A stretch of DNA of 64,000 nt from Nitrosopumilus adriaticus (GTDB lineage: Archaea > Thermoproteota > Nitrososphaeria > Nitrososphaerales > Nitrosopumilaceae): positions 1,482,147 to 1,546,146 of the forward strand of contig NZ_CP011070.1 of the NCBI RefSeq assembly GCF_000956175.1, read 5' to 3'. Positions 1-64,000 of this stretch are shown here, piece by piece. The translations under genes were made by a program, and so were the position numbers. Positions within the stretch are counted from its first letter, which is position 1. Each line of letters begins with the position of its first letter. The notes below the pieces were generated by a model that did not search any database, was not told where the DNA came from, and worked only from the letters and a program-made list of their open reading frames with translations.

Positions 1-576
1 TGCTTTTTGCAGAGATTTTTTATGGATATTGCCAAGTTCAGAAATATCATCTAAGCTTCTAGGAGTCATGGTCTGTCTGCAGGAGACATACAAAGCTGCT
101 GCCATCAAAGAGTTTGCAGTTCTTCCCTTGGTAAGGCGATTTTTTTGTGCTCGTCTAAATAATGAACAAGTAACCTCCACAGTGTTTTCTGATATTCCCA
201 ATTTTTCTTTTAATCCGTTCAAGAACGTCAATGATTTAACAAGAGTTCTTTGCGATGATTGTCTCAATTTACTTCTATTATCTAATTGACGTAATCGATT
301 AAACTGAGATTTACTTGCAGAGTTTAGTGGTTTCCCAGTTGCATCACGATCGTTTCCAATAACGGAATTCATTCCTTTATCATACATTGAAAGTGATTGT
401 TTGGATCCAACATGACTCTTTGTCATAAAATCTTCAAGACTGTGAATCTGTGTTTCATTATTGTTATCTAATTTTTCTTCTATTACAGTACCGCAATCTG
501 CACATAAAATTTCACCACTAAAAGAATCAGTAATCAAATTATTTTTACTGCAATTATCTAATTGACATTTTTGCAT
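1..576 (-). CDS. tfb: Transcription initiation factor B (TFB), C-terminus outside window
   Basis: Archaeal TFIIB homologue that bridges TBP at the promoter and RNA polymerase. Reading leftwards from the ATG at 574-576 gives 192 codons without a stop before the edge. The N-terminus has a zinc-ribbon pattern with cysteine pairs in CQLDNC and LCADC. A B-reader/linker-like stretch follows, then the first cyclin fold (NRLRQLDNRSK, LMAAALYVSCRQ). The first zinc pair is spaced C-x4-C rather than the usual C-x2-C. Thaumarchaea usually carry several TFB paralogues, so this may be a specialised one. The second cyclin repeat lies outside the window. Confidence 0.93.
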   Translation of the reverse strand, partial: MQKCQLDNCSKNNLITDSFSGEILCADCGTVIEEKLDNNNETQIHSLEDFMTKSHVGSKQSLSMYDKGMNSVIGNDRDATGKPLNSASKSQFNRLRQLDNRSKLRQSSQRTLVKSLTFLNGLKEKLGISENTVEVTCSLFRRAQKNRLTKGRTANSLMAAALYVSCRQTMTPRSLDDISELGNIHKKSLQKA

Positions 577-769
577 CATAAATTACAATAGGATTTTCAT
601 TTAATAAAGGGGGATCGATATTGACTTGATTCAGAATTAGTTCAAGTAGAGAAATCTTTTTTATTTTTCCAGGCATTAATTCTCATTCTATAGAACAAGA
701 ACATTATCAATAATAGTAGAAAATCATACACAGATAAAAAACATCGAATTAATAGTTCAAAAATTGAAT

Positions 770-973
770 TTATTTTGATTCGATGAAAATCACATCAACA
801 AGATCATTGTTACTTCGTTTGGTTACAGTGTCTCTATTTGCATTATGAAAATTCTGTAAATGGGATTTTCTAGTTTTAATCCCATATCCTCGACATAATC
901 TGCAAAAATAGGTAACCTGTCTTTCTGATCTTGGTTTTACTTGGTTTTCATATTCTAAAATCGCAGTTGCCAT
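770..973 (-). CDS. Small C2H2-type zinc-finger protein
   Basis: A 67-residue protein with one zinc-finger-like motif: CRLC, then about ten residues, then H-x4-H (HLQNFH). The tail is basic then acidic. Single-finger proteins of this size are common in archaea and may bind nucleic acid, but no family is recognised. It is divergent from the Hsp20 gene across a 127-nt region that holds inverted repeats. The start ATG at 971-973 is the only good one. Function is not assigned. Confidence 0.6.
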   Translation of the reverse strand: MATAILEYENQVKPRSERQVTYFCRLCRGYGIKTRKSHLQNFHNANRDTVTKRSNNDLVDVIFIESK

Positions 974-1018
974 TGAGAATACTCATTGGAATAGTAGTAT
1001 TTTAATGTTGTAATATTT

Positions 1019-1033
1019 ATGACATGTTGTCAT
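1019..1033. promoter_or_regulatory. 15-bp palindrome upstream of the Hsp20 gene
   Basis: ATGACATGTTGTCAT is a 6-bp inverted repeat around a 3-nt centre. It lies between the divergent zinc-finger and Hsp20 genes, upstream of the Hsp20 TATA-like element (about 1056-1064). Its symmetry and position suit a dimeric regulator. No protein is assigned. Confidence 0.4.
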
Positions 1034-1067
1034 TAATATACGATTTATGCAAAAAATTTATATTTTG

Positions 1068-1096
1068 TAATCACCATTACACTAATTCAGTGATTA
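1068..1096. promoter_or_regulatory. Inverted repeat between Hsp20 TATA box and start codon
   Basis: TAATCAC at 1068-1074 and GTGATTA at 1090-1096 are perfect 7-nt arms with a 15-nt spacer. The pair spans the expected transcription start and ends four bases before the Hsp20 ATG. A repressor bound here would block initiation. Because the left arm probably lies upstream of the start site, a DNA operator is more likely than an RNA thermosensor. Confidence 0.35.
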
Positions 1097-1100
1097 AAAG

Positions 1101-1595
1101 ATGTTTGATGACCAATTCGAAAGAGCATTTCGAAGATTGTCGAATCCCTTTTTTTCAATGGGCGATGTCTTCGATAGTCCAAGGGGAGGCACAGTCCAAA
1201 CTTTTGGCCCATACTACTACGGTTACGTAAAGACTGTAGGGGAAGATGGAGTTCCTCATGTAACTGAATGGGGAAATGCAAAACCAGGAAGTTATCTCCC
1301 TGATTCGTCAGTAAGAGATCCATATGTCGATGTATCAGTTGACGAAAAAGAACGTACCCTCAAGATAGTATCTGAGATGCCAGGAATTGAAAAATCTGAT
1401 ATCAAACTAAACGTATCAGACAAACTGGTCTTGCTCTCAGCAGAACACAATGACAGAAAGTACGAAAAGAAAATTCCTCTACCAACTAAAGTAGATGAAA
1501 ATTCTGCCAAAGCAAAATACACAAACGGAGTATTGGAACTGACATTGGCGCTTGCCGAAGAAAAACCTCAAGGTAAGCTGGTGTCAGTAGAATGA
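1101..1595 (+). CDS. hsp20: Hsp20/alpha-crystallin small heat-shock protein
   Basis: ATP-independent holdase chaperone of 164 residues. The alpha-crystallin domain covers about residues 70-164. It includes VDVSVDEKERTLKIVSEMPG, the NGVLELTLAL segment that resembles the conserved G-V-L motif, and a short C-terminal tail. The N-terminal arm is rich in Phe, Gly and Arg, as expected for the oligomerising region. Two small genes with good Shine-Dalgarno sequences follow directly and may be cotranscribed. UspA and DoxX genes nearby fit a stress-response neighbourhood. Expression is probably controlled through the inverted repeats just upstream. Confidence 0.93.
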   Translation: MFDDQFERAFRRLSNPFFSMGDVFDSPRGGTVQTFGPYYYGYVKTVGEDGVPHVTEWGNAKPGSYLPDSSVRDPYVDVSVDEKERTLKIVSEMPGIEKSDIKLNVSDKLVLLSAEHNDRKYEKKIPLPTKVDENSAKAKYTNGVLELTLALAEEKPQGKLVSVE

Positions 1596-1610
1596 TTCGG
1601 AGGTGAAAAG

Positions 1611-1733
1611 ATGAACGCAAATTCACCACTCAAGCAGATAAAACAATCTGCCAAAACGTGCATGGATAAAATTTCTTCAGAATATGAAGAAGTCGTTTCC
1701 AAATGGAAGATTGGTAGGAGAAATTTCCCTTGA
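1611..1733 (+). CDS. 40-residue hypothetical protein
   Basis: Starts at ATG 1611 behind a strong GGAGGTG ribosome-binding site, 15 nt after the Hsp20 stop. The product is helical and charged, with a central acidic EYEEVVSKW stretch. Its TGA stop at 1731-1733 is part of the GAGGTG ribosome-binding site of the next gene, which suggests translational coupling. No family is recognised. The RBS and coupling are the main support. Confidence 0.5.
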   Translation: MNANSPLKQIKQSAKTCMDKISSEYEEVVSKWKIGRRNFP

Positions 1734-1743
1734 GGTGCAAACA

Positions 1744-1926
1744 ATGCCAGATACGCTATGTAGACAATGCGGAGGGGAATTGGATGTAGCAAAGAAATGT
1801 TTTCATTGCAGGCATCCAATTCAAATGATTTGCACACAGTGCACAGAGCTAACTGAAATTAGATTCCACAGTCAATGCATGTATCAAGAGGGAATTTTAT
1901 CTCACACAGTCGCAGCACTGGCATAG
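1744..1926 (+). CDS. Small double zinc-ribbon protein
   Basis: A 60-residue protein with three Cys-x2-Cys knuckles: CRQC near the start, CFHC in the middle and CTQC, followed by a histidine and a further cysteine. Start ATG 1744 is chosen because GAGGTG lies about seven bases before it. Likely a zinc-binding micro-protein cotranscribed with Hsp20. Its partner is unknown. Confidence 0.6.
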   Translation: MPDTLCRQCGGELDVAKKCFHCRHPIQMICTQCTELTEIRFHSQCMYQEGILSHTVAALA

Positions 1927-2073
1927 TCATAGACACCCGATTCAACCATGTGAGGATGCTTCTCCCCACATGTCAAATTTTTGAGAATCCATATCTTTTA
2001 GCAATTAATGTATCAATTTCTTCATTGAGAATCAGATTTACTGTTAATATGGGATGATTCAGGGATTTTTTTA

Positions 2074-2490
2074 ATGGATCTTAATAAAATTCTAGTACCA
2101 ATTGATGGTTCAAAAAAATCCTTTGAAGCCCTAGACAGAGCAATTACACTAGCTGGATTTACACATGGTCACGTAACAGGCATTTATGTAATCCCCCACG
2201 TAATTGATGGAGGCCCAAGAACAAAGGCGTTTGATAAGCAGTTAGAGGAAGATGGAAAGATTATTCTAAAAAAAGCAGCAAAACGCGCTGGAAACAAAAA
2301 TGTCAAATTTACAACTAAAATTCTAAGAGGATCACCAGGACACGTTACACTCCACACTGCAAAAGCAGGCAAGTTTGATCATATCGTAATGAGTACTACA
2401 GGATCTGGTTCTGCCACAAAAGACATGATAGGTAGTGTATCAAACCATGTCCTTCAAAAATCCAAAATTCCAGTGTACCTGATCAAATAA
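2074..2490 (+). CDS. Universal stress protein (UspA family)
   Basis: A 138-residue single-domain Usp. The N-terminal KILVPIDGSKKSFEALDRA strand-loop-helix is typical of the fold. The C-terminal nucleotide motif G-x2-G-x9-G-[ST] is slightly degenerate: the first glycine is Ser in STTGSGSATKDMIGS, while the later ones remain. ATP binding is therefore uncertain. The gene stands alone with a short AT-rich leader, close to Hsp20. Confidence 0.9.
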   Translation: MDLNKILVPIDGSKKSFEALDRAITLAGFTHGHVTGIYVIPHVIDGGPRTKAFDKQLEEDGKIILKKAAKRAGNKNVKFTTKILRGSPGHVTLHTAKAGKFDHIVMSTTGSGSATKDMIGSVSNHVLQKSKIPVYLIK

Positions 2491-2526
2491 TTTTCAAGAA
2501 TCAAGTAAACTGACGTTGTGAAATGC

Positions 2527-2667
2527 TCAAAGAGTTTTTCTCAATGCTTCATTTAGTGCCTGAGAGTAACTGTATGAGGATTGGTTCTTTTGAATTACTT
2601 TTGCTTGAAACACTCGAAGTTTCTTGTCTAGATCTTCGTCAATCATTATAGTGATTCGTTTCTTCAT
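2527..2667 (-). CDS. Ribbon-helix-helix (CopG-like) regulator
   Basis: Starting at ATG 2665-2667 gives 46 residues: an N-terminal beta strand (KKRITIMID) followed by two helices. This is the layout of an RHH DNA-binding dimer. Longer in-frame starts exist, but they add a hydrophobic stretch unlike the family. A close relative sits at 23928-24071. No toxin partner is visible beside it, so an orphan regulator is more likely than an antitoxin. Confidence 0.7.
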   Translation of the reverse strand: MKKRITIMIDEDLDKKLRVFQAKVIQKNQSSYSYSQALNEALRKTL

Positions 2668-2737
2668 ATAGTATAGTATGAGTGTAAGCATATAAGAAAT
2701 ACTCAAATGTTCCAAAAACGGAATTGATAGATTATGC

Positions 2738-3160
2738 CTAATAGAGGAATTTTGGAAGTTTCTTAATCAAACTTGCAAGAGATATTCTTCCAGGACCTGC
2801 AACAATTATTGCCAACACTGCAGCTAGCATCACAAGATCCCACTCCCATCCTCCTTTTGATACAAAAAATCCATTCTCCCACCTAATATGGAAAATTGCA
2901 CCAAGCAATATCACTGAAAATACTGCACCAGTAATTCTATTTAGCACTCCAATGATTAGCAGAATACCTCCAATGAATTCTGCAAGTGCAATTGGAAGTT
3001 GCATCTCAGGAGGTATGCCAATTCCTACCAGCCACTCCTGCCAGCTAGGATCAAATTTCTTTAAACTATGAACTAGAAATATCGCACCAATTGATGCTCG
3101 AATTCCCCAATGAGTGATATCATGAAGAATATTTTGACTCATCTTAGTTTCAGATAGCAT
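2738..3160 (-). CDS. DoxX family membrane protein
   Basis: A 140-residue protein with four predicted membrane helices. It carries DoxX features: GIRASIGAIFLVHSLKKF in helix 1, the ALAEFIGGILLIIGVLNR segment, and a C-terminal helix. DoxX proteins act in quinone or thiosulfate redox or in oxidative-stress complexes. The specific role here is unknown. ATG 3158-3160 is preferred because an AT-rich TATA-like element lies about 25 bp upstream. A second ATG at 3142 is possible. Confidence 0.85.
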   Translation of the reverse strand: MLSETKMSQNILHDITHWGIRASIGAIFLVHSLKKFDPSWQEWLVGIGIPPEMQLPIALAEFIGGILLIIGVLNRITGAVFSVILLGAIFHIRWENGFFVSKGGWEWDLVMLAAVLAIIVAGPGRISLASLIKKLPKFLY

Positions 3161-3362
3161 TTGAGATTATGCTCGAATTTTTAATTAAAAGGATTTATCC
3201 AAATTTGATTTGAACTGCCAGAATAACAAGAGATTCAAAAAAATTTGAAAAACATCAGCCTGGGATTAATTTAGATGGTTTTTGATCGATCAGAGTAAAC
3301 AAACTATTTTTTATCATCAATATACTAACATAATACTTTATGAGAAAGAGAGTGGTGCCCCA

Positions 3363-3482
3363 ATGATGGCAGTATGCACAAAATGCAGAGAAAAGTATGA
3401 AGTGTCATCATCCATGGAATACCTAATCAAAATGGGAATGGTGCCTGAATCTCAGAGATTTTGTTGTGAATGGTGTAGATAA
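3363..3482 (+). CDS. Small zinc-ribbon protein
   Basis: About 39 residues, with CTKC near the N-terminus and CCEWC at the very C-terminus, so probably one zinc site. Two adjacent ATGs (3363, 3366) are candidate starts. An in-frame start at 3282 would add residues with no zinc-ribbon character. Function unknown. Confidence 0.55.
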   Translation: MMAVCTKCREKYEVSSSMEYLIKMGMVPESQRFCCEWCR

Positions 3483-3490
3483 ATAGAATC

Positions 3491-3538
3491 AATGAAGGCA
3501 GACCTGCACTGGTATAGGAGTGTGCAGCTGTCTTATCA
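3491..3538 (+). pseudogene. Decayed copy of the small reading frame at 4492-4602
   Basis: A 17-nt block (3491-3507) and a 15-nt block (3524-3538) match, in the same order and inverted orientation, 4577-4593 and 4531-4545 on the other strand. The gap between blocks is 16 nt here and 31 nt there. Translation meets a stop after about eight codons, so this copy is not coding. It is probably a truncated paralogue or a trace of local rearrangement. Confidence 0.4.
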
Positions 3539-3739
3539 TGAATTCTATATACCATATAGAGCATTCATTCTATTAAGAACAAGGGTTTTTGATTTAATCT
3601 CGTACAAAGTCAATTCATTATGGTATACATGGAAAATAAAACTCACGTATCAAATTGGAGTTTAGATGGTGCAAGACTCAAAAACCTAATTTGAGAAACA
3701 CTAGATACTTTATTTACAGGAAATTGTAAATTTTTGATC

Positions 3740-4216
3740 ATGTATAAAACAATCCTCGTACCTCATGGAGGAACAGATGCAGGAGATGAGGCATTAAAGC
3801 ATGCCATTAATGCTGCAAGAGAATCTTCTAAAATTATCATTTTACATATTGTAGAGGCAATACAAGCCCCACCATCATTTGCATTATCATCATCTGAACG
3901 AGAAGATTTACTGAAAAGCATTGATGATGCAAACGAGGAGATCAGAAAAGACATGGAGAAGAGAATGGAAAAATCAGCTCAACAATGCAAAGATAGTGGA
4001 ATTGCAGTAGAAGTCAAAGTAGAGATTGGCGATGCAGCTGAACACATTTTGGAGTTTGTTGAAAAAAACAAAGTAGATCTGATTGTCATGTCAAAACGAA
4101 GAAAGCTCAAAGGAATGAAAAAACTGCTCTCACTTGGAAGTGTCTCACGCAAAGTTGTTGAGAATGTAACTTGTCCTGTAACTTTAATTGACATAGAAAA
4201 AGTTGGGGAAAAATAA
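3740..4216 (+). CDS. Universal stress protein (UspA family), non-canonical nucleotide site
   Basis: 159 residues from ATG 3740 (a TTG six bases earlier is in frame). The MYKTILVPHGGTDAGDEALK start and the C-terminal LSLGSVSRKVVENVTCPVTLI identify the Usp fold. The glycine pair that begins the ATP motif is replaced by basic residues (SKRRKLKG), so it probably does not bind ATP in the classical way. A charged helix of about 40 residues is inserted after strand 2. Confidence 0.88.
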   Translation: MYKTILVPHGGTDAGDEALKHAINAARESSKIIILHIVEAIQAPPSFALSSSEREDLLKSIDDANEEIRKDMEKRMEKSAQQCKDSGIAVEVKVEIGDAAEHILEFVEKNKVDLIVMSKRRKLKGMKKLLSLGSVSRKVVENVTCPVTLIDIEKVGEK

Positions 4217-4258
4217 GAGACAGAGTATTTCATCTGTCCCAGAAAATAGGTATGAAAA

Positions 4259-4399
4259 CTAAATACTGGTTGCAATAAAGGCACCAATACCCATACCCAT
4301 GACAACACCAATTCCCATACAAATAAGGTCAAATTTTACGACCTTTCTGAATGGTGCATGTACCATTTTGTCCCATGTGCTGATTTTCTGAGTTTGCAT
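4259..4399 (-). CDS. 46-residue single-helix membrane protein
   Basis: ATG at 4397-4399 follows a clean GAGGTG ribosome-binding site. The first half is polar and basic (HAPFRKVVKFD). The second half is one glycine- and methionine-rich membrane helix (ICMGIGVVMGMGIGAFIA). The layout suggests a membrane-anchored micro-protein with a cytoplasmic N-terminus. No family is recognised. Too short for default gene callers, but RBS and composition support it. Confidence 0.55.
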   Translation of the reverse strand: MQTQKISTWDKMVHAPFRKVVKFDLICMGIGVVMGMGIGAFIATSI

Positions 4400-4491
4400 A
4401 TTTTTCACCTCGGAACGATACTCAGTACTATCGTATAATTAAACAACTAAAGAGTTGATTTGATTCAGATTCAAATCAAAAGACTAGCAGT

Positions 4492-4602
4492 TTATGAGTT
4501 CGATTGTCGTAATGTATCTTGAGTGAATCGTGATAAGACAGCTGCTCTAAATTGTTGTTTTACATCATTTTCAAAAGCAGGTCTGCCTTCATTTGCATTC
4601 AC
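4492..4602 (-). CDS. 36-residue hypothetical peptide (possibly a gene remnant)
   Basis: A GTG at 4600-4602 opens a 36-residue frame containing NEGRPAFENDVKQQF and a helical, Arg-rich end. The frame stays open 12 codons upstream of the GTG without an ATG, so the true start may have been lost. Part of the sequence recurs in a decayed copy at 3491-3538. It could be a real micro-protein or the tail of a degraded gene. Confidence 0.3.
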   Translation of the reverse strand: MNANEGRPAFENDVKQQFRAAVLSRFTQDTLRQSNS

Positions 4603-4666
4603 TCTACAGATAGTTGGAAATTCTAGCAGTTCATAACAAATTCAAGACTTGCATTTTAGTCATGAA

Positions 4667-5062
4667 TTATTTTGATTTTTTTAATTTCTGAATTATCTTA
4701 AAGACTGATTTTCCTACTTTGAGCTGCTTTAGGACTTTCAAGCTTAGTTTCAGTATTTTAAAACCAGCAAATACAGGCATAAAGACAAGCAGTAATATTT
4801 CTAGCCAGTATTTTTTTACAAAAGTTTTGGCATCTCGAACTTTAAGATATGCAATGAATAGCTCTACGGTCAAGAGAGACACTATTATCCAAAATATTAC
4901 ATCAAAGAAAACAACAATTTCTTTTGTAATTTCAAATAATGGTTCTGAGATTCCTAATGAAGAGTATTCAATATTTACCAAACCAAAAACATAGACTACC
5001 ATTAGTGTAAAGGTAGCATAGCTGAGTCCTTTTTTGAAAGATGAGGAAAATATCAAGTTCAT
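4667..5062 (-). CDS. Membrane protein of unknown function (ion-channel-sensor-like)
   Basis: 131 residues with three predicted membrane helices (about 12-30, 50-72 and 86-103) and a strongly basic amphipathic C-terminus ending in repeated Leu/Lys. The pattern of acidic residue in helix 2 and basic final helix resembles part of a voltage-sensor domain, but there is no pore segment. Divergent from the CaCA exchanger with only 41 bp between starts, so shared regulation is possible. Confidence 0.6.
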   Translation of the reverse strand: MNLIFSSSFKKGLSYATFTLMVVYVFGLVNIEYSSLGISEPLFEITKEIVVFFDVIFWIIVSLLTVELFIAYLKVRDAKTFVKKYWLEILLLVFMPVFAGFKILKLSLKVLKQLKVGKSVFKIIQKLKKSK

Positions 5063-5103
5063 AAATTAAAACAATTAAAGTAGATTATATCAAAATAGTT
5101 CTC

Positions 5104-6051
5104 GTGGAGTTAATTTTCAACTTTTTACTTGTAGGGGCAGGATTGGTCATGCTTTACTTTGGGGCAGAATGGCTAGTAAAAGGATCAATTGCAATATCAA
5201 ACAGACTGGGAGTAAGTCAGCTAGTAATTGGATTGACAGTAGTGGCTTTTGGCACATCAACTCCTGAGCTTGCAGTGAGCATTTCATCTGCAATGCAAGG
5301 ACTATCAGATGTAGCTTTGGGCAACGTGGTTGGCAGCAACATCGTCAATATCGGTGCAATTCTAGGACTTTCTGCAATTGTTAGTCCGATAATTGTTTCA
5401 AAATCTGCCATAAGAAAAGAAGTGCCGATTATGATTGGCATATCACTATTACTCTTGGCGATAATCATTGATGGGAAAATTGATTTTGTTGATGGCGCAT
5501 TACTTGTTGCAGGAATTTTTGTTTTTACCTGGTTTAGCTATCGCAGCTCAAAAAAAGATACAGACATTCAAAATGTACCAGCATACCAGATTTTAGAAAA
5601 AAATGTTTTTTCAAAATCAATAATTTTCATGATTATCGGTCTTGGGTTACTTACTGGTGGTTCGTTTCTTACAGTAGATAATGCTGTGATAATTGGTGCC
5701 AGTTTTGGAATATCAGAGTTATTCATGGGATTAACACTAGTGGCAATTGGAACATCCCTGCCAGAGTTAATCACATCCATTGTTGCTGCAAGAAAAGGCC
5801 ATGCAGATCTTAGTGTCGGAAACATTGTCGGAAGTAACATCTTCAACATCATGGCAATTCTTGGAATATCATCATTAATCTCAGGAATTACAGTTAGTGA
5901 AAAAGTGCTAATCGATATTGGGATAATGATTGGTTTCAGCCTGGTACTAATTCCAATAATGCGCAGCGGCTTTGTCATATCCAGAAAAGAAGGAGTGCTG
6001 TTAGTTGCAGGGTATGTGGGTTATGTGATATTTTTGTTGTACAGACAATAG
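5104..6051 (+). CDS. CaCA-family sodium/calcium exchanger
   Basis: Cation/Ca2+ antiporter of 315 residues with about ten membrane helices. Both family alpha-repeats are present: GLTVVAFGTSTPELAVS with GNVVGSNIVNIG in the first half, and GLTLVAIGTSLPELITS with GNIVGSNIFNIM in the second. The glutamate in each PEL motif is the ion ligand. The gene starts at GTG 5104. Length is typical of the YrbG-like group. It probably exports Ca2+ in exchange for Na+ or H+. Substrate is not shown by sequence alone. Confidence 0.93.
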   Translation: MELIFNFLLVGAGLVMLYFGAEWLVKGSIAISNRLGVSQLVIGLTVVAFGTSTPELAVSISSAMQGLSDVALGNVVGSNIVNIGAILGLSAIVSPIIVSKSAIRKEVPIMIGISLLLLAIIIDGKIDFVDGALLVAGIFVFTWFSYRSSKKDTDIQNVPAYQILEKNVFSKSIIFMIIGLGLLTGGSFLTVDNAVIIGASFGISELFMGLTLVAIGTSLPELITSIVAARKGHADLSVGNIVGSNIFNIMAILGISSLISGITVSEKVLIDIGIMIGFSLVLIPIMRSGFVISRKEGVLLVAGYVGYVIFLLYRQ

Positions 6052-6142
6052 ATGAATCCTAGATGAAAAATTCTAGGCATCTAGAGTTTCCAAGGTTGGA
6101 TTTTTGCAATATGTAAAATAAGCAGAATGTGTAATTATAGGC

Positions 6143-6307
6143 ATGGCAACATTAGATGAACTTAGAGTTTGCAAGTCTTGTGGCAATGTATTTTCTAAAA
6201 AGGCAGGAGTTACAAACATTACAGAATGTCCGCAGTGCAAGGCTACTAGCTTTGAGCAAATTACAGCAACCCCAATTGAAGGGGAATATCTAGACGAAAT
6301 AGATTAG
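6143..6307 (+). CDS. Small zinc-ribbon protein, Spt4/RpoE2-like in layout
   Basis: 54 residues. CKSC near residue 10 and CPQC near residue 31 form one zinc ribbon, followed by an acidic tail (EGEYLDEID). The layout resembles the archaeal Spt4/RpoE'' elongation factor, but the protein lacks that factor's extended C-terminal domain, so the assignment is open. Starts at ATG 6143 with no clear RBS, perhaps leaderless. Confidence 0.6.
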   Translation: MATLDELRVCKSCGNVFSKKAGVTNITECPQCKATSFEQITATPIEGEYLDEID

Positions 6308-6549
6308 CTCAAGAAATATTCCAAAAGTCGTAGTAATCATACAAGCAGATCCATTGACCTTTCCCACAACGATACTCTGATTTCTATCGATGTTTTCTTT
6401 GATGATTACTACAAGATAGGTACTGCATTGAGAAATAAAAATATGGCATTAGAAATTATTAACATTTGTTTATTTTTTTTCGATATTTTTTACATCAATA
6501 AAGAAATCAAATAATCAAAGTTATCTTTAATATTATTACTAGAAAATCA

Positions 6550-6804
6550 ATGCCCTCAGACATTAACAGTGAGATAAAAAAATTGCAAGACAGTATTTTA
6601 AGAATTGAGGAGAGCATTGCAGAATATTTGAGGATGAAGTATTATGAAGGAGTCAAAAAATCACTTCGCTTACTAGAATCAGATTTAAAATATCTGAGCA
6701 TTCTTGCAAACGGCGCACCAATTAACAAAGAGGAAGACAGGAAGCTAATGGAGTTTTTGAGAACCCATTATGACTATTTACAAAAAATATCCGTTCCAGC
6801 ATAA
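6550..6804 (+). CDS. Coiled-coil hypothetical protein
   Basis: 84 residues, almost all helical, with heptad-like spacing (INSEIKKLQDSILRIEESI), no cysteines and no membrane segment. It precedes a phasin-like helical protein on the same strand by 65 bp. The two could form a pair, but this is inference. No family is recognised. Confidence 0.65.
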   Translation: MPSDINSEIKKLQDSILRIEESIAEYLRMKYYEGVKKSLRLLESDLKYLSILANGAPINKEEDRKLMEFLRTHYDYLQKISVPA

Positions 6805-6869
6805 TTTTTGAACATTTGTTTAGTTTTGCAATGGACATTTTTATTTAATTGACGGTAAATTATCCATTG

Positions 6870-7292
6870 ATGAGTAAAGTTGCTCAGCAACCCAAAGACT
6901 TCTTTGCAGCATCTAAAAAAAGCAATTCCAAAATTATTCATGCAACAAAAAATGCCTCGCCGAATTTTCACAAATCACTAGTGAGACTACAGCAAGACTA
7001 TATTGATGCCTGGAAGATGGTGATAAATTCTGCCATTTCACTAGAAAAAGAGTATGCAGAAAAAGTAGGATTTTTGCCCAAAGTATCAGATTCAGCAATA
7101 CAAACTATTCATGAGATGACAGAGATGTCGATTCAAGCTTATCTCAAACAAAATGAGATCTTATCAGATACTGTCAGAACAACAGAGCAAGCATTTGCAA
7201 CATTCAATGATTCGACAAAATCATTTACTTCAATAAATAAGGAGATTATGGAATTATTGATGTCAAAGTACGGCATGCAATTAAAAACATAA
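6870..7292 (+). CDS. Phasin-like helical protein
   Basis: About 140 residues from ATG 6870, which is preferred over a TTG at 6849. It is entirely helical with an amphipathic central region (LQQDYIDAWKMVINSAISLEKEYAEK) like phasin-type granule-associated proteins. Thaumarchaea make polyhydroxyalkanoate with PhaC/PhaE, so a granule role is plausible, but no phaC or phaE is in the window. A general helical-bundle protein is the alternative. Confidence 0.55.
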   Translation: MSKVAQQPKDFFAASKKSNSKIIHATKNASPNFHKSLVRLQQDYIDAWKMVINSAISLEKEYAEKVGFLPKVSDSAIQTIHEMTEMSIQAYLKQNEILSDTVRTTEQAFATFNDSTKSFTSINKEIMELLMSKYGMQLKT

Positions 7293-7397
7293 TTCTTTCT
7301 TACATACTTTACAACTATCCAATTTAATCCAAAAAAGAAAACAAATTTTAGAATTTTTTAAAATGTTCTTTTTATTTTAGATACGGGTAGACGTATT

Positions 7398-7589
7398 ATG
7401 GTGGATCTTAGGTGTGGTGAATATGGTTTTGGATGCAACTATGTATCCAGAGGAAGTGCTGAGAAAATAGTTTTTGATTTTTGGGAGCATATGAATAAAG
7501 AACATGGGATTGATTACTCAAAAGAGACCATTATGGATTCAATAAAGCGAAAAAGTTCAGAGCCAGCCCATAAACCCAAGCAAACATAA
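7398..7589 (+). CDS. DUF1059-like small protein
   Basis: 63 residues with the DUF1059 pattern: RCGEYGFGCNYVSRG, then a helix ending in EHMNKEHG. The two cysteines and paired histidines may bind metal. The C-terminal tail is basic and Pro-rich. The family is widespread in archaea with unknown function. Confidence 0.75.
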   Translation: MVDLRCGEYGFGCNYVSRGSAEKIVFDFWEHMNKEHGIDYSKETIMDSIKRKSSEPAHKPKQT

Positions 7590-7684
7590 TTGAGAAACAA
7601 TGACAATTCAAATTTTATTTCCATTAATTGATCAATTGATGATGTTTCAGTTTATTTCAAATTGGAATGGGAGGACGCAATAGA

Positions 7685-8209
7685 ATGCCAAGATCCTATG
7701 TGTTAATGAGCTGTGATTTGGGTTCTGAGAAAGATGTTATCTCATCACTGAAAAAAACTGACGGTGTAAAAGAGGCACGTGGAACACTGGGGCTATATGA
7801 TATTGTAGTACAGATTGAATCAGATTCTGAAAAGAAGATCAGAGAGACAGTTACAGGTGTGATTCGTAAAATGCCAAAAATTCGATCTACTGTAACTTTG
7901 ACTCGTTCAGAATCAGGAGAATTATTCCAATCCTCTGAAAAATTAATTGGGGCAATGCTTGGACAAAATCAAGCTCAAGCATATGTGGTGATTCACTGTG
8001 ATAAGGGAGAGGAATATCCAACTCTGAAAAATCTTAGTCACATACCTGAAGTAAAAGAGGCCGACGTAGTCTTTGGATTCTATGATGTGATTTGTAAAAT
8101 TGAGACAGCAGATAACAAAACACTAGAAAATATCATCACTAAAGCAATAAGAGCTCTGCCTCACATTAAATCTAGCATGACACTTAATGTAATCAACGAA
8201 CAAGATTGA
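7685..8209 (+). CDS. Tandem Lrp/AsnC effector-binding (RAM) domain protein
   Basis: 174 residues made of two copies of the alpha-beta ligand-binding domain of Lrp/AsnC regulators. The first contains SYVLMSCDLGSEKDVI and GLYDIVVQIES; the second AYVVIHCDKGEEYPTL and GFYDVICKIET. There is no helix-turn-helix. Start ATG 7685 is preferred over ATG 7667 because GGGAGG lies ten bases before it. A duplicated stand-alone RAM protein probably senses a small ligand and may co-assemble with full-length Lrp proteins. Confidence 0.85.
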   Translation: MPRSYVLMSCDLGSEKDVISSLKKTDGVKEARGTLGLYDIVVQIESDSEKKIRETVTGVIRKMPKIRSTVTLTRSESGELFQSSEKLIGAMLGQNQAQAYVVIHCDKGEEYPTLKNLSHIPEVKEADVVFGFYDVICKIETADNKTLENIITKAIRALPHIKSSMTLNVINEQD

Positions 8210-8234
8210 CGTACACATTATTGTAGTTTATTTC

Positions 8235-8318
8235 TCAGGTAAATTCTAGCACTTCGCCTTTAGCAATTCGGTCTTTGAGTTTCTCTTTGTCTTTTTCTCT
8301 ATTTTTTGTCTCTTCCAT
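8235..8318 (-). CDS. Possible 27-residue charged peptide
   Basis: ATG at 8316-8318 opens a highly charged helical frame (KNREKDKEKLKDRIAKG). No clear ribosome-binding site is seen. It is kept only as a candidate because nearby micro-genes are well supported. It may be chance in AT-rich DNA. Confidence 0.2.
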   Translation of the reverse strand: MEETKNREKDKEKLKDRIAKGEVLEFT

Positions 8319-8453
8319 GCATACAATTAGAAGATCTTTGATTTATCGTTAACCACTCTAATTCTTAATAATTGTCAATTAATTTTGAATTAATTAAACA
8401 TCTTTTAAGAAAATTTTTTCTTCACTATAATATGACAAATGTATCTTAATAGT

Positions 8454-8558
8454 ATGAATGAAATTAAAAAATGTGAATGCCCTCCAGGCTCTAAAAGTTA
8501 TGAAAATGAAGACGGGATGAGAATATGCATGTCCTGTGACGGATGGATAGCATGTTAA
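8454..8558 (+). CDS. 34-residue cysteine-rich protein
   Basis: The frame from ATG 8454 (another ATG at 8439) encodes CECPPG, CMSC and a C-terminal Cys: five cysteines in 34 residues. Probably a zinc knuckle or a small metal carrier. Its TAA overlaps the ATG of the next gene (ATGTTAA), so the two are translationally coupled. Confidence 0.5.
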   Translation: MNEIKKCECPPGSKSYENEDGMRICMSCDGWIAC

Positions 8559-8692
8559 AACAGGATTTAGAAGAATACACGTGCTGCGAGGCATGTAAAA
8601 ATCCTTTACCTCACTGCCATTGCAAGTGCCCCTATTGTGGGGAAAGAGACAAATGTGAATGTGCCTTGTTTGATGCAGCTACAGGCGGATAA
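8552..8692 (+). CDS. 46-residue Cys/His-rich zinc-binding protein
   Basis: Nine cysteines and two histidines in 46 residues (TCCEACKNP, HCHCKCPYCGERDKCECA). This is enough ligands for two zinc sites or a metallothionein-like cluster. It overlaps the preceding Cys-rich gene by seven bases, strong evidence that both are real and made together. Partner and role unknown. Confidence 0.6.
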   Translation: MLKQDLEEYTCCEACKNPLPHCHCKCPYCGERDKCECALFDAATGG

Positions 8693-8752
8693 TATCCAAC
8701 TTTATTTTTGAAATATATTTTTCAAAAATACACATACTCAATTTAAGCAGAA

Positions 8753-8920
8753 TCATTTTCCCATAAATCCACTTAATTTTTCAACGACTATTTTATCATC
8801 GCCCACATCAATTTTTAGAACAAACCCATTGCTCCAACCTAGTTCAGAAATATCCTCTTCTGAAATATCTATTTTGTAATCCCCAGATTCTTGTTTGACT
8901 AGTTTGGTTGTTTTGACCAT
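8753..8920 (-). CDS. AbrB/SpoVT-like small protein
   Basis: 55 residues from ATG 8918-8920. The pattern YKIDISEEDISELGWSNG followed by alternating hydrophobic strands (VLKIDVGDDKIVVEKL) matches a single swapped-hairpin AbrB-type domain used by DNA-binding and antitoxin proteins. No toxin gene adjoins it. Assignment rests on pattern alone. Confidence 0.5.
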   Translation of the reverse strand: MVKTTKLVKQESGDYKIDISEEDISELGWSNGFVLKIDVGDDKIVVEKLSGFMGK

Positions 8921-8985
8921 ATGGGAATATAGACATAATGATATCTAACAATTACTAATATCATAAAGTAAATTCATAAATTAAC

Positions 8986-9642
8986 TCAAGCTTCTCGAAC
9001 CTTTGGCAAATTCCAGTTAAACTTCATTGCCAATAGTCTGATTCCAGTAGTTGCAACAATTCCAATAATTGATGCCAACTGAATCTCAACGCCAGAAGAC
9101 AACGTAACATAGAAAATCACAATTCCAATAATTGATGCAATGGCATACACTTCTTTTACAAATACGATTGGAATTTCTCTAACAAAGACATCTCTGAGTA
9201 TTCCACCGCCAATTGCTGTAATCATTCCGCCAAAGAGCATTGGAAGAAAATTCAATCCAACTATCTGAAATGCAATTGATGCGCCCAAGATGGAAAACAC
9301 ACCCAATCCCACTGCATCAAAGACCAGCCAGACATTCATCTGCTTTTTCATTTTTGTAAACAAGAAAAACATCACAACTCCTGCAATTACAGTCAGAGAG
9401 ACATAGATTGGATCAGAGAACGCAGTTGGGAATCTACCAAAGATTACATCTCGCGTCACTCCGCCGCCAACACCTACTACAGTTGCCAAAACAATAATTC
9501 CAAAAATGTCAGCTTTGTGAGAGATTGCTTTTGAAGCTCCAGTTACTGCAAATGCGATTGTCCCCAAGTAATCTAAGATACTGATAAAGCCATCAATTGG
9601 AAAAGAGAAATCTACCAAACAATTCTTTGGCAGAAAGATCAC
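8986..9642 (-). CDS. TRIC/UPF0126-type cation channel
   Basis: 218 residues with seven predicted membrane helices in two inverted-topology-like repeats. The repeats carry the glycine-rich signatures GVGGGVTRDVIFGR and AIGGGILRDVFVRE characteristic of UPF0126/TRIC monovalent-cation channels. Starts at GTG 9640-9642. It probably conducts K+ or a similar ion across the cytoplasmic membrane. Confidence 0.88.
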   Translation of the reverse strand: MIFLPKNCLVDFSFPIDGFISILDYLGTIAFAVTGASKAISHKADIFGIIVLATVVGVGGGVTRDVIFGRFPTAFSDPIYVSLTVIAGVVMFFLFTKMKKQMNVWLVFDAVGLGVFSILGASIAFQIVGLNFLPMLFGGMITAIGGGILRDVFVREIPIVFVKEVYAIASIIGIVIFYVTLSSGVEIQLASIIGIVATTGIRLLAMKFNWNLPKVREA

Positions 9643-9716
9643 TAATTAAGATTAATGAAAAAAGATCGGATCAAAAAATTAGAAATTAAAAATTATGTTG
9701 AAAAAAGTAAAGTTGC

Positions 9717-10022
9717 TTAGCCAAATAGTGAGGACAGTCCTTCCATGGCTGCTTCTTCGGTCTTGCCTTTTTCTTCAGGTGTTTCTTCTTTCTTTGCTTC
9801 ACCACCGGCTGCTGCCTCTGCTGGGGCGGCTGCTGCTGCAACTGCTACAGGTGCGGCTTTAACTGCCTCATCGATGTTAACATCGGCTAGGGCTGCTACC
9901 AGTGCTTTAACTTGAGCTTCATTAACTTCTGCACCAGATGCTTTTACAACTGATGTGAGGTTTGCTTCGTTGACTTCTTTGTCTAGTTTGTGAAGAAGTA
10001 AAGCAGCGTAAACATATTCCAT
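9717..10022 (-). CDS. rpl12: 50S ribosomal protein L12 (P1)
   Basis: Stalk protein that recruits translation GTPases. The N-terminal [19 protein letters not shown] is the archaeal L12 dimerisation domain. An Ala-rich hinge and the conserved [19 protein letters not shown]-like tail end the protein. Start is set at ATG 10020-10022 by comparison with family N-termini; an in-frame ATG eight codons earlier (10046) is also possible. Unusually, L10, L1 and L11 are not adjacent. The neighbour 35 nt before the earlier ATG is a hypothetical gene. Confidence 0.92.
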
Positions 10023-10081
10023 TGTATCGAGATTTTCTTGGGGCATAATATAAAACTATGGAGAAATGACGCCTAGAAAAC

Positions 10082-10591
10082 TCAGTTTAGAATCTTCAGA
10101 CTTCGACATACAGCATAAAGTGTTCGCTTTAGATTTTTGTCAATTAATGTATCCATTCTGTTTCGGAGTACTCGCTTTGCCTCATCTCTTTCAGAACCTG
10201 GTGGCAGTGACAAAACTGCGTTGATAAATTCAGGTAGTGATTCGCGAATCCAACCATCTAGCATATTGTAAATTTTTGGCGGCAGGATATCACACTTGTC
10301 AACATCGAGATCTAAAACTGCAGTATAGTTCTCATGCTCTACCCGATACACCAAGGCAAGTACTACATTGTCCGGAGTTGGATGCTCTAGAATTTCTCGG
10401 GAGCGCTCACCGGTCTTTCCCTGTTCAATCTTGTTTTTCAGACCAATTGGATTTACAATTACTCCGTTGATTCCAACCTTTCGTCCGTCAACTCCAGTAA
10501 CAATGGCGAAGATAAAGTCGTTGAATTCACCATTCTTTTTGACTGAAAATATTTGAACGCCTTCTTTCAGAACAGGTTTCTTGCCAAACAT
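10082..10591 (-). CDS. Conserved-looking hypothetical protein upstream of L12
   Basis: 169 residues, soluble and mixed alpha/beta. It starts with beta strands (GVQIFSVKKNGEFNDFIFAIVTG) and ends in basic helices (KNLKRTLYAVCRSLKIL). No known motif is recognised. It lies on the same strand as L12 and closely upstream, with a TATA-like ATTATATTTTAAG element before it, so it probably leads a bicistronic transcript with L12. A role in translation is a guess by context. Confidence 0.75.
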   Translation of the reverse strand: MFGKKPVLKEGVQIFSVKKNGEFNDFIFAIVTGVDGRKVGINGVIVNPIGLKNKIEQGKTGERSREILEHPTPDNVVLALVYRVEHENYTAVLDLDVDKCDILPPKIYNMLDGWIRESLPEFINAVLSLPPGSERDEAKRVLRNRMDTLIDKNLKRTLYAVCRSLKILN

Positions 10592-10857
10592 GGAATTACT
10601 CCAGTATGCATTATATTTTAAGTAATGCAGAATGTTTTTTGTGACTAATGTCTAGTACTTCAAGGATTCTAACCATAATCCAAATTATTATCAAAATCAA
10701 GTAGAAAATTTAGAGGAAATAGTATGATTAATCTTCAATCAGAATAGAGTTCAAATTAAAAATTATAGAACATTTTACGATATAGTAATTTCAGAGATTA
10801 AACAATGAGTATCATTAAATAATTTACAAAATTAGCTGTTTTAAGGGAATTTATGAG

Positions 10858-12096
10858 TTGAAGCCATTACTAAAAATCACTTTACTTGTGATAATTCAAA
10901 TAATTATTATTTTAGCTAGTTTTCTTACTCTAGTATCTATTGAAAATGAAAAAACAAATCTGGGTAATTTAGTTAACATATCTGGAAAAACCCGATTTCT
11001 AGCACTATCTGCCCAGCTAGACTTTGATCATTATGTTAGAGAAAACCCATCCCATACAGACATCACGGCCAGTTTGAAAGAGCTTGAGAAAAACATCCTC
11101 ATTGTAAAAGATGGGGGCCTTGTAGATAGATTGTATGTTGCACCATTACCATTGAATTTTAATGAACAATGGAATGAAATGTATTTTCACTTTACAAACT
11201 ATGAAAAAGAAGTATTAGGTTTTATGGAGTCAGACGAAATTAATCAAAACCAATTACTAAAAATTCAATCTATTAATAATGAATTGATTCATTCAGCAAA
11301 CACTTTGACAAATTCCATATCTTCAGATTTGAGTGAGGCTACAACTGATTTGATATATTTGCAAATATTTTTTGCAATAATTAACATCGTGGCACATGTT
11401 GGTTTGATTTTTCTAATATTACGAATATTTGAGGCGCATCAAAAAGAGTTATTGAAATTAGAAAAATTCTCAACCATTGGAGAGATGACTGCCACATTTG
11501 TACATGACATTAGAAATCCCTTGACTATCATTCAGCATTCTTCAGACATACTAAATGCACGCAACTCCCAGCACTTTTCTGATTCAGATAAGAAGGCTAT
11601 TGAAAAAACAAATCAGGCAATTAAAAGAATTGATTCACATCTTACGGATACTCTAGATTATTTGCGTGAGCGACGTATTAGAAAAGAGCATGTAAAATCA
11701 TCTTTGTTAATTTCAAATATTTTGGAATCTATGTTGATCCCACCATCTGTTCAAATCATTATGCCTGCCAAGGATTTGACGATTAATTGTGATAAATTTC
11801 AGTTTGAGCGCGTATTGACTAACCTTGTAAAGAATTCTATTGAAAGCATGTCAGAAAAAGGCAAGATGACAATAAGCATTGAAGAAGATGAAAAAAATAC
11901 CACCATCAAAATTATGGATTCTGGGATGCCAATTCCACCTGCAGAAATTGAGAAATTATTTGAGCCGTTATTTACTACAAAACAAGAAGGGACAGGGTTG
12001 GGCTTACCTATCTGTAAAACTATTGTTGAAAGTCATGGTGGAACTATTGAATATCAGGATTCACCAAAATCATTTATCATAAAATTGCCAAAATAG
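10858..12096 (+). CDS. Membrane-bound sensor histidine kinase (orphan)
   Basis: 412 residues. TM1 is about 6-27 and TM2 about 168-190, enclosing an extracellular helical region that begins with a PilJ/NarX-type NLVNISGKTRFLALSAQLDF motif. The HisKA helix holds His216 in FVHDIRNPLT. The catalytic domain has an N-box (NLVKNSIES) and G2-box (GTGLGLPICKTIVESHGG). Starts at TTG 10858. No response regulator adjoins it; the CheY-like gene at 22628 is the nearest in the window. Confidence 0.9.
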   Translation: MKPLLKITLLVIIQIIIILASFLTLVSIENEKTNLGNLVNISGKTRFLALSAQLDFDHYVRENPSHTDITASLKELEKNILIVKDGGLVDRLYVAPLPLNFNEQWNEMYFHFTNYEKEVLGFMESDEINQNQLLKIQSINNELIHSANTLTNSISSDLSEATTDLIYLQIFFAIINIVAHVGLIFLILRIFEAHQKELLKLEKFSTIGEMTATFVHDIRNPLTIIQHSSDILNARNSQHFSDSDKKAIEKTNQAIKRIDSHLTDTLDYLRERRIRKEHVKSSLLISNILESMLIPPSVQIIMPAKDLTINCDKFQFERVLTNLVKNSIESMSEKGKMTISIEEDEKNTTIKIMDSGMPIPPAEIEKLFEPLFTTKQEGTGLGLPICKTIVESHGGTIEYQDSPKSFIIKLPK

Positions 12097-12264
12097 CATT
12101 AGCATAATTCCTCAATGACTAGCATTTACTAAAACTTGAGAAACAAATCAGATAAATTGAGACGTTATTTTCTCTACTAGATAATTATTCTTTAACATAG
12201 ATTATTGGTTAGAATCTTGTTTTAATCGACAATTCTTAATATCGGGATAGGGCAGGCTTCATCG

Positions 12265-14934
12265 TTGGATAAAAAAGAGATTCTAAAAGAATTTTCAGCA
12301 GATCCTGACAGACATTACAATGTCAAGCTATTCTCAGAGCAAGGATTTGTAAGAAAGTCATGCACAAAATGTGGCAGATTCTTTTGGACGCTTGATTCTG
12401 GACGAGATTTGTGTCCTGATGATGGAGCAGACACTTATTCATTTATTGGAAATCCTCCAACTACAAAGAGATTTGATTATACTCAAGCTTGGAGACAAGT
12501 CGAAGAGTTTTTTGTAAAAAATAACCACAAGTCAGTTAGTCGTTATCCTGTGGTGTGCAGATGGCGAGATGACTTGTTCTTTACTATTGCATCAGTTGTT
12601 GACTTTCAAAGAATCATGGGTTCAAAGGTAGTCTTTGAGTTTCCTGCAAACCCATTGGTAGTTCCGCAGACTTGTCTGAGATTCAAGGATTTAGAGAATG
12701 TCGGAGTTACAGGACGACACTTTTCGAGTTTCTGCATGATTGGACAGCACAGCATTCCAGAAGGGGACGGATACTGGAAAGACGAGTGCGTTGATTTGGA
12801 TTATAGGTTACTAACTGATCAGTTTGGAATAAAGAAAGAAGAAGTTGTTTTTGTTGAAGACGTTTGGGCAGGCGGTGGCTCTTTTGGTCCGTCACTGGAA
12901 TATTTTGTAAATGGACTAGAGCTTGGCAATGCAGTCTTTACTGAATTTCAAGGGGAATTAGGACAGCACACGACACTAGACCAGCGAGTAATTGACATGG
13001 GTGCAGGCCTTGAGAGATTTGCATGGATTACCATGGGAACACCTACTGCATATGACTGCTGCTTTGGTCCAATTAACCAGAAATTATTTAACACAATAGG
13101 AATTGATTCGGATTCAGAAATTCTAAGAAAATACTTTACAGAGATTGCAAAGGCACTTGATGACTTTGAGGATCTAAATGATGTAAGGAGACATGCAATA
13201 AAGAAAGCAGGACTTACAGACGACCAGCTAAACAAAATGATTACACCACTTGAAGGGATTTATCTTATTGCAGACCATCTGAGGACTTTGATATTTGCAA
13301 TTACTGATGGTGCACTGCCAAGCAATGTTGGTGGGGGATACAATCTCAGAATGATGCTGCGAAGAATCAATGCAACAATTAGCAAATTAAATCTAAAACT
13401 TGACATTGATGACTTGATTGACACTCACATTGACTATCTCAAGGATACGTATCCAGAGCTTGATGAGAAAAGAGAGGATGTCAAGAAAATTCTAAAGATT
13501 GAAGCTGGACGATACGAGGATTCCAAAGTCCACATGAAGAAAAAGGCTGAAAAGATTCGAGAGAGAGGTGTGCCATCAGTTGATGAGTTAATCACGCTAT
13601 ACGAATCAGACGGAATCACGCCTGAATATCTCAAAGAAGTCAATGCGATTGATGAGGTGCCATCTTCATTTTACTCCAAGTTATCAGATTTGCACCAGTC
13701 TGAAAAGAAAAAAGCAATTGCAGAACTGCCACTAGATGATTTGCCAGAAACTGAAACTCTGTTTTACAAAGACGACCCAATGGAGTTTGATGCAAAGGTA
13801 ATCAAGGTGTTCGATGATCATGTGGTACTAGATAGAACTTCATTTTATGCAAGAGGTGGAGGACAAGAACCAGACCACGGTACCATTGCAGGATTCAAAG
13901 TTACTAATGTAGACAAGCATGCACACGTTATTGTTCACAAGTTAGAAGGCGGAGTACCAAAAGAAGGAGAGACTGTAAAGTGTGTAGTGGATGAAACAAG
14001 ACGTGCAAACATTACAAAGAACCATACAAGTACCCATATCATTAACGCATCATCTAGAGGAGTACTTGGTTCATGGATTTGGCAACACTCTGCATTCAAA
14101 GACGATGATCATGCCAGACTGGATATAACTCACCACTCATCATTGACTGATGAGCAAGTAAAACAAATCGAAGATGCTGCAAACAAGATGGTAAAAGAAA
14201 ACCTTACAGTAAACATTGATTATTTTGATAGAGGGACTGCAGAGCAGACATATGGATTTAGAATTTACCAGGGCGGTGTAGTTCCAGTAAAGTCTGTTAG
14301 AATTGTATCAATTGAAGACAAAGATGTCGAAGCTTGTGGTGGAACACATGTAAAGAAAACTGGCGACATTGAACTAATCAAAATCACAAAAACAAAACGA
14401 ATTCAAGACGGTGTGGTAAGATTGGAATTTGTCTCAGGTCCCAATGCATACGAATATGTAAAGAATCAAGAGATTGTTCTAAAACAAAAAGAGCAAGAAG
14501 CTAAAGACAAGGCAGAACTAGAAAAGAGAAGAGAAGAAAACAAGCAAAAGGCAAGAGAGCAGATTCCTGTTTTGCTAGAAAAGATTCTAGATGGGGAATC
14601 AGGGGATATTGATGGTATTAGCATCAAAAACAAATTGTGCTTTACAGCTAGCGAGAATTATGACGAATATTTTCATCTCAACTTTGGCAAAAAGCTAGTA
14701 GCAAAAGATAACACTGCAGCATTTTGTGGGATTTTTGAGGCAGGCCCAACAATTCGAATTATGGTGTATGCCGGAGAGCAATCAGGTATTGATGCAGGCG
14801 TGATTGCCAAGGAGATTGCCGCAATTTTAGGTGGTTCAGGTGGCGGGGATGCCAAATTTGCCCAAGGTGGAGGAAAAGACACATCTAAAATGGAGCAGGC
14901 AATAGCCAAAGCAAAATCAATGATTTTAGGATGA
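12265..14934 (+). CDS. alaS: Alanyl-tRNA synthetase
   Basis: 889-residue archaeal-type AlaRS, which charges tRNA-Ala and clears mischarged Ser/Gly. It has an N-terminal class II catalytic core, a tRNA-recognition helical region, an editing domain with His587-x3-His591 (NHTSTH) and Cys691-x3-His695 (CGGTH), then a coiled coil and a Gly-rich C-terminal domain. A zinc-binding Cys pair lies near the start (CTKC). TTG 12265 is the start. leuS follows after 7 bp, so the two form an operon. Confidence 0.97.
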   Translation: MDKKEILKEFSADPDRHYNVKLFSEQGFVRKSCTKCGRFFWTLDSGRDLCPDDGADTYSFIGNPPTTKRFDYTQAWRQVEEFFVKNNHKSVSRYPVVCRWRDDLFFTIASVVDFQRIMGSKVVFEFPANPLVVPQTCLRFKDLENVGVTGRHFSSFCMIGQHSIPEGDGYWKDECVDLDYRLLTDQFGIKKEEVVFVEDVWAGGGSFGPSLEYFVNGLELGNAVFTEFQGELGQHTTLDQRVIDMGAGLERFAWITMGTPTAYDCCFGPINQKLFNTIGIDSDSEILRKYFTEIAKALDDFEDLNDVRRHAIKKAGLTDDQLNKMITPLEGIYLIADHLRTLIFAITDGALPSNVGGGYNLRMMLRRINATISKLNLKLDIDDLIDTHIDYLKDTYPELDEKREDVKKILKIEAGRYEDSKVHMKKKAEKIRERGVPSVDELITLYESDGITPEYLKEVNAIDEVPSSFYSKLSDLHQSEKKKAIAELPLDDLPETETLFYKDDPMEFDAKVIKVFDDHVVLDRTSFYARGGGQEPDHGTIAGFKVTNVDKHAHVIVHKLEGGVPKEGETVKCVVDETRRANITKNHTSTHIINASSRGVLGSWIWQHSAFKDDDHARLDITHHSSLTDEQVKQIEDAANKMVKENLTVNIDYFDRGTAEQTYGFRIYQGGVVPVKSVRIVSIEDKDVEACGGTHVKKTGDIELIKITKTKRIQDGVVRLEFVSGPNAYEYVKNQEIVLKQKEQEAKDKAELEKRREENKQKAREQIPVLLEKILDGESGDIDGISIKNKLCFTASENYDEYFHLNFGKKLVAKDNTAAFCGIFEAGPTIRIMVYAGEQSGIDAGVIAKEIAAILGGSGGGDAKFAQGGGKDTSKMEQAIAKAKSMILG

Positions 14935-14941
14935 ATGAAAC

Positions 14942-17809
14942 ATGGAAATTAACTGGAATGAAATTGAAAGTAAATGGCGAAACAAGTGGATAGAAAACAA
15001 AGACTTTGAGACAGAGCCCAATGACAAACCAAAAAAATTCATTACAGTTGCATATCCGTATCCAAACTCACCACAGCACATAGGACACGGAAGAACATAC
15101 ACACTAGCTGACGTTCATGCTAGATTTTATCGAATGAAAGGATACAATGTATTGTTCCCAATGGGATTCCATTATACTGGAACACCAGTACTTGGCATGG
15201 CAAAGAGAATAGAGGCAGGTGAGAAAGAGATTCTTGATGGATTAAGAAACATTTACCATGTTCCAGAAGAAGACATCAAAACATTTGTTGAACCAATAAA
15301 GATTGCAGATTATTTTCATGAAGAGATAAAGTCTGGCATGATAGAGATGGGCTACTCCATTGATTGGAGACGAGAGTTTACAACCATAGTTCCAGGTTAT
15401 CAGAAATTCATCGAGTGGCAAATAACTACACTCAAAGAGAATGGTAAAATAATTCAGGGCAGCCATCCAGTTGGATGGTGTCCAAAAGACAACAATCCAG
15501 TATCACAGCATGACACAATGGGGGACGTTGAACCAAAGATTGATGACAAAAATTATCTTGTAAAGTTCCAGTTCGGTGACTTGGTATTTCCAATTACAAC
15601 ATTACGTCCTGAAACAATTTTCGGAATAACAAATTTCTGGGTCAATCCAAATGTTACTTACAAAAAAGTTACAGTGGATAATGAAAAGTGGATAGTCTCT
15701 GAAGAATGTGCACACAAGCTAAAGTTTTTCGAAAAAGAAATTTCAATTGAAGGTGACATTCCAGGAAGTCAGCTAATTGACAGATATGCAACATCACACA
15801 ATGGAAATGAGATTCCAATATTGCCAGCTGACTTTGTAGAGCCGGGGATGGGAACAGGACTAGTAATGTCAGTGCCAGCTCATGCTCCAAAAGACTATCA
15901 GGCATTGATGGATCTCAAGGCTAAAAATCACAAATTAGCCTCGAAAATTGACCCTATTCCAATAATTACCACAGAAGGGTATGGAGTAATTCCTGCAAAA
16001 GAGATTTGCGAAAAGATGGGAGTTGCAAACCAAATAGACCAAAAGCTAGATGAGGCAACAAACGAGCTATACAACAAAGAGTTTACCACAGGAAAACTAA
16101 ACGAGCGATGCGGAGAGTTTGCAGGGATAAAGGTAGAGTTTGGACGAGATAAAGTAAGGGAATGGTTGGAAATAAATGAACACCTAGAAAAATTCCCAGT
16201 ACTAGAGAATGGTCCTGTTCGTTGTCGTTGTGGGGCTGAATGTGTTGTAAAGATACTATCAAACCAGTGGTTCCTCAATTACGGAGACGAGGATTGGAAA
16301 ACATTGGCAAGAAAATGTTTTGATGAGATGAACATTCTACCTAACAAAATAAAGACAGAGTTTCATGATGTTGTTAGTTGGCTGCATGAGCGAGCATGTG
16401 CAAGACAGCAGGGACTTGGAACTAAACTACCATGGGACAAGGACTGGATTGTAGAGTCATTGTCTGATAGTGTAATTTACATGGCATACTATACCATTTC
16501 ACGATTTGTAAATGAGGGTAAGGTTAATCCGGAGAATCTCACAAAAGAATTATTTGATTTTATTTTACTTGATATTGGAGACTTGGACTCTGCTGCCAAA
16601 TCATCAAAACTTTCAGAAAATCTAGTCAGTGCAATGAAAAAAGAGTTCACATACTTTTATCCGGTGGACTCACGTCATTCAGGTCGTGATTTGGTTCAGA
16701 ATCACTTGACATTTTTTGTCTTAAATCACGTTGCAATATTTGATAAAAAGTATTGGCCGCAAGAAATTGTTGTCAATGGCAGTGTCATGATGGATGGCGC
16801 TAAAATGTCAAAGAGCATGGGAAATATCATTCCACTACGTACTGCAATCAGAGAGCATGGTGCAGATCCTATTAGACTTGCAATAATTTCATCAGCTGAA
16901 TTACTGCAAGATGCTGACTTTAACATGGAGTCAGTCTCAGGAATTCAAGGAAAATTGCAATCACTATTAGATGATTGCAGTAAGGTAAAACAAGGCGAAA
17001 TTAATAATTTGGAGCCTGAGGATAGGTGGATTTTATCAAAAACCCAGAATCTAATCGGACAGGTAACTGAAGCTGTTGAAAAAATGAGATTACGAGAGGC
17101 ACTGCATGATATTTTGTTCTCATTTGAGTCAGACTTGAGCTGGTACAACAAGCGAGTGCAAGCTAAAGGCAGGGAGAACAATTCAGCAATATTACACAAA
17201 ATAAATTCAGACAGAGTTGCAATGTTATCGCCATTTGCACCACATGTAGCAGAAGAGATGTGGGCAGCATTAGGGAACAATGAACTGGTATCAAAGTCAG
17301 CATGGCCTGAATTTGCAAAAGGATTAGTTGATGCTACTGCAATTCAATCTGAAGAGTTACTAAAATCAACCATTGATGATATTGCAAACATTCTCAAAGT
17401 TACAAAAATTACTCCGAAAAAAATTGTAATCTATGTAAATTCTGACGAGATGAAATCCAAAGTTTATCGCAAAGTTTTAGGAATTATGGTAGGCGGTCAA
17501 AACAACATGGGAGTAGTGATGAAGGAACTCATTGCAGATCCAGAAACAACTGATGCCAAAAAGATGCCTGATTTCATTCAAAAAGTAATCAAGGACTTGC
17601 ATTCTGAATCTGAGGAAATAAAACAGATGAAGCTAGAATCTGATTCATTTAATGAAAAGGAATTTTTAAAATCAGAGTTATCGGATATTGGCAAAAAGGA
17701 ATTTGGTGTGGGGGTTTTGGTTTATTCAGAGAATGATTCAGATATCTATGATCCAAAAGGTAAAGCTAGACATGCAAGACCTTTCAAGCCTGCGATATTG
17801 ATTGAATAG
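14942..17809 (+). CDS. leuS: Leucyl-tRNA synthetase
   Basis: 955-residue class Ia synthetase of the archaeal/eukaryal type. HIGH is at residues 46-49 (SPQHIGHG) and KMSKS at 621-625. The CP1 editing domain lies between them, with the TTLRPETIFG segment at its start. A zinc-like Cys set (CRCGAEC) sits in the middle, and an anticodon-binding helical bundle and C-terminal extension end the protein. Cotranscribed with alaS. Confidence 0.97.
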   Translation: MEINWNEIESKWRNKWIENKDFETEPNDKPKKFITVAYPYPNSPQHIGHGRTYTLADVHARFYRMKGYNVLFPMGFHYTGTPVLGMAKRIEAGEKEILDGLRNIYHVPEEDIKTFVEPIKIADYFHEEIKSGMIEMGYSIDWRREFTTIVPGYQKFIEWQITTLKENGKIIQGSHPVGWCPKDNNPVSQHDTMGDVEPKIDDKNYLVKFQFGDLVFPITTLRPETIFGITNFWVNPNVTYKKVTVDNEKWIVSEECAHKLKFFEKEISIEGDIPGSQLIDRYATSHNGNEIPILPADFVEPGMGTGLVMSVPAHAPKDYQALMDLKAKNHKLASKIDPIPIITTEGYGVIPAKEICEKMGVANQIDQKLDEATNELYNKEFTTGKLNERCGEFAGIKVEFGRDKVREWLEINEHLEKFPVLENGPVRCRCGAECVVKILSNQWFLNYGDEDWKTLARKCFDEMNILPNKIKTEFHDVVSWLHERACARQQGLGTKLPWDKDWIVESLSDSVIYMAYYTISRFVNEGKVNPENLTKELFDFILLDIGDLDSAAKSSKLSENLVSAMKKEFTYFYPVDSRHSGRDLVQNHLTFFVLNHVAIFDKKYWPQEIVVNGSVMMDGAKMSKSMGNIIPLRTAIREHGADPIRLAIISSAELLQDADFNMESVSGIQGKLQSLLDDCSKVKQGEINNLEPEDRWILSKTQNLIGQVTEAVEKMRLREALHDILFSFESDLSWYNKRVQAKGRENNSAILHKINSDRVAMLSPFAPHVAEEMWAALGNNELVSKSAWPEFAKGLVDATAIQSEELLKSTIDDIANILKVTKITPKKIVIYVNSDEMKSKVYRKVLGIMVGGQNNMGVVMKELIADPETTDAKKMPDFIQKVIKDLHSESEEIKQMKLESDSFNEKEFLKSELSDIGKKEFGVGVLVYSENDSDIYDPKGKARHARPFKPAILIE

Positions 17810-18075
17810 AAAGTTGTTTTTATTAGAAATTCAGCCGAGCTAGTATCATCATGAGATAACTGCTGAGAAAATCTTTGTAGATAAATGTACATGTTATTTT
17901 TTAAGGGATTGACAAGGATAACATATCCCAAATGGATCAGTTGATCATTGTTCGTAGAGATTCAAATATATTCATAATTTTCAAACTTTCCGAGATTTGA
18001 CCATTTTTCGTGCCTGAGTTGAGAATGATATTCCGATTTTTTCAATTACTCAAAGAATGCAAGAACAGAGATATT

Positions 18076-18252
18076 CTAGTCTAGCTTGGACCAGGAATCA
18101 TCACACTGGCCGCACTTTGATTTCTCGCTCCACTTCTCAAATGATTTCCCAGATGGAATCTTGACTACGGTAATTCTATGGCATCCAGAGCACTGGACCT
18201 TGACGGAGTAGCTCCCACTGTTATCATCTACAAACCAGTCCTTGAATCCCAT
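18076..18252 (-). CDS. 58-residue zinc-ribbon protein
   Basis: From ATG 18250-18252. It has a CSGCH knuckle and a CGQC knuckle separated by about 23 residues, and aromatic-rich ends. Base composition is more GC-rich than flanking spacer, as in a coding sequence. Likely a zinc-binding micro-protein of unknown partner. Confidence 0.6.
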   Translation of the reverse strand: MGFKDWFVDDNSGSYSVKVQCSGCHRITVVKIPSGKSFEKWSEKSKCGQCDDSWSKLD

Positions 18253-18299
18253 TTACACAAACCCTATAGCGTTTAGAGCATACATTTTCTTTTATAAAA

Positions 18300-18401
18300 T
18301 TAGCCCATTGTGGCATAGGATACAACAAGGTAAATGGCAATTGAGACCAGCATAAATCCACTGATACCTATTGCTTTTTTGTCATTGAGTGATACTTTCA
18401 T
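18300..18401 (-). CDS. 33-residue single-helix membrane peptide
   Basis: ATG 18399-18401 opens a frame with a polar KVSLNDKK head and one hydrophobic helix (GISGFMLVSIAIYLVVSYA). No clear ribosome-binding site. It resembles the other single-helix micro-protein at 4259-4399 in layout, not in sequence. Confidence 0.4.
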   Translation of the reverse strand: MKVSLNDKKAIGISGFMLVSIAIYLVVSYATMG

Positions 18402-18488
18402 GATGAGGCTCGTAAGGTAGCGTCTTAAGCGTTTGCAGTATCGTATCTATGAATTCTCAAATTAATCATATTCTAAACAACTGAAATC

Positions 18489-18623
18489 CTAGTATTTCGG
18501 GGTTTTTCGTTTCTTCTTTTTTTGCTGCGCGCTTTTGTATTTTACAACTCGCTGTCTTGCCTCAGCTGCCTTTTGCCCTTTCTGCTTTCGCCCGTCTTTT
18601 TTCTTGGGTTTTTTCTCACTCAC
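18489..18623 (-). CDS. 44-residue highly basic protein
   Basis: GTG 18621-18623 starts a 44-residue protein in which over half the residues are Lys, Arg or Gln (KKPKKKDGRKQKGQKAAEAR), ending with KRKTPKY. The frame is GC-richer than its surroundings, which argues for coding. A small nucleic-acid or ribosome-associated protein is plausible, but no family is recognised. Confidence 0.5.
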   Translation of the reverse strand: MSEKKPKKKDGRKQKGQKAAEARQRVVKYKSAQQKKKKRKTPKY

Positions 18624-18706
18624 TATTTTTCTAGAAATTTTTCAAACTTAAGCCTGTTGGAATGAATTTGCCAGTCCTTTATCTATGAGAAATAACTAAC
18701 AATAAC

Positions 18707-18826
18707 ATGTTATCAAAACAAGAAAAACTAGAAATTTTTCAAAGTACATTTGCAGGGCTAAAAAAGATAGCCACTACAAACAAAGAGAGATTAGCAGAGA
18801 ATTATCGAAGACTGCCTTTGGCATAA
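18707..18826 (+). CDS. 39-residue hypothetical helical protein
   Basis: ATG 18707 opens a helical, basic frame (KQEKLEIFQSTFAGLKKIAT, ending NYRRLPLA). There is a TATA-poor spacer before it and no RBS. Kept as a likely micro-protein on codon pattern alone. Confidence 0.35.
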   Translation: MLSKQEKLEIFQSTFAGLKKIATTNKERLAENYRRLPLA

Positions 18827-18941
18827 AGAGATCATTCTTTAGTCAGATAAAGTAATGAATGGTATCGTAGTGGTGTGAGTTTGCATATCCGTTTTGGAAG
18901 GACTGAATTAACTACTCAGCTACGAAAAAGAAAAAAAGAGG

Positions 18942-19532
18942 TTATGCCCCTCGTAGTGATTTTAGTTGGTCTCTAAGATCTTTTGCTGTATCATAGTCGC
19001 CGTTACTTAATGCATCTCTAATCTCTAACAACATTCCTAGAAACTCTGCCTTTTTATCATCAGGATTCTCAGCTAGTCTCTCTGTGATTTTCTCAATCTT
19101 TTGGTCTAGTCTGTCAATCTTTTTTTGAATTCTATCAGTGTTGTCTATTTCGTGTGTTATGGTAGTAACGTTGTCAATGTCTGCTGCATCAACTACATGA
19201 AAGTATTTTACACCAGTAAAGGTCTCAGGGTTGTACTCTCTTTCAATTACAATCCATGCCAGGAATTTATCGTCATTCTCATTTACCACCACACCAATTC
19301 TTGCTCTGTTGGCATCAGGGTATAGTGCAGATGCTTCACTTAATGATACTGTAACTTGTTCTCTAAGATCTGCTCGTTTGGTATCCTCTGTAATTTGGAT
19401 TCCACCAACAAAATCAGCTACCTCGAGGTGTCGTTTCTTGAATTGATCAGAGTCGGCCATTGCTGCTGGCAGTCCAACTGATACTATTGCAAGCATTGCA
19501 ATTAGTGATGTCATTGCTAGTTTTGATTTCAT
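18942..19532 (-). CDS. Secreted PepSY-like protein with helical C-terminus
   Basis: 196 residues from ATG 19530-19532. A signal peptide (KSKLAMTSLIAMLAIVSVG, cleaved near AMA-DS) is followed by a PepSY-like alpha/beta segment (VTVSLSEASALYPDANRARI, then KFLAWIVIE). A coiled-coil C-terminus follows (QKKIDRLDQKIEKITERLAE). A longer in-frame start would put 22 residues before the signal peptide and is rejected. Probably an exported regulatory or inhibitor-like protein. Confidence 0.75.
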   Translation of the reverse strand: MKSKLAMTSLIAMLAIVSVGLPAAMADSDQFKKRHLEVADFVGGIQITEDTKRADLREQVTVSLSEASALYPDANRARIGVVVNENDDKFLAWIVIEREYNPETFTGVKYFHVVDAADIDNVTTITHEIDNTDRIQKKIDRLDQKIEKITERLAENPDDKKAEFLGMLLEIRDALSNGDYDTAKDLRDQLKSLRGA

Positions 19533-19587
19533 TATACGACTAATTGAAAAATTGCATATAACGCTCACGTAGAACTTATCAGTTCTA

Positions 19588-19824
19588 CTAAACCCCAAAG
19601 GTCTTGTTGCATTTGGGACACATCATACCGCCAGTCTCAGTTCCGCACTTTTTGCATCTCATATCCATGCCGGCAATCTCGCGTGGGTTGGTCTTTTTGG
19701 CCTTTACAATCAGAACAGCTACAATCAAGATTCCAACTGCAATTGCAATCCACACAAGTACCATGAATACAGTATACATCATCAGCATAAAAACCACAAG
19801 AATAACAAACCAAAAGAACACCAT
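19588..19824 (-). CDS. Membrane-anchored zinc-ribbon protein
   Basis: 78 residues. Two closely packed hydrophobic helices fill the first 42 residues. A short linker and one zinc ribbon follow (CKKCGTETGGMMCPKC). The zinc ribbon would sit on the cytoplasmic side. Upstream of and in line with the secreted protein at 18942, 55 bp away. Confidence 0.65.
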   Translation of the reverse strand: MVFFWFVILVVFMLMMYTVFMVLVWIAIAVGILIVAVLIVKAKKTNPREIAGMDMRCKKCGTETGGMMCPKCNKTFGV

Positions 19825-19878
19825 TTAGTCAAGAAATATTTTTTCACAGGCTCTAATTTTTCAAATTAAATCAAAACA

Positions 19879-20241
19879 GTGCAAGTACAAAGACTAGAAA
19901 ACAGGTTATGTGGGGAATTTCTTGGCATTGATGAGTCCATCAGGTTTGTAGGGATTTTATGCAAATGTGGAAGACTCAAGGCCTATGACAGAAAAAAAGG
20001 AATAACTCCCCAGCTGACAGTTCCTGAGACAAAGCTGGTACACCGAGAGGCGCTACTCAAGGCAAAGATGAACAAGGTCTTTGATGGCAAGTTGGGCAAG
20101 ACAAACTGGTCAGTTGAATCAAGGGGTAGTGTAAAGTGGATTACCGTTTATCATGGAAAAGACCTCGTACTGTTATCGGCTGAGATTTCATCAAACCATG
20201 ACAGCATAGTGCAAAAGATTCTCTCAATTCTAAAAATTTAA
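19879..20241 (+). CDS. Hypothetical protein, DUF6659-like
   Basis: 120 residues starting at GTG 19879. Mixed alpha/beta, with an early Cys pair (ILCKCGRLKAYD), a middle helix (HREALLKAKMNKVFDGKLG) and a strand pair (VKWITVYHGKDLVLLSAE). It looks like a small sensory or roadblock-like domain common in thaumarchaea. The family name is from memory and not verified. Convergent with the UspA gene 4 bp away. Confidence 0.6.
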   Translation: MQVQRLENRLCGEFLGIDESIRFVGILCKCGRLKAYDRKKGITPQLTVPETKLVHREALLKAKMNKVFDGKLGKTNWSVESRGSVKWITVYHGKDLVLLSAEISSNHDSIVQKILSILKI

Positions 20242-20245
20242 AATC

Positions 20246-20680
20246 TTATTTTATAATCATTACAGGGCATTTTGCCATTTGGCTTACCTTGTTGCTGACA
20301 CTGCCCAAAAGAAATTTGTTAAATCCACTTCTTCCATGAGAGCCAATAACGATTAGATCAATTTTATGACTAGTTGAAAATTTGATAATCTGGTTTGATG
20401 AAGATTTTGTTTCAAGAACATTAAAGGAGATTGGAACGTTTGCATCTGATGCAGGCTTTTCTAGTTTTGAAAGAAATTCTTTTGCAAATTTTTTGGCATC
20501 GCCCATTATCTTTTTGTTTGTTCTTTTGTCAATGTACCATGCGCCAACGTCTTCTTTTTGAAGACATGTCAAGACATGTATTTTGGCATTTTTGTTTTTT
20601 GCAATATCAAGTGCGGCTCTAAATGCTTTTAGTGAATGAGATGATCCATCAACAGGTACAAGAATTTTAGTTATTGCCAT
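20246..20680 (-). CDS. Universal stress protein (UspA family), second of tandem pair
   Basis: 144 residues. Canonical ATP motif GSHGRSGFNKFLLGS (G-x2-G-x9-G-S) and KILVPVDGSSHSLKAF at the N-terminus. It begins one base after the neighbouring UspA gene ends, so the two are one transcript and could form a heterodimer. Confidence 0.92.
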   Translation of the reverse strand: MAITKILVPVDGSSHSLKAFRAALDIAKNKNAKIHVLTCLQKEDVGAWYIDKRTNKKIMGDAKKFAKEFLSKLEKPASDANVPISFNVLETKSSSNQIIKFSTSHKIDLIVIGSHGRSGFNKFLLGSVSNKVSQMAKCPVMIIK

Positions 20681-20681
20681 T

Positions 20682-21113
20682 TTACTTTACCACCATTACT
20701 GGACATTTTACTTTTTGTATAACACTATTTGCAATGCTTCCAAGAATCATCTTGTTGAGTCCAGTTCTACCATGAGAGCCTATCACCAGTAAATCATACT
20801 TGCTTGAGTGGACATGCTTTACAATTGCAGTAGATACTGAAGGGTTTTGTAAAATTTTCAAGGTTACACTGATGTTCTTTTTCTTTGCAAGGGATTCAAG
20901 CTTTGAAACAGTTTTTCTGATAACTTTGGTATATTTGGCTAGCTCTTCCTTATTGTATTTCATTGAAAATCCAATAGATGGCTGATATATTCCTGTAAGG
21001 ACAGTAGTTACTGTGATTTTACTTTTTGCCTCTGCAACATCTAGTGCAGCATCAAATGCCCTGTATGAGTAGCTTGAAGAATCAAATGCCACCATGATGT
21101 TTTTAAAATCCAT
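20682..21113 (-). CDS. Universal stress protein (UspA family), first of tandem pair
   Basis: 143 residues with intact nucleotide motif GSHGRTGLNKMILGS and the VAFDSSSYSYRAFDAALDVA start. It is a paralogue of the gene directly downstream. Unlike the two plus-strand Usp proteins near 2-4 kb, both members of this pair keep every glycine needed for ATP binding. Confidence 0.92.
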   Translation of the reverse strand: MDFKNIMVAFDSSSYSYRAFDAALDVAEAKSKITVTTVLTGIYQPSIGFSMKYNKEELAKYTKVIRKTVSKLESLAKKKNISVTLKILQNPSVSTAIVKHVHSSKYDLLVIGSHGRTGLNKMILGSIANSVIQKVKCPVMVVK

Positions 21114-21182
21114 CTTATATCAAATCAGACTTTCTCACTAATAATACCCATCATTGTTTTTCTTTAGAGAGATTCAGATAGT

Positions 21183-21266
21183 CTAATTAGACTTTTTTGG
21201 CGGCGTAATGCCGAGAATTCTTTCATGGAATTCGTAGATAAATTCGTCTACTTCCTCAATGTCCAT
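21183..21266 (-). CDS. Possible 27-residue acidic peptide
   Basis: ATG 21264-21266 opens an acidic helix (DIEEVDEFIYEFHERILG) ending TPPKKSN. The amphipathic pattern is not random-looking, but there is no RBS. Low-confidence candidate. Confidence 0.25.
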   Translation of the reverse strand: MDIEEVDEFIYEFHERILGITPPKKSN

Positions 21267-21352
21267 AATTTTCCAAAATAATTTTTAGTATATAGGAAAT
21301 GTTCTGTTCAAATTTTACACACTAATTTACAGCATTCTTGATATACTGTAAA

Positions 21353-21493
21353 ATGATTAATGATTTGATGGATGAGCAGGTTTTTTCTTGTGGACACAAG
21401 CCCATAGTGTTTACGCGACAGTCAAAACAATTCCCACAAATCACAATGAGATTGTGTCAGGACTGTCTTGACATGGATTGTGACAACGATTAG
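21353..21493 (+). CDS. 46-residue Cys-rich protein
   Basis: ATG 21353 to TAG 21493. Contains FSCGHKP and CQDCLDMDC, a plausible Cys3-His or Cys4 zinc site. Its 3' end overlaps the last four bases of the LEA14-like gene on the other strand. Micro-protein of unknown role. Confidence 0.5.
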   Translation: MINDLMDEQVFSCGHKPIVFTRQSKQFPQITMRLCQDCLDMDCDND

Positions 21494-22521
21494 ACGCAAA
21501 GCGTTGCTGCCTGCAGCTGGACAGTTTTGGTTGAGAGCAAAGAGTACTGGTTTGACATTACAATGTAATAGTCACCTGATCCTAACATCAAATCAAATTC
21601 TCCAGACTTTACCTTGCCGCTATCAAAAAATGATATGGCACTTTGGTTATTTTCAAATTTGTCAAAATTGTAATCATCCATTAGTATGACAATAATGTCA
21701 TCGCCCAGTATGTCACTTGCAATGAATCCCCCTTGCACTCGGGCATCGCAGGGTAAAGTAAATGAGACATATGTGTAAGCCCCAGGACCCACCTCATACA
21801 TAGAGTCTGCAAACTTTTGGCCAGACAAATCCAGGTCCAGTTTCTCCCCGCCAAAGATTTCATTTACAATGCTGCCAAGTGCACTCCCAATTGATTTTCC
21901 AACAGAAGATATCACAGAGTTTTGCATCTTGTTTTTCTGAATCTCCTCATTGATTCTTTCTCGTACCTCGTCATAGATTGAGATGGTTCTATACGACTCA
22001 AATGGAACAGGAATGCCAAGACCGAAGAACTGGAAATATGCGATTCCTTTTACTCTAATCTCCATTACTCCCTGAGATTCTATTACAGAAGATATGGCAG
22101 GCATCATGCTATCTTTTGTGATGTTTTGAAATGATGAAATGACTTTGATTTGTCCGGGATTAATTACAAGATCAACATCACTATTCCCCTTACCAATTGA
22201 AATTCCATTAATCAAGACATCATATGACAAGTCAGGAATGTATACTGGCAAGAGCCCGTTATTTGCAATTCCAAAGAATAGATTCAGATTAATTCCCTCT
22301 ATTAGCTCAAATGCAGCACCAAACCACTCACCAGTTAAAGTAGACAAGCCAAGATTGAGCAGCTTATCCCATGTCAAAGTAGCCCAATCAATGCTGTGAA
22401 ATTTTACATCATTGAGATTAACTGAGAGCTGGGTGTATGAATAGACAAACATCCCCACAATAATCAAAAATATCACAAGAAGAACAATCCCTATTGCAAC
22501 TAGTTTGCCCATCGATATCAT
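21490..22521 (-). CDS. Membrane-anchored LEA14/WHy-like protein
   Basis: 343 residues. An N-terminal membrane anchor (VAIGIVLLVIFLIIVGMFVYS) is followed by a large outside region. Residues about 75-170 resemble the LEA14/WHy beta-sandwich (LFFGIANNGLLPVYIPDLSYDVLING). A helical linker comes next (EVRERINEEIQKNK). The C-terminal 110 residues form a beta-rich domain (GAYTYVSFTLPCDARVQGG) reminiscent of a GOLD-type sandwich. Possibly envelope stress protection; no direct evidence. Confidence 0.65.
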   Translation of the reverse strand: MISMGKLVAIGIVLLVIFLIIVGMFVYSYTQLSVNLNDVKFHSIDWATLTWDKLLNLGLSTLTGEWFGAAFELIEGINLNLFFGIANNGLLPVYIPDLSYDVLINGISIGKGNSDVDLVINPGQIKVISSFQNITKDSMMPAISSVIESQGVMEIRVKGIAYFQFFGLGIPVPFESYRTISIYDEVRERINEEIQKNKMQNSVISSVGKSIGSALGSIVNEIFGGEKLDLDLSGQKFADSMYEVGPGAYTYVSFTLPCDARVQGGFIASDILGDDIIVILMDDYNFDKFENNQSAISFFDSGKVKSGEFDLMLGSGDYYIVMSNQYSLLSTKTVQLQAATLCV

Positions 22522-22627
22522 GAAACAATTCTCAAATTAAGTATGTTTATGAAATGATGAAATTCATTCTCAAGTGTGGTTCTGAGCTCACAGTGTATTA
22601 TTAGCATAATTTAGCATTGATTTGTAG

Positions 22628-23071
22628 TTGAATCCAATACGCTTTAGCAAAATTTTGATAGTCGATGATTCTGAATCATTTCGAATTAAAGTAAAGAGGC
22701 TCCTTATAGATGCACAAGTCGGTTATTATCATTATGAGGCAAAAGATGGAGAAGAAGGCATTTCCATGTACAAGAAATACAAACCACACATAGTGATAAT
22801 GGACATAATGATGCCAAACGTTGGTGGAATTCAGGCAATTAATGAAATTATGGAGTTTGATCCTGATGCCAAAATAATAGTTGTGTCAACTAGGGAAAAT
22901 AAAGAGATCATTGATGCGGCAGTAAAATCAGGGGGAGCAAAGGACTACATCATCAAGCCTTTTAGCTCAGGTGCAGTTGTAATGACAGTCTCAAAACAGT
23001 TGAGCATGAACAGAGATTACAAACGCTCATCAACTTCATTTAAACAAATCAAAGATCTTAAACGGAAATAA
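22628..23071 (+). CDS. CheY-like response regulator
   Basis: 147 residues, one receiver domain with no output domain. Asp13/Asp14 are the acidic pocket (LIVDDSESF), Asp59 the phosphoacceptor (IVIMDIMMP), Ser87 the switch residue and Lys110 the conserved lysine (YIIKPF). The C-terminal 25 residues are basic and disordered. Starts at TTG 22628. No kinase, cheA or flagellar gene adjoins it; the orphan kinase at 10858 is the closest. Confidence 0.92.
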   Translation: MNPIRFSKILIVDDSESFRIKVKRLLIDAQVGYYHYEAKDGEEGISMYKKYKPHIVIMDIMMPNVGGIQAINEIMEFDPDAKIIVVSTRENKEIIDAAVKSGGAKDYIIKPFSSGAVVMTVSKQLSMNRDYKRSSTSFKQIKDLKRK

Positions 23072-23078
23072 CAATAGA

Positions 23079-23300
23079 TTATCTGCGACTAAGTGACAGC
23101 TTATTTTTGAGTTTTCGAGCTCTGGGCTTTGTTCTCAATAATCTTCCACAACAAGGACACCAGAGTCCTTCCCAAAAAATAAAAACCTCACATTCAGGGC
23201 ATCGCTTTTGTCCCTGCTCATATCTTCCACCTTCTGCAGAGTTGCTCTTTGCGATGTATTGTTTGCAAGCACTGTTACAATGCACATAAAGTTCACACAT
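23079..23300 (-). CDS. Zinc-ribbon protein with basic C-terminus
   Basis: 73 residues. A zinc ribbon (CPECEVFIFWEGLWCPCCG) is followed by a basic tail (LLRTKPRARKLKNKLSLSRR) that suggests nucleic-acid binding. Three additional cysteines near the N-terminus may form a second site. Convergent with the response regulator, 7 bp apart. Confidence 0.65.
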   Translation of the reverse strand: MCELYVHCNSACKQYIAKSNSAEGGRYEQGQKRCPECEVFIFWEGLWCPCCGRLLRTKPRARKLKNKLSLSRR

Positions 23301-23328
23301 GTCTCATAGAAAATATTGTCGGTTAAAG

Positions 23329-23493
23329 TCAGAATAATTTCTGATTCTTCATCTTTGCTCTGTTTCTATATGTGATTAGATGATAGCGAATGATGTTTTT
23401 TAGCTTATCCTCAACTGATAATTCCTCTTCAATGCAGATGCTCAAAAAATCCAGATAGTCCCGGTCTTTTACATCAAGATTTATCTTTCTCAA
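23329..23493 (-). CDS. 54-residue ribbon-helix-helix-like protein
   Basis: TTG start (23491-23493) overlaps the TGA of the preceding gene as TTGA, typical of coupled genes. An N-terminal strand (RKINLDV) is followed by two helices (KDRDYLDFLSICIEEELS, VEDKLKNIIRYHLITYRN). This suits an RHH DNA-binding protein, but the match is by pattern only. Confidence 0.45.
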   Translation of the reverse strand: MRKINLDVKDRDYLDFLSICIEEELSVEDKLKNIIRYHLITYRNRAKMKNQKLF

Positions 23494-23663
23494 TTCATAA
23501 CTTGAACCCGAATTATGCTGTAATCTCGTGAAATCAGTTTAGCGTGAATAATACAAAACCTCATGATCTGCTTGCAGTATGGTTTTCGACTCCCCTCTTC
23601 GAAATGGTAAAACATTACTTGGGCATATGCCTCAGTGTCGCACCCCAACATATTGCAAATCAT
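23490..23663 (-). CDS. 57-residue Cys/His-containing protein
   Basis: ATG 23661-23663. CNMLGC near the start, then YHFEEG, PYCKQIMRFCIIH: four cysteines and a final His consistent with a treble-clef-like zinc site. It overlaps the RHH-like gene downstream by four bases. An AT-rich promoter-like stretch lies upstream around 23705-23720. Confidence 0.5.
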   Translation of the reverse strand: MICNMLGCDTEAYAQVMFYHFEEGSRKPYCKQIMRFCIIHAKLISRDYSIIRVQVMN

Positions 23664-23798
23664 GAGAGAGTATCTAGGAAGAATCGAGCCTAAAAGGGCA
23701 GGTTATAGTGATAATAAAAAAACAAAGACAGGCTGTTAACTAATGGTTTACAGATTTTGCAAAGCCAACATTATCAGAACCAAAATCACACCAACAAT

Positions 23799-23909
23799 AT
23801 GAAGACTGCAAAAGAGATCTATGAATTTAAAAAAGAATTGATAAAGACATTAGAAACTGGAGATAAACAGTACTATGGATTATCACTTGAGAGTCTAGTC
23901 AAAAATTAA
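23799..23909 (+). CDS. Possible 36-residue peptide
   Basis: ATG 23799 opens a helical charged frame (KTAKEIYEFKKELIKTLETG) with regular hydrophobic spacing. No RBS is seen. Low-confidence micro-gene. Confidence 0.3.
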   Translation: MKTAKEIYEFKKELIKTLETGDKQYYGLSLESLVKN

Positions 23910-23927
23910 TTTTTATAAGAATTGTAA

Positions 23928-24071
23928 TTATTTGAGAAGTCTTTTGAGTTCAGTGTTAATCACGTTTGAAAAACTCACAGAATTTGCAGATTTACTAATC
24001 TTCTTTGCTTGAATGACTCTTAATTTTTTTACAATCTCATCATCCAATACAATTGTAAGTCTTTTACCCAT
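23928..24071 (-). CDS. Ribbon-helix-helix (CopG-like) regulator
   Basis: 47 residues: strand GKRLTIVLD, helix 1 DDEIVKKLRVIQAKKI, helix 2 SFSNVINTELKRLL. Same layout and similar residues as the RHH protein at 2527-2667, so the two are paralogues. An AT-rich region with TATA-like character lies just upstream (24085-24105). Confidence 0.7.
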   Translation of the reverse strand: MGKRLTIVLDDEIVKKLRVIQAKKISKSANSVSFSNVINTELKRLLK

Positions 24072-24149
24072 AAAAAGTCGGGATTCCTAACAGTATATAA
24101 TCTAATTACACATGAATGCAATTTCATACTTGCATCAAAGATGAAAAAA

Positions 24150-24416
24150 TTAAAATTTAGATTTGGAATTAATTGCTTTGGTTATTCCATCACGTTTTTT
24201 GTATTCAATTTGTAAATTGTGATCTAATCGCTTCATGGTTTCATCAGATGTTGGGTTTTTTAGTTCTGCATCCTTGTGTTTTAGTAATTTTTTGATTCGT
24301 CTGTCATTGACTTTTTTTTCTTCATATAGCAAGTCTAGCTGAGTCATACAATCAAGACAAATTAGTTTCCCATCAATATGAGTTGAAAATTCAGAATCGC
24401 ATCTCTCACAAATCAA
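24150..24416 (-). CDS. Zinc-ribbon/coiled-coil hypothetical protein
   Basis: 88 residues from TTG 24414-24416. Zinc ribbon at residues 3-23 (CERC, CLDC), then a charged helix to the C-terminus. Layout resembles a small adaptor. No family recognised. Confidence 0.6.
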   Translation of the reverse strand: MICERCDSEFSTHIDGKLICLDCMTQLDLLYEEKKVNDRRIKKLLKHKDAELKNPTSDETMKRLDHNLQIEYKKRDGITKAINSKSKF

Positions 24417-24480
24417 TTACAAATCATATGAAAATATAATAGACTTAAGGATATTGGAGTTTGATTTGGGTTTTTTAAAA

Positions 24481-24900
24481 CTAAGGAAATTGTAAATTAA
24501 CATTTTCAATGCATTCATCAATTTGAGTTTGGTTTGACCACTGTTCATTACATTCTTGGATTTTAGTATTTTTCATTATTTGATCAATTTGAAAGCGTAA
24601 TGGATTTTGTTGTTTCTTGGCTTCCCAAATTTCTTTTTGTTCAATAGTGCCATACAGATCTATGGCATTATTAATGCAATATTCCCAGTTAGTCCCTGCA
24701 ACTAACAATTCTGATTCACTAAAGGTAGATGCATCAGTCATGATTAAATCACATTGGAGTAATGCACTATCAAGATTTTCTTTGTTTTCAAGAATGTAAG
24801 ATTCTGAATTTTCAAGAGTATTTTGATCCTGAGGCATAATTGTAACTAGTGAAATAATTCCAACTAATACTGCAATTGCAATAATAATGTAGAATTTCAT
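24481..24900 (-). CDS. Membrane-anchored or secreted hypothetical protein
   Basis: 139 residues. An N-terminal hydrophobic segment (FYIIIAIAVLVGIISLVTIM) works as signal or anchor. The rest is helical and polar with four cysteines spaced as two possible disulfides (LLQCDL, YCINN, QECNEQ, ECIEN). An extracytoplasmic helical-hairpin domain is likely. No family recognised. Confidence 0.6.
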   Translation of the reverse strand: MKFYIIIAIAVLVGIISLVTIMPQDQNTLENSESYILENKENLDSALLQCDLIMTDASTFSESELLVAGTNWEYCINNAIDLYGTIEQKEIWEAKKQQNPLRFQIDQIMKNTKIQECNEQWSNQTQIDECIENVNLQFP

Positions 24901-24989
24901 AAATTTTCTGTATAAATTAGGAAATTAAGCGTTATTAAAACAGGTTCGTCATATTGAATTTCTGAAAAATTCTAATTAATTTAATTATA

Positions 24990-25589
24990 TCAAAACGAAT
25001 TCTCAAAGACCACATCAGATAGAGGTAATTGCCCACCACGTGGTGCAGGATCCTTTGCAGATTTTCCAATCACTACCATCATTGTAACTATATGATCATC
25101 AGGTAGATTGATCAATTTTCCAACCTTGTCATAATCAAAGCCCTCCATAGGACAGCTGTCATATCCGATAGATTTTGCTGCAAGCATGATAGTTTGAGCT
25201 GCAATACCACAGGAGCGAATTGCCTGGTCTTTTTCAAGCTCAGGATTTCCTGAATATGCTTGCTTAATTCCATTGACTAGATAATTTCGGGATTCTTCTG
25301 AAACATTTTTCCAGTAACGCTCAGGGTTTTTCTCCCAGGCCTTCAAGTCAGCACACAGTACAATGACTAGAGAGGCTTCTGAAACTTGCTTTTGTCCATA
25401 TGATAGTTGAGCCATTTCATCTTTGAGTTTTTGTTCTGTAACAATTACAAATCTCCAGTTTTGGATATTGTATGAAGTTGGAGACAAAATAGCACATTGA
25501 AGAATCTGATCAATCTCATCTTTAGTGATTTCATGATTTTTAAAACTCTTAATTGAACGACGGGATTTTATCGCATCAATTGTATCCAT
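24990..25589 (-). CDS. Nitroreductase family FMN-dependent oxidoreductase
   Basis: About 199 residues from ATG 25587-25589 (a GTG four codons earlier is also in frame). The N-terminal IKSRRSIKSF holds the FMN phosphate-binding arginines. LSPTSYNIQNWRFVIV is the second flavin-binding segment, and GYDSCPMEGFDYDKVGKLI the central loop. The C-terminal GKSAKDPAPRGGQLPLSDVV matches typical family members. It probably reduces quinones or nitro-compounds using NAD(P)H. Confidence 0.9.
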   Translation of the reverse strand: MDTIDAIKSRRSIKSFKNHEITKDEIDQILQCAILSPTSYNIQNWRFVIVTEQKLKDEMAQLSYGQKQVSEASLVIVLCADLKAWEKNPERYWKNVSEESRNYLVNGIKQAYSGNPELEKDQAIRSCGIAAQTIMLAAKSIGYDSCPMEGFDYDKVGKLINLPDDHIVTMMVVIGKSAKDPAPRGGQLPLSDVVFENSF

Positions 25590-25637
25590 AATAACAGACA
25601 CAGGTTACCAAATTTAACTTTATGAAAAGGTGATTGA

Positions 25638-25720
25638 GCTTAAGATCAACTCCCGAAAGGATGTTGATGACAGCTCGTCGCTTAAGATCAGAAACATCTG
25701 TTACCTGATGACAGCGATTG
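25638..25720. repeat. Two tandem ~42-bp imperfect units in an intergenic gap
   Basis: Each unit begins with GCTTAAGATCA (25638-25648 and 25680-25690) and contains TGATGACAGC (25665-25674 and 25706-25715). The spacers between the two blocks differ. A CTGA follows at 25730-25733. The gap 25602-25853 holds no good reading frame. The TGATGA/CTGA pair resembles C and D boxes of archaeal guide RNAs, but spacing is longer than usual. An operator array is the alternative. Confidence 0.45.
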
Positions 25721-25853
25721 TCTTTAGGCCTGAAACTATTGTAATCAGACGAAAGACTTACCTTTCAAAATCAATATGGAAATTTCATATTTAACCGGTA
25801 CTACTTTTTCCTACTAGTGGCAATTAGGTTAACACTAGCAAAATTTCCAGATA

Positions 25854-26903
25854 GTGTATTTATTAGGCAAAATGAAATTTCAATACATCTTGAAGATTGC
25901 AGTAATGGGAATGGGTGTTGCAGGATCTTATCTTATGGCCAGACTAAAGGACTCAGAGCACGAAGTTGTAGGGTATGAAAGAAATGTTGAAGAAAAACAT
26001 GATTCAATTTGTGCATGGGGAACAATAAAATCGGTACTGGCAGATTTTTGCAAAAAAACGGGAAGAGATTTCAATGACTTTTTGATTCATGACGGCAAAA
26101 ACATGCATGTGAAAATGAACAACGATGTAAAGTTTGACATTGGATTAAAGGGATTGTGCACGTATAACAAATTAGGACTAATCAAGGATTTCATCAAAGA
26201 TTCAAAGATAATTTATGGACAAGCCCCAAAGCTTGAAGAATTAGAAAAAGAATATGACATGATAGTTGACTGTACTGGATTTAACAGAGTCTATCTTCCA
26301 AAGCTAAAGGAGGATTTCTTTTTGCCAACATACGAGTACAAGGTAGAATATGAAAACGGGGTTCCCTATGATGACTTTTACATAGAGCCATTTCCTGGAA
26401 TGTCCGGATACTTTTGGTATTTCCCACTAGGTGAGAAATGGGCACATATTGGAGCAGGAGATTACAATAAACAACACATCAAGGCAACTGATGAATTTTT
26501 GCAAAAGCACGGAGGCAAAGTAATTACAACAAAGGGAAGACCAATCAGACTTGCAACACCAGATAGATGCAAGCCATACTATTCAGGAAAAGTTGTAGGA
26601 GTTGGCGAATCAATTGGAACAGTTTATGCACTATTAGGTGAAGGAATAATTCCCTCAATGCAATGCGTTGAGATATTCCTAGAAAACATGAATGATTTCA
26701 AAGCTTATGAGAAAGCAGTAGAAGAGCATTACAAAGTATATGCCAAAGTGTTTAATTTTGTTCGAGCAAAAATTCACAAGGACTTTAGTTTCTTCAAGGC
26801 ATTACCTGATTTCATTGCAATATTTCGCTACATGAAAAAGCACGAAGACAGATTTGGAATGAATATCAAAATTGCAGACTTGATGAAAGTAGCTAAAGCC
26901 TAG
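25854..26903 (+). CDS. FAD-dependent oxidoreductase, geranylgeranyl-reductase-like
   Basis: Up to 349 residues. The FAD Rossmann motif IAVMGMGVAGSYLMARLKDS lies unusually far from the GTG start at 25854, so a TTG at 25890 beside the strand is a likely alternative start. DMIVDCTGFNR is the second dinucleotide-binding segment and VGVGESIGTVYALLGEGI the C-terminal flavin motif. The family saturates isoprenoid chains of archaeal lipids or quinones. The exact substrate cannot be seen. Confidence 0.82.
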   Translation: MYLLGKMKFQYILKIAVMGMGVAGSYLMARLKDSEHEVVGYERNVEEKHDSICAWGTIKSVLADFCKKTGRDFNDFLIHDGKNMHVKMNNDVKFDIGLKGLCTYNKLGLIKDFIKDSKIIYGQAPKLEELEKEYDMIVDCTGFNRVYLPKLKEDFFLPTYEYKVEYENGVPYDDFYIEPFPGMSGYFWYFPLGEKWAHIGAGDYNKQHIKATDEFLQKHGGKVITTKGRPIRLATPDRCKPYYSGKVVGVGESIGTVYALLGEGIIPSMQCVEIFLENMNDFKAYEKAVEEHYKVYAKVFNFVRAKIHKDFSFFKALPDFIAIFRYMKKHEDRFGMNIKIADLMKVAKA

Positions 26904-27604
26904 CTAAAACTAACAGAGCCAAACCCTTCTCTATTTGTCCTATTTGATGCCATGTTGTAATCATAAATTGTTTTAGAATAGTCCTTGAATTCATCTTTCA
27001 TCGGATCCAAGGAATCTGCCAAGTAAAATCCAGGACAATCCCCTGTAAACTGATAGGTGGCATGAACACGTGCAGTGCCTTTTTCATTTTCAAGCCAGCT
27101 AGAGAAGGGATAGAGATAGCAAACACCAGGTCTATCTGGATGCATACTGCACCCACCTTTTTCATCTAAGAATCTACAGGAGATGTGCGTTCCATCATCA
27201 GATGTTGTCTCATCTTTTTTTCTTTTCAGATTAATTGTAGTCATTGTAGTTAGTTGTCCTGAGGGCCCAGGTTCTTGATACGTTACAGTAAGTGTTTCAT
27301 TTTTAATAAAATCAGAAGGCTTTTGATATTTCAAGCCTTTTCCAATTGTTATCAAGTCATCAGAAGTTAGCGGAAGTCTTCCTTGTCGGTCACAGCAGTT
27401 ATGACAGTCAGGCCAATAACATTTCCATAAAATGAATTTTTTCTCAGAGTTAAGATAGGGCACATGAAAGACTACATCTTTGACTTTGAGCGGATAGTCA
27501 GATACATCAGTAATTTTGCCAAGCATGAATTTACGTAAAATTGGATCAACATCCCAGTCTTTTTCTAGCAAGTTTAATGATTCTTCAATTTCGTTTTGAG
27601 ACAA
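26900..27604 (-). CDS. YkgJ-type cysteine-cluster protein
   Basis: 234 residues from TTG 27602-27604. The Fe/Zn-chelating cluster uses Cys62, Cys67, Cys70 and Cys71 (KCYWPDCHNCC). A second set follows in HISCRFLDEKGGCSMHPDRPGVC. This is the CxxxCxxC-type arrangement of YkgJ/UPF0153 proteins, of unknown function. Its stop overlaps that of the convergent flavoprotein by four bases. Confidence 0.82.
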   Translation of the reverse strand: MSQNEIEESLNLLEKDWDVDPILRKFMLGKITDVSDYPLKVKDVVFHVPYLNSEKKFILWKCYWPDCHNCCDRQGRLPLTSDDLITIGKGLKYQKPSDFIKNETLTVTYQEPGPSGQLTTMTTINLKRKKDETTSDDGTHISCRFLDEKGGCSMHPDRPGVCYLYPFSSWLENEKGTARVHATYQFTGDCPGFYLADSLDPMKDEFKDYSKTIYDYNMASNRTNREGFGSVSFS

Positions 27605-27630
27605 CTATTAAGATATAACATCTGTGAGTC

Positions 27631-27960
27631 ATGTTATTAATGTTGAGTGAAAAAGGAAAGTATGCCTCAGCTACTCAAAACAGAAGATGGGTATGGAGTG
27701 AAATAATTTGGCCTCTAGTTTTAGAAGTCAATGACGTATCATTTACATTAAAACAATTTCAAAACAAACGTAAAAAAATTTGTCAAGAACAAAATGTTTC
27801 AATCAATGTTCCCTCAAGAGGACTTGTGTCATTGATGCAAAAAGGAATTTTGTTAAAGGAAGGAGAAATTTATTCGATTCATTATAGACTAATACCATAC
27901 ATGCGATTAAAAGCAGAATGTGATTATTCAACTGCAATTCATGAAGTTAGGATAAAGTAA
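27631..27960 (+). CDS. Hypothetical protein, winged-helix-like
   Basis: 109 residues from ATG 27631; ATG 27640 is an alternative. An alpha-rich core with a recognition-helix-like SRGLVSLMQKGILLKEGEIYSI and a strand pair suggests a winged helix. Divergent from the YkgJ gene with 26 bp between starts. No specific family recognised. Confidence 0.55.
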   Translation: MLLMLSEKGKYASATQNRRWVWSEIIWPLVLEVNDVSFTLKQFQNKRKKICQEQNVSINVPSRGLVSLMQKGILLKEGEIYSIHYRLIPYMRLKAECDYSTAIHEVRIK

Positions 27961-28058
27961 TCATAGCATTTCAAAAAATCCATAAAAATTATTCATTATA
28001 GAAATACCAAACATAACAACAAATGATTATATTCTTAAACAGAAAAATTTCTTCAAGT

Positions 28059-28146
28059 AGCCCGATAGTCTAGCGGTCAAGGATTCTGCCCTCTGGATCT
28101 CAAGAGTGGATAGGCGGAGACGGCAGTTCGAATCTGCCTCGGGCTA
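28059..28146 (+). tRNA. tRNA-Gln (CUG) with 15-nt intron
   Basis: Acceptor arms AGCCCGA and TCGGGCT pair over 7 bp with discriminator A. The T arm is GGCAG/CTGCC around TTCGAAT. The anticodon stem is CTGCC/GGCGG. The loop starts CTCTGG, placing the anticodon CTG at positions 34-36. The 15-nt intron is 28097-28111, after position 37, the canonical archaeal site. A1 is typical for archaeal tRNA-Gln. CCA is not encoded. Gln-tRNA is probably made through GatDE. Confidence 0.92.
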
Positions 28147-28165
28147 CTGAAAATTTCTAAAAAAT

Positions 28166-28765
28166 CTATCTTGATGCTTGTGCTATTCTTTCTAGCTCAT
28201 TTTTCTTCTTTACAGAAGGTGCATTAGGATCATTTACAGCTGCAAGCATTATTTGCTCGGCCATATGTTCCTCGATTGGTTTTGGATTGGAAAATGTTGC
28301 CTCTTTGATTGCATCAGCTATGAACTTTAGTGCCAAGTCAACTCGTCTGATTGGAGCAACATCAACAGATACGTGATAAACAGTACCACCATAAACGATT
28401 CTAGTAGTGTCTTCATTTGGTGCAGAAAACTCGATTGCTCTAACTAAGACTTCAACTGGGTTTTGTCCAGTCTTTAGCGCAATAATATCAAAAGAAGTTT
28501 TTACAGTGTTTAGAAGTTTAGTTTTCTTTCCAGTCATTCGTCCTGTGTTCTTTGCATATTTTTTTCCAAAATGCATTGTTTTGTTGATTAATCTCTCAAC
28601 AATGTTAACATCTGCTTTATTGAATCGTTTTAATGCAGAACGACCATAAGTGTAAGGTAAAATTTGTTTTCTCAAAGAGATGGCAGTTTTTAGTCCAGGA
28701 TCTTTGATTTCAATATCAGATAAATCCCATTTTCTAAATAATAACAAGTTTTTAGTTTGTGCCAT
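28166..28765 (-). CDS. rps7: 30S ribosomal protein S7
   Basis: 199 residues. The decoding-region protein of the small subunit head, which assembles early on 16S rRNA. Typical segments include LINKTMHFGKKYAKNTGRMTG, NPVEVLVRAIEFSAPNEDT and VAPIRRVDLALKFIADA. It is last in the L30e-nusA-S12-S7 group. The S12 stop is two bases before the S7 start. Confidence 0.96.
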   Translation of the reverse strand: MAQTKNLLLFRKWDLSDIEIKDPGLKTAISLRKQILPYTYGRSALKRFNKADVNIVERLINKTMHFGKKYAKNTGRMTGKKTKLLNTVKTSFDIIALKTGQNPVEVLVRAIEFSAPNEDTTRIVYGGTVYHVSVDVAPIRRVDLALKFIADAIKEATFSNPKPIEEHMAEQIMLAAVNDPNAPSVKKKNELERIAQASR

Positions 28766-28767
28766 TT

Positions 28768-29205
28768 CTATCTCCTTGGTTTCTCTTTCTTTCCAATTAC
28801 TAGTTCATGAAGTGATGTACCATTTACTTTGAAAACTTTGAATCTAACACCAGGGATATCTCCCATTGCACCACCTTGTGTTGCACCCATTCCTTGAATA
28901 TGAACTTCGTCGTGTTCATCAATAAAGTTCATTGCACCGTCTCGTGGCAAGAATGCAGTAACGGTTTTACCATTTTTAATTAATTGAACTCTAACACATT
29001 TTCTAATAGCGGAGTTTGGTTGTTTTGCAGCAATTCCTACTTTTTCTAAAACAATACCACGGCCTTGAGGAGCACCTCCAAGTGGATCTGCTTTTTTATC
29101 AATTCCAAGTTTTCTTCTCTTGTATGTTGAAATTGCCCACCTCTGTTTTTTCTTTTTAGTAGTTAAAACTCTGCCAGCAAATAATCCAAGTGGTGATTTT
29201 CTCAT
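28768..29205 (-). CDS. rps12: 30S ribosomal protein S12
   Basis: 145-residue archaeal S12, decoding-centre protein. The [20 protein letters not shown] loop carries the conserved KQPNSA motif and is followed by [20 protein letters not shown]. Long archaeal N-terminal extension is present. Between the KH protein and S7, as in other archaea. Confidence 0.97.
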
Positions 29206-29208
29206 ATC

Positions 29209-29673
29209 TTACATCTCCATAGTAGCACGTTCAGGACTGTTAATCAGTACGCTGGTAATATCAAAATATCGTTTTGCAAGAAGCCTTGCTTTCTCAGCAT
29301 TTCTACCTTCTCGTCCAACTACAATTCCTTTCTTTCTTGGATCCACCATTACGATTGCCTGTTTTGTCCCATCTGCTCGTGTATTTATTTTTACTTCAGA
29401 AATTAGTTTTGAATTAAGCAAAGAAGACAAGAATTTTGCTGGATCTTCATCATATTCTACTAATTCTACATTTCTTTTAACAATATTTTGTAATGATTTG
29501 ATATGAACACCACCTTTTCCAATTGCCAATCCCATTTTACCAGTATTAACTACAAAAATTACTCTATCTTGCTTTTCATCCTCAACGCAATCACGTGCAG
29601 TTGCACCAGTTACATTTTGGAAAAGTGACATCATACGCATTTGATCTGTTGAGAGTTTAATTGACTGTGTCAT
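29209..29673 (-). CDS. nusA: NusA-like KH-domain transcription factor
   Basis: 154 residues with two KH domains. The first carries GKMGLAIGKGGVHIKSLQNI, the second KKGIVVGREGRNAEKARLLA, each with the GxxG loop. Archaeal NusA lacks the bacterial N-terminal and S1 domains. Overlap-level spacing with S12 and L30e shows operon membership. Confidence 0.93.
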   Translation of the reverse strand: MTQSIKLSTDQMRMMSLFQNVTGATARDCVEDEKQDRVIFVVNTGKMGLAIGKGGVHIKSLQNIVKRNVELVEYDEDPAKFLSSLLNSKLISEVKINTRADGTKQAIVMVDPRKKGIVVGREGRNAEKARLLAKRYFDITSVLINSPERATMEM

Positions 29674-29736
29674 AAGAAATCCTATTTATCTCCGACCTGA
29701 ATTGTCTCATTTAAACTTTCATTAAATAAAATATAG

Positions 29737-30060
29737 TTATTCATTTTTTTCCTCAGCTTCTGTATCTTTTAAAATTGATTTTATGTTTGCGTCAGTTATT
29801 GATGTAAATGAAATTGTTGAAATTCTAAATTGTAAGCCGCATAATCTTCCTAGTGCGACTGAAGTCCCTTGAAAGTTGACTAGAGGTACTTTTTCTTTTT
29901 TTGCATCTGATTCAATTTTCTCAACCATTTCTTTACTCACTGATTGAGATAATACAATTAGCTTGGAATTTTTTAGAGAGTTCAAAACTTGTTTTGTTCC
30001 GAATGTTAATTGATCTTCTTTTCGGGCATCCTTTAATGATTTTTCAAGTAGTTTACTCAT
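29737..30060 (-). CDS. rpl30e: 50S ribosomal protein L30e
   Basis: 107 residues of the L7Ae/L30e fold, which binds kink-turn RNA. Segments include TFGTKQVLNSLKNSKLIVLS and PLVNFQGTSVALGRLCGLQF. In other archaea it follows rpoA''. Here three surface-protein genes intervene, and a TATA-like element at about 30095-30105 gives it a separate promoter. Confidence 0.92.
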   Translation of the reverse strand: MSKLLEKSLKDARKEDQLTFGTKQVLNSLKNSKLIVLSQSVSKEMVEKIESDAKKEKVPLVNFQGTSVALGRLCGLQFRISTISFTSITDANIKSILKDTEAEEKNE

Positions 30061-30136
30061 TTATGTTTCCTTAAATCGATCGTCATCACAGGGCTTTATA
30101 GGTTTATTGAAAAAATACGCATGGATATAGAAAAAA

Positions 30137-31114
30137 TTAGTTCAGAAAATCAAACACAGAACCCAAATTTGAAAATACTAAACCAATTTCATCAAACAAG
30201 GAAATTGGTTTTTCCTTTTCATGATTTGAAGTACTAGTAACTTTCGGCAATACATTTTCAGAGTAATCTATTTTTTTGATACTTGGTTGTACTGGCTTAT
30301 CAACTAAAGTTACAATTGGAGTGTTTAATGAATCTGCAATTTCAAGATTTTTTCTTGCTGAATTATAGTTTGGATTTTTCTTTAAAATTTCTTCATAAAT
30401 TGAAATAGCTTTTTCATAATCTTTCAAATTTGCAAGTGCATTTGCCTTGTTATTTTTGGCAGGTAAGAATTCGGGATTGATTTTGATAGCATGTTCATAG
30501 TAGATTAGAGCCTCAGTGAAATATCCCAATTTCCCCAAGGCAGAGCCTTTGTTTACTAGAATTTCCACATCGTTTGGATTTTCAGTTAGGGATTGATTAA
30601 AGAATTCCAAAGATCCATCAAAATCACATAATCTATACAGTGCAGGGCCCATTCCATCATAGTAAGATATAGTATCAGTAAACATGCTTTTGTCACATTC
30701 CAAATTAATTTGGTTTAGAATTAGTCCCAATTCAATATCCTCAACAGTAAGATTTGTTTGTTTTTTGATTTCAGTTGGAATGATTTTTTCTTGAATAGTT
30801 TTTTTGATTTCAATTGTATTAGATTTTGATTCAGAAGTTGGAGGAGTTTCTTTAATTGCAGACGTTATAATGGAATTCGAATTATCAATTGTTTCTTCAA
30901 TTGTTTCTTCAATTGTTTCTTCAATTGTTTCTTCAATTGTTTCTTCAATTGTTTCTTCAATTGTTTCTTCAATTGTTTCTTCAATTGTTTCTTCAATTGT
31001 TTCTTCAATTGTTTCTTCAATTGTTTCTTCAATTGTTTCTTCAATTGTTTCTTCAGATACAATTTGAGGCTCCTTATAATAATCAAAAAAAAGATATTGC
31101 TTCAGATTCCCCAT
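30137..31114 (-). CDS. C-terminal part of a frameshifted surface TPR protein
   Basis: Contains a 14-copy Glu-Thr-Ile-Glu tract encoded by the 12-nt repeat, a linker, then three TPR-like units (GMGPALYRLCDFDGSLEFFN, ALGKLGYFTEALIYYEHAIK, ALANLKDYEKAISIYEEIL). Its nominal start lies inside the coding region of the upstream frame. Removing one base from the T8 tract at 31085-31092 joins it to 31083-31751 as one protein of 537 residues. The separate start is therefore probably not real. Protein-protein interaction at the cell surface is likely. Confidence 0.65.
   Translation of the reverse strand: MGNLKQYLFFDYYKEPQIVSEETIEETIEETIEETIEETIEETIEETIEETIEETIEETIEETIEETIEETIEETIDNSNSIITSAIKETPPTSESKSNTIEIKKTIQEKIIPTEIKKQTNLTVEDIELGLILNQINLECDKSMFTDTISYYDGMGPALYRLCDFDGSLEFFNQSLTENPNDVEILVNKGSALGKLGYFTEALIYYEHAIKINPEFLPAKNNKANALANLKDYEKAISIYEEILKKNPNYNSARKNLEIADSLNTPIVTLVDKPVQPSIKKIDYSENVLPKVTSTSNHEKEKPISLFDEIGLVFSNLGSVFDFLN
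30889..31056 (-). repeat. 14 tandem copies of a 12-nt coding repeat
   Basis: Plus-strand unit TTGTTTCTTCAA is repeated 13 times perfectly, with a 14th differing in one base. The unit length is a multiple of three, so copy number changes keep the frame and alter the number of Glu-Thr-Ile-Glu units. Other frames are open as well, so they look like genes on the opposite strand but are not. Confidence 0.95.
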
Positions 31115-31751
31115 AATGGGCTTTTATTGAATAAGTTCCCTCGGTTCTAAAATTAACACCATCTTTTACAAGAAAGCTAGTTGAGAATTCCAGATCAGAA
31201 TTTATTGTTCCAAAATAAAACCCAGCAGGCATTCCAAATGGATCATAAACTCCAATCAACGAAGTTGGCGAACCTAGCGAAGAAACAAGACCTGTGATAT
31301 GTATAGTATCATTGTCAGCGTATTGATTTTGGTCAGTGTAAAGAAGAAAGATTTCTGGTTCTTCATTTACCCGAACTGGAATTTCAGGTGCGGAATAATC
31401 CCCTACAGTGAAATAATGATTATCAGAGATTTGTCCATAGTCTAATTTTATTTGGTATTCCCCAGTTTTTTCATAAAATGGAGAATCAAGTTGAATGGTT
31501 TTTGTAAATGTTTTTTCAGATGAGATTTCCAAATTATTTGCAGACAAAATTTTCCCATCAGGATCATAGATACTCATAGCAATTACTGGCATTCCAAAAT
31601 CAAGAATTTGGCCTGAAATAGTAAGAGAATCACCTGTGTTGTAGGATTGTTTATCTGTACTTACCAGAAATGTTTCGGCAAAGGCATCAGAGAAGACTAG
31701 AGGAGATAATACGGTTAACACTAAGGTAATTCCAATTAAATATCCTAACAC
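31083..31751 (-). CDS. N-terminal part of a frameshifted secreted surface protein
   Basis: 222 residues. Signal peptide LGYLIGITLVLTVLSPLV, with cleavage near AFA-ET. Two beta-sandwich repeats follow: LVSTDKQSYNTGDSLTISGQ and LYTDQNQYADNDTIHITG, the same domain type as in the PEFG proteins at 41-44 kb. The frame stops at 31083 directly after Phe-Phe encoded by the T8 tract. In the other frame it would continue as FFDYYKEPQ into the TPR portion. Confidence 0.7.
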   Translation of the reverse strand: MLGYLIGITLVLTVLSPLVFSDAFAETFLVSTDKQSYNTGDSLTISGQILDFGMPVIAMSIYDPDGKILSANNLEISSEKTFTKTIQLDSPFYEKTGEYQIKLDYGQISDNHYFTVGDYSAPEIPVRVNEEPEIFLLYTDQNQYADNDTIHITGLVSSLGSPTSLIGVYDPFGMPAGFYFGTINSDLEFSTSFLVKDGVNFRTEGTYSIKAHYGESEAISFF

Positions 31752-31802
31752 ATGAAAAATTTTGTAATTTTCTATTTAATTATCACGTAGAAATGATACT
31801 TT

Positions 31803-32984
31803 TCATTCCACTGTAATTAAACTCGACATTATTGGTGCTAGCACAGTTGGATCGCCAAGAGAGTTCCAGACAAATGTTTCAATGGCGTAATTTCCAGAGT
31901 TTTTTGGGATCCATGATTGTGAAACATCAAGACTTTGTCCAGACGATAATTCACCTTGAACCCATGAGATAGACTCTACAATATTATTTTCGTTTTTAAC
32001 TTGAATCAAGTAAACAAATTTCTGATCAAATTCATTTGGATTAACTATAGTTCCAACTATTTGTAATGAATTATCAGGTGAAAAGGATTCTAGAGAATTT
32101 CCAAGTGCATCAGAAAATTGGATTGGGAGATTATCAATTCTATCTATTGGAGGAATTGATGAATCAACCAAGGCAAAAGTTTCAAGGGCTAAATTATCTG
32201 AGACGGAATATGGCTTTGGTAAAGTATAATCATCATATTTTGCAGAGATTTTATCACCAGGAATCGAATACAGTCTACTTCCACTGGTAGTTGAACTTTG
32301 AGATAAGGAAAAGGTTGCCACAAACATACCAGAACTTTCTGATGTCTCAATTCCATCAACTTCAAATCCTGCAATATCAGAATCAGATGAAATTTGAATT
32401 GGAATATGATCTAGTGCTTCAGGATTGAGATTCATATCTGAATCAATGATGCGTACAGTTACAATTTCATCTAAGAGATAAACTTCTTGAGTGAATTGAA
32501 TAGTTCCAGCATTCCAACGTACAGGTGCAGATTCAGTTAGGATTACACCATCTGCAAATTCAAATGATATTGTAACTGCCGAATCCCTATCGACTTCTAA
32601 AAATCCACTAGTAGGACCAGTGCCCATGGTTCTCGGAGTTGTGTCAATAGTTCCATCACCATCTACATCATGCGCAAATCCTGTAAGTATTACTTCAGCT
32701 GTAAAAATTCCAGAATTTACATCAGTCTCTGTAAATCTATAAGGCTCTAGCGAATGCTCTCTTGTGGAAATTTTAATGGGATGGTCTTGTGTATTTCCTA
32801 TTGAATCAATCAAATCTTTATCAGTATTCCAACTAGGAGCAATGATTGTCATCTTTATTTTGTCAGTCCAAGAGTAGAAGGGTTTGTCTGTAAATATCGG
32901 AGAGTATGGTTTATCATAATCAGGAATTGATTCTCCAAATGCTGGAAATAAAATCAATGGAACTATGATGAAAAAAAGATACAT
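31803..32984 (-). CDS. Secreted beta-sandwich surface protein
   Basis: About 393 residues from ATG 32982-32984 (a start 15 bases earlier is also in frame). A signal peptide (MYLFFIIVPLILFPAFG) is followed by domains like those of thaumarchaeal S-layer-type proteins: ETDVNSGIFTAEVILTGF, DSDMNLNPEALDHIPIQISS and ETSESSGMFVATFSLS. The last 120 residues form an Ig-like domain ending QSWIPKNSGNYAIETFVWN. It carries no PEFG tail. Part of the block inserted into the RNA polymerase/ribosomal operon. Confidence 0.75.
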   Translation of the reverse strand: MYLFFIIVPLILFPAFGESIPDYDKPYSPIFTDKPFYSWTDKIKMTIIAPSWNTDKDLIDSIGNTQDHPIKISTREHSLEPYRFTETDVNSGIFTAEVILTGFAHDVDGDGTIDTTPRTMGTGPTSGFLEVDRDSAVTISFEFADGVILTESAPVRWNAGTIQFTQEVYLLDEIVTVRIIDSDMNLNPEALDHIPIQISSDSDIAGFEVDGIETSESSGMFVATFSLSQSSTTSGSRLYSIPGDKISAKYDDYTLPKPYSVSDNLALETFALVDSSIPPIDRIDNLPIQFSDALGNSLESFSPDNSLQIVGTIVNPNEFDQKFVYLIQVKNENNIVESISWVQGELSSGQSLDVSQSWIPKNSGNYAIETFVWNSLGDPTVLAPIMSSLITVE

Positions 32985-33028
32985 GTGAATAATTAACAAA
33001 TATTGAATTTAATGTTTGATAGAATAAT

Positions 33029-33259
33029 CTAGGATTCGTCTTCTGGAAGAGAGACGAGTAAAATATTATCTCCACGCAGTAGAGTCTTTCCAATCTTTTC
33101 ATGCTTTTCTTCAGTCACATCTTCAGCATCTTCTAATGTCAAATTCATGTGAATATCAAAGTCTTTGAGAATTCCTTGAATAGTTCTAGTATTTCTTAAA
33201 CGAAGTAAGACAAGCTTATCTTTGCTGTTGTTCATTAGATTTGTAATTTCATCGGCCAT
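33029..33259 (-). CDS. Sm-like (Lsm) RNA-binding protein
   Basis: 76 residues. Sm1 motif VLLRLRNTRTIQGILKDFDIH followed by MNLTLEDAEDV, and Sm2 motif LLRGDNILLVSLPE. Archaeal Lsm proteins form heptameric rings that bind U-rich RNA. It sits 13 bp downstream of rpoA on the same strand, so it is probably the last gene of the RNA polymerase transcript. Confidence 0.92.
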   Translation of the reverse strand: MADEITNLMNNSKDKLVLLRLRNTRTIQGILKDFDIHMNLTLEDAEDVTEEKHEKIGKTLLRGDNILLVSLPEDES

Positions 33260-33272
33260 AATTTTTACCAGA

Positions 33273-36200
33273 TTATTTCTTTTTACTTACTTGCATGTAC
33301 AAGTCAACAGTTCCACTTCCGATTGGAATGTTACTACCGACAATTACATTTTCAGTGATACCCTTGAGTTGTTCCACTTCCCCGCCAAGTGCAGCATGTG
33401 CAATGGTTGGAACTGTAATTTCAAATGCGGCTCTTGCAAGGACACTGTCTTTGGTACCTGCAATTCCGTGTCTACCGATTTGTTGCATGTATCCTCTTGA
33501 GCACATCAAATCAGATACTAACATAATGTATCTATTATCTACCTCCAATCCTTGGTCGCCTAGTGTGTGATTGAGTTCATCAATCAATGCGTTTCTTGCA
33601 GCCTCAATACCCAGAGTTCCTGCAATTTCAAAGACATTGTTTGTTCTGACATTTGTTTTGTCAATGCCCTTTACTTCAAGAACTTTGGCAATGTTTGAAC
33701 CAGTTGTTTGAATTACCCATTCATCATCTTTTTGAACCAGTGTTACACGTTCAACGTCAGGAACTCCCTTTACGGTAGTGTTTAGAACTTTATTTCTAAT
33801 TGCAATTACAGTAGCAGTGTCAGACTCTTCAACTAGTTTGAGAGTAATCAGTTCACCAACTGTCTCCATTTTGAATTTCTTGTTGGATGCAAGTGATGCT
33901 TCAACCTCAGCAATTGAGCAACCCCTTTCTTTGAGCCTATTTTCACTTAAGATTAATTTGATTTCAGTAGAATAGTCAGTTTCACTGGTTGCAATTAACG
34001 CACTGATTTTAGTTTGTAATACATTTCTTGCAACTTCAATTGCTTTTTCTCGAGATTTCTTTGATTCGTTATCAAGATAGATATCCATAGTTGGAGTTAC
34101 AGGTTTCTTTCTTGCGTCAACTAATTCAATTAATCTTGGAAGACCCAAAGTTACGTTTCTTTCTTTAATTCCTGCAAAGTGGAATGTTCTCAAAGTCATC
34201 TGAGTTCCAGGTTCACCAATTGATTGTGCAGTAATAATTCCGACTGCTTGTCCTGGCTCCACTTTGGCTTTGTTGTACAGTGATAATCCTTTCTTACAAA
34301 CTGCTTCCACACCATCTTTACTTAAAGAAGACTCATGCAAGGCTTCAGAAACAAGAGAGGTTAGTCTTGGACTGAATGTCTTTGTGTATTTTTTAATGGC
34401 AGAATCAATTTCATCTTTTGTTGCTTTTTTACCAGAATCAATCATGGTTTGAGATTCAGCTAGTCTACTAGCGTTAAATGCTTCACCATGATCACTTTTT
34501 GCAACATCAATTCCATCTTCACCGTAAAGGAATTGTACAATGTGACCGTGTGGATCTCTTACTGTTCCATCATATTCTAATCTAATGTGTTCTAATGCGT
34601 TGATCAATCTACGCTGCATGTAACCACTTTGTTGGGTTCTAACTGCAGTATCTACAAGTCCTTCACGTCCACCCATTGCGTGGAAGAAGAATTCTAATGC
34701 AGAAAGACCTTCTCTATAATTGGATTTTACAAATCCGTGTGCATCGGGATTATTATCATGTTCTTGGAAATGGGTCAATGCACGATTATGATAACCATCA
34801 TTCATTCTATTTCCTCTTCTTGACTGTTGTCCTAATGCACCTGCCATCTGACCTACGTTAAGAGATGAACCTCTAGCACCTGTTGTAGCCATAATTTTTC
34901 CAGCATTAGTGTCATCAAGGGAATTATTTGCAGTAGAGCCGGCTTTGTCTCTTGCTTTACCCAATTCATTTACAATGTATGCTTCAAGTGCCTCTTCAGC
35001 TCTCATTCCTCTTGTAAGTTTCAGGGTTCCTTTTTCATATTGATGAGTTAAATCAGATACAACATCATAAGTTGCTTGAATATCATCTAGAATCTGTTGT
35101 TTTTCTTTTTCTGGTACTTCAAGATCACCAAAGCCATAACTGAAACCATAACTTGTGATGAATTGTTTTACCATAATTAGAATAGAGTTTAAGAAATTCT
35201 TTCCAACTGCATTTCCATAGTCTTTTGTAATTCGGTGTAAGACACTTTCTGGTTCTTCTGCACCAATTGATGTTTTGTCAATCACACCACTGATGAGTTC
35301 ACCTTTTTTAATTACAACATCTTTTGCAGGACCGCTTGTACCCTTTGACCATTTTGATGTAAGGACATAGTTGAAGTCTTTTGGAAGGAATAGTGAAAAT
35401 AGTTGTTTTCCAGTGTAGGCTGGACCATCTTTAGTTTTAGTACCGGGCTTTGGAAGTGCGTCTTTGTAACCGCCAAGCATTGCAAGGTTTGAGAATTCTT
35501 GAACAGAAAGAGTTGTTCCGTCTTTTGTTAGAAGATATGCACCAGTAACAAAGTCTCTTAGTGCGCCAATGATTGGACCACCATATCTAGGAGAGATTAA
35601 TTGATCTTGAACTCTCATCAAAAGAATTGCTTCTGCTCTGGCCTCCTCACTTTGAGGAACGTGAAGGTTCATCTCATCACCATCAAAATCTGCGTTGTAT
35701 GGAGGACACACTGAAGGATGCAATCTGAAAGTTTTACCAGGGAGTACTCTCACATAGTGAGCCATAATTGACATCTGGTGAAGTGAAGGTTGTCTGTTAA
35801 ACATGACAATATCACCGTCTGCAAGATGTCTTTCAATTAGATAACCAATCTCAAGGGTTTCTGCAATAGTAGAACGGTCTTCTACAAAATCCAATCTAAT
35901 CTTTACACCATCAGGTCTAACGATATAGTTGACACCTGGGAATTTTTCAGGTCCGTTAATTACGAGTTTTCGCATTCTCTCAATATTCCATTCTGTAACA
36001 ATTTCAGGGATTGTTAGTTTCATGGCTACTTGTTCAGGAACTCCAACTTCAGACAAATCCAAGTTAGGATCAGGGGAAATTACAGTTCTACTTGAAAAGT
36101 CAACCCTCTTTCCAGAGAGTGAACCTCTGAATCGTCCTTCTTTTCCTTTTAGTCTTTGAGTTAATGTTTTAAGTGGACGTCCAGAACGATGATGAGCTTG

Positions 36201-37064
36201 TGGAATTCCAGAAACTTCATTATCAAAATATGTTGTAGAGTGATATTGTAACAGGTCAACTAGGTCTTGTACAATGAGTGGCGGTGTTCCTGCCTCTTTA
36301 CTTTCTTTTAGTCTTTGATTAACTCTGATGATATCTACCATTTTGTGTGTCAAATCATCCTCAGATCTAATTCCTGTCTCAAGAATAATTGATGGTCTTA
36401 CAGTTACTGGTGGTACTGGTAATGCTTGAAGAATAAACCACTCAGGTCGAGCAGTGACAGGATCATATGATAGCAATTGCAAGTCTTCATCAAGAATTTG
36501 TGAGAATCTTTCTCTAATTGTAATTGGAAGTAATCTATGTTCACCAATCTCTGTTTTCTCAACGAAGATAGTTGGTTTTGTAAATACTAGCTCATACTGT
36601 GTCTTTCCACAATGTGGACATTCTTTTGCTTTCTTTGCTTTTTCTATAATTTGTTCTGGAATACGTTTTTGAGAAATTACAGTATATGCAGCATGTTTGT
36701 CTTTGATTTTTTTGAATTCATTCAAATCTTCTTGTGGGACTTTGAGTCTTGCACATGAGCGACATGTTGATTGTAATAGTTTGTAAATATTATCAATGAA
36801 TGCAATATGTAAAATTGGTTCTGCAAGTTCAATATGTCCAAAGTGTCCAGGACATCTGGCTGCTGTATTTCCACATGTTAGACATTTTTGTCCAGGTTCA
36901 AGAGTTCCAAGTCGTCCATCCATAAGACCGCCTTGAACTGGCATTCCATCTTCATCATATGTTTCAGGAGCAGTGATTTCTGCAACAGAGTATTTTCTAA
37001 CTTCAGTTGGAGACCATACAGAAAAACGAATTCCGTCAATTGATTTGATAGCTTGAAGGGACAT
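33273..37064 (-). CDS. rpoA: DNA-directed RNA polymerase largest subunit, unsplit Rpo1 (A' + A'')
   Basis: 1263 residues. The catalytic Mg2+ motif NADFDGD is at 456-462. N-terminal zinc cysteines lie in CLTCGNTAARCPGHFGH. The bridge-helix and trigger-loop region (AVGIITAQSIGEPGTQMTLRTFHFAG) follows in the same frame. Most archaea split this gene into A' and A''; the single gene is a known thaumarchaeal trait. Its start overlaps the rpoB stop as TAATG. Confidence 0.98.
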   Translation of the reverse strand: MSLQAIKSIDGIRFSVWSPTEVRKYSVAEITAPETYDEDGMPVQGGLMDGRLGTLEPGQKCLTCGNTAARCPGHFGHIELAEPILHIAFIDNIYKLLQSTCRSCARLKVPQEDLNEFKKIKDKHAAYTVISQKRIPEQIIEKAKKAKECPHCGKTQYELVFTKPTIFVEKTEIGEHRLLPITIRERFSQILDEDLQLLSYDPVTARPEWFILQALPVPPVTVRPSIILETGIRSEDDLTHKMVDIIRVNQRLKESKEAGTPPLIVQDLVDLLQYHSTTYFDNEVSGIPQAHHRSGRPLKTLTQRLKGKEGRFRGSLSGKRVDFSSRTVISPDPNLDLSEVGVPEQVAMKLTIPEIVTEWNIERMRKLVINGPEKFPGVNYIVRPDGVKIRLDFVEDRSTIAETLEIGYLIERHLADGDIVMFNRQPSLHQMSIMAHYVRVLPGKTFRLHPSVCPPYNADFDGDEMNLHVPQSEEARAEAILLMRVQDQLISPRYGGPIIGALRDFVTGAYLLTKDGTTLSVQEFSNLAMLGGYKDALPKPGTKTKDGPAYTGKQLFSLFLPKDFNYVLTSKWSKGTSGPAKDVVIKKGELISGVIDKTSIGAEEPESVLHRITKDYGNAVGKNFLNSILIMVKQFITSYGFSYGFGDLEVPEKEKQQILDDIQATYDVVSDLTHQYEKGTLKLTRGMRAEEALEAYIVNELGKARDKAGSTANNSLDDTNAGKIMATTGARGSSLNVGQMAGALGQQSRRGNRMNDGYHNRALTHFQEHDNNPDAHGFVKSNYREGLSALEFFFHAMGGREGLVDTAVRTQQSGYMQRRLINALEHIRLEYDGTVRDPHGHIVQFLYGEDGIDVAKSDHGEAFNASRLAESQTMIDSGKKATKDEIDSAIKKYTKTFSPRLTSLVSEALHESSLSKDGVEAVCKKGLSLYNKAKVEPGQAVGIITAQSIGEPGTQMTLRTFHFAGIKERNVTLGLPRLIELVDARKKPVTPTMDIYLDNESKKSREKAIEVARNVLQTKISALIATSETDYSTEIKLILSENRLKERGCSIAEVEASLASNKKFKMETVGELITLKLVEESDTATVIAIRNKVLNTTVKGVPDVERVTLVQKDDEWVIQTTGSNIAKVLEVKGIDKTNVRTNNVFEIAGTLGIEAARNALIDELNHTLGDQGLEVDNRYIMLVSDLMCSRGYMQQIGRHGIAGTKDSVLARAAFEITVPTIAHAALGGEVEQLKGITENVIVGSNIPIGSGTVDLYMQVSKKK

Positions 37065-40000
37065 TAGATTTTCTCCTTGATTAATAGACGTGGTGCAACG
37101 TTAAGACTCTGCATTTCTTGTAAGAGTAGTTTGAATGCATATGCCACTGATACTGATGAGACTTTGGCTTTATCGCCACAAACTCGGCAGACATATTTTC
37201 TTTGTTTAACATCATGATAAGCAACTAGACCACATCTTTCACATACAAAGATATCAGATTTGTCAGATTCATCTAGCAATCTATCTTTTAGAATCATTGA
37301 AGCACCATAAGCAATCAAGCAATCTCTCTCCATTTCACCAAATCTTAATCCACCACCTCTTGCTCTACCTTCAGTTGGTTGTTTAGTTAACATCTGAACT
37401 TGTCCACGTGCTCTTGCATGGATTTTGTCTGCAACCATGTGATGAAGTTTTTGATAGTACACAACACCAATAAAGACATCTACTGGGAATGGTTTTCCAG
37501 TTCTTCCGTCATACATCACTTCTTTACCAGAATATTTGAAACCATGTGCATCCATTACTTCCTTGACCTCATCCATTTTTTCTCCTACAAATGCTGAACC
37601 ATCAAATCGCTTTCCACGAAATGCAGCAGCTTTTCCACATACAGATTCCATCATCATTCCAACAGTCATTCTTGATGGGAATGCATGAGGATTAATTAAA
37701 ACGTCAGGAGACATTCCTTCTGCAGTATATGGTAAATCTTCTGCTTTAGCTAAAATTCCAAGAACACCTTTTTGTCCGTGTCTTGATGCAAACTTGTCAC
37801 CAATTTCAGGTATTCTCATATCTCTTGCCCGAATCTTGTACATTTTTCCACCTTCATTTGATTGAGTCATTACTACAGTATCAACAACACCAGTTTCAGA
37901 TGGTCTTACACCAATTGAGGTATCTCGTCTGTAAGGACCTGAAGATTCAAACTCTCTATATTCTTCCATAAATCTTGGAGGACTGGTTTTTCCAATTAAA
38001 ATATCCCCACCCTTTACTGGTGCTTCTGATGCAACAACACCATCTTCTTCAAGTAATCTATATGCTCTCTCTCCCTTGTAACCTCTAATGTTATCTTCAG
38101 CATTAGGAATTTCAAAAGTATCACGCATTCCACCAGGGTATTGTTTTGCCTCGGCATCATAAATTCTATAAAAGAAAGTTCTACCCAAACCCCTATCAAC
38201 AGATGCCTTGCTAAGTACAATTGCATCTTCGATGTTATATCCATCAAATGGTAATACTGCAACTACACAGTTCTGACCTGCAGGTCTATCTTCCAATCCT
38301 AAAAGCTTCATTGCTTTGGTGTTTACAATTGGAACTTGAGGATATAGCATAAAGTGTTGTCTAACGTAAGTACTAGTATTCATCATCGGTGTTGAGAATC
38401 CTAAACTTTGTTTTGCCATTGCAGACTCGTATGTATTTCTTGGAGACTGGTTATGTTCAGGATATGGAATGATAGAAGCTCCTGCACCCAAGATTGCTGG
38501 TGGGAAGACTTCAAGATGAGTGTGTTTCTTTGTATCTTTTTCATCCAAAGTAACATAGCAATTTTCTTCTTCATTAGCATCAATCATTTCTAAAACACCC
38601 ATTCTCAAAAGATCAGTCCAAGAAAGTAATTTCTTTGAAATTTTATCCAACAGATCTTGGGTTAGTAATGATTTGTTATCTTTGATAATTATCAGTGGTC
38701 TCAAAACACGTCCAGCATTGCAATTTACATAAAGTCTTCTTGTCGATCCTTCAATGTCAGATTTATGGAATGAGACTCCAACGTGAGGATGTATCTTTGA
38801 GTTTCTTCTAAGATCTCTTAGAGATTCAGCTAGTTCTTGACCGTCTTTATAATAGCCAATAAGACGACCATCAACAAATACGCGGGTTCCATCTTTCTTC
38901 AAATCTTCTTTTGCATCAAAGAAATGTACAGTTCCAAGATCATAGAGTTTTTCTACAATTTCTTCAGATGGGACATTTACTGAGATAATTCCAGATAGTG
39001 CAAGATTTTTTACCAAACCACAGTTGGAGCCTTCAGGAGTTTCACTAGGACAAATTCTTCCAAAGTGAGTAGCATGCAAGTCTCTTGCCTCAAAGTTTGG
39101 CTGTGTTCTACTAAGAGGAGATTGAATTCTTCTAAGATGGCTAATTGTTGAGAGATAGTTTGTTCTATCAAGTAATTGAGTAACACCGACACGTCCTCGT
39201 CCCCAGTTTCCTGTTGCAATGGCATTGTTTAGTTTATCAGTGATAATTCCTGGACGAATTGCAGCAGCGACTGCATTGATTCCACGTTTTTGACCTGATC
39301 TTTCTAATTGGTATTTCATGTCTCGGACCAAATTTCTAAATGCAGTTCTAAATAGATCTGCTAACATTTGTCCGGCAAATTTGATTACTTTGTTTCCATA
39401 ATGATCCTTGTCATCAGGAGTAATCCAGCCGAGTTTTAATTCTAATAATTTACAAGCTGCCTCACCTAAGAATTGTGCTTTCTCTTTTCTGTTCTCGGGA
39501 TGTTTACCCAAATGTGGTAACAATCCCCAATCAAGTAAAGTCTCAGCACGTTTGATTTGGAATTCCTCTAACATTCCAGGTGCGATTCTTTTACTGATGT
39601 AAACAATAGCATCTTTAGATGTTGGAACATCACCTGCTTTTTCAAAGGAGCCTTCTAATTCATCTTGCAAGTCATCTACCAATGAAACTACTGCCGCAAT
39701 TTCTCTATCAGATTCCAATCCAAGTGCCCTCATTAATGTGACAACGGGGATATCAACAGGAGAGCCAGGGATTCTAGCTACAATCAAACCATCATTTTTC
39801 ATTACAAGTTCTAATTTTGCACGATAACCAACAATTGATGAATATACTTTAGCTTTGAAAACAATGTTTCCACCAACAGTTTCTCTATCAACAATAATTT
39901 TGTTGTATGAAAGATCTTCGAGTCCTACTATGACTCTCTCAGAACCATTAATGATAAAGTAACCACCTGGATCATTTGGATCTTCACCATGTTCAATTAA

Positions 40001-40411
40001 TTTTTGAGTAGAGAAATTATGTAAGATGCATGCATTTGATTTTGCCATTACTGGTACGTCACCAACATGAACAAATCTTGATTCCAAAATTTTACCATCT
40101 TCTACAACACTTGCCTCCATCATTACAGGTGCAGAATATGAAACATTTCTCAGTCTTGCCTCAGCGGGAGTAATGTGAGTAATAGAACCATCAAGTTCCA
40201 TCATTCTTGGTTGTTGGAGTTTAACTTTTCCTAGTTGAATTTTGTAAGGATATTCAGCATTTTCAATATCAATTTGACCTACCTCATTGATGATACTTTG
40301 TAATCCTCTTTCTAGGAATTCATCAAAGGAGTTTAGATGTTGACGTGCAATACCTTCACGTTTTAAAATATCTTGAATTACGGGCCAACGTTTGGTAGAA
40401 GGATCTGCCAT
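37064..40411 (-). CDS. rpoB: DNA-directed RNA polymerase subunit Rpo2 (B)
   Basis: 1115 residues, unsplit B subunit, forming the upper jaw and part of the active site. Recognisable parts are RVGVTQLLDRTNYLSTISHL (fork), GQNCVVAVLPFDGYNIEDAI, IGDKFASRHGQKGVLG with its conserved Lys/His, and a C-terminal zinc ribbon (CERCGLVAY, CRVCG). Start overlaps the rpoH stop as TAATG. Confidence 0.98.
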   Translation of the reverse strand: MADPSTKRWPVIQDILKREGIARQHLNSFDEFLERGLQSIINEVGQIDIENAEYPYKIQLGKVKLQQPRMMELDGSITHITPAEARLRNVSYSAPVMMEASVVEDGKILESRFVHVGDVPVMAKSNACILHNFSTQKLIEHGEDPNDPGGYFIINGSERVIVGLEDLSYNKIIVDRETVGGNIVFKAKVYSSIVGYRAKLELVMKNDGLIVARIPGSPVDIPVVTLMRALGLESDREIAAVVSLVDDLQDELEGSFEKAGDVPTSKDAIVYISKRIAPGMLEEFQIKRAETLLDWGLLPHLGKHPENRKEKAQFLGEAACKLLELKLGWITPDDKDHYGNKVIKFAGQMLADLFRTAFRNLVRDMKYQLERSGQKRGINAVAAAIRPGIITDKLNNAIATGNWGRGRVGVTQLLDRTNYLSTISHLRRIQSPLSRTQPNFEARDLHATHFGRICPSETPEGSNCGLVKNLALSGIISVNVPSEEIVEKLYDLGTVHFFDAKEDLKKDGTRVFVDGRLIGYYKDGQELAESLRDLRRNSKIHPHVGVSFHKSDIEGSTRRLYVNCNAGRVLRPLIIIKDNKSLLTQDLLDKISKKLLSWTDLLRMGVLEMIDANEEENCYVTLDEKDTKKHTHLEVFPPAILGAGASIIPYPEHNQSPRNTYESAMAKQSLGFSTPMMNTSTYVRQHFMLYPQVPIVNTKAMKLLGLEDRPAGQNCVVAVLPFDGYNIEDAIVLSKASVDRGLGRTFFYRIYDAEAKQYPGGMRDTFEIPNAEDNIRGYKGERAYRLLEEDGVVASEAPVKGGDILIGKTSPPRFMEEYREFESSGPYRRDTSIGVRPSETGVVDTVVMTQSNEGGKMYKIRARDMRIPEIGDKFASRHGQKGVLGILAKAEDLPYTAEGMSPDVLINPHAFPSRMTVGMMMESVCGKAAAFRGKRFDGSAFVGEKMDEVKEVMDAHGFKYSGKEVMYDGRTGKPFPVDVFIGVVYYQKLHHMVADKIHARARGQVQMLTKQPTEGRARGGGLRFGEMERDCLIAYGASMILKDRLLDESDKSDIFVCERCGLVAYHDVKQRKYVCRVCGDKAKVSSVSVAYAFKLLLQEMQSLNVAPRLLIKEKI

Positions 40412-40662
40412 TATACTTCCACCACGTATCTGTAATAGAGACTCTCACCGGCAGTTGGGCTTTTTCTAGTAATTTTTATCATATCACCAGGTTTTATTCC
40501 AAGTCCCAAAATTGCAGGATCGTTTACAAAGATTAAAGGCAATTCTGTTGGTTTACAGTTGTATTTTTTCAAAACTTCTTCAGCTTCTTGTTTTGAAATA
40601 ATCTCATGTTTTGGTACATAGATATGATCAGGTACTAGAACTTGATTTTTTTTAGTTGCCAT
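40411..40662 (-). CDS. rpoH: DNA-directed RNA polymerase subunit Rpo5 (H)
   Basis: 83 residues, homologous to the C-terminal domain of eukaryotic Rpb5: VPDHIYVPKHEIISKQEAEEV, GLGIKPGDMIKITRKSPTAG and YYRYVVEV. First gene of the polymerase operon. A TATA-like element about 40734-40748 lies upstream. Confidence 0.95.
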   Translation of the reverse strand: MATKKNQVLVPDHIYVPKHEIISKQEAEEVLKKYNCKPTELPLIFVNDPAILGLGIKPGDMIKITRKSPTAGESLYYRYVVEV

Positions 40663-40733
40663 CTACAAAACCCCCACGTAGAACATTAAATGTAACGGAA
40701 AATAATACACACAAACTGTCAAATTTCACGCTC

Positions 40734-40748
40734 GGGTTAATATATATC
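40734..40748 (-). promoter_or_regulatory. Probable promoter of rpoH-rpoB-rpoA
   Basis: The minus strand reads GATATATATTAACCC here, a strong archaeal TATA box. A start about 25 bp downstream would leave a leader of roughly 50 nt before the rpoH ATG. Confidence 0.5.
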
Positions 40749-40837
40749 TAATCTGATATTCGTCAGAGAATTGTGTTTTTTCTTTTTAGTCAATAAATTT
40801 TATCGCAACCTTAAATAGCATAATTTTTCGCCTAAAA

Positions 40838-41677
40838 TTGATGAAAGCTCATCTAACGGTGTTTACCTTATCTGCAATTTTAATTGTAAGTATTGGTATG
40901 GCACCAGCATTTGGACAAATACAAAACTCGATTGTTGTTACTACGGACAAATCATCATATTCAGAAGGTGAAACAATTCTAGTAACAGGTGAAGTGAGAG
41001 ATCTGTATTCTGGCACTCCAGTTAGTGTAATAGTCAAGGCTCCTAATGGAAACTTGGTATCAATTGCACAAGTAACAGTTGGTGTTGATAAAAAATTCAG
41101 CACTGAGATTACTGCTGGCGGAGCGTTAATGAAAGCAGAAGGATCATACACGATTACAGTTCAGTATGGAACTGAAAATCGATCAGCTGAAGCAACATTT
41201 GAATTTGGAGGATCAACAATGACACCACCATCTACAGGAGGTTCTGGTGTAACTGACAAAACAGTTGCAATTGAGGGTTCTACAGATTTGATTGGATATA
41301 CGATCACAGGTGGAAAATTACTAAGTATCATGCCTGATGTAGAAGCAAATTCACTCATTGTATCTATTGATGCAACAAGTGACGGTTCACTAACCTTGAC
41401 AATTCCAAGATCTGTGTTGGATGCAACAATGAATGGTGAAGATGACGATTTCTTTGTCTTAATTGATGGAGAAGAAGTTGACTTTGAGGAAACAACATCA
41501 GCGACAAACAGAGTTCTTACCATAGCATTCCCAGCAGGAGCTGAAGAGATCGAAATAATCGGTACATTTGTAGTCCCAGAATTTGGTACAATTGCAGCCA
41601 TGATTCTAGCAGTAGCAATTATCTCAATAATTGCAGTATCTGCAAAGTCAAGACTTAGCATTATGCCAAGATACTAA
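40838..41677 (+). CDS. PEFG-CTERM secreted surface protein 1
   Basis: 279 residues. Signal peptide (LTVFTLSAILIVSIGMAPAFG), a beta-sandwich domain (TTDKSSYSEGETILVTGEVR), a Ser/Thr/Gly-rich linker, a second domain (SLIVSIDATSDGSLTLTIPR), and a C-terminal PEFG motif, membrane helix and basic end. PEFG-CTERM is a thaumarchaeal sorting signal thought to be cut by an archaeosortase-type enzyme. TATA-like CTTAAATAG at about 40811 precedes it. The last 99 bp are shared with the next two genes. Confidence 0.88.
   Translation: MMKAHLTVFTLSAILIVSIGMAPAFGQIQNSIVVTTDKSSYSEGETILVTGEVRDLYSGTPVSVIVKAPNGNLVSIAQVTVGVDKKFSTEITAGGALMKAEGSYTITVQYGTENRSAEATFEFGGSTMTPPSTGGSGVTDKTVAIEGSTDLIGYTITGGKLLSIMPDVEANSLIVSIDATSDGSLTLTIPRSVLDATMNGEDDDFFVLIDGEEVDFEETTSATNRVLTIAFPAGAEEIEIIGTFVVPEFGTIAAMILAVAIISIIAVSAKSRLSIMPRY
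41579..41677 (+). repeat. Identical 99-bp 3' coding repeat, copy 1
   Basis: From the GAA of PEFG to the TAA stop. Identical at every base, including third codon positions, to 42500-42598 and 43435-43533. Confidence 0.95.
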
Positions 41678-41695
41678 ATTTCATCTTTTTTTCTA

Positions 41696-41715
41696 TTTTT
41701 AAATATACATAAATA
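41696..41715 (+). promoter_or_regulatory. Promoter of second PEFG gene
   Basis: TTTTTAAATATACATAAATA, a TATA box 25 nt before ATG 41741. The same 20 bases occur at 42617-42636 before the third gene. The T-rich stretch just upstream (41681-41700) probably terminates the previous transcript. Confidence 0.7.
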
Positions 41716-41740
41716 ACAAGATATCTGAAGTTGAATTAGT

Positions 41741-42598
41741 ATGAATTTTAAACGTTCTACAACATCAATGGCGATAGCCCTCATGGCATTGTCATTAATT
41801 TCAATGACTTCAATTCAACAAGATGCTTTTGCTCAAAGTCAAGGAATGAGTCTTACAGCCATGGCTGACAGAAACTCAGACACGATTACAGTAACAGGCA
41901 AGACAATTTCAAAAATTACAGATGTCACATTTAGAGTAACATCTCCAAGTGGAAACAATGTAGTAGGAATTAGTCAAGTTTCACCAGATGTCAATGGAGA
42001 ATTTGCAACTGAATTCAAAATAGGTCCAACATGGACTGAAAATGGATTCTATACAATCAAGGCAATGCAAAGCCCACAGCAAAGTTCATTGTACTCACTA
42101 AAGGTGCTTGTTGAAGTAACAAACGGAATGGCAAAAAAAACTCTTGTAACTGAAACCAATATGGAATCAGGATTAGTTTACACCACTCCAAATGTTGCAA
42201 CAGATCAAGGAATTGAAATTTATGCAGATGCTGTTATAGGATCTACAACAATCAACATAGAAGGTACAACAGACAGAGTAAGTCAAGATGTTACTTTGAC
42301 CATAACGGCACCAAATGGAAATGTAGTATCTGTTGCCCAAGTATCACCAATGCTTAATGGAGAATTTACCAAAGAAATTACGACAGGTGGACCACTATGG
42401 AAGCAAAATGGATTCTATACTGTAAGTGCAAAACAATTTGACGATCCAAAATATACCGCTTCAACCGAAGTCGATATCAAAGATGGAGTCGTAGTACCTG
42501 AATTTGGTACAATTGCAGCCATGATTCTAGCAGTAGCAATTATCTCAATAATTGCAGTATCTGCAAAGTCAAGACTTAGCATTATGCCAAGATACTAA
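41741..42598 (+). CDS. PEFG-CTERM secreted surface protein 2
   Basis: 285 residues. Signal peptide (residues about 5-30, ending AFA-QS) and two similar beta-sandwich repeats, each with VTxTxxSPSGN/APNGN-type strands: TDVTFRVTSPSGNNVVGISQ and QDVTLTITAPNGNVVSVAQ. The PEFG tail is identical to its neighbours. An A8 tract near 42133 is read through in frame without disruption, unlike those in the two frameshifted genes. Confidence 0.87.
   Translation: MNFKRSTTSMAIALMALSLISMTSIQQDAFAQSQGMSLTAMADRNSDTITVTGKTISKITDVTFRVTSPSGNNVVGISQVSPDVNGEFATEFKIGPTWTENGFYTIKAMQSPQQSSLYSLKVLVEVTNGMAKKTLVTETNMESGLVYTTPNVATDQGIEIYADAVIGSTTINIEGTTDRVSQDVTLTITAPNGNVVSVAQVSPMLNGEFTKEITTGGPLWKQNGFYTVSAKQFDDPKYTASTEVDIKDGVVVPEFGTIAAMILAVAIISIIAVSAKSRLSIMPRY
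42500..42598 (+). repeat. Identical 99-bp 3' coding repeat, copy 2
   Basis: Same 99 bases as copies 1 and 3. The codon just before it differs between genes (CCT here, CCA in the others), so identity ends abruptly at the PEFG motif. Confidence 0.95.
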
Positions 42599-42616
42599 GT
42601 TCACAACTTTTTTCTC

Positions 42617-42636
42617 TTTTTAAATATACATAAATA
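42617..42636 (+). promoter_or_regulatory. Promoter of third PEFG gene
   Basis: The same TATA-containing 20-mer as at 41696-41715, 24 nt before ATG 42661. Upstream bases 42605-42620 are T-rich and may terminate the previous gene. Confidence 0.7.
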
Positions 42637-42660
42637 GAGACAGGTTCAATTCGCAACAAG

Positions 42661-43533
42661 ATGAACAGTCGTACGTCGTTCGCGCTACTAGCCGTTTTGA
42701 CTGCAGTCGGTACCTTAACTATGTCATCAGCATATGCAGCAGAACTTCCACCAGCATGTGTAGGATGTGCTCAGGATGAGGCCAAAGCATCAGCAAAAAA
42801 TGCTTTGATGCAAGCACTTCCGATATCTGTGTGGACAGATAAAGAAGAATACATGCATAATGAGATAATTACGGTAACAGGCCAAGTAGCAAACATAGCA
42901 TCTGGATATCCAGTCACAGTAACTGTTGTGAACCCACTCAACTCCATTGTTACAATTAATCAAATAGTTGTAGCAGATGACAAGAGTTTTGAGACCACAT
43001 TAAACACAGCAGGTGCATTGTGGAAATACGACGGTACTTACACCATTAAAGTAAACTATGGCAGTGTTGAAAAAAGCAGCAAAGCACAAGTTGAACTAAT
43101 TGGTGGAGAAGCAACTTCAAAACCTACAACACCAAGCAAATGTGGCCCCGGTCAGATTACTGCAAGTGGTCAATGCATACCATTTACCATAAATGGTGGA
43201 GTAGTGAAAAGTGCAACTCTCAATACTAATGACAAATCAATTGTCATTAACATCGACGCTAAAAGTGATGGAACACTAACAGTAACCCCAACCAAAAAAG
43301 TCCAAGATGGTATCTTCATGGTACTAGTTGATGGACAAGAATGGGATGATGTTGAAATTGACGGAAACAAAGTAACAGTCATGTTCCTTGCAGGCGCTGA
43401 GAAAATTGAAATTATAGGTACCTTTGTGATACCAGAATTTGGTACAATTGCAGCCATGATTCTAGCAGTAGCAATTATCTCAATAATTGCAGTATCTGCA
43501 AAGTCAAGACTTAGCATTATGCCAAGATACTAA
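42661..43533 (+). CDS. PEFG-CTERM secreted surface protein 3
   Basis: 290 residues. Signal peptide (SFALLAVLTAVGTLTMSSA) with a mature N-terminus containing CVGC, one beta-sandwich (WTDKEEYMHNEIITVTGQVA), a short Cys-containing linker (KCGPGQITASGQC) and a second domain (GGVVKSATLNTNDKSIVINI). PEFG tail as in neighbours. The two Cys pairs are specific to this paralogue and may form disulfides or bind metal. Confidence 0.87.
   Translation: MNSRTSFALLAVLTAVGTLTMSSAYAAELPPACVGCAQDEAKASAKNALMQALPISVWTDKEEYMHNEIITVTGQVANIASGYPVTVTVVNPLNSIVTINQIVVADDKSFETTLNTAGALWKYDGTYTIKVNYGSVEKSSKAQVELIGGEATSKPTTPSKCGPGQITASGQCIPFTINGGVVKSATLNTNDKSIVINIDAKSDGTLTVTPTKKVQDGIFMVLVDGQEWDDVEIDGNKVTVMFLAGAEKIEIIGTFVIPEFGTIAAMILAVAIISIIAVSAKSRLSIMPRY
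43435..43533 (+). repeat. Identical 99-bp 3' coding repeat, copy 3
   Basis: Third identical copy of the PEFG-to-stop segment. The fourth tandem gene (43605-44405) has a diverged equivalent. Confidence 0.95.
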
Positions 43534-43604
43534 AATCACACAACTTTTTTCATTTTTTCATTTTTAGTAGTAAAGAAAATATACAAATAGACATTTCAAA
43601 CTTT

Positions 43605-44405
43605 GTGGAGTTTAGAATATTTTATGCATTATTGCCATTACTAATAATCACTGGAGGAACTGCTTTTGCACAAGAATCCTTACTATCTGTTGAAACTGAT
43701 GATAACAATTATGATGAAGGAGACACGATTGTAATTTTTGGAAATGTGAACACTGTAATTGGTGACACACCAGTATTGATACAAATTGTAAACGAGGGCG
43801 CCATAGTAGAAATTGCACAGATTACTGTAGGTCAAGATGGAACATTTACAAAAATAATTATCGCAGAGGGAGGAGTATGGAAAAAAGGCGGAGATTATAC
43901 AATTCGAGCATTTTATCAAGAACACATTGCAGAATCAGAATTTACATTTACTCCAAAATCACAGATGACTGAAACCACCACTAATTTCGAGGTTGATGCA
44001 GGAAGTAAGGGAACATTTGATGTAGAATATACTATCAAGGGTGGCACAGTGAAAAACATAGTAGTAGATTCTGAAATTTTTGCATTGATTGTACAAATTG
44101 ACGCAATAGATGAAGGAACAATCACACTAGATCTACCTAGAGAATTCATCGGGGCAGAAAAACAAGATGGAAAGGATGACACATTCATCATTCTAATAGA
44201 TGGAATTGAAGTGGCATATCAGGAATCAGTAGTAGGTTCAGATTCAAGAGTAATAACAATTAATTTTGAACAAGGGGATTCAGACATAGAGATTATCGGG
44301 ACATATGTAGTTCCAGAATTCAGTACGATTGCAGTAATGATTCTCATCATAGGAATCATGGCAACAATTGTAATGACTAGAAACAAAATTCAAATAAAAA
44401 TTTAG
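43605..44405 (+). CDS. PEFG-related secreted surface protein 4 (diverged tail)
   Basis: 266 residues from GTG 43605. Signal peptide, then VETDDNNYDEGDTIVIFGNV and a second domain like protein 1. The C-terminal signal reads PEFSTIAVMILIIGIMATIV, with Ser for Gly in the motif and a different basic end, so it escaped the homogenisation seen in the other three. A related but weaker TATA (AAAATATACAAATAG) precedes it. Its stop overlaps the convergent cysteine desulfurase by four bases. Confidence 0.83.
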   Translation: MEFRIFYALLPLLIITGGTAFAQESLLSVETDDNNYDEGDTIVIFGNVNTVIGDTPVLIQIVNEGAIVEIAQITVGQDGTFTKIIIAEGGVWKKGGDYTIRAFYQEHIAESEFTFTPKSQMTETTTNFEVDAGSKGTFDVEYTIKGGTVKNIVVDSEIFALIVQIDAIDEGTITLDLPREFIGAEKQDGKDDTFIILIDGIEVAYQESVVGSDSRVITINFEQGDSDIEIIGTYVVPEFSTIAVMILIIGIMATIVMTRNKIQIKI

Positions 44406-45568
44406 TTCAAGCCAAAAGAATATTTTTCTTTGAATGGGGAAACTGAACGGAGTTCTTCAACAACCCTTTTGAGCACTTCAACGGTTTCATTAATTTCATC
44501 CTCATTATTAAAAATCCCAATGGTTAATCGCAACGAACCAGTAATTTGTTCTAGTGAAAAACCCATTGCCTCTAAAACATGTGAAGCTTTTTGTGTATTA
44601 ACAGAACATGCAGAACCGGTCGAAGCTGCAATTCCAAATTCATCTAGTTTGATTATCAAGTCTTCTCCATTAACTCCAAGAAATGTAAAATGAATATTAT
44701 TAGGCAATCTTGATTCAGAATGTCCATTTAGAGTAACTTGGGGTATTTCATCAAGCACTCTTTTAATCATATAATCTCGCAGTTTTTTCATATTAGAGAG
44801 ATTTTCATCTAAATGGGTTTTTGCAATCTCACATGCTTTTCCAAATCCTACAATATTTGCAACATTTTCAGTTCCAGAGCGTAAGCCATTTTCTTGTCCA
44901 CCCCCTAAAATGACAGGATCGATTGAAATTCCATTTTTGATAAATAATGCACCTACTCCTTTTGGTCCATAGAGTTTATGAGATGAAATTGACAGTAAAT
45001 CTACACCTAATTCTTTGACATCAATGGGGATTTTACCAACTGCTTGAACTGCATCAGTATGAAATAAAATATTTTTTTCATTACAAATTTTTGCAATTTC
45101 AGAGATTTGTTGAATAGTACCCACCTCATTATTTCCAAACATAATAGAGACAAGACGAGTTTTTTCAGAAATGTGGTTTTTGAGTTCCAAGATATCCACC
45201 ATTCCAAATGAATCTACGGGGAGATAATCAATGTCAAATCCATTTTGAGATAATTTCTTGCAAGGCTCTAAAATTGCATCATGTTCAATTGAGGATGTGA
45301 TGATTCGAGATGATGGATTTTTCATCGCTATCCCCCTTAATGCAGTGTTGTTAGATTCTGTACCTCCGGAAGTGATAAGAATTTCAGAAGGTTCAGCATT
45401 TATTAAGGATGCAATTTGTTTTCTTGCCTTTTCAATGGCTTTGTGTGATAATCTCCCATAACGATGAATAGATGACGGGTTACCATATTGTTCTTTGAGA
45501 TATGGAAGCATTGTTTCTAAAACATCTTCATGAATTTTAGTGGATGCAGCATTATCAAGATAAATCAA
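44402..45568 (-). CDS. nifS: Cysteine desulfurase (NifS/IscS-like)
   Basis: 388-residue PLP enzyme releasing sulfur from cysteine. His96 stacks on PLP. Lys198 is the Schiff-base lysine (SISSHKLYGPKG) and Cys321 the persulfide cysteine (ASTGSACSVNTQK). Starts at TTG, overlapping the larE stop as TTGA. The tight coupling suggests it supplies sulfur to LarE, perhaps to regenerate it or build a cluster. General Fe-S or thiolation roles are possible. Confidence 0.9.
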   Translation of the reverse strand: MIYLDNAASTKIHEDVLETMLPYLKEQYGNPSSIHRYGRLSHKAIEKARKQIASLINAEPSEILITSGGTESNNTALRGIAMKNPSSRIITSSIEHDAILEPCKKLSQNGFDIDYLPVDSFGMVDILELKNHISEKTRLVSIMFGNNEVGTIQQISEIAKICNEKNILFHTDAVQAVGKIPIDVKELGVDLLSISSHKLYGPKGVGALFIKNGISIDPVILGGGQENGLRSGTENVANIVGFGKACEIAKTHLDENLSNMKKLRDYMIKRVLDEIPQVTLNGHSESRLPNNIHFTFLGVNGEDLIIKLDEFGIAASTGSACSVNTQKASHVLEAMGFSLEQITGSLRLTIGIFNNEDEINETVEVLKRVVEELRSVSPFKEKYSFGLN

Positions 45569-46362
45569 TCTGCAATCACATTGATTTTTCCTGGTTTATA
45601 TCCTTCCGGATCAATTTCGACGGTACGAAACCCTATCAGTTTTAGTTTTTCAGAAATTTGCTTGAAAATAGATTCATCAAAAATAGATATCATTTCTTTG
45701 TCAACTTCAATTTTGGCAGAACCATTCAGATCTCGAACTCGAACTTGTTTTAATTTAGTTAATTGTTTTACAATTGTCTCACCAAATTCTATTCTAGTTA
45801 GTTTTTCTGCTGTTACTCTTTGTCCCCAAGGAATCCTAGATGCAAGACAAGAATTTGATGGCTTGTCAAACACAGACAATCCAACAGATTTAGCAGCATC
45901 TCTAACTTTAGATTTTGAAAATCCTGTTTCCACAAGTGGACTCCTAATCCCATATTGTTTTAATGCCTCAATTCCAGGTCTATAGTCACCCAAATCATCA
46001 AGATTTGTACCATCAACAATAATCTGAACATCATGCTCTTTTGCCAATTCAGTTAGATGATCTCCCAATTCCATTCTACAGTGAAAACATCGATTTGAAT
46101 CGTTTTTTGTAAAATCTTCATTTTCAAGTTCATCATAATCCAAAAAGATCTGCTCAATCCCTATCTCAGAACAGACATCTCTAGATGTCTGTAGTTCTTC
46201 TTCAGACAAAGTTTTGTAGTCAGCAGTAACAGCAATTGCAGATTTTCCTAATTTTTGAAAAGCAGCATAAGCTACAAGTGCACTATCAACACCGCCAGAA
46301 AGTGCAATCATCACCTTACTTTTGTCACCAAACCAATCAACTAGTTCATCAAGATTTGTCAT
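45565..46362 (-). CDS. larE: LarE, ATP-dependent sulfur transferase
   Basis: 265 residues. The PP-loop SGGVDS at 22-27 adenylates the substrate. Cys92 and Cys95 form RCFHC, and Cys172 (SNSCLASRIPWG) is in the position of the sacrificial cysteine of Lactobacillus LarE. LarE thiolates biscarboxylated pyridinium mononucleotide during nickel-pincer nucleotide synthesis. Only one cysteine lies in the C-terminal half, which argues against the three-Cys cluster variant. Start overlaps larC stop as ATGA. Confidence 0.9.
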   Translation of the reverse strand: MTNLDELVDWFGDKSKVMIALSGGVDSALVAYAAFQKLGKSAIAVTADYKTLSEEELQTSRDVCSEIGIEQIFLDYDELENEDFTKNDSNRCFHCRMELGDHLTELAKEHDVQIIVDGTNLDDLGDYRPGIEALKQYGIRSPLVETGFSKSKVRDAAKSVGLSVFDKPSNSCLASRIPWGQRVTAEKLTRIEFGETIVKQLTKLKQVRVRDLNGSAKIEVDKEMISIFDESIFKQISEKLKLIGFRTVEIDPEGYKPGKINVIAD

Positions 46363-47585
46363 GTTGAAATCTCCATTTTCTCAATTTCTTTTCTTAGTAA
46401 TGATTCTGTTTCTTTAATTGATTTATCAATGGTGTTCGATATTTTCTTTAAATCATCAAATTCTATTTTAAAATCAGTTTTTCCTTTAAAGGTAGACTTT
46501 TTGTAATTTACTTTGAAAGACTTGCCATCCAATGTTAAAGATACATCATGGATTGTTCTGGGAACAATGAATCGATTGGAATCAGATATTCTCACACCCA
46601 AAGTTCCTGTTTCTAAGACCAAGGCATCAACAATATCATCCACATTTTCATCATCACATATGACAGACACAAGATTTGTAGGCCTTCCTTTCTTTGCAAT
46701 TCCATGATATATCGAGACATCTTTTGCACCTTTAGTCATAATTTTTTCAATAAGATTTCCAAGAATTTCACCAGATACATCATCAACGTTTGTTTCTAGA
46801 ATCTTTACTGAATCAACATCAAAATTATTGTTTGAGCCACGAATAATTTTCAAAGAATTTGAAAAAGATTCAAAATTTTTTTGACCTGCGCCATAACCGA
46901 TTGAATCGATTTTCATTGATGGGTAATACTCCACAGCAATATCTGTCAAGTTCACTAAAATGCATGCTCCAGTAGGGGTGGTAAGTTCTTCTTTAGAATC
47001 ATTTCCTTTGACTATTAAATTTGAGTTTTTAAAGATCTCAAGAATTGCACTAGCTGGATTAGACATGATTCCATGTGAAAAAGTCACAGTCCCCCCACCA
47101 ACAGAAACAGGCAGACAAACAATCTTCTCTTTAAACAAACCCAAATCCTCTAAGCAAATTGTAACACCTACAATGTCTACAAGTGTGTCAATACTTGAGG
47201 CTTCATGAAAATGAACCGAGTCTTCAGGAATTCCATGGATTTTAGATTCAGAAGAGATCAGAGTATCAATACAAGATTCAGCAAAAACTTGTGATTTCTC
47301 GCATAGCCCTAATGCTTTAGTTGAATTAACAATAGCATTTTTTATTTCTGAGCCTTTTCGTTCATGTGGCTCTTCATTAACTTCTAAAATCAATTGCTGA
47401 CAATCAATTCCATGTTTCTGAATTTTTTGAAAATCAATTTTATTAATCGTAGAATTTGAAAGAAATTTTTCAGAATCCTTAATTCCGTCAATTATCCTTT
47501 TTTTATCAGCACCCAAATCAATTAATGAAGATAAAATCATATCACCGGAGATTCCAGCAATCTGAGGATCAATCACTACAACCAT
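46359..47585 (-). CDS. larC: LarC, nickel-insertion protein (unsplit)
   Basis: 408 residues. CTP-dependent enzyme that inserts Ni into the pincer cofactor. Typical features are the start MVVVIDPQIAGISGDMILSS, HFHEASSIDTLVDIVG, TPTGACILVN and the ETNVDDVSGEILGNLIE segment. In Lactobacillus plantarum larC is read through a programmed frameshift (larC1/larC2); here it is one continuous frame. First gene of larC-larE-nifS. Confidence 0.92.
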   Translation of the reverse strand: MVVVIDPQIAGISGDMILSSLIDLGADKKRIIDGIKDSEKFLSNSTINKIDFQKIQKHGIDCQQLILEVNEEPHERKGSEIKNAIVNSTKALGLCEKSQVFAESCIDTLISSESKIHGIPEDSVHFHEASSIDTLVDIVGVTICLEDLGLFKEKIVCLPVSVGGGTVTFSHGIMSNPASAILEIFKNSNLIVKGNDSKEELTTPTGACILVNLTDIAVEYYPSMKIDSIGYGAGQKNFESFSNSLKIIRGSNNNFDVDSVKILETNVDDVSGEILGNLIEKIMTKGAKDVSIYHGIAKKGRPTNLVSVICDDENVDDIVDALVLETGTLGVRISDSNRFIVPRTIHDVSLTLDGKSFKVNYKKSTFKGKTDFKIEFDDLKKISNTIDKSIKETESLLRKEIEKMEIST

Positions 47586-47674
47586 GATTAAAAATTATCA
47601 AAAATGCTTATAAATTCGTCTAAAAGTTGAATAATTTCATTAGATTTAATTATTCAAAATCATCGATGATTTTT

Positions 47675-48589
47675 ATGATTACAATTATTGGTTCTGGTAA
47701 AGTAGGTGGAGATGCAGCATTATTCTCAGCATTAAAAAGATTAGATGATCAGATTTTGCTACTTGATGTTGCAAAAGGACTTCCACAGGGTGAAGCAATG
47801 GATATCAATCATATGCTATCAGAACAAGGCATTGACGTAGAGGTTAAAGGATCAAATGATTTTGCAGATATGAAAGGTTCAGATGTTGTTGTAGTGGTTG
47901 CAGGTTCTGGTAGAAAACCAGGAATGACAAGAATGGATCTTTTGAAAATCAATGCATCAATTGTAAAAAGTGTTGTAGAAAATGTCAAAAAATTTGCCGA
48001 TAATTCAATGATAATTCCAGTGACAAATCCGCTTGACCCAATGGCCTACATCACATACAAGGTTTCAGGATTTGATAGAAGTAGAGTATTTGGTATGGGA
48101 GGTATGCTGGATTTGTCAAGATTTAGACAATTCATTCACGAAGCAACAGGACATTCTCGTGATTCAATCAGAGCACTAGTCATTGGAGAACATGGTGAAA
48201 ACATGTTACCATTACCAAGATTTTCATCAGTATCAGGAATTCCATTATCAACATTTCTTCCAAAAGAGAAATTAGATGAGTTAGTTCAAAATACAAAACA
48301 AGTAGCAGCTAAAGTAATTGAATTGAAAGGAGCAACAGTGCACGCACCAGGAAATGCAATTTCTGCAATTGTAGAATCAGTAGTAAGAGACAGAAAACAA
48401 GTCATTCCTGTTGCCACATATCTTGATGGGGAATATGGTCATTCAGATGTTACAATTGGTGTTCCAGCAATAATTGGAAGAAAAGGTGTGGAGAAAATTA
48501 TCGAGTTGGATCTAAATGATGAAGAAAAACAGGTTTTTGATAAAGCTGTTGAGAGTGTCAAGAGTGCCATTTCAGGTATAGAAATCTAA
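47675..48589 (+). CDS. mdh: Malate dehydrogenase (LDH/MDH family)
   Basis: About 304 residues from ATG 47675. The NAD-binding start is [40 protein letters not shown] and [13 protein letters not shown] are conserved family segments, and [16 protein letters not shown] holds the catalytic His. Earlier in-frame starts (47627, 47666) are rejected since they precede the Rossmann strand by too much. It heads mdh-larB, opposite larC. Confidence 0.93.
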
Positions 48590-48622
48590 GCATTTTTTTA
48601 TACTAACAAAAATACAACATCA

Positions 48623-49399
48623 TTGGAAATTGATAAAATCCTAGAATCACTAAGTGCTGGAAAGATATCAGTTAACAATGCAAAAAAACTTCTTTCATTA
48701 TATTCAATTGAAGAGGTAGAAGGATTTGCAAAAATTGATATCAATAGAAGTAAGAGACGTGGAATTCCCGAAGTGATTTTTGCTGAAACCAAAGAAATTG
48801 AAGAGATTAAAAAAATTGTGAAAAAAACTTTAGAAAAATCAAATTCAGTATTAATTTCAAGAATTAAGAAAAAGGACTATCCAACAATTTTAGCATTTGC
48901 TAAAAGATTAAAAATTACAATTAAAACTGGAAAAAATTCATCTACCTTACTATTATTTAAAAACCCAATTTCATTTCATGGAGGAAAAGTAGGAATTCTT
49001 ACTGCAGGAACTTCAGATATAGGAGTTGCAGAGGAATCTAGATTGATGTGCGAAGCGATGAATTGTAAATGCATAACAGGATATGATGTTGGCGTTGCAG
49101 GAATTCAAAGAATTTTTCCAATTTTAAAAAAAATGATTAAAGAGGATGTAGATTGCATAATAGTTGCTGCAGGGATGGAGGGGGCTTTGGCAACACTCGT
49201 TTCATCTATGGTAGATATTCCAATAATAGGAATTCCAACATCAGTGGGATATGGATATGGAGAAAAAGGAATTGCTGCATTAGCATCAATGCTTCAAAGC
49301 TGCTCATTGGGGTTATCAGTGGTTAACATAGATAACGGAATAGCTGCCGGAGGAATTGCTGCAAATATTGCAAATAGAACAATTAGAAAAAAGGATTAA
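48623..49399 (+). CDS. larB: LarB, pyridinium carboxylase
   Basis: 258 residues from TTG 48623. LarB carboxylates and hydrolyses nicotinic acid adenine dinucleotide to begin nickel-pincer nucleotide synthesis. The C-terminal half is PurE-like: ILTAGTSDIGVAEESRLMCE, VGVAGIQRIFPIL, VAAGMEGALATLVSS and GIPTSVGYGYGEKGIAALA. It shares the locus with larC and larE but lies on the other strand, behind mdh with 33 bp spacing. An A8 tract near 49130 is in frame. Confidence 0.93.
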   Translation: MEIDKILESLSAGKISVNNAKKLLSLYSIEEVEGFAKIDINRSKRRGIPEVIFAETKEIEEIKKIVKKTLEKSNSVLISRIKKKDYPTILAFAKRLKITIKTGKNSSTLLLFKNPISFHGGKVGILTAGTSDIGVAEESRLMCEAMNCKCITGYDVGVAGIQRIFPILKKMIKEDVDCIIVAAGMEGALATLVSSMVDIPIIGIPTSVGYGYGEKGIAALASMLQSCSLGLSVVNIDNGIAAGGIAANIANRTIRKKD

Positions 49400-49428
49400 T
49401 TTCCAATCAGTAATAATCTGTCTCGTAA

Positions 49429-49441
49429 ATCATATATAACA
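49429..49441 (+). promoter_or_regulatory. TATA element of radical SAM gene
   Basis: CATATATAACATA, 22-34 bp before the TTG start at 49463. Distance suits an archaeal promoter with a very short or no leader. Confidence 0.55.
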
Positions 49442-49462
49442 TACTTTGTCGAAGTCTGGTAG

Positions 49463-51043
49463 TTGGCTGGCAAACGTGTTGTTCTTACTGCTGATCGTAG
49501 CTTAATGACAAATTACAGAGGAAATTTTCTTTATGGATTCATCGCATGTGGACCATATGAGGTGCTACCTGAATGGGTATTTGATAAAGTATTTTGTCCC
49601 TCAGTTGAAACAGACCCAATCACAGGAGAGGTGAAAGTTGCTCAAGTTGGACTAAGAAGAATTGAAAGTTCATTGATTCAAGGAGGATACAAAAGAGAAG
49701 ATGTTTTTATGGCACATCCAGAAATGCTTCACAAATCAATTGGACCAGATACCAAAGTTGTAGGAATTAATGTTATGGATCCATTAGGAATGGCCCCTGT
49801 AACTACAACAATGTCACCTGAAAAATTATCCTATGTAGCAATGAAATTTAAAAAAATGTGTGCAAGTATTATTCAACTCAAAAAGAAATATGATTTCAAA
49901 GTGGTAGTAGGTGGAAATGGTGCATGGGAATTAGCAAAATCAGATAGAATGAAAATACATGGAATTGATACCGTTGTTGTAGGGGAAGCAGATGAGTTAG
50001 CAGTAGATTTATTCCAAGACCTGGAAAAAAATGATGCTCCAGAACTAATGCATTGTTTTGTCAGAAATCTTGAAAACATTCCAGTAATAGAAGGACCCAC
50101 AATCAACTCATTGATTGAAGCAATGAGAGGTTGTGGAAGAGGATGTGACTTTTGTGATGTAAATAAAAGATCAAAGAAAGACTTGCCTTTAGAGAGATTG
50201 CAGCATGAGGCTAAAACTAATTTAGATTATGGATTTGATTCAATTTGGTTACATTCAGATGAAATGCTTCTTTATGGATGCGACAATAGGGATTTCATCC
50301 CAAACAGAGACGCCATTGTAGATTTGTGGAAAGGACTAAAAGGATTAGGTGCAAATTTCGTTGGCACTACACACATGACATTTTCAGCAGTTGCTGCAGA
50401 TCCGACATTAATGCAACAAATTTCACAAATCAACGAACAAGACAAAACAGGGAGATGGCTTGCAACCAATTTAGGGATTGAAACTGTTGCACCTGCAATG
50501 GTAAAGAAACATCTAGGTGTCAAAACAAAACCATTTTCACCAGAAGAGTGGGGAAGTGTAGTTAGAGAAGGAGCAAAAATACTAAATGAAAACCATTGGT
50601 TCCCAGCTGCTACAATCATCATTGGATGGCCAGATGAAACTCCAGATGACATTCAGTACACCATTGATATGATGAGCGACTTTAGAGAGATGGACTTTAG
50701 AGGTCTAGTAGCACCATTACTTTATCAAGACTTTAGTGAGAAAAATTCAATGCATTTTGGAAACTTGAATGAAGCACAATTTACACTGTTTTGGAAATGT
50801 TGGGAAAATAATTTGCGAGTAATTAATGATATCATCCCAATTATTCTCAGAAATAAGACATATGGGCCACCAATGAAAGTATTCATGTACGGAATACTAA
50901 AAGCTGGGACATGGGCAATTATGAGATATCTAAGAGGATTATGTAAGGATCTCTTTAATGGAAGAACTCCAGATGAAATAATTGACAAATATGCAAGAAG
51001 TAGATCAGTATCTGCACCTAAAATTCAAACTAAAAAATTATAG
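49463..51043 (+). CDS. B12-binding-type radical SAM protein
   Basis: 526 residues from TTG 49463. N-terminal Rossmann-like domain begins VVLTADRSLMTNYRGNFLYG. The radical SAM cluster is Cys224-x3-Cys228-x2-Cys231 (GCGRGCDFCD). Then come GTTHMTFSAVAADP and LATNLGIETVAP, typical of B12-dependent radical SAM enzymes. Such enzymes methylate or cyclise unactivated carbons. GDGT ring synthases (GrsA/B) belong to this group, and thaumarchaea make ring-bearing crenarchaeol, so that role is a reasonable guess, not shown. Confidence 0.85.
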   Translation: MAGKRVVLTADRSLMTNYRGNFLYGFIACGPYEVLPEWVFDKVFCPSVETDPITGEVKVAQVGLRRIESSLIQGGYKREDVFMAHPEMLHKSIGPDTKVVGINVMDPLGMAPVTTTMSPEKLSYVAMKFKKMCASIIQLKKKYDFKVVVGGNGAWELAKSDRMKIHGIDTVVVGEADELAVDLFQDLEKNDAPELMHCFVRNLENIPVIEGPTINSLIEAMRGCGRGCDFCDVNKRSKKDLPLERLQHEAKTNLDYGFDSIWLHSDEMLLYGCDNRDFIPNRDAIVDLWKGLKGLGANFVGTTHMTFSAVAADPTLMQQISQINEQDKTGRWLATNLGIETVAPAMVKKHLGVKTKPFSPEEWGSVVREGAKILNENHWFPAATIIIGWPDETPDDIQYTIDMMSDFREMDFRGLVAPLLYQDFSEKNSMHFGNLNEAQFTLFWKCWENNLRVINDIIPIILRNKTYGPPMKVFMYGILKAGTWAIMRYLRGLCKDLFNGRTPDEIIDKYARSRSVSAPKIQTKKL

Positions 51044-51361
51044 AGTATCAATAGCAGAATCTGCTAGAGTGTTTCTTTTTGGTGTTAAACAAATAAAGTA
51101 AACTTTGTCTGCTCTTTCAATTCCATCTACCTTTTTGTAAGATTTTGATGAAACATCAAATTCATAAATCCCAGGTTCAAGAGAGCCAGTTGCATAAATC
51201 ATAAGATATGTTTCGCCAGTTGAAGGGCTGAGCGGAATAAATGCCATCACATATCCTTTGTAGGAATTAATCGGCATTGTATTTTTCATTGGAGGGGCTG
51301 CAGATGCCATATACATGAACATATCTTCAATATTTTCAAATTCTTCATATTCAGTATGCAT
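51038..51361 (-). CDS. Hypothetical 107-residue protein
   Basis: Soluble, beta-rich protein with GYVMAFIPLSPSTGETYLMI and ATGSLEPGIYEFDVSSKSYK. No cysteine cluster, signal peptide or known motif. It overlaps the 3' end of the convergent radical SAM gene by six bases. Single-gene unit with its start at ATG 51359-51361. Confidence 0.65.
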   Translation of the reverse strand: MHTEYEEFENIEDMFMYMASAAPPMKNTMPINSYKGYVMAFIPLSPSTGETYLMIYATGSLEPGIYEFDVSSKSYKKVDGIERADKVYFICLTPKRNTLADSAIDTL

Positions 51362-51415
51362 TACAATTGGTAATCTGTCTCAATATAATAAGTTACTAGA
51401 AGAGAGTCTGGTAAA

Positions 51416-52411
<996 letters not shown>

Positions 52412-52460
52412 TCATGAGTTGAGAGTATTTATGTTTTCAACGAAACAAAAATTGACCAGA

Positions 52461-55400
52461 TTATACTCTAATGATACCTTTTTTGATTAAGAATTGAAGT
52501 GATTTAACAAAGTCATCGTCAGATATTTTCCCATCAGCCCACCACAAGGCATTATTTTTGATCCAATCTGGAATCATTTGATTTGCAGAAGACATACTTT
52601 CAATAGAAGGAACAGAGATTATACCTTCCTCAATCAGAAATTGAATCCCATCAATAAATTCAGAATTTGTAATTGTAGTTGAGGCCCAAGATTTTGCAGT
52701 GTTTTTAACCCAACTAGGTATTTTTGGTGAGATTACTTCAAAGGATACAGAACCCAAATCAAAGTTATTGTGAGACAATTGAATTTCATAAAGTCCGGAC
52801 AAAGAATTTTCGTTAATTGAAATTATGGATCTATAACTTCCTCCACTAGAAAGGGTTGCTCCAAAATTCTGAGATTGCCCATCTGGAGAAACAATATTCA
52901 CTTCCAATGGAATTCCACGTCTGTGATTATTTACGCTGCCAGAGAGAGTTATTTCCTCAATGTTTCCTGAAAGAGGTTTTACAATTTCATAGGAACTAAG
53001 TTGTGGTGAGCTAGAAAAAGAAGCAGATGATTTACTTCTCAACAAACTAAACGTATTTGCATTACCAGAACTATCTCGTGAATCATAATACTTAGCATCA
53101 AGACTGCCCCCTGCAGATGAAATTAAAGCAGTTCCAGATTTGTTACAAATTTGTGAAGGCATTTTAAATACACCTTCAAAAACACCGGTACTTGGTCCAG
53201 TCTCAACTAGAGTGAATCCAGTAGCACCTAAACCACCATGTTCAACTCCATTAACAGTACAACGTTTGTAACGAATATCCTTAATCAAAACTTCAAGTAA
53301 AATAGCCCCGTCCTTTCCGACGGTATCAACATCATCAGAATTTGGATCGTTATTTACAAAATAAATGTCAATTAGATCTTTTTTTAAGTTAAGATCAGGA
53401 TCTTTGAGAGTTATTGTAACAGGTTGCCCAAAACGAAATGATTGTGAAGATGTAAAAACATCACCAGAGTGAGTTTTAAAATCAGATTGTGATGTAATAG
53501 TAGTTGCAACACCAGTCACATCAAGATCAGAATAAGATATAGTAATTCCAGTTTCATCAATCAATCTATTTATGACAATAATTTTTACCTCATCACCAAT
53601 TGTTTGAATGGTTTGAATGAAATTAGGATCTAGTATATTCAATTGATTTGTTACAGCATATTCCAAAGTACCTTCAAAAATTGAAGAGTTATCACCTATT
53701 TCTTCTAACTCAAAACGGTAAATAGAATTGTTTATACTTTTATCATTTTTTAATCCAAAAGAAAATACATCAAAGACAATGGGTTGTTTTTTGGTTTCAC
53801 TAGAAATATCAATTACACCTGCATTATTATTAGATGAGTCAAAATCAATTACAAGAAATACATTTCCACTTTCAACCAAGATGGAAGTTATATCAGAATT
53901 ATCAATTTGAATAAATCCTTGTGATGATGAAAGATCACCTGCATCAACAATAGTAATTGGTGAAGAACCAAGCGTTCCAAAAGTTAAAGTGAATGAGGTA
54001 TCACTAAAGTCAGAAACACCTAACTCTTTTTCAAATGATCTTAAATCATAATTTATCCAGTTTGTACCACTTGTGTTGGATTTAGAATCATCAAGTAAAA
54101 TTGAAGTAAAGGTAGAGGCAGAAACCCCCAAGTTTACAGAAAGCATGTCATATGATGCAACTCCCAATGTTGTAGTATCAATTATCAACCTATCAGAATT
54201 AGAGTCAGGCACAGATGAAGTGACGCTAGTACCACCTGTCAGAGCAGGTGAAGTTAAATGAAATTTAACATCATTTGCATTACCCAGAGTTATTGGATTT
54301 CCAATTGTTATAGTAGGAATTATTGCAGTTTCCCTAAAGACGTCTAAATCATCATTTGAGCCAGTGTTTAAATTTTGATCTGGATCTTTTAAAATCACAG
54401 GATATTCAGTTCCAGGACGTAGAGAGTTATTGTTTCCAATAGTCAGAGTAGGGGTATTATCAAGTGAAACAGATGCAGTTGAAGAACCTGTCAAAACTGA
54501 CAGGGACTCATCATTGTAGCTTATTTTTCCCGTTTGCCCACGAGGAGCATTAGCAAGAATTCCGATTGTGGATTGATCATTTGAATCAAAGCTCTCAAAA
54601 ATTCCTGAATTTGGTTGTTGTTCAACTAATGTCACTATCTCTGAAAAAGTATTTGCACCCCCATCATTTACAGAAGAAGAAGGCTGATCACTGTTTGTTC
54701 TTAATTCCATGATATTTCCAAGATCTATGGAAAGTTTACCATTGCTTTCAAATCCCAAAGAAGAAAGACTGGGTACCAAGTCAACTAAACCTAGACCTCC
54801 ATTTGCAGAATTAGTTCCAGAATTATCAAATGCTTGATAAAATGTTGATGGATTAGATCCAATATCAAATGTCCATGAATCTTCATCCGTAGGATCCTGA
54901 TTTAATTGAAAATCATTGACAGTTAGAAACACTTCAGCATTATTAGGATATAGAGTTCTATCAATATTCAAAGAAATATTTTCCATTTCATCAAATTCAA
55001 GTGATACTTTTTGTGTTGGACCACCGGGATTATATTGAATCACTACATCATCAAATGAATAAAGTTGAATCAATGGCCACGCATTTGAATTCAAACCAAT
55101 TTGTCCAACTGGAATATTGGAATTAGTGTTGATTGATTTTGCTTTTCTAACTACATTATTCAAATTTGCAGTAGAGCCTGGTGTACCAGTACATGCATTA
55201 AATGAAGAATCACCATTTGTGGAACCAGTCAAAGATCCTAAACGTGGTACTGCAAAACCATCTGTTTCAGAAAGGGAAATTCCAAAAATCGAAGGAGAAG
55301 TATCTCGACTACAAAAAACACCAAAATCTAAACCTTCTCCAGATAAACCAACTGTTGCATCTGCAGATTTTGCCATTTCAACATTGGCAAAATAGGCATA

Positions 55401-55667
55401 CCAATTTCCATCAGTTGCCTGAACCATCCGTAATGATTTTCCATTAATAGTAACATCAGGTTCACCCTTTCCCTGACCCGTATCCTTGAGATTAGGATCA
55501 TTTACTACAACTTCAATTACCATGGAACCTGAAAAATGGTTTTTAAATTGTGAATTTTCAGCTGATACAAACAGGTTTGGATTACTAGAAGCTTCTACTT
55601 CAAAAAGTGGAATTAAAGATAGTAATGAAAGAAGTACTGTAATATAGAAGAATTTCATGCCCAACAT
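52461..55667 (-). CDS. Large S-layer-like surface protein
   Basis: 1068 residues. Signal peptide (FFYITVLLSLLSLIPLFEVEA), then many beta-sandwich repeats with acidic DPD/DPN-N-L motifs: VNDPNLKDTGQGKGEPD, LKDPDQNLNTGSNDDLDV and LKDPDLNLKKDLIDIYFV. FTLVETGPSTGVFEGVFKMP is common in thaumarchaeal S-layer-type proteins. The C-terminus carries two copies of a W-x4-A-x-W-x6-[IT]-x4-F-x4-QFLI motif. No PEFG signal. It may be a minor S-layer component rather than the main lattice protein, which is usually larger. Confidence 0.82.
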   Translation of the reverse strand: MLGMKFFYITVLLSLLSLIPLFEVEASSNPNLFVSAENSQFKNHFSGSMVIEVVVNDPNLKDTGQGKGEPDVTINGKSLRMVQATDGNWYAYFANVEMAKSADATVGLSGEGLDFGVFCSRDTSPSIFGISLSETDGFAVPRLGSLTGSTNGDSSFNACTGTPGSTANLNNVVRKAKSINTNSNIPVGQIGLNSNAWPLIQLYSFDDVVIQYNPGGPTQKVSLEFDEMENISLNIDRTLYPNNAEVFLTVNDFQLNQDPTDEDSWTFDIGSNPSTFYQAFDNSGTNSANGGLGLVDLVPSLSSLGFESNGKLSIDLGNIMELRTNSDQPSSSVNDGGANTFSEIVTLVEQQPNSGIFESFDSNDQSTIGILANAPRGQTGKISYNDESLSVLTGSSTASVSLDNTPTLTIGNNNSLRPGTEYPVILKDPDQNLNTGSNDDLDVFRETAIIPTITIGNPITLGNANDVKFHLTSPALTGGTSVTSSVPDSNSDRLIIDTTTLGVASYDMLSVNLGVSASTFTSILLDDSKSNTSGTNWINYDLRSFEKELGVSDFSDTSFTLTFGTLGSSPITIVDAGDLSSSQGFIQIDNSDITSILVESGNVFLVIDFDSSNNNAGVIDISSETKKQPIVFDVFSFGLKNDKSINNSIYRFELEEIGDNSSIFEGTLEYAVTNQLNILDPNFIQTIQTIGDEVKIIVINRLIDETGITISYSDLDVTGVATTITSQSDFKTHSGDVFTSSQSFRFGQPVTITLKDPDLNLKKDLIDIYFVNNDPNSDDVDTVGKDGAILLEVLIKDIRYKRCTVNGVEHGGLGATGFTLVETGPSTGVFEGVFKMPSQICNKSGTALISSAGGSLDAKYYDSRDSSGNANTFSLLRSKSSASFSSSPQLSSYEIVKPLSGNIEEITLSGSVNNHRRGIPLEVNIVSPDGQSQNFGATLSSGGSYRSIISINENSLSGLYEIQLSHNNFDLGSVSFEVISPKIPSWVKNTAKSWASTTITNSEFIDGIQFLIEEGIISVPSIESMSSANQMIPDWIKNNALWWADGKISDDDFVKSLQFLIKKGIIRV

Positions 55668-55731
55668 TGCAAAAAATCACTTTATCACAAATAATGTTGT
55701 CGTATCTTTTATTCTTAGAAACCTGTAATAC

Positions 55732-56361
55732 ATGATTAGAATTATTAAAAATATGGAAATGTTTGTACAAAGGACCAAAGTATTAAAAATTTCATTAGTA
55801 GCTATATTTTCGGCATTTTTAGTAGAATTAATTTTTGGTTTAATCTCAAACAGTCTAGCCCTCATTACAGATGGTATTCATGCATTATTGGATAGTGTGG
55901 TAACAATGGTCTTGTTATTGGCTGCAAGAATGGCAATGAAACCAGCTGATGCAGAGCATACCTACGGACATGGAAAAATTGAGTCATTAGGAGGTATGAT
56001 TGGAGGAATTGCAATTTTTTTGATTGCATGTTTTTTTATTTATGAATCGATTCACAGACTACAAAGTCCACCCCCAGCAATATTGCCAGGATTGTTTGCA
56101 ATCGTTGCAGGGCTGTACACAATCGGTATTGATATTTTTAGAATAGGGCTATTAAGAAAATCAATGAAAAAAAATCGGAGGGGCCACTCTCAAAGCAGAT
56201 TTCTATCACGCATTTATGGATCTTGGATCTACTCTAGTTGCAATAATTGGAATAATTCTTGTTTCATATGGATTATACTTTGGAGATTTTGTTGCAGCGT
56301 TAATACTAGGAGGATTATTAGCTGTACTAAGCATCAAACTAGTCTACAAAACTGCACTTGA
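55732..56361 (+). CDS. CDF metal exporter, N-terminal part before frameshift
   Basis: Cation diffusion facilitator that exports Zn2+, Co2+, Fe2+ or Mn2+. This frame holds the first membrane helices, with metal-site residues in ALITDGIHALLDSVV and HTYGHGKIESLGG. After an A8 tract at 56167-56174 the frame becomes nonsense (RRGHSQSRFLSR onward). Deleting one A restores KIGGATLKADFYHAFMDLGS and joins 56216-57112 as a 459-residue protein. Confidence 0.8.
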   Translation: MIRIIKNMEMFVQRTKVLKISLVAIFSAFLVELIFGLISNSLALITDGIHALLDSVVTMVLLLAARMAMKPADAEHTYGHGKIESLGGMIGGIAIFLIACFFIYESIHRLQSPPPAILPGLFAIVAGLYTIGIDIFRIGLLRKSMKKNRRGHSQSRFLSRIYGSWIYSSCNNWNNSCFIWIILWRFCCSVNTRRIISCTKHQTSLQNCT

Positions 56362-57112
56362 TTTAACAGACATCATATCACCAGAACTTGTAAAAAATGT
56401 AAAGGAAATTGCAATATCAACTGACGGTGTAATTAATGCAGAACCAATATTGATGAGAAGATCAGGTGAGACAATTTTTGCAGACATTACCATATCATTA
56501 AGAGGAGACACTAGTTTTGATAAAGCGCATGAAATAAGTAATAATGTTGAAGCTAACATAAAAAATGAAATTTCAAATTCAGCAATTACAGTACATTTTG
56601 AGCCTAATTGGCAAGATGTTCCACTAGATGCAAAAATTCTAGAAATTGCAAAAGGAGTTGAAGGTGTAAAAGATGTTCATAATGTAAGTACGCATAAAAC
56701 CAAAGGAAGAACATTTTCAAATTTACATGTAATGGTTGACCGAAAAATGGATCTTTTATCTGCACATAAAATTTCTGAAGTTATTGAAGAAGAAATTCAC
56801 AAAAATATTCCAGAAATAGAGCATGCTACAATTCATTTAGAACCTTTTGTTAAAATACCAGAAAATTTCAACTTGGAAGACAAAATTACTGAAAATCAAA
56901 TTAAAAGAATATTAGAAAAATATTCAGAAATTAAAAAGATTGGAAGGATAGTATCTTTGAATTTTGAAAATATTCTAAAAATTGATATCGATTGTTCCTT
57001 TGACAAAGACTTGTCGATAGAAAAAGTTCATGATTTGATTTCAGAGATAGAGCATGAAATCAGGACTAAGATAAATGATTCAGTGATAACAATTCATCCA
57101 GAACCAGTCTAA
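56216..57112 (+). CDS. CDF metal exporter, C-terminal part after frameshift
   Basis: Starts within the last membrane helices (MDLGSTLVAIIGIILVSYG; LILGGLLAVLSIKLVYKTA) and continues into the cytoplasmic ZT-dimer domain. That domain is repeated about three times (VINAEPILMRRSGETIFADI, VKDVHNVSTHKTKGRTFSNL and IGRIVSLNFENILKI). The native start is in the other fragment; the ATG at 56216 is internal. Three cytoplasmic repeats make this longer than most CDF proteins. Confidence 0.8.
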   Translation: MDLGSTLVAIIGIILVSYGLYFGDFVAALILGGLLAVLSIKLVYKTALDLTDIISPELVKNVKEIAISTDGVINAEPILMRRSGETIFADITISLRGDTSFDKAHEISNNVEANIKNEISNSAITVHFEPNWQDVPLDAKILEIAKGVEGVKDVHNVSTHKTKGRTFSNLHVMVDRKMDLLSAHKISEVIEEEIHKNIPEIEHATIHLEPFVKIPENFNLEDKITENQIKRILEKYSEIKKIGRIVSLNFENILKIDIDCSFDKDLSIEKVHDLISEIEHEIRTKINDSVITIHPEPV

Positions 57113-58287
57113 ACCAAAATACTGGTCAAATACATAATGACCATTCCAATTGCAAAACCAGAGGCAACTGCAGCACTTGAGAGATTTTTGTCACCTTGTT
57201 CCCTTATCCACTTTAAAATTGTGATAATTACTTGAAATATCGCACCAGCTCCAATTGACAAAAATACCACAGATGTAAATGGTGAATAAACAAAACCACC
57301 TATCCACGCACCAAAAATAGCCGGAGCTCCGGCAATTAATCCCATGGCAGCAAGTTTTCCAATCACTTTTTTTTCTCTAGACATTGGTGCAGCTATTGCA
57401 AGTCCTTCAGTTGTATTATGTAATGCAAATCCTATTATCAAAAATGTGCTAAACGCAATGGACCCAAGACCTACTGCAGCTCCAATTGCAAGTCCTTCAC
57501 CAAAATTATGTAAACCAATGCCAATTGATATCATTAATGCAATTGCAACAGGCTTTGTAATCCTAGAGGATTTTGCTCTACTCACCAATTTTTCACCAGT
57601 ATAATACAATCCAAGAAATGACAATATCAAAACAGTTGCAACAAGCAATACTCCATTAAAGCTTCCTGCAAGACTTTCATTTGAAACATCTAATGCCTCT
57701 TCAACAGAATCAATTGCTAAAAATAACAATAATCCAGCAGTTAATGCCAAAAAGAAATGATATTTTTGTTTGCTAATCCGTTTGATAAAGGGTAGCCAAA
57801 GCAAACCAATCATTACAGGGATTATTCCAACGTAGGTTCCAATGATTGCAAAAAATCCTAAAAGCTCAAAGCTTGGTTCTAATGCAGGAGCTGCTGCCTC
57901 AATCTCTTTTTCAAATCTAGTTCCATCTTCAATCGTAATTCCAACGATATAGGGTTCTGCATCATTCCATTCAAAAGGAATTCTAACGAGGGCTGTTTCA
58001 TATCGTTCTAGATATCTGTCTGGTTCAACTGCTGCCGGTTGTATCCTATCATTGACATCAGCCATTGCAATCTCTACGGATATTGGACCAGTGTTTCTAA
58101 CTGTCACTTGAATTTCAGAATCTAGGAAGTCAACTTTTTCCATAGTTATCTCAGGTAAGGGAATACCAAGATCCAATAATTCAGATCCAGGTCCAAAAAT
58201 GTAAGCAATCAAGATGATTAAAAATGCAAATGGAATTACACCACTGGCAATTAATTTTCCTTTTGAAGACGTATTACTAACTTCCAT
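57109..58287 (-). CDS. ZIP-family metal transporter with extracellular N-terminal domain
   Basis: 392 residues. One N-terminal helix, then an outside beta domain of about 110 residues (EKVDFLDSEIQVTVRNTGPI), then a ZIP core of about eight helices. Metal-binding motifs: GIGLHNFGEGLAIG in helix 4 and FALHNTTEGLAIAAP in helix 5. ZIPs import Zn2+, Fe2+ or Mn2+. It overlaps the multicopper oxidase gene by 11 bp, suggesting oxidation-coupled uptake. Convergent with the CDF exporter, overlapping by four bases. Confidence 0.9.
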   Translation of the reverse strand: MEVSNTSSKGKLIASGVIPFAFLIILIAYIFGPGSELLDLGIPLPEITMEKVDFLDSEIQVTVRNTGPISVEIAMADVNDRIQPAAVEPDRYLERYETALVRIPFEWNDAEPYIVGITIEDGTRFEKEIEAAAPALEPSFELLGFFAIIGTYVGIIPVMIGLLWLPFIKRISKQKYHFFLALTAGLLLFLAIDSVEEALDVSNESLAGSFNGVLLVATVLILSFLGLYYTGEKLVSRAKSSRITKPVAIALMISIGIGLHNFGEGLAIGAAVGLGSIAFSTFLIIGFALHNTTEGLAIAAPMSREKKVIGKLAAMGLIAGAPAIFGAWIGGFVYSPFTSVVFLSIGAGAIFQVIITILKWIREQGDKNLSSAAVASGFAIGMVIMYLTSILV

Positions 58288-59329
58288 ATTTTACATCCTC
58301 CGTACCTTCTTTGTTTTCATTTACCATGAATATCCCAACCCATCCTTTTTCTGAGAACTCAACTTTGTGGGCATGGAACAGATATTTTCCAGGGTATTGA
58401 TATTCAAATTCCATTATGCCCCTTTCTGTTTGAGATAGAGTAATCATATCAGTGTAAAACGATGGTACGATGTCAGTTCCAGTTGGATAATATTTATACA
58501 AATTTCCATGCAGATGGAAATTATTTATCGGATCAAATTCAACCATGTTGACAACATAAATTCGGATTAATTCATTTGTGTTAATTTGAATAGGGTGGTG
58601 CTGATAATAAAATGGAATTGTATTTGCAGCATAAAAATTATTTTCAGTATCAAAGTCAGTATCCAGTCCATTTAACACCATTACCATTTCATCTGCTGGT
58701 GGTCGTTCTTCTTTAGGATCAACAATAAACACACCATAAAGCCCATGCACAATGTGTTCTTCTAATGGCATTACGTGACAATGATATGGATGAACTCCTA
58801 CAGGGCCAGCTTCAAATTCATAAACAAATTGTCCACCATTCCCACCTACTGGTTCAAATACACCATCCATTCCAGCAGGATGAATTCCGTGAAAATGAAT
58901 GGTGTGCTCTTTTTCACCGTTGTTAATGAACTTGACTCGAACAATATCTCCCTCTGTTGCTCTGATTGTTGGACCAGGTACAGTGCCATTAAAAGTCCAT
59001 ACATTGTAAAATATACCAGGAGAGACTTCCATGATTTCATCATCATTTGCAATAATGGTGTACTCTCTTAGAACAGTACCATCTTCTAGTTGTGAAATTC
59101 TACCATAATTGAAATCACGTAAATATTCCATAGGATCAAATTCAACGGTTGCACTTGTGTATAGAGGATCTAATACTTCACCAGTGGTTTTAACCACTGC
59201 TCCACTATGAGTAACAAAAATGTTTTCCTCAGTTTGAGCTTGAGAACCAATTGGAAAAATCATAATTACTGAAATTCCAATCAAGATTGTGATTGCGAGG
59301 ATCATTGATTGAGTACGGTTTATCAACAA
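58277..59329 (-). CDS. Two-domain multicopper oxidase, secreted
   Basis: 350 residues with a signal peptide (SMILAITILIGISVIMIF). Two cupredoxin domains. Trinuclear-copper histidines lie in HTIHFHGIHP, HPYHCHVMP, NNFHLHGN and LFHAHKVEF. The type 1 copper Cys appears only in domain 1 (HCH); the equivalent in domain 2 is HAH, so only domain 1 holds a type 1 site. Substrate may be Fe2+, Mn2+ or Cu+. First gene of the MCO-ZIP operon. Confidence 0.9.
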   Translation of the reverse strand: MLINRTQSMILAITILIGISVIMIFPIGSQAQTEENIFVTHSGAVVKTTGEVLDPLYTSATVEFDPMEYLRDFNYGRISQLEDGTVLREYTIIANDDEIMEVSPGIFYNVWTFNGTVPGPTIRATEGDIVRVKFINNGEKEHTIHFHGIHPAGMDGVFEPVGGNGGQFVYEFEAGPVGVHPYHCHVMPLEEHIVHGLYGVFIVDPKEERPPADEMVMVLNGLDTDFDTENNFYAANTIPFYYQHHPIQINTNELIRIYVVNMVEFDPINNFHLHGNLYKYYPTGTDIVPSFYTDMITLSQTERGIMEFEYQYPGKYLFHAHKVEFSEKGWVGIFMVNENKEGTEDVKYGS

Positions 59330-59357
59330 AACAATTAATTAAATTCTTTATTTAAAT

Positions 59358-59371
59358 TTAACCTAAGCTAA
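59358..59371. promoter_or_regulatory. TTAG-N6-CTAA-type box 1, degenerate
   Basis: TTAACCTAAGCTAA, one mismatch from each symmetric half of box 2. Lies 29 bp before the MCO start and 19 bp (about two helical turns) from box 2. Confidence 0.5.
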
Positions 59372-59376
59372 CTTTT

Positions 59377-59390
59377 TTAGCCTAGTCTAA
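59377..59390. promoter_or_regulatory. TTAG-N6-CTAA-type box 2, near-perfect palindrome
   Basis: TTAGCCTAGTCTAA fits the symmetric pattern TTAG-n-CTAG-n-CTAA. This resembles the DtxR/IdeR-type operator half-site TTAGG. Probably bound by a DtxR/MntR-like metalloregulator. Confidence 0.55.
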
Positions 59391-59426
59391 CTTTTTATGC
59401 TCAATTTTTCGAGATTTGTAGAAAAA

Positions 59427-59441
59427 TTAGGTTTAAACTAA
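59427..59441. promoter_or_regulatory. TTAG-N7-CTAA box 3 near the gene at 59461
   Basis: TTAGGTTTAAACTAA, perfect outer arms with AAA/TTT centre, 19 bp before the GTG start at 59461. Places both divergent genes under the same putative regulator. Confidence 0.5.
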
Positions 59442-59460
59442 AGAAAATCAAATAAGTTTT

Positions 59461-59964
59461 GTGCAGAAATCTGGAATGATAATAATTGGGTCCGGAGTTC
59501 TAATTATCATAGGGTTATTTCTACTAGTATTAGGAAATCAAGCTATTCTTGAAGGAATTGTTCAAGAAAATGGTAAAGTGAGTTCCGAGCAAGTACTTTC
59601 AATTGACAACAATTTTGATCCACAGACAACTCCCATCGGAGTTTTTGCTGTTCAGATAGGAGATTTCCAAGAAAATACATTTTCTGCAAAAATAGTGGAT
59701 CCATTGGGTATTGAAATAACTTCACAGCAAATTAATGATGAAACTATTGAAGAAGAATTTGAAGTTTTAGAGACGGGAATTTACAAATTGATCATTCAAA
59801 GTAATAGTAATGAAGAATCTCAAGTTTTTGGAGCAATTGGATCGTTACCGGATTCAGGAAAGAAAGTTCTTGGTTTTATTCCAGTATACGTCATTGTTGC
59901 TGGAATGATTGGCTTAGTTGTAGTTGGAATTCTAGGTATTAGAAATAGAAAGAGATCAGTTTAG
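59461..59964 (+). CDS. Membrane protein with extracytoplasmic beta domain
   Basis: 167 residues from GTG 59461. N-terminal helix (MIIIGSGVLIIIGLFLLVLG), a beta-rich outside domain (TPIGVFAVQIGDFQENTFSA; VLETGIYKLIIQSNSNEES), and a C-terminal helix with a basic end (IPVYVIVAGMIGLVVVGILG). Divergent from the MCO and sharing its operators, so likely part of the same metal response. Family unknown. Confidence 0.65.
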   Translation: MQKSGMIIIGSGVLIIIGLFLLVLGNQAILEGIVQENGKVSSEQVLSIDNNFDPQTTPIGVFAVQIGDFQENTFSAKIVDPLGIEITSQQINDETIEEEFEVLETGIYKLIIQSNSNEESQVFGAIGSLPDSGKKVLGFIPVYVIVAGMIGLVVVGILGIRNRKRSV

Positions 59965-60267
59965 ATAACTATCCATTTTTTCAAGACCGCTAATTGTAGC
60001 ATCAAAATTATCACCATTTTCAATTATGCCATTGAGTTTCTCAGAATTAGCTGAAAGAAAATACTTTCCATCATTTAGATTTTTGAAAATAAATTCATGC
60101 TCAATTAAATATGAAAGCCTATCAAGGACGTCATTTTCAGAAATAGAAGATTTTTGTGCCAAAAATGAACATTCTTTGGGACCATCTTCAAGATCTGCCA
60201 ATATTGAAGAAGTGACAGGATCAAACATACAATCCACAACTTTTTCTTTATCAAAAGAATTACTCAT
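59956..60267 (-). CDS. ArsR-like winged-helix transcriptional regulator
   Basis: 103 residues. Winged helix with FDPVTSSILADLEDGPKECS (helix 1-2), SISENDVLDRLSYLIEHEFI (recognition helix) and a wing (FKNLNDGKYFLS). The Cys pair at positions 13 and 33 might sense metal or redox. It adjoins the metal-transport genes and overlaps the 59461 gene by nine bases tail to tail, so it may regulate this locus. Confidence 0.7.
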   Translation of the reverse strand: MSNSFDKEKVVDCMFDPVTSSILADLEDGPKECSFLAQKSSISENDVLDRLSYLIEHEFIFKNLNDGKYFLSANSEKLNGIIENGDNFDATISGLEKMDSYLN

Positions 60268-60354
60268 TTACATAAATATAGAAATTAGAAATTATTAACT
60301 TTTGGAATATCTATTCCAATAAGATAATTAAGAAAAAGGGGTTTTTACAATATT

Positions 60355-60507
60355 ATGCAGAGGCTATGTAGTCAAGATCCATCAGGCAAAGGTGAACATT
60401 GTTTTTGCATAGATATTGACGCTCAACGCGGAATCAAAAAATGCTGTAAATGTAATTTATGGAATGTCCAGGGTAATGATTGGACAGAGGATGAAGACTT
60501 CAGATAA
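60355..60507 (+). CDS. 50-residue Cys-rich protein
   Basis: ATG 60355. LCSQ, HCFCID and KKCCKCNLW give six cysteines and a His, consistent with one or two zinc or iron sites. Acidic C-terminus. Located between the metal-handling genes and the S13 gene. No RBS is clear. Confidence 0.5.
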   Translation: MQRLCSQDPSGKGEHCFCIDIDAQRGIKKCCKCNLWNVQGNDWTEDEDFR

Positions 60508-60628
60508 TTTGTGTCAAAAATTTACCAAAAAAGGCATTGAGATTTAGACACGTCTGAAAATATTCAAAAATCATTCAATTTGGTGCCTAGCATGGTTTTT
60601 ATCGGGGTTTCTTTGAATTTTTGAATAC

Positions 60629-61195
60629 TTGAGTACTCAAGAATATAGACACATTGTAAGGATTGTGGGTAATGATATCCCAGGAGAGCGAAAAATGCTT
60701 GTAGGGTTAACCCAGATTAAAGGAATTGGGTATAATTTTGCCACAGCAATTCTAGACACATTAAAGATTGATACAAATTCCAACATCGGAAATCTCACTG
60801 AAGAGAATGTTCAAGCAATTGAAAAATTGATCACAGATCCTATTGGAGGAAATTTCCCAACATGGTTCCTCAATAGAAGAAAAGACATTGAGACAGGAGC
60901 TGATTTGCATTTACTTACATCAGATATTCCATTTACATTAAGAAACGATATTGAAAGAGAAAGAATAACTGCAAGTTGGAGAGGTTATCGTCACCTTAGT
61001 GGCCTAAAAGTAAGAGGTCAAAGAACTAGAACATCAGGTAGAAAAGGTGGAGCTGTAGGAGTTGCAAAAGGAGGAATGGCAGCACCAGTAAAGAAGGGAA
61101 GTGCAGGAGCTCCGGCAGCAGAAGCAGCAGCTCCGGCAGCAGAAGCAGCAGCTCCGGCAGCAGAAGCAGCAGCTCCGGCGGAGAAAAAAGAATAG
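60629..61195 (+). CDS. rps13: 30S ribosomal protein S13 with repetitive C-terminal tail
   Basis: 188 residues from TTG 60629. The S13 core runs to about residue 145 ([40 protein letters not shown]). An Ala/Pro/Glu-rich tail follows, coded by a 21-nt repeat. Head protein contacting tRNA and the bridge to L5. Operon with S4. Confidence 0.95.
61109..61171 (+). repeat. Three perfect 21-nt repeats coding the S13 tail
   Basis: Unit GCTCCGGCAGCAGAAGCAGCA at 61109-61129, 61130-61150 and 61151-61171, plus a partial fourth. Encodes the heptad Ala-Pro-Ala-Ala-Glu-Ala-Ala. GC-rich relative to the surrounding DNA. Confidence 0.95.
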
Positions 61196-61204
61196 GTGTT
61201 TTGA

Positions 61205-61789
61205 ATGGGAGATCCAAAATATCCACGTAGAGTTTGGAGAAAACCAAAAAGACCACTTAATTATGAATTAAAAATGGAAGAGCTCAAAACTCTTGGTACA
61301 TTTGGGTTAAGAACAAAAAGAGAATTATGGAAAGCACATACAGAGTTATCCCGTGTAAGACATCAAGCAAGATCATTGCTTGCATTAAGACAAGAAATTA
61401 GAGAAGAAAAAGAACCAATTTTAATGCAATCCCTTGCAAGGATTGGATTAGTTAGCAGCGGTGCAACACTAGACGATGTGCTTAATCTGAACGCTAATGA
61501 TTTACTTTCACGCAGATTGCAAACTATTGTAACAAAGAAATTTGGATTTAAAACACCATATCAAGCAAGACAAGCAGTTATTCATGGCCATATTATGATT
61601 GGAGATAGAAAGGTGGACATCCCATCATACACAGTAACAGTTGCAGAGGAAGACAGCATTCATTTTACACCAGAATCAAAAATTCCAGAAATGTTAGAGA
61701 ATACAAAATCTAAAGAGGCTGCTCCTGAAGAAACCAAAGAGGCTGCTCCTGAAGAAACACCAAAAGATGAAAGTTCTTCAACAGAGTAA
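61205..61789 (+). CDS. rps4: 30S ribosomal protein S4 with acidic tail
   Basis: 194 residues. S4 core with S4-type RNA-binding fold (DLLSRRLQTIVTKKFGFKTP; QARQAVIHGHIMIGDRKVDI). The C-terminal 35 residues add an acidic tail with a repeated Glu-Ala-Ala-Pro-Glu-Glu-Thr element. Early small-subunit assembly protein. Starts 9 bp after S13 ends. Confidence 0.95.
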   Translation: MGDPKYPRRVWRKPKRPLNYELKMEELKTLGTFGLRTKRELWKAHTELSRVRHQARSLLALRQEIREEKEPILMQSLARIGLVSSGATLDDVLNLNANDLLSRRLQTIVTKKFGFKTPYQARQAVIHGHIMIGDRKVDIPSYTVTVAEEDSIHFTPESKIPEMLENTKSKEAAPEETKEAAPEETPKDESSSTE

Positions 61790-61840
61790 TCAAAAAAATA
61801 GGCTTATCAGTAAATAACCCCAATTATCAGAGAGAATGAT

Positions 61841-63601
61841 ATGTGTTCAATTATAGGATATTACGGAAAGATTAGTGCTGCTCCCATTCTTGTAAAGGGG
61901 TTAAAAAGAATGGAATATCGTGGATACGATAGTGTTGGGGTTGCAACAGAATCAGAGAATAAAATAGAACTAAAAAAAGGAATAGGGAAAGTTGATGAAG
62001 TAAATTCGAAAATTCAATTAGATATTATGCCAGGAAAAATTGGCATTGGCCATACCAGATGGGCTACACATGGAAAAGTGACAGATACAAACGCACATCC
62101 TCATTCAAGTAACTCTGGAAAAATAGCAATAGTTCATAATGGAATTATTGAAAATTTTGAGGAATTAAAGCAACAATTAGAAAATGATGGATATAGTTTC
62201 AAAAGTGAAACAGATAGTGAGATAATTGCCAATTTACTTCAAAAAAATTATGAATTAACAAAAAATGTCAAAGAAACAATTATCAAAACAGTTTCAGAAA
62301 TAAAAGGACATTACGCTTTTGTTGCAATGTTTGAAAATGGTCAGCTAGCCGCAGCAAGATATCATGAACCACTAATAATAGGAGTTGGAAAAGATGATTT
62401 CTTTTTATCAAGTGATGTTCTAGGATTCATTGAGTATACAGACGATGCAATTTACTTGGAAAACGGGAATTTTGTAATTTTAGACAAAGATAAATTTCAA
62501 ATTTTAGATTTTGATGGAAATCATGCAAAATATGGCATTACCAAAGTATCAAAAGAATTTGGAGATGCTTACAAAGGCGATTATGCACATTTTACTTTAA
62601 AAGAAATTTATGAACAACCTGAAACAATTTTGAAGGCAGGCGAGAAAACAACAGAAGCAATTGAAAAAACTGCTGATTACCTAAAACATTCAAAAAATAT
62701 CTACATTACAGGTAGTGGTACAAGTTACAACTCAGCATTAATTGCAAAACAAATGTTATCAAAATATGCTAAAATCAAAGTAGAGCCAATCATGTCAAGT
62801 GAACTTCAGTTTTCACCAGATAGTATTGAGGAGAATTCAATCCTAATTGCAATTTCTCAAAGTGGTGAAAGTGCAGATGTGTTAGAGGCAGTAAAAATTG
62901 CTAAAAAAGCGAATTGTAAAATCATATCTATTGTAAATCTGCTTACATCATCACTTGCTCGAGAAGCAGATGTAGTTATTGGAATGAATTGTGGGCCAGA
63001 AATAGGAGTTGCGGCAACAAAAAGCTTCACAGCACAACTTGTAATAATTTACAAAATAGTAGAGAAACTAAATAACAGTGAGATTAAGATAAATTTTGAT
63101 AAGATTTCAGAATCGGTTTCAAAAACTTTGGACAAACCCATTAGAATTCAGATAGTGGCACAAAAATTAAAAAATATTTCAGACATCTATGTTCTTGGTA
63201 GAGGAGTTCATTATCCAATTGCCATAGAAGCTGCCTTGAAATTAAAAGAGCTCACATATATTCATGCAGAAGGAATTCCGGGGGGAGAACTAAAACATGG
63301 ACCACTTGCATTAATGGATGAAAGCGTGTTTGTCTTAATCATCAATCCCAATGATTCAACATATTCAGATACTCTAACTAGTGCAAGAGAAATTAAAGCT
63401 AGAGGAGCAAAAATAATTGGAATTTCAGATGTGGAAAGTGATGTGTATGATTATTGGATAGAGATTTCCAAAGTTGAAGAATCAATGTATCCAATTTCAG
63501 AAATAATTCCAATTCAGTTGCTATCTTATTATGCAGCACTTGAAAAAGACACAGACCCAGATTATCCTAGAAATTTGGCAAAATCAGTTACAGTGAAGTA
63601 A
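61841..63601 (+). CDS. glmS: Glucosamine-6-phosphate synthase (isomerising)
   Basis: 586 residues. The N-terminal class II glutamine amidotransferase uses Cys2 (MCSIIGYYG) and contains the TRWATHG and HNGIIENFEEL motifs. Two SIS domains follow (ITGSGTSYNSALIAKQ; SQSGESADVLEAVK; YVLGRGVHYPIAIEAALKLK). Makes glucosamine-6-phosphate from fructose-6-phosphate and glutamine, for glycoprotein and cell-surface sugars. Overlaps the convergent gene at its 3' end by 14 bases. Confidence 0.96.
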   Translation: MCSIIGYYGKISAAPILVKGLKRMEYRGYDSVGVATESENKIELKKGIGKVDEVNSKIQLDIMPGKIGIGHTRWATHGKVTDTNAHPHSSNSGKIAIVHNGIIENFEELKQQLENDGYSFKSETDSEIIANLLQKNYELTKNVKETIIKTVSEIKGHYAFVAMFENGQLAAARYHEPLIIGVGKDDFFLSSDVLGFIEYTDDAIYLENGNFVILDKDKFQILDFDGNHAKYGITKVSKEFGDAYKGDYAHFTLKEIYEQPETILKAGEKTTEAIEKTADYLKHSKNIYITGSGTSYNSALIAKQMLSKYAKIKVEPIMSSELQFSPDSIEENSILIAISQSGESADVLEAVKIAKKANCKIISIVNLLTSSLAREADVVIGMNCGPEIGVAATKSFTAQLVIIYKIVEKLNNSEIKINFDKISESVSKTLDKPIRIQIVAQKLKNISDIYVLGRGVHYPIAIEAALKLKELTYIHAEGIPGGELKHGPLALMDESVFVLIINPNDSTYSDTLTSAREIKARGAKIIGISDVESDVYDYWIEISKVEESMYPISEIIPIQLLSYYAALEKDTDPDYPRNLAKSVTVK

Positions 63602-64000
63602 ATAATCGATGATACTCTTTTTCTGCCAAATCCAGATACGTTGAAGAATCATTTCCAGTTTTAATCATTGAGGAGATAATACTTCCACCAGCACCAACTC
63701 CTTCTTTTGCAAATCCTTCTGAAAATGCCTTTAGACCAGAATATCTAGAATTTTCTAAACCGGGATTAACAGAAATTGCGGGAATGTTGGCAATTTTTTC
63801 AACTAGACTAACAAAATTTGCATTTTCATCGTTTGTAATGTATGAGGTGGTTCCAATAACAGCATTTTCTTCATTGAATCCAATTTTAGATGCAAATGCC
63901 AATACTGCCAACATTTGAGTTCCTCCTGCAAGCATAACCTTTGAAACATCAGATGCAGAGCTTAGCATTCCAGCTACAAATGGAATCATTGGATCACCTA
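63588..64000 (-). CDS. cobT: CobT/UPF0284-like phosphoribosyltransferase, N-terminus outside window
   Basis: About 137 residues to the window edge, frame still open. AGMLSSASDVSKVMLAGGTQ and GLKAFSEGFAKEGVGAGGSI match the archaeal nicotinate-nucleotide-dimethylbenzimidazole phosphoribosyltransferase family. This activates the lower ligand for cobalamin; thaumarchaea are known B12 producers. The first part of the gene lies outside. Confidence 0.82.
   Translation of the reverse strand, partial: GDPMIPFVAGMLSSASDVSKVMLAGGTQMLAVLAFASKIGFNEENAVIGTTSYITNDENANFVSLVEKIANIPAISVNPGLENSRYSGLKAFSEGFAKEGVGAGGSIISSMIKTGNDSSTYLDLAEKEYHRLFTSL

Follow-up and report, generated by a model that had tools for sequence, protein, structure and literature searches.

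A split gene for a predicted secreted Ig-like/TPR protein in the Nitrosopumilus adriaticus assembly: probably one intact gene and a homopolymer length error at a T8 tract

The window analysed here is a stretch of 64,000 nucleotides from Nitrosopumilus adriaticus (contig NZ_CP011070.1). On its minus strand, the open reading frames 31083-31751 and 30137-31114 form the N- and C-terminal halves of one protein, broken at a T8 tract (31085-31092; A8 on the plus strand). The minus strand of the junction reads GAA GCA ATA TCT TTT TTT TGA TTA TTA TAA GGA GCC. The upstream frame ends at the TGA, whose T is the eighth T of the tract, and the downstream frame, one base later, reads on as FFDYYKEPQIVSEETIEE... 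(= ...FFDYYKEPQ). In ORF 30137-31114 as listed, the residues before FF are the N part read out of frame; after rejoining, the 222 residues of the N part and another 315 make a protein of 537 residues. Neither half has any further lesion besides the T8 tract. In relatives with 60-88% identity, both parts are encoded in a single frame, and therefore the two-part match is not due to chance. These results agree with the original prediction, which took the two frames for parts of one protein, pointed to the stop immediately after T8, and obtained a continuous FFDYYKEPQ and 537 residues with one T fewer. The possibility that the downstream ORF has a start of its own was weighed and discarded. There is an AAGGAG between the two parts, but the suitably spaced TTG is out of the downstream frame, and such a start is also contradicted by the single frame in all relatives. 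Relatives with two separate genes at this locus were looked for and none was found, the junction being in frame in all 52 relatives in which it could be read.

The N-terminal part (31083-31751) has a signal-peptide-like start. In the AlphaFold model (mean pLDDT 80, pTM 0.45), a hydrophobic signal-like helix is followed by two seven-strand beta domains, for which the Foldseek matches are Ig-like or of macroglobulin type, with TM-scores that are low across the domain pair. The Pfam search of this part gave no family above its cut-off; MG2 stayed below threshold (25.9 bits, cut-off 32.8), and the fold is Ig-like. The C-terminal part (30137-31114) consists of a repeat linker, TPR repeats and a C-terminal tail. 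The TPRs are above the curated cut-off (PF07719, E = 1.3e-18, in three stretches; also PF00515 and PF13181). Ig-like repeats, ETIE repeats and TPRs had all been claimed from the sequence beforehand, and they were recovered by AlphaFold and Foldseek, by a 12-bp array and by Pfam, respectively. As modelled, the gene product, whose biology is ordinary to mildly interesting, is secreted and combines two Ig-like domains with TPRs. It resembles the TPR, macroglobulin-like and Ig-like families of secreted proteins in its significant TPR matches, its two Ig-like domains and the sub-threshold MG2 match, but those families lack the species-specific repeat linker seen in this protein. The upstream neighbour on the same strand (31803-32999), which is intact here, we take to be S-layer-like from general knowledge of Nitrosopumilus genomes and without a family match. 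It is ~43% identical to parts of genus-wide proteins with open frames of ~1700 amino acids, and its counterparts have internal stop codons in three genomes (G034, G035 and G082).

The linker carries a perfect in-frame tandem array of a 12-bp unit, (ETIE)n, with 14.2 copies at 30885-31055 on the minus strand. When TRF was applied to 53 linkers following FF[DE]Y (the orthologous linkers are L009-L078), an array was detected in 38, with at least 4 copies in 25 of these. All array periods are divisible by three and range from 12 to 45 bp. Many arrays are perfect at the DNA level, and the maximum is 58.6 copies of a 15-bp unit (L064 in G092). The ETIE/DETI unit is common to N. adriaticus (G000) and its near relatives G036, G073 and G093, and the units of more distant relatives are unrelated to it (TPTDQP, ETTTD, EPVVK, DTKDDPA, TQTTEDT and VVKDD). 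The comparison marks the linker as a minisatellite hot spot and suggests that in-frame repeats have arisen and expanded there again and again; their putative function would be to give a stalk of variable length.

The orthologue is present in about half of the 95 genus genomes, and nearly half gave no full orthologue. Among the 52 relatives with a readable junction, the tract is T3 in 12, T4 in 3, T6 in 13 and T7 in 24, and the frame is kept in every case, including all 24 with T7. The N. adriaticus genome is the only one with T8 at this junction, one base more than the longest tract in any relative. In about 40 relatives, the reading frame stays open until the TPRs end, and in a few others the contig stops inside the repeat array. 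The tract length follows the codons used, TCT TTT TTT giving T7 and TCA, TCC or TCG before TTT TTT giving T6, which makes the tract a side effect of encoding Ser-Phe-Phe rather than a switch that is being maintained. This bears directly on phase variation, in which slipped-strand mispairing at the T tract would toggle the full protein on and off. The protein is predicted to be secreted, the tract adjoins a tandem array, and A/T tracts of at least 7 are a recognised route (PMC3711429); as in bacterial phase-variable surface genes, a surface protein has a homopolymer inside its coding region, and on and off frames are possible. However, unlike in those genes, the tract here is short and not conserved: it is below 7 in 28 of the 52 relatives, none of the 52 is in an off state at the tract, the Ser-Phe-Phe codons account for it, and unit gain or loss in the adjacent 12-bp array cannot shift the frame. 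We consider a switch of this kind very improbable.

A recent real one-base insertion, either as a pseudogene or as a culture mutation, could also have inactivated the gene in this strain. In that case, a secreted Ig-like fragment would be left without the repeats and TPRs. The orthologue is broken independently at other places in five genomes: by a TAA nonsense change in G032, by a single-base change where the repeat array begins in G010 (a single-cell genome), at the end of the array in G035, near the TPRs in G034, and in N. salaria BD31 (G008) by a T7 in place of the expected T6. The S-layer-like neighbour is damaged as well in G034 and G035. The gene can therefore truly be lost, which keeps the mutation alive as a rival, and the many genus genomes without a full orthologue count on the same side. 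So do three internal-stop candidates of N. adriaticus against its closest relative, G036, in the genes at 1286060, 1351593 and 1449628 of G000:C1, which are a dienelactone-hydrolase-like gene, a coiled-coil gene with lysine-rich repeats and one gene with the stop near its N-terminus. They may reflect real decay, and they indicate that the lesions are not all in homopolymers. Some other internal-stop hits looked like shadow ORFs and were set aside.

Frameshifts were then counted in 464 kb of N. adriaticus around the window, compared with G036 (90% DNA identity in aligned blocks). The ORFs of G036 gave nine breaks in N. adriaticus, and seven were left after two short, probably spurious ORFs were dropped. 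On inspection, each of the seven was confirmed as an A/T run altered by a single base, among ~382 genes with a match. The reverse comparison, with ~389 G036 genes, gave zero confirmed single-base A/T-run frameshifts (Fisher p = 0.007). The seven sit at runs of 5 to 10 bases; four runs are one base too long and three are one base too short. Two of the seven lie in the window, at T8 and in the CDF transporter described below; the other five were located in hemC (hydroxymethylbilane synthase; A8, near 1362071 of G000:C1), an HD hydrolase (A8, near 1348972), a Trm5-type tRNA methyltransferase (A10, near 1571377) and two sensor histidine kinases, named from sequence motifs (runs T7 and A5; positions near 1446478 and 1312779). 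Over equal lengths, A/T runs of at least 9 bases number 7 in N. adriaticus and 29 in G036 (p = 3e-4). In smaller samples of G093, G094, G055 and G026, no frameshift of the A/T-run kind was confirmed. Hits at 242674 and 255783 in N. adriaticus, together with four in G036, were rejected because they were probably antisense ORFs, shadow ORFs or reciprocal images; G036 also has a short out-of-frame stretch in its own ORF 109627.

The window itself contains a second break of the same kind as that at T8. A CDF-family cation transporter gene on the plus strand (55732-57112), whole in nearly all relatives, is split by A8 at 56167-56174 into ORFs 55732-56361 and 56216-57112. The earlier remark that disruption at such tracts is not universal holds, since two of the eight 8-mer A/T tracts in the window are out of frame, but this A8, which breaks a conserved gene, had been missed. 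Another A8 given at 49130 is present and actually lies at 49126-49133. In G007, a complete genome, one frameshift of the A/T-run type was found, in the CDF gene at G007:C1:615278-616626 (L137). This gene is split at another A run, which lacks one base (A7 for the expected A8), and the N. adriaticus genome is thus not alone in having run frameshifts.

The breaks in hemC and the Trm5-type gene affect genes expected to be essential. hemC is split by the run only in N. adriaticus, where the sole good matches are the two halves. In ~80 other genomes a single open frame matches essentially all of it, and in the remaining genomes it is absent, cut by contig edges or more weakly matched. Likewise, the Trm5-type gene is split only in N. 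adriaticus and has a single frame in ~90 other genomes. If hemC did not work, a growing strain would lack tetrapyrroles such as cobalamin precursors. The cell must either be free of these frameshifts or repair every one of them in expression, and the first is far simpler. A real mutation at T8 offers no account of the matching breaks in hemC and the Trm5-type gene and has no second lesion in either half of the gene to point to; we regard it as rather unlikely, although it is the likeliest of the rivals.

Repair in expression would be a form of recoding, by transcriptional slippage on T8 or by +1 ribosomal frameshifting at UUU UGA, either of which would yield the full protein; frameshifts at A/T runs might even be tolerated throughout the genome. 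A +1 slip at UUU UGA permits full re-pairing, and the logic of the site is similar to that of prfB. Both have a UGA after a codon able to re-pair at +1, but in contrast to programmed frameshifting in prfB, no stimulator was found here and the frame break is conserved in none of the 52 relatives. Bacterial examples of slippage on A/T runs are known (PMC1088944). Against recoding, correcting the other N. adriaticus frameshifts would take slips both forwards and backwards, at runs between 5 and 10 bases long. Recoding at T8 is thus very doubtful, and we give equally little credence to the broader proposal that the frameshifts of hemC, the Trm5-type gene, the CDF gene and the T8 gene are real and tolerated through transcriptional slippage, as a frame-repair habit throughout the genome of a free-living archaeon.

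In our judgement, the locus probably holds one unbroken gene, which encodes a secreted Ig-like/TPR protein, with the eighth T as a homopolymer length error of the assembly. Since the same one-base slip splits genes expected to be essential in the same assembly, a sequencing error is most likely and not a switch. The original prediction had listed it beside phase variation and slippage; of these options, it gained from the like splitting of hemC and the Trm5-type gene, and the other two lost ground as the tract is not conserved. The sequencing or consensus step would have been off by one base in the length of an A/T run, shifting the frame and placing TGA directly after the run; the cell's own T run is most likely shorter and in frame. 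Homopolymer indels are described as the predominant error type of long-read data (PMC12007338), and where a frameshift occurs in one genome only and its homologues are full-length, a sequencing error is mostly to be expected (PMC3711429). The occurrence of runs both too long and too short, and the depletion of A/T runs of at least 9 bases, also speak for the error. With gene-fragmenting homopolymer assembly errors (e.g. PMC12007338), the present case shares scattered single-base changes in A/T runs that split conserved, essential genes. Our literature search found no paper joining Nitrosopumilus, homopolymer and frameshift. The likeliest ranking places the homopolymer length error first and the recent real mutation second.

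When the seven frameshifts per 464 kb are extrapolated to 1.8 Mb, the result suggests ~25 false frameshifts in a genome that is complete and on a single contig, that of a marine ammonia oxidiser. Such errors would have consequences for pseudogene calling, for proteome searches and for inferred metabolism, including tetrapyrrole synthesis through hemC. If the frameshifts were real instead, the organism would present a striking case of frame repair.
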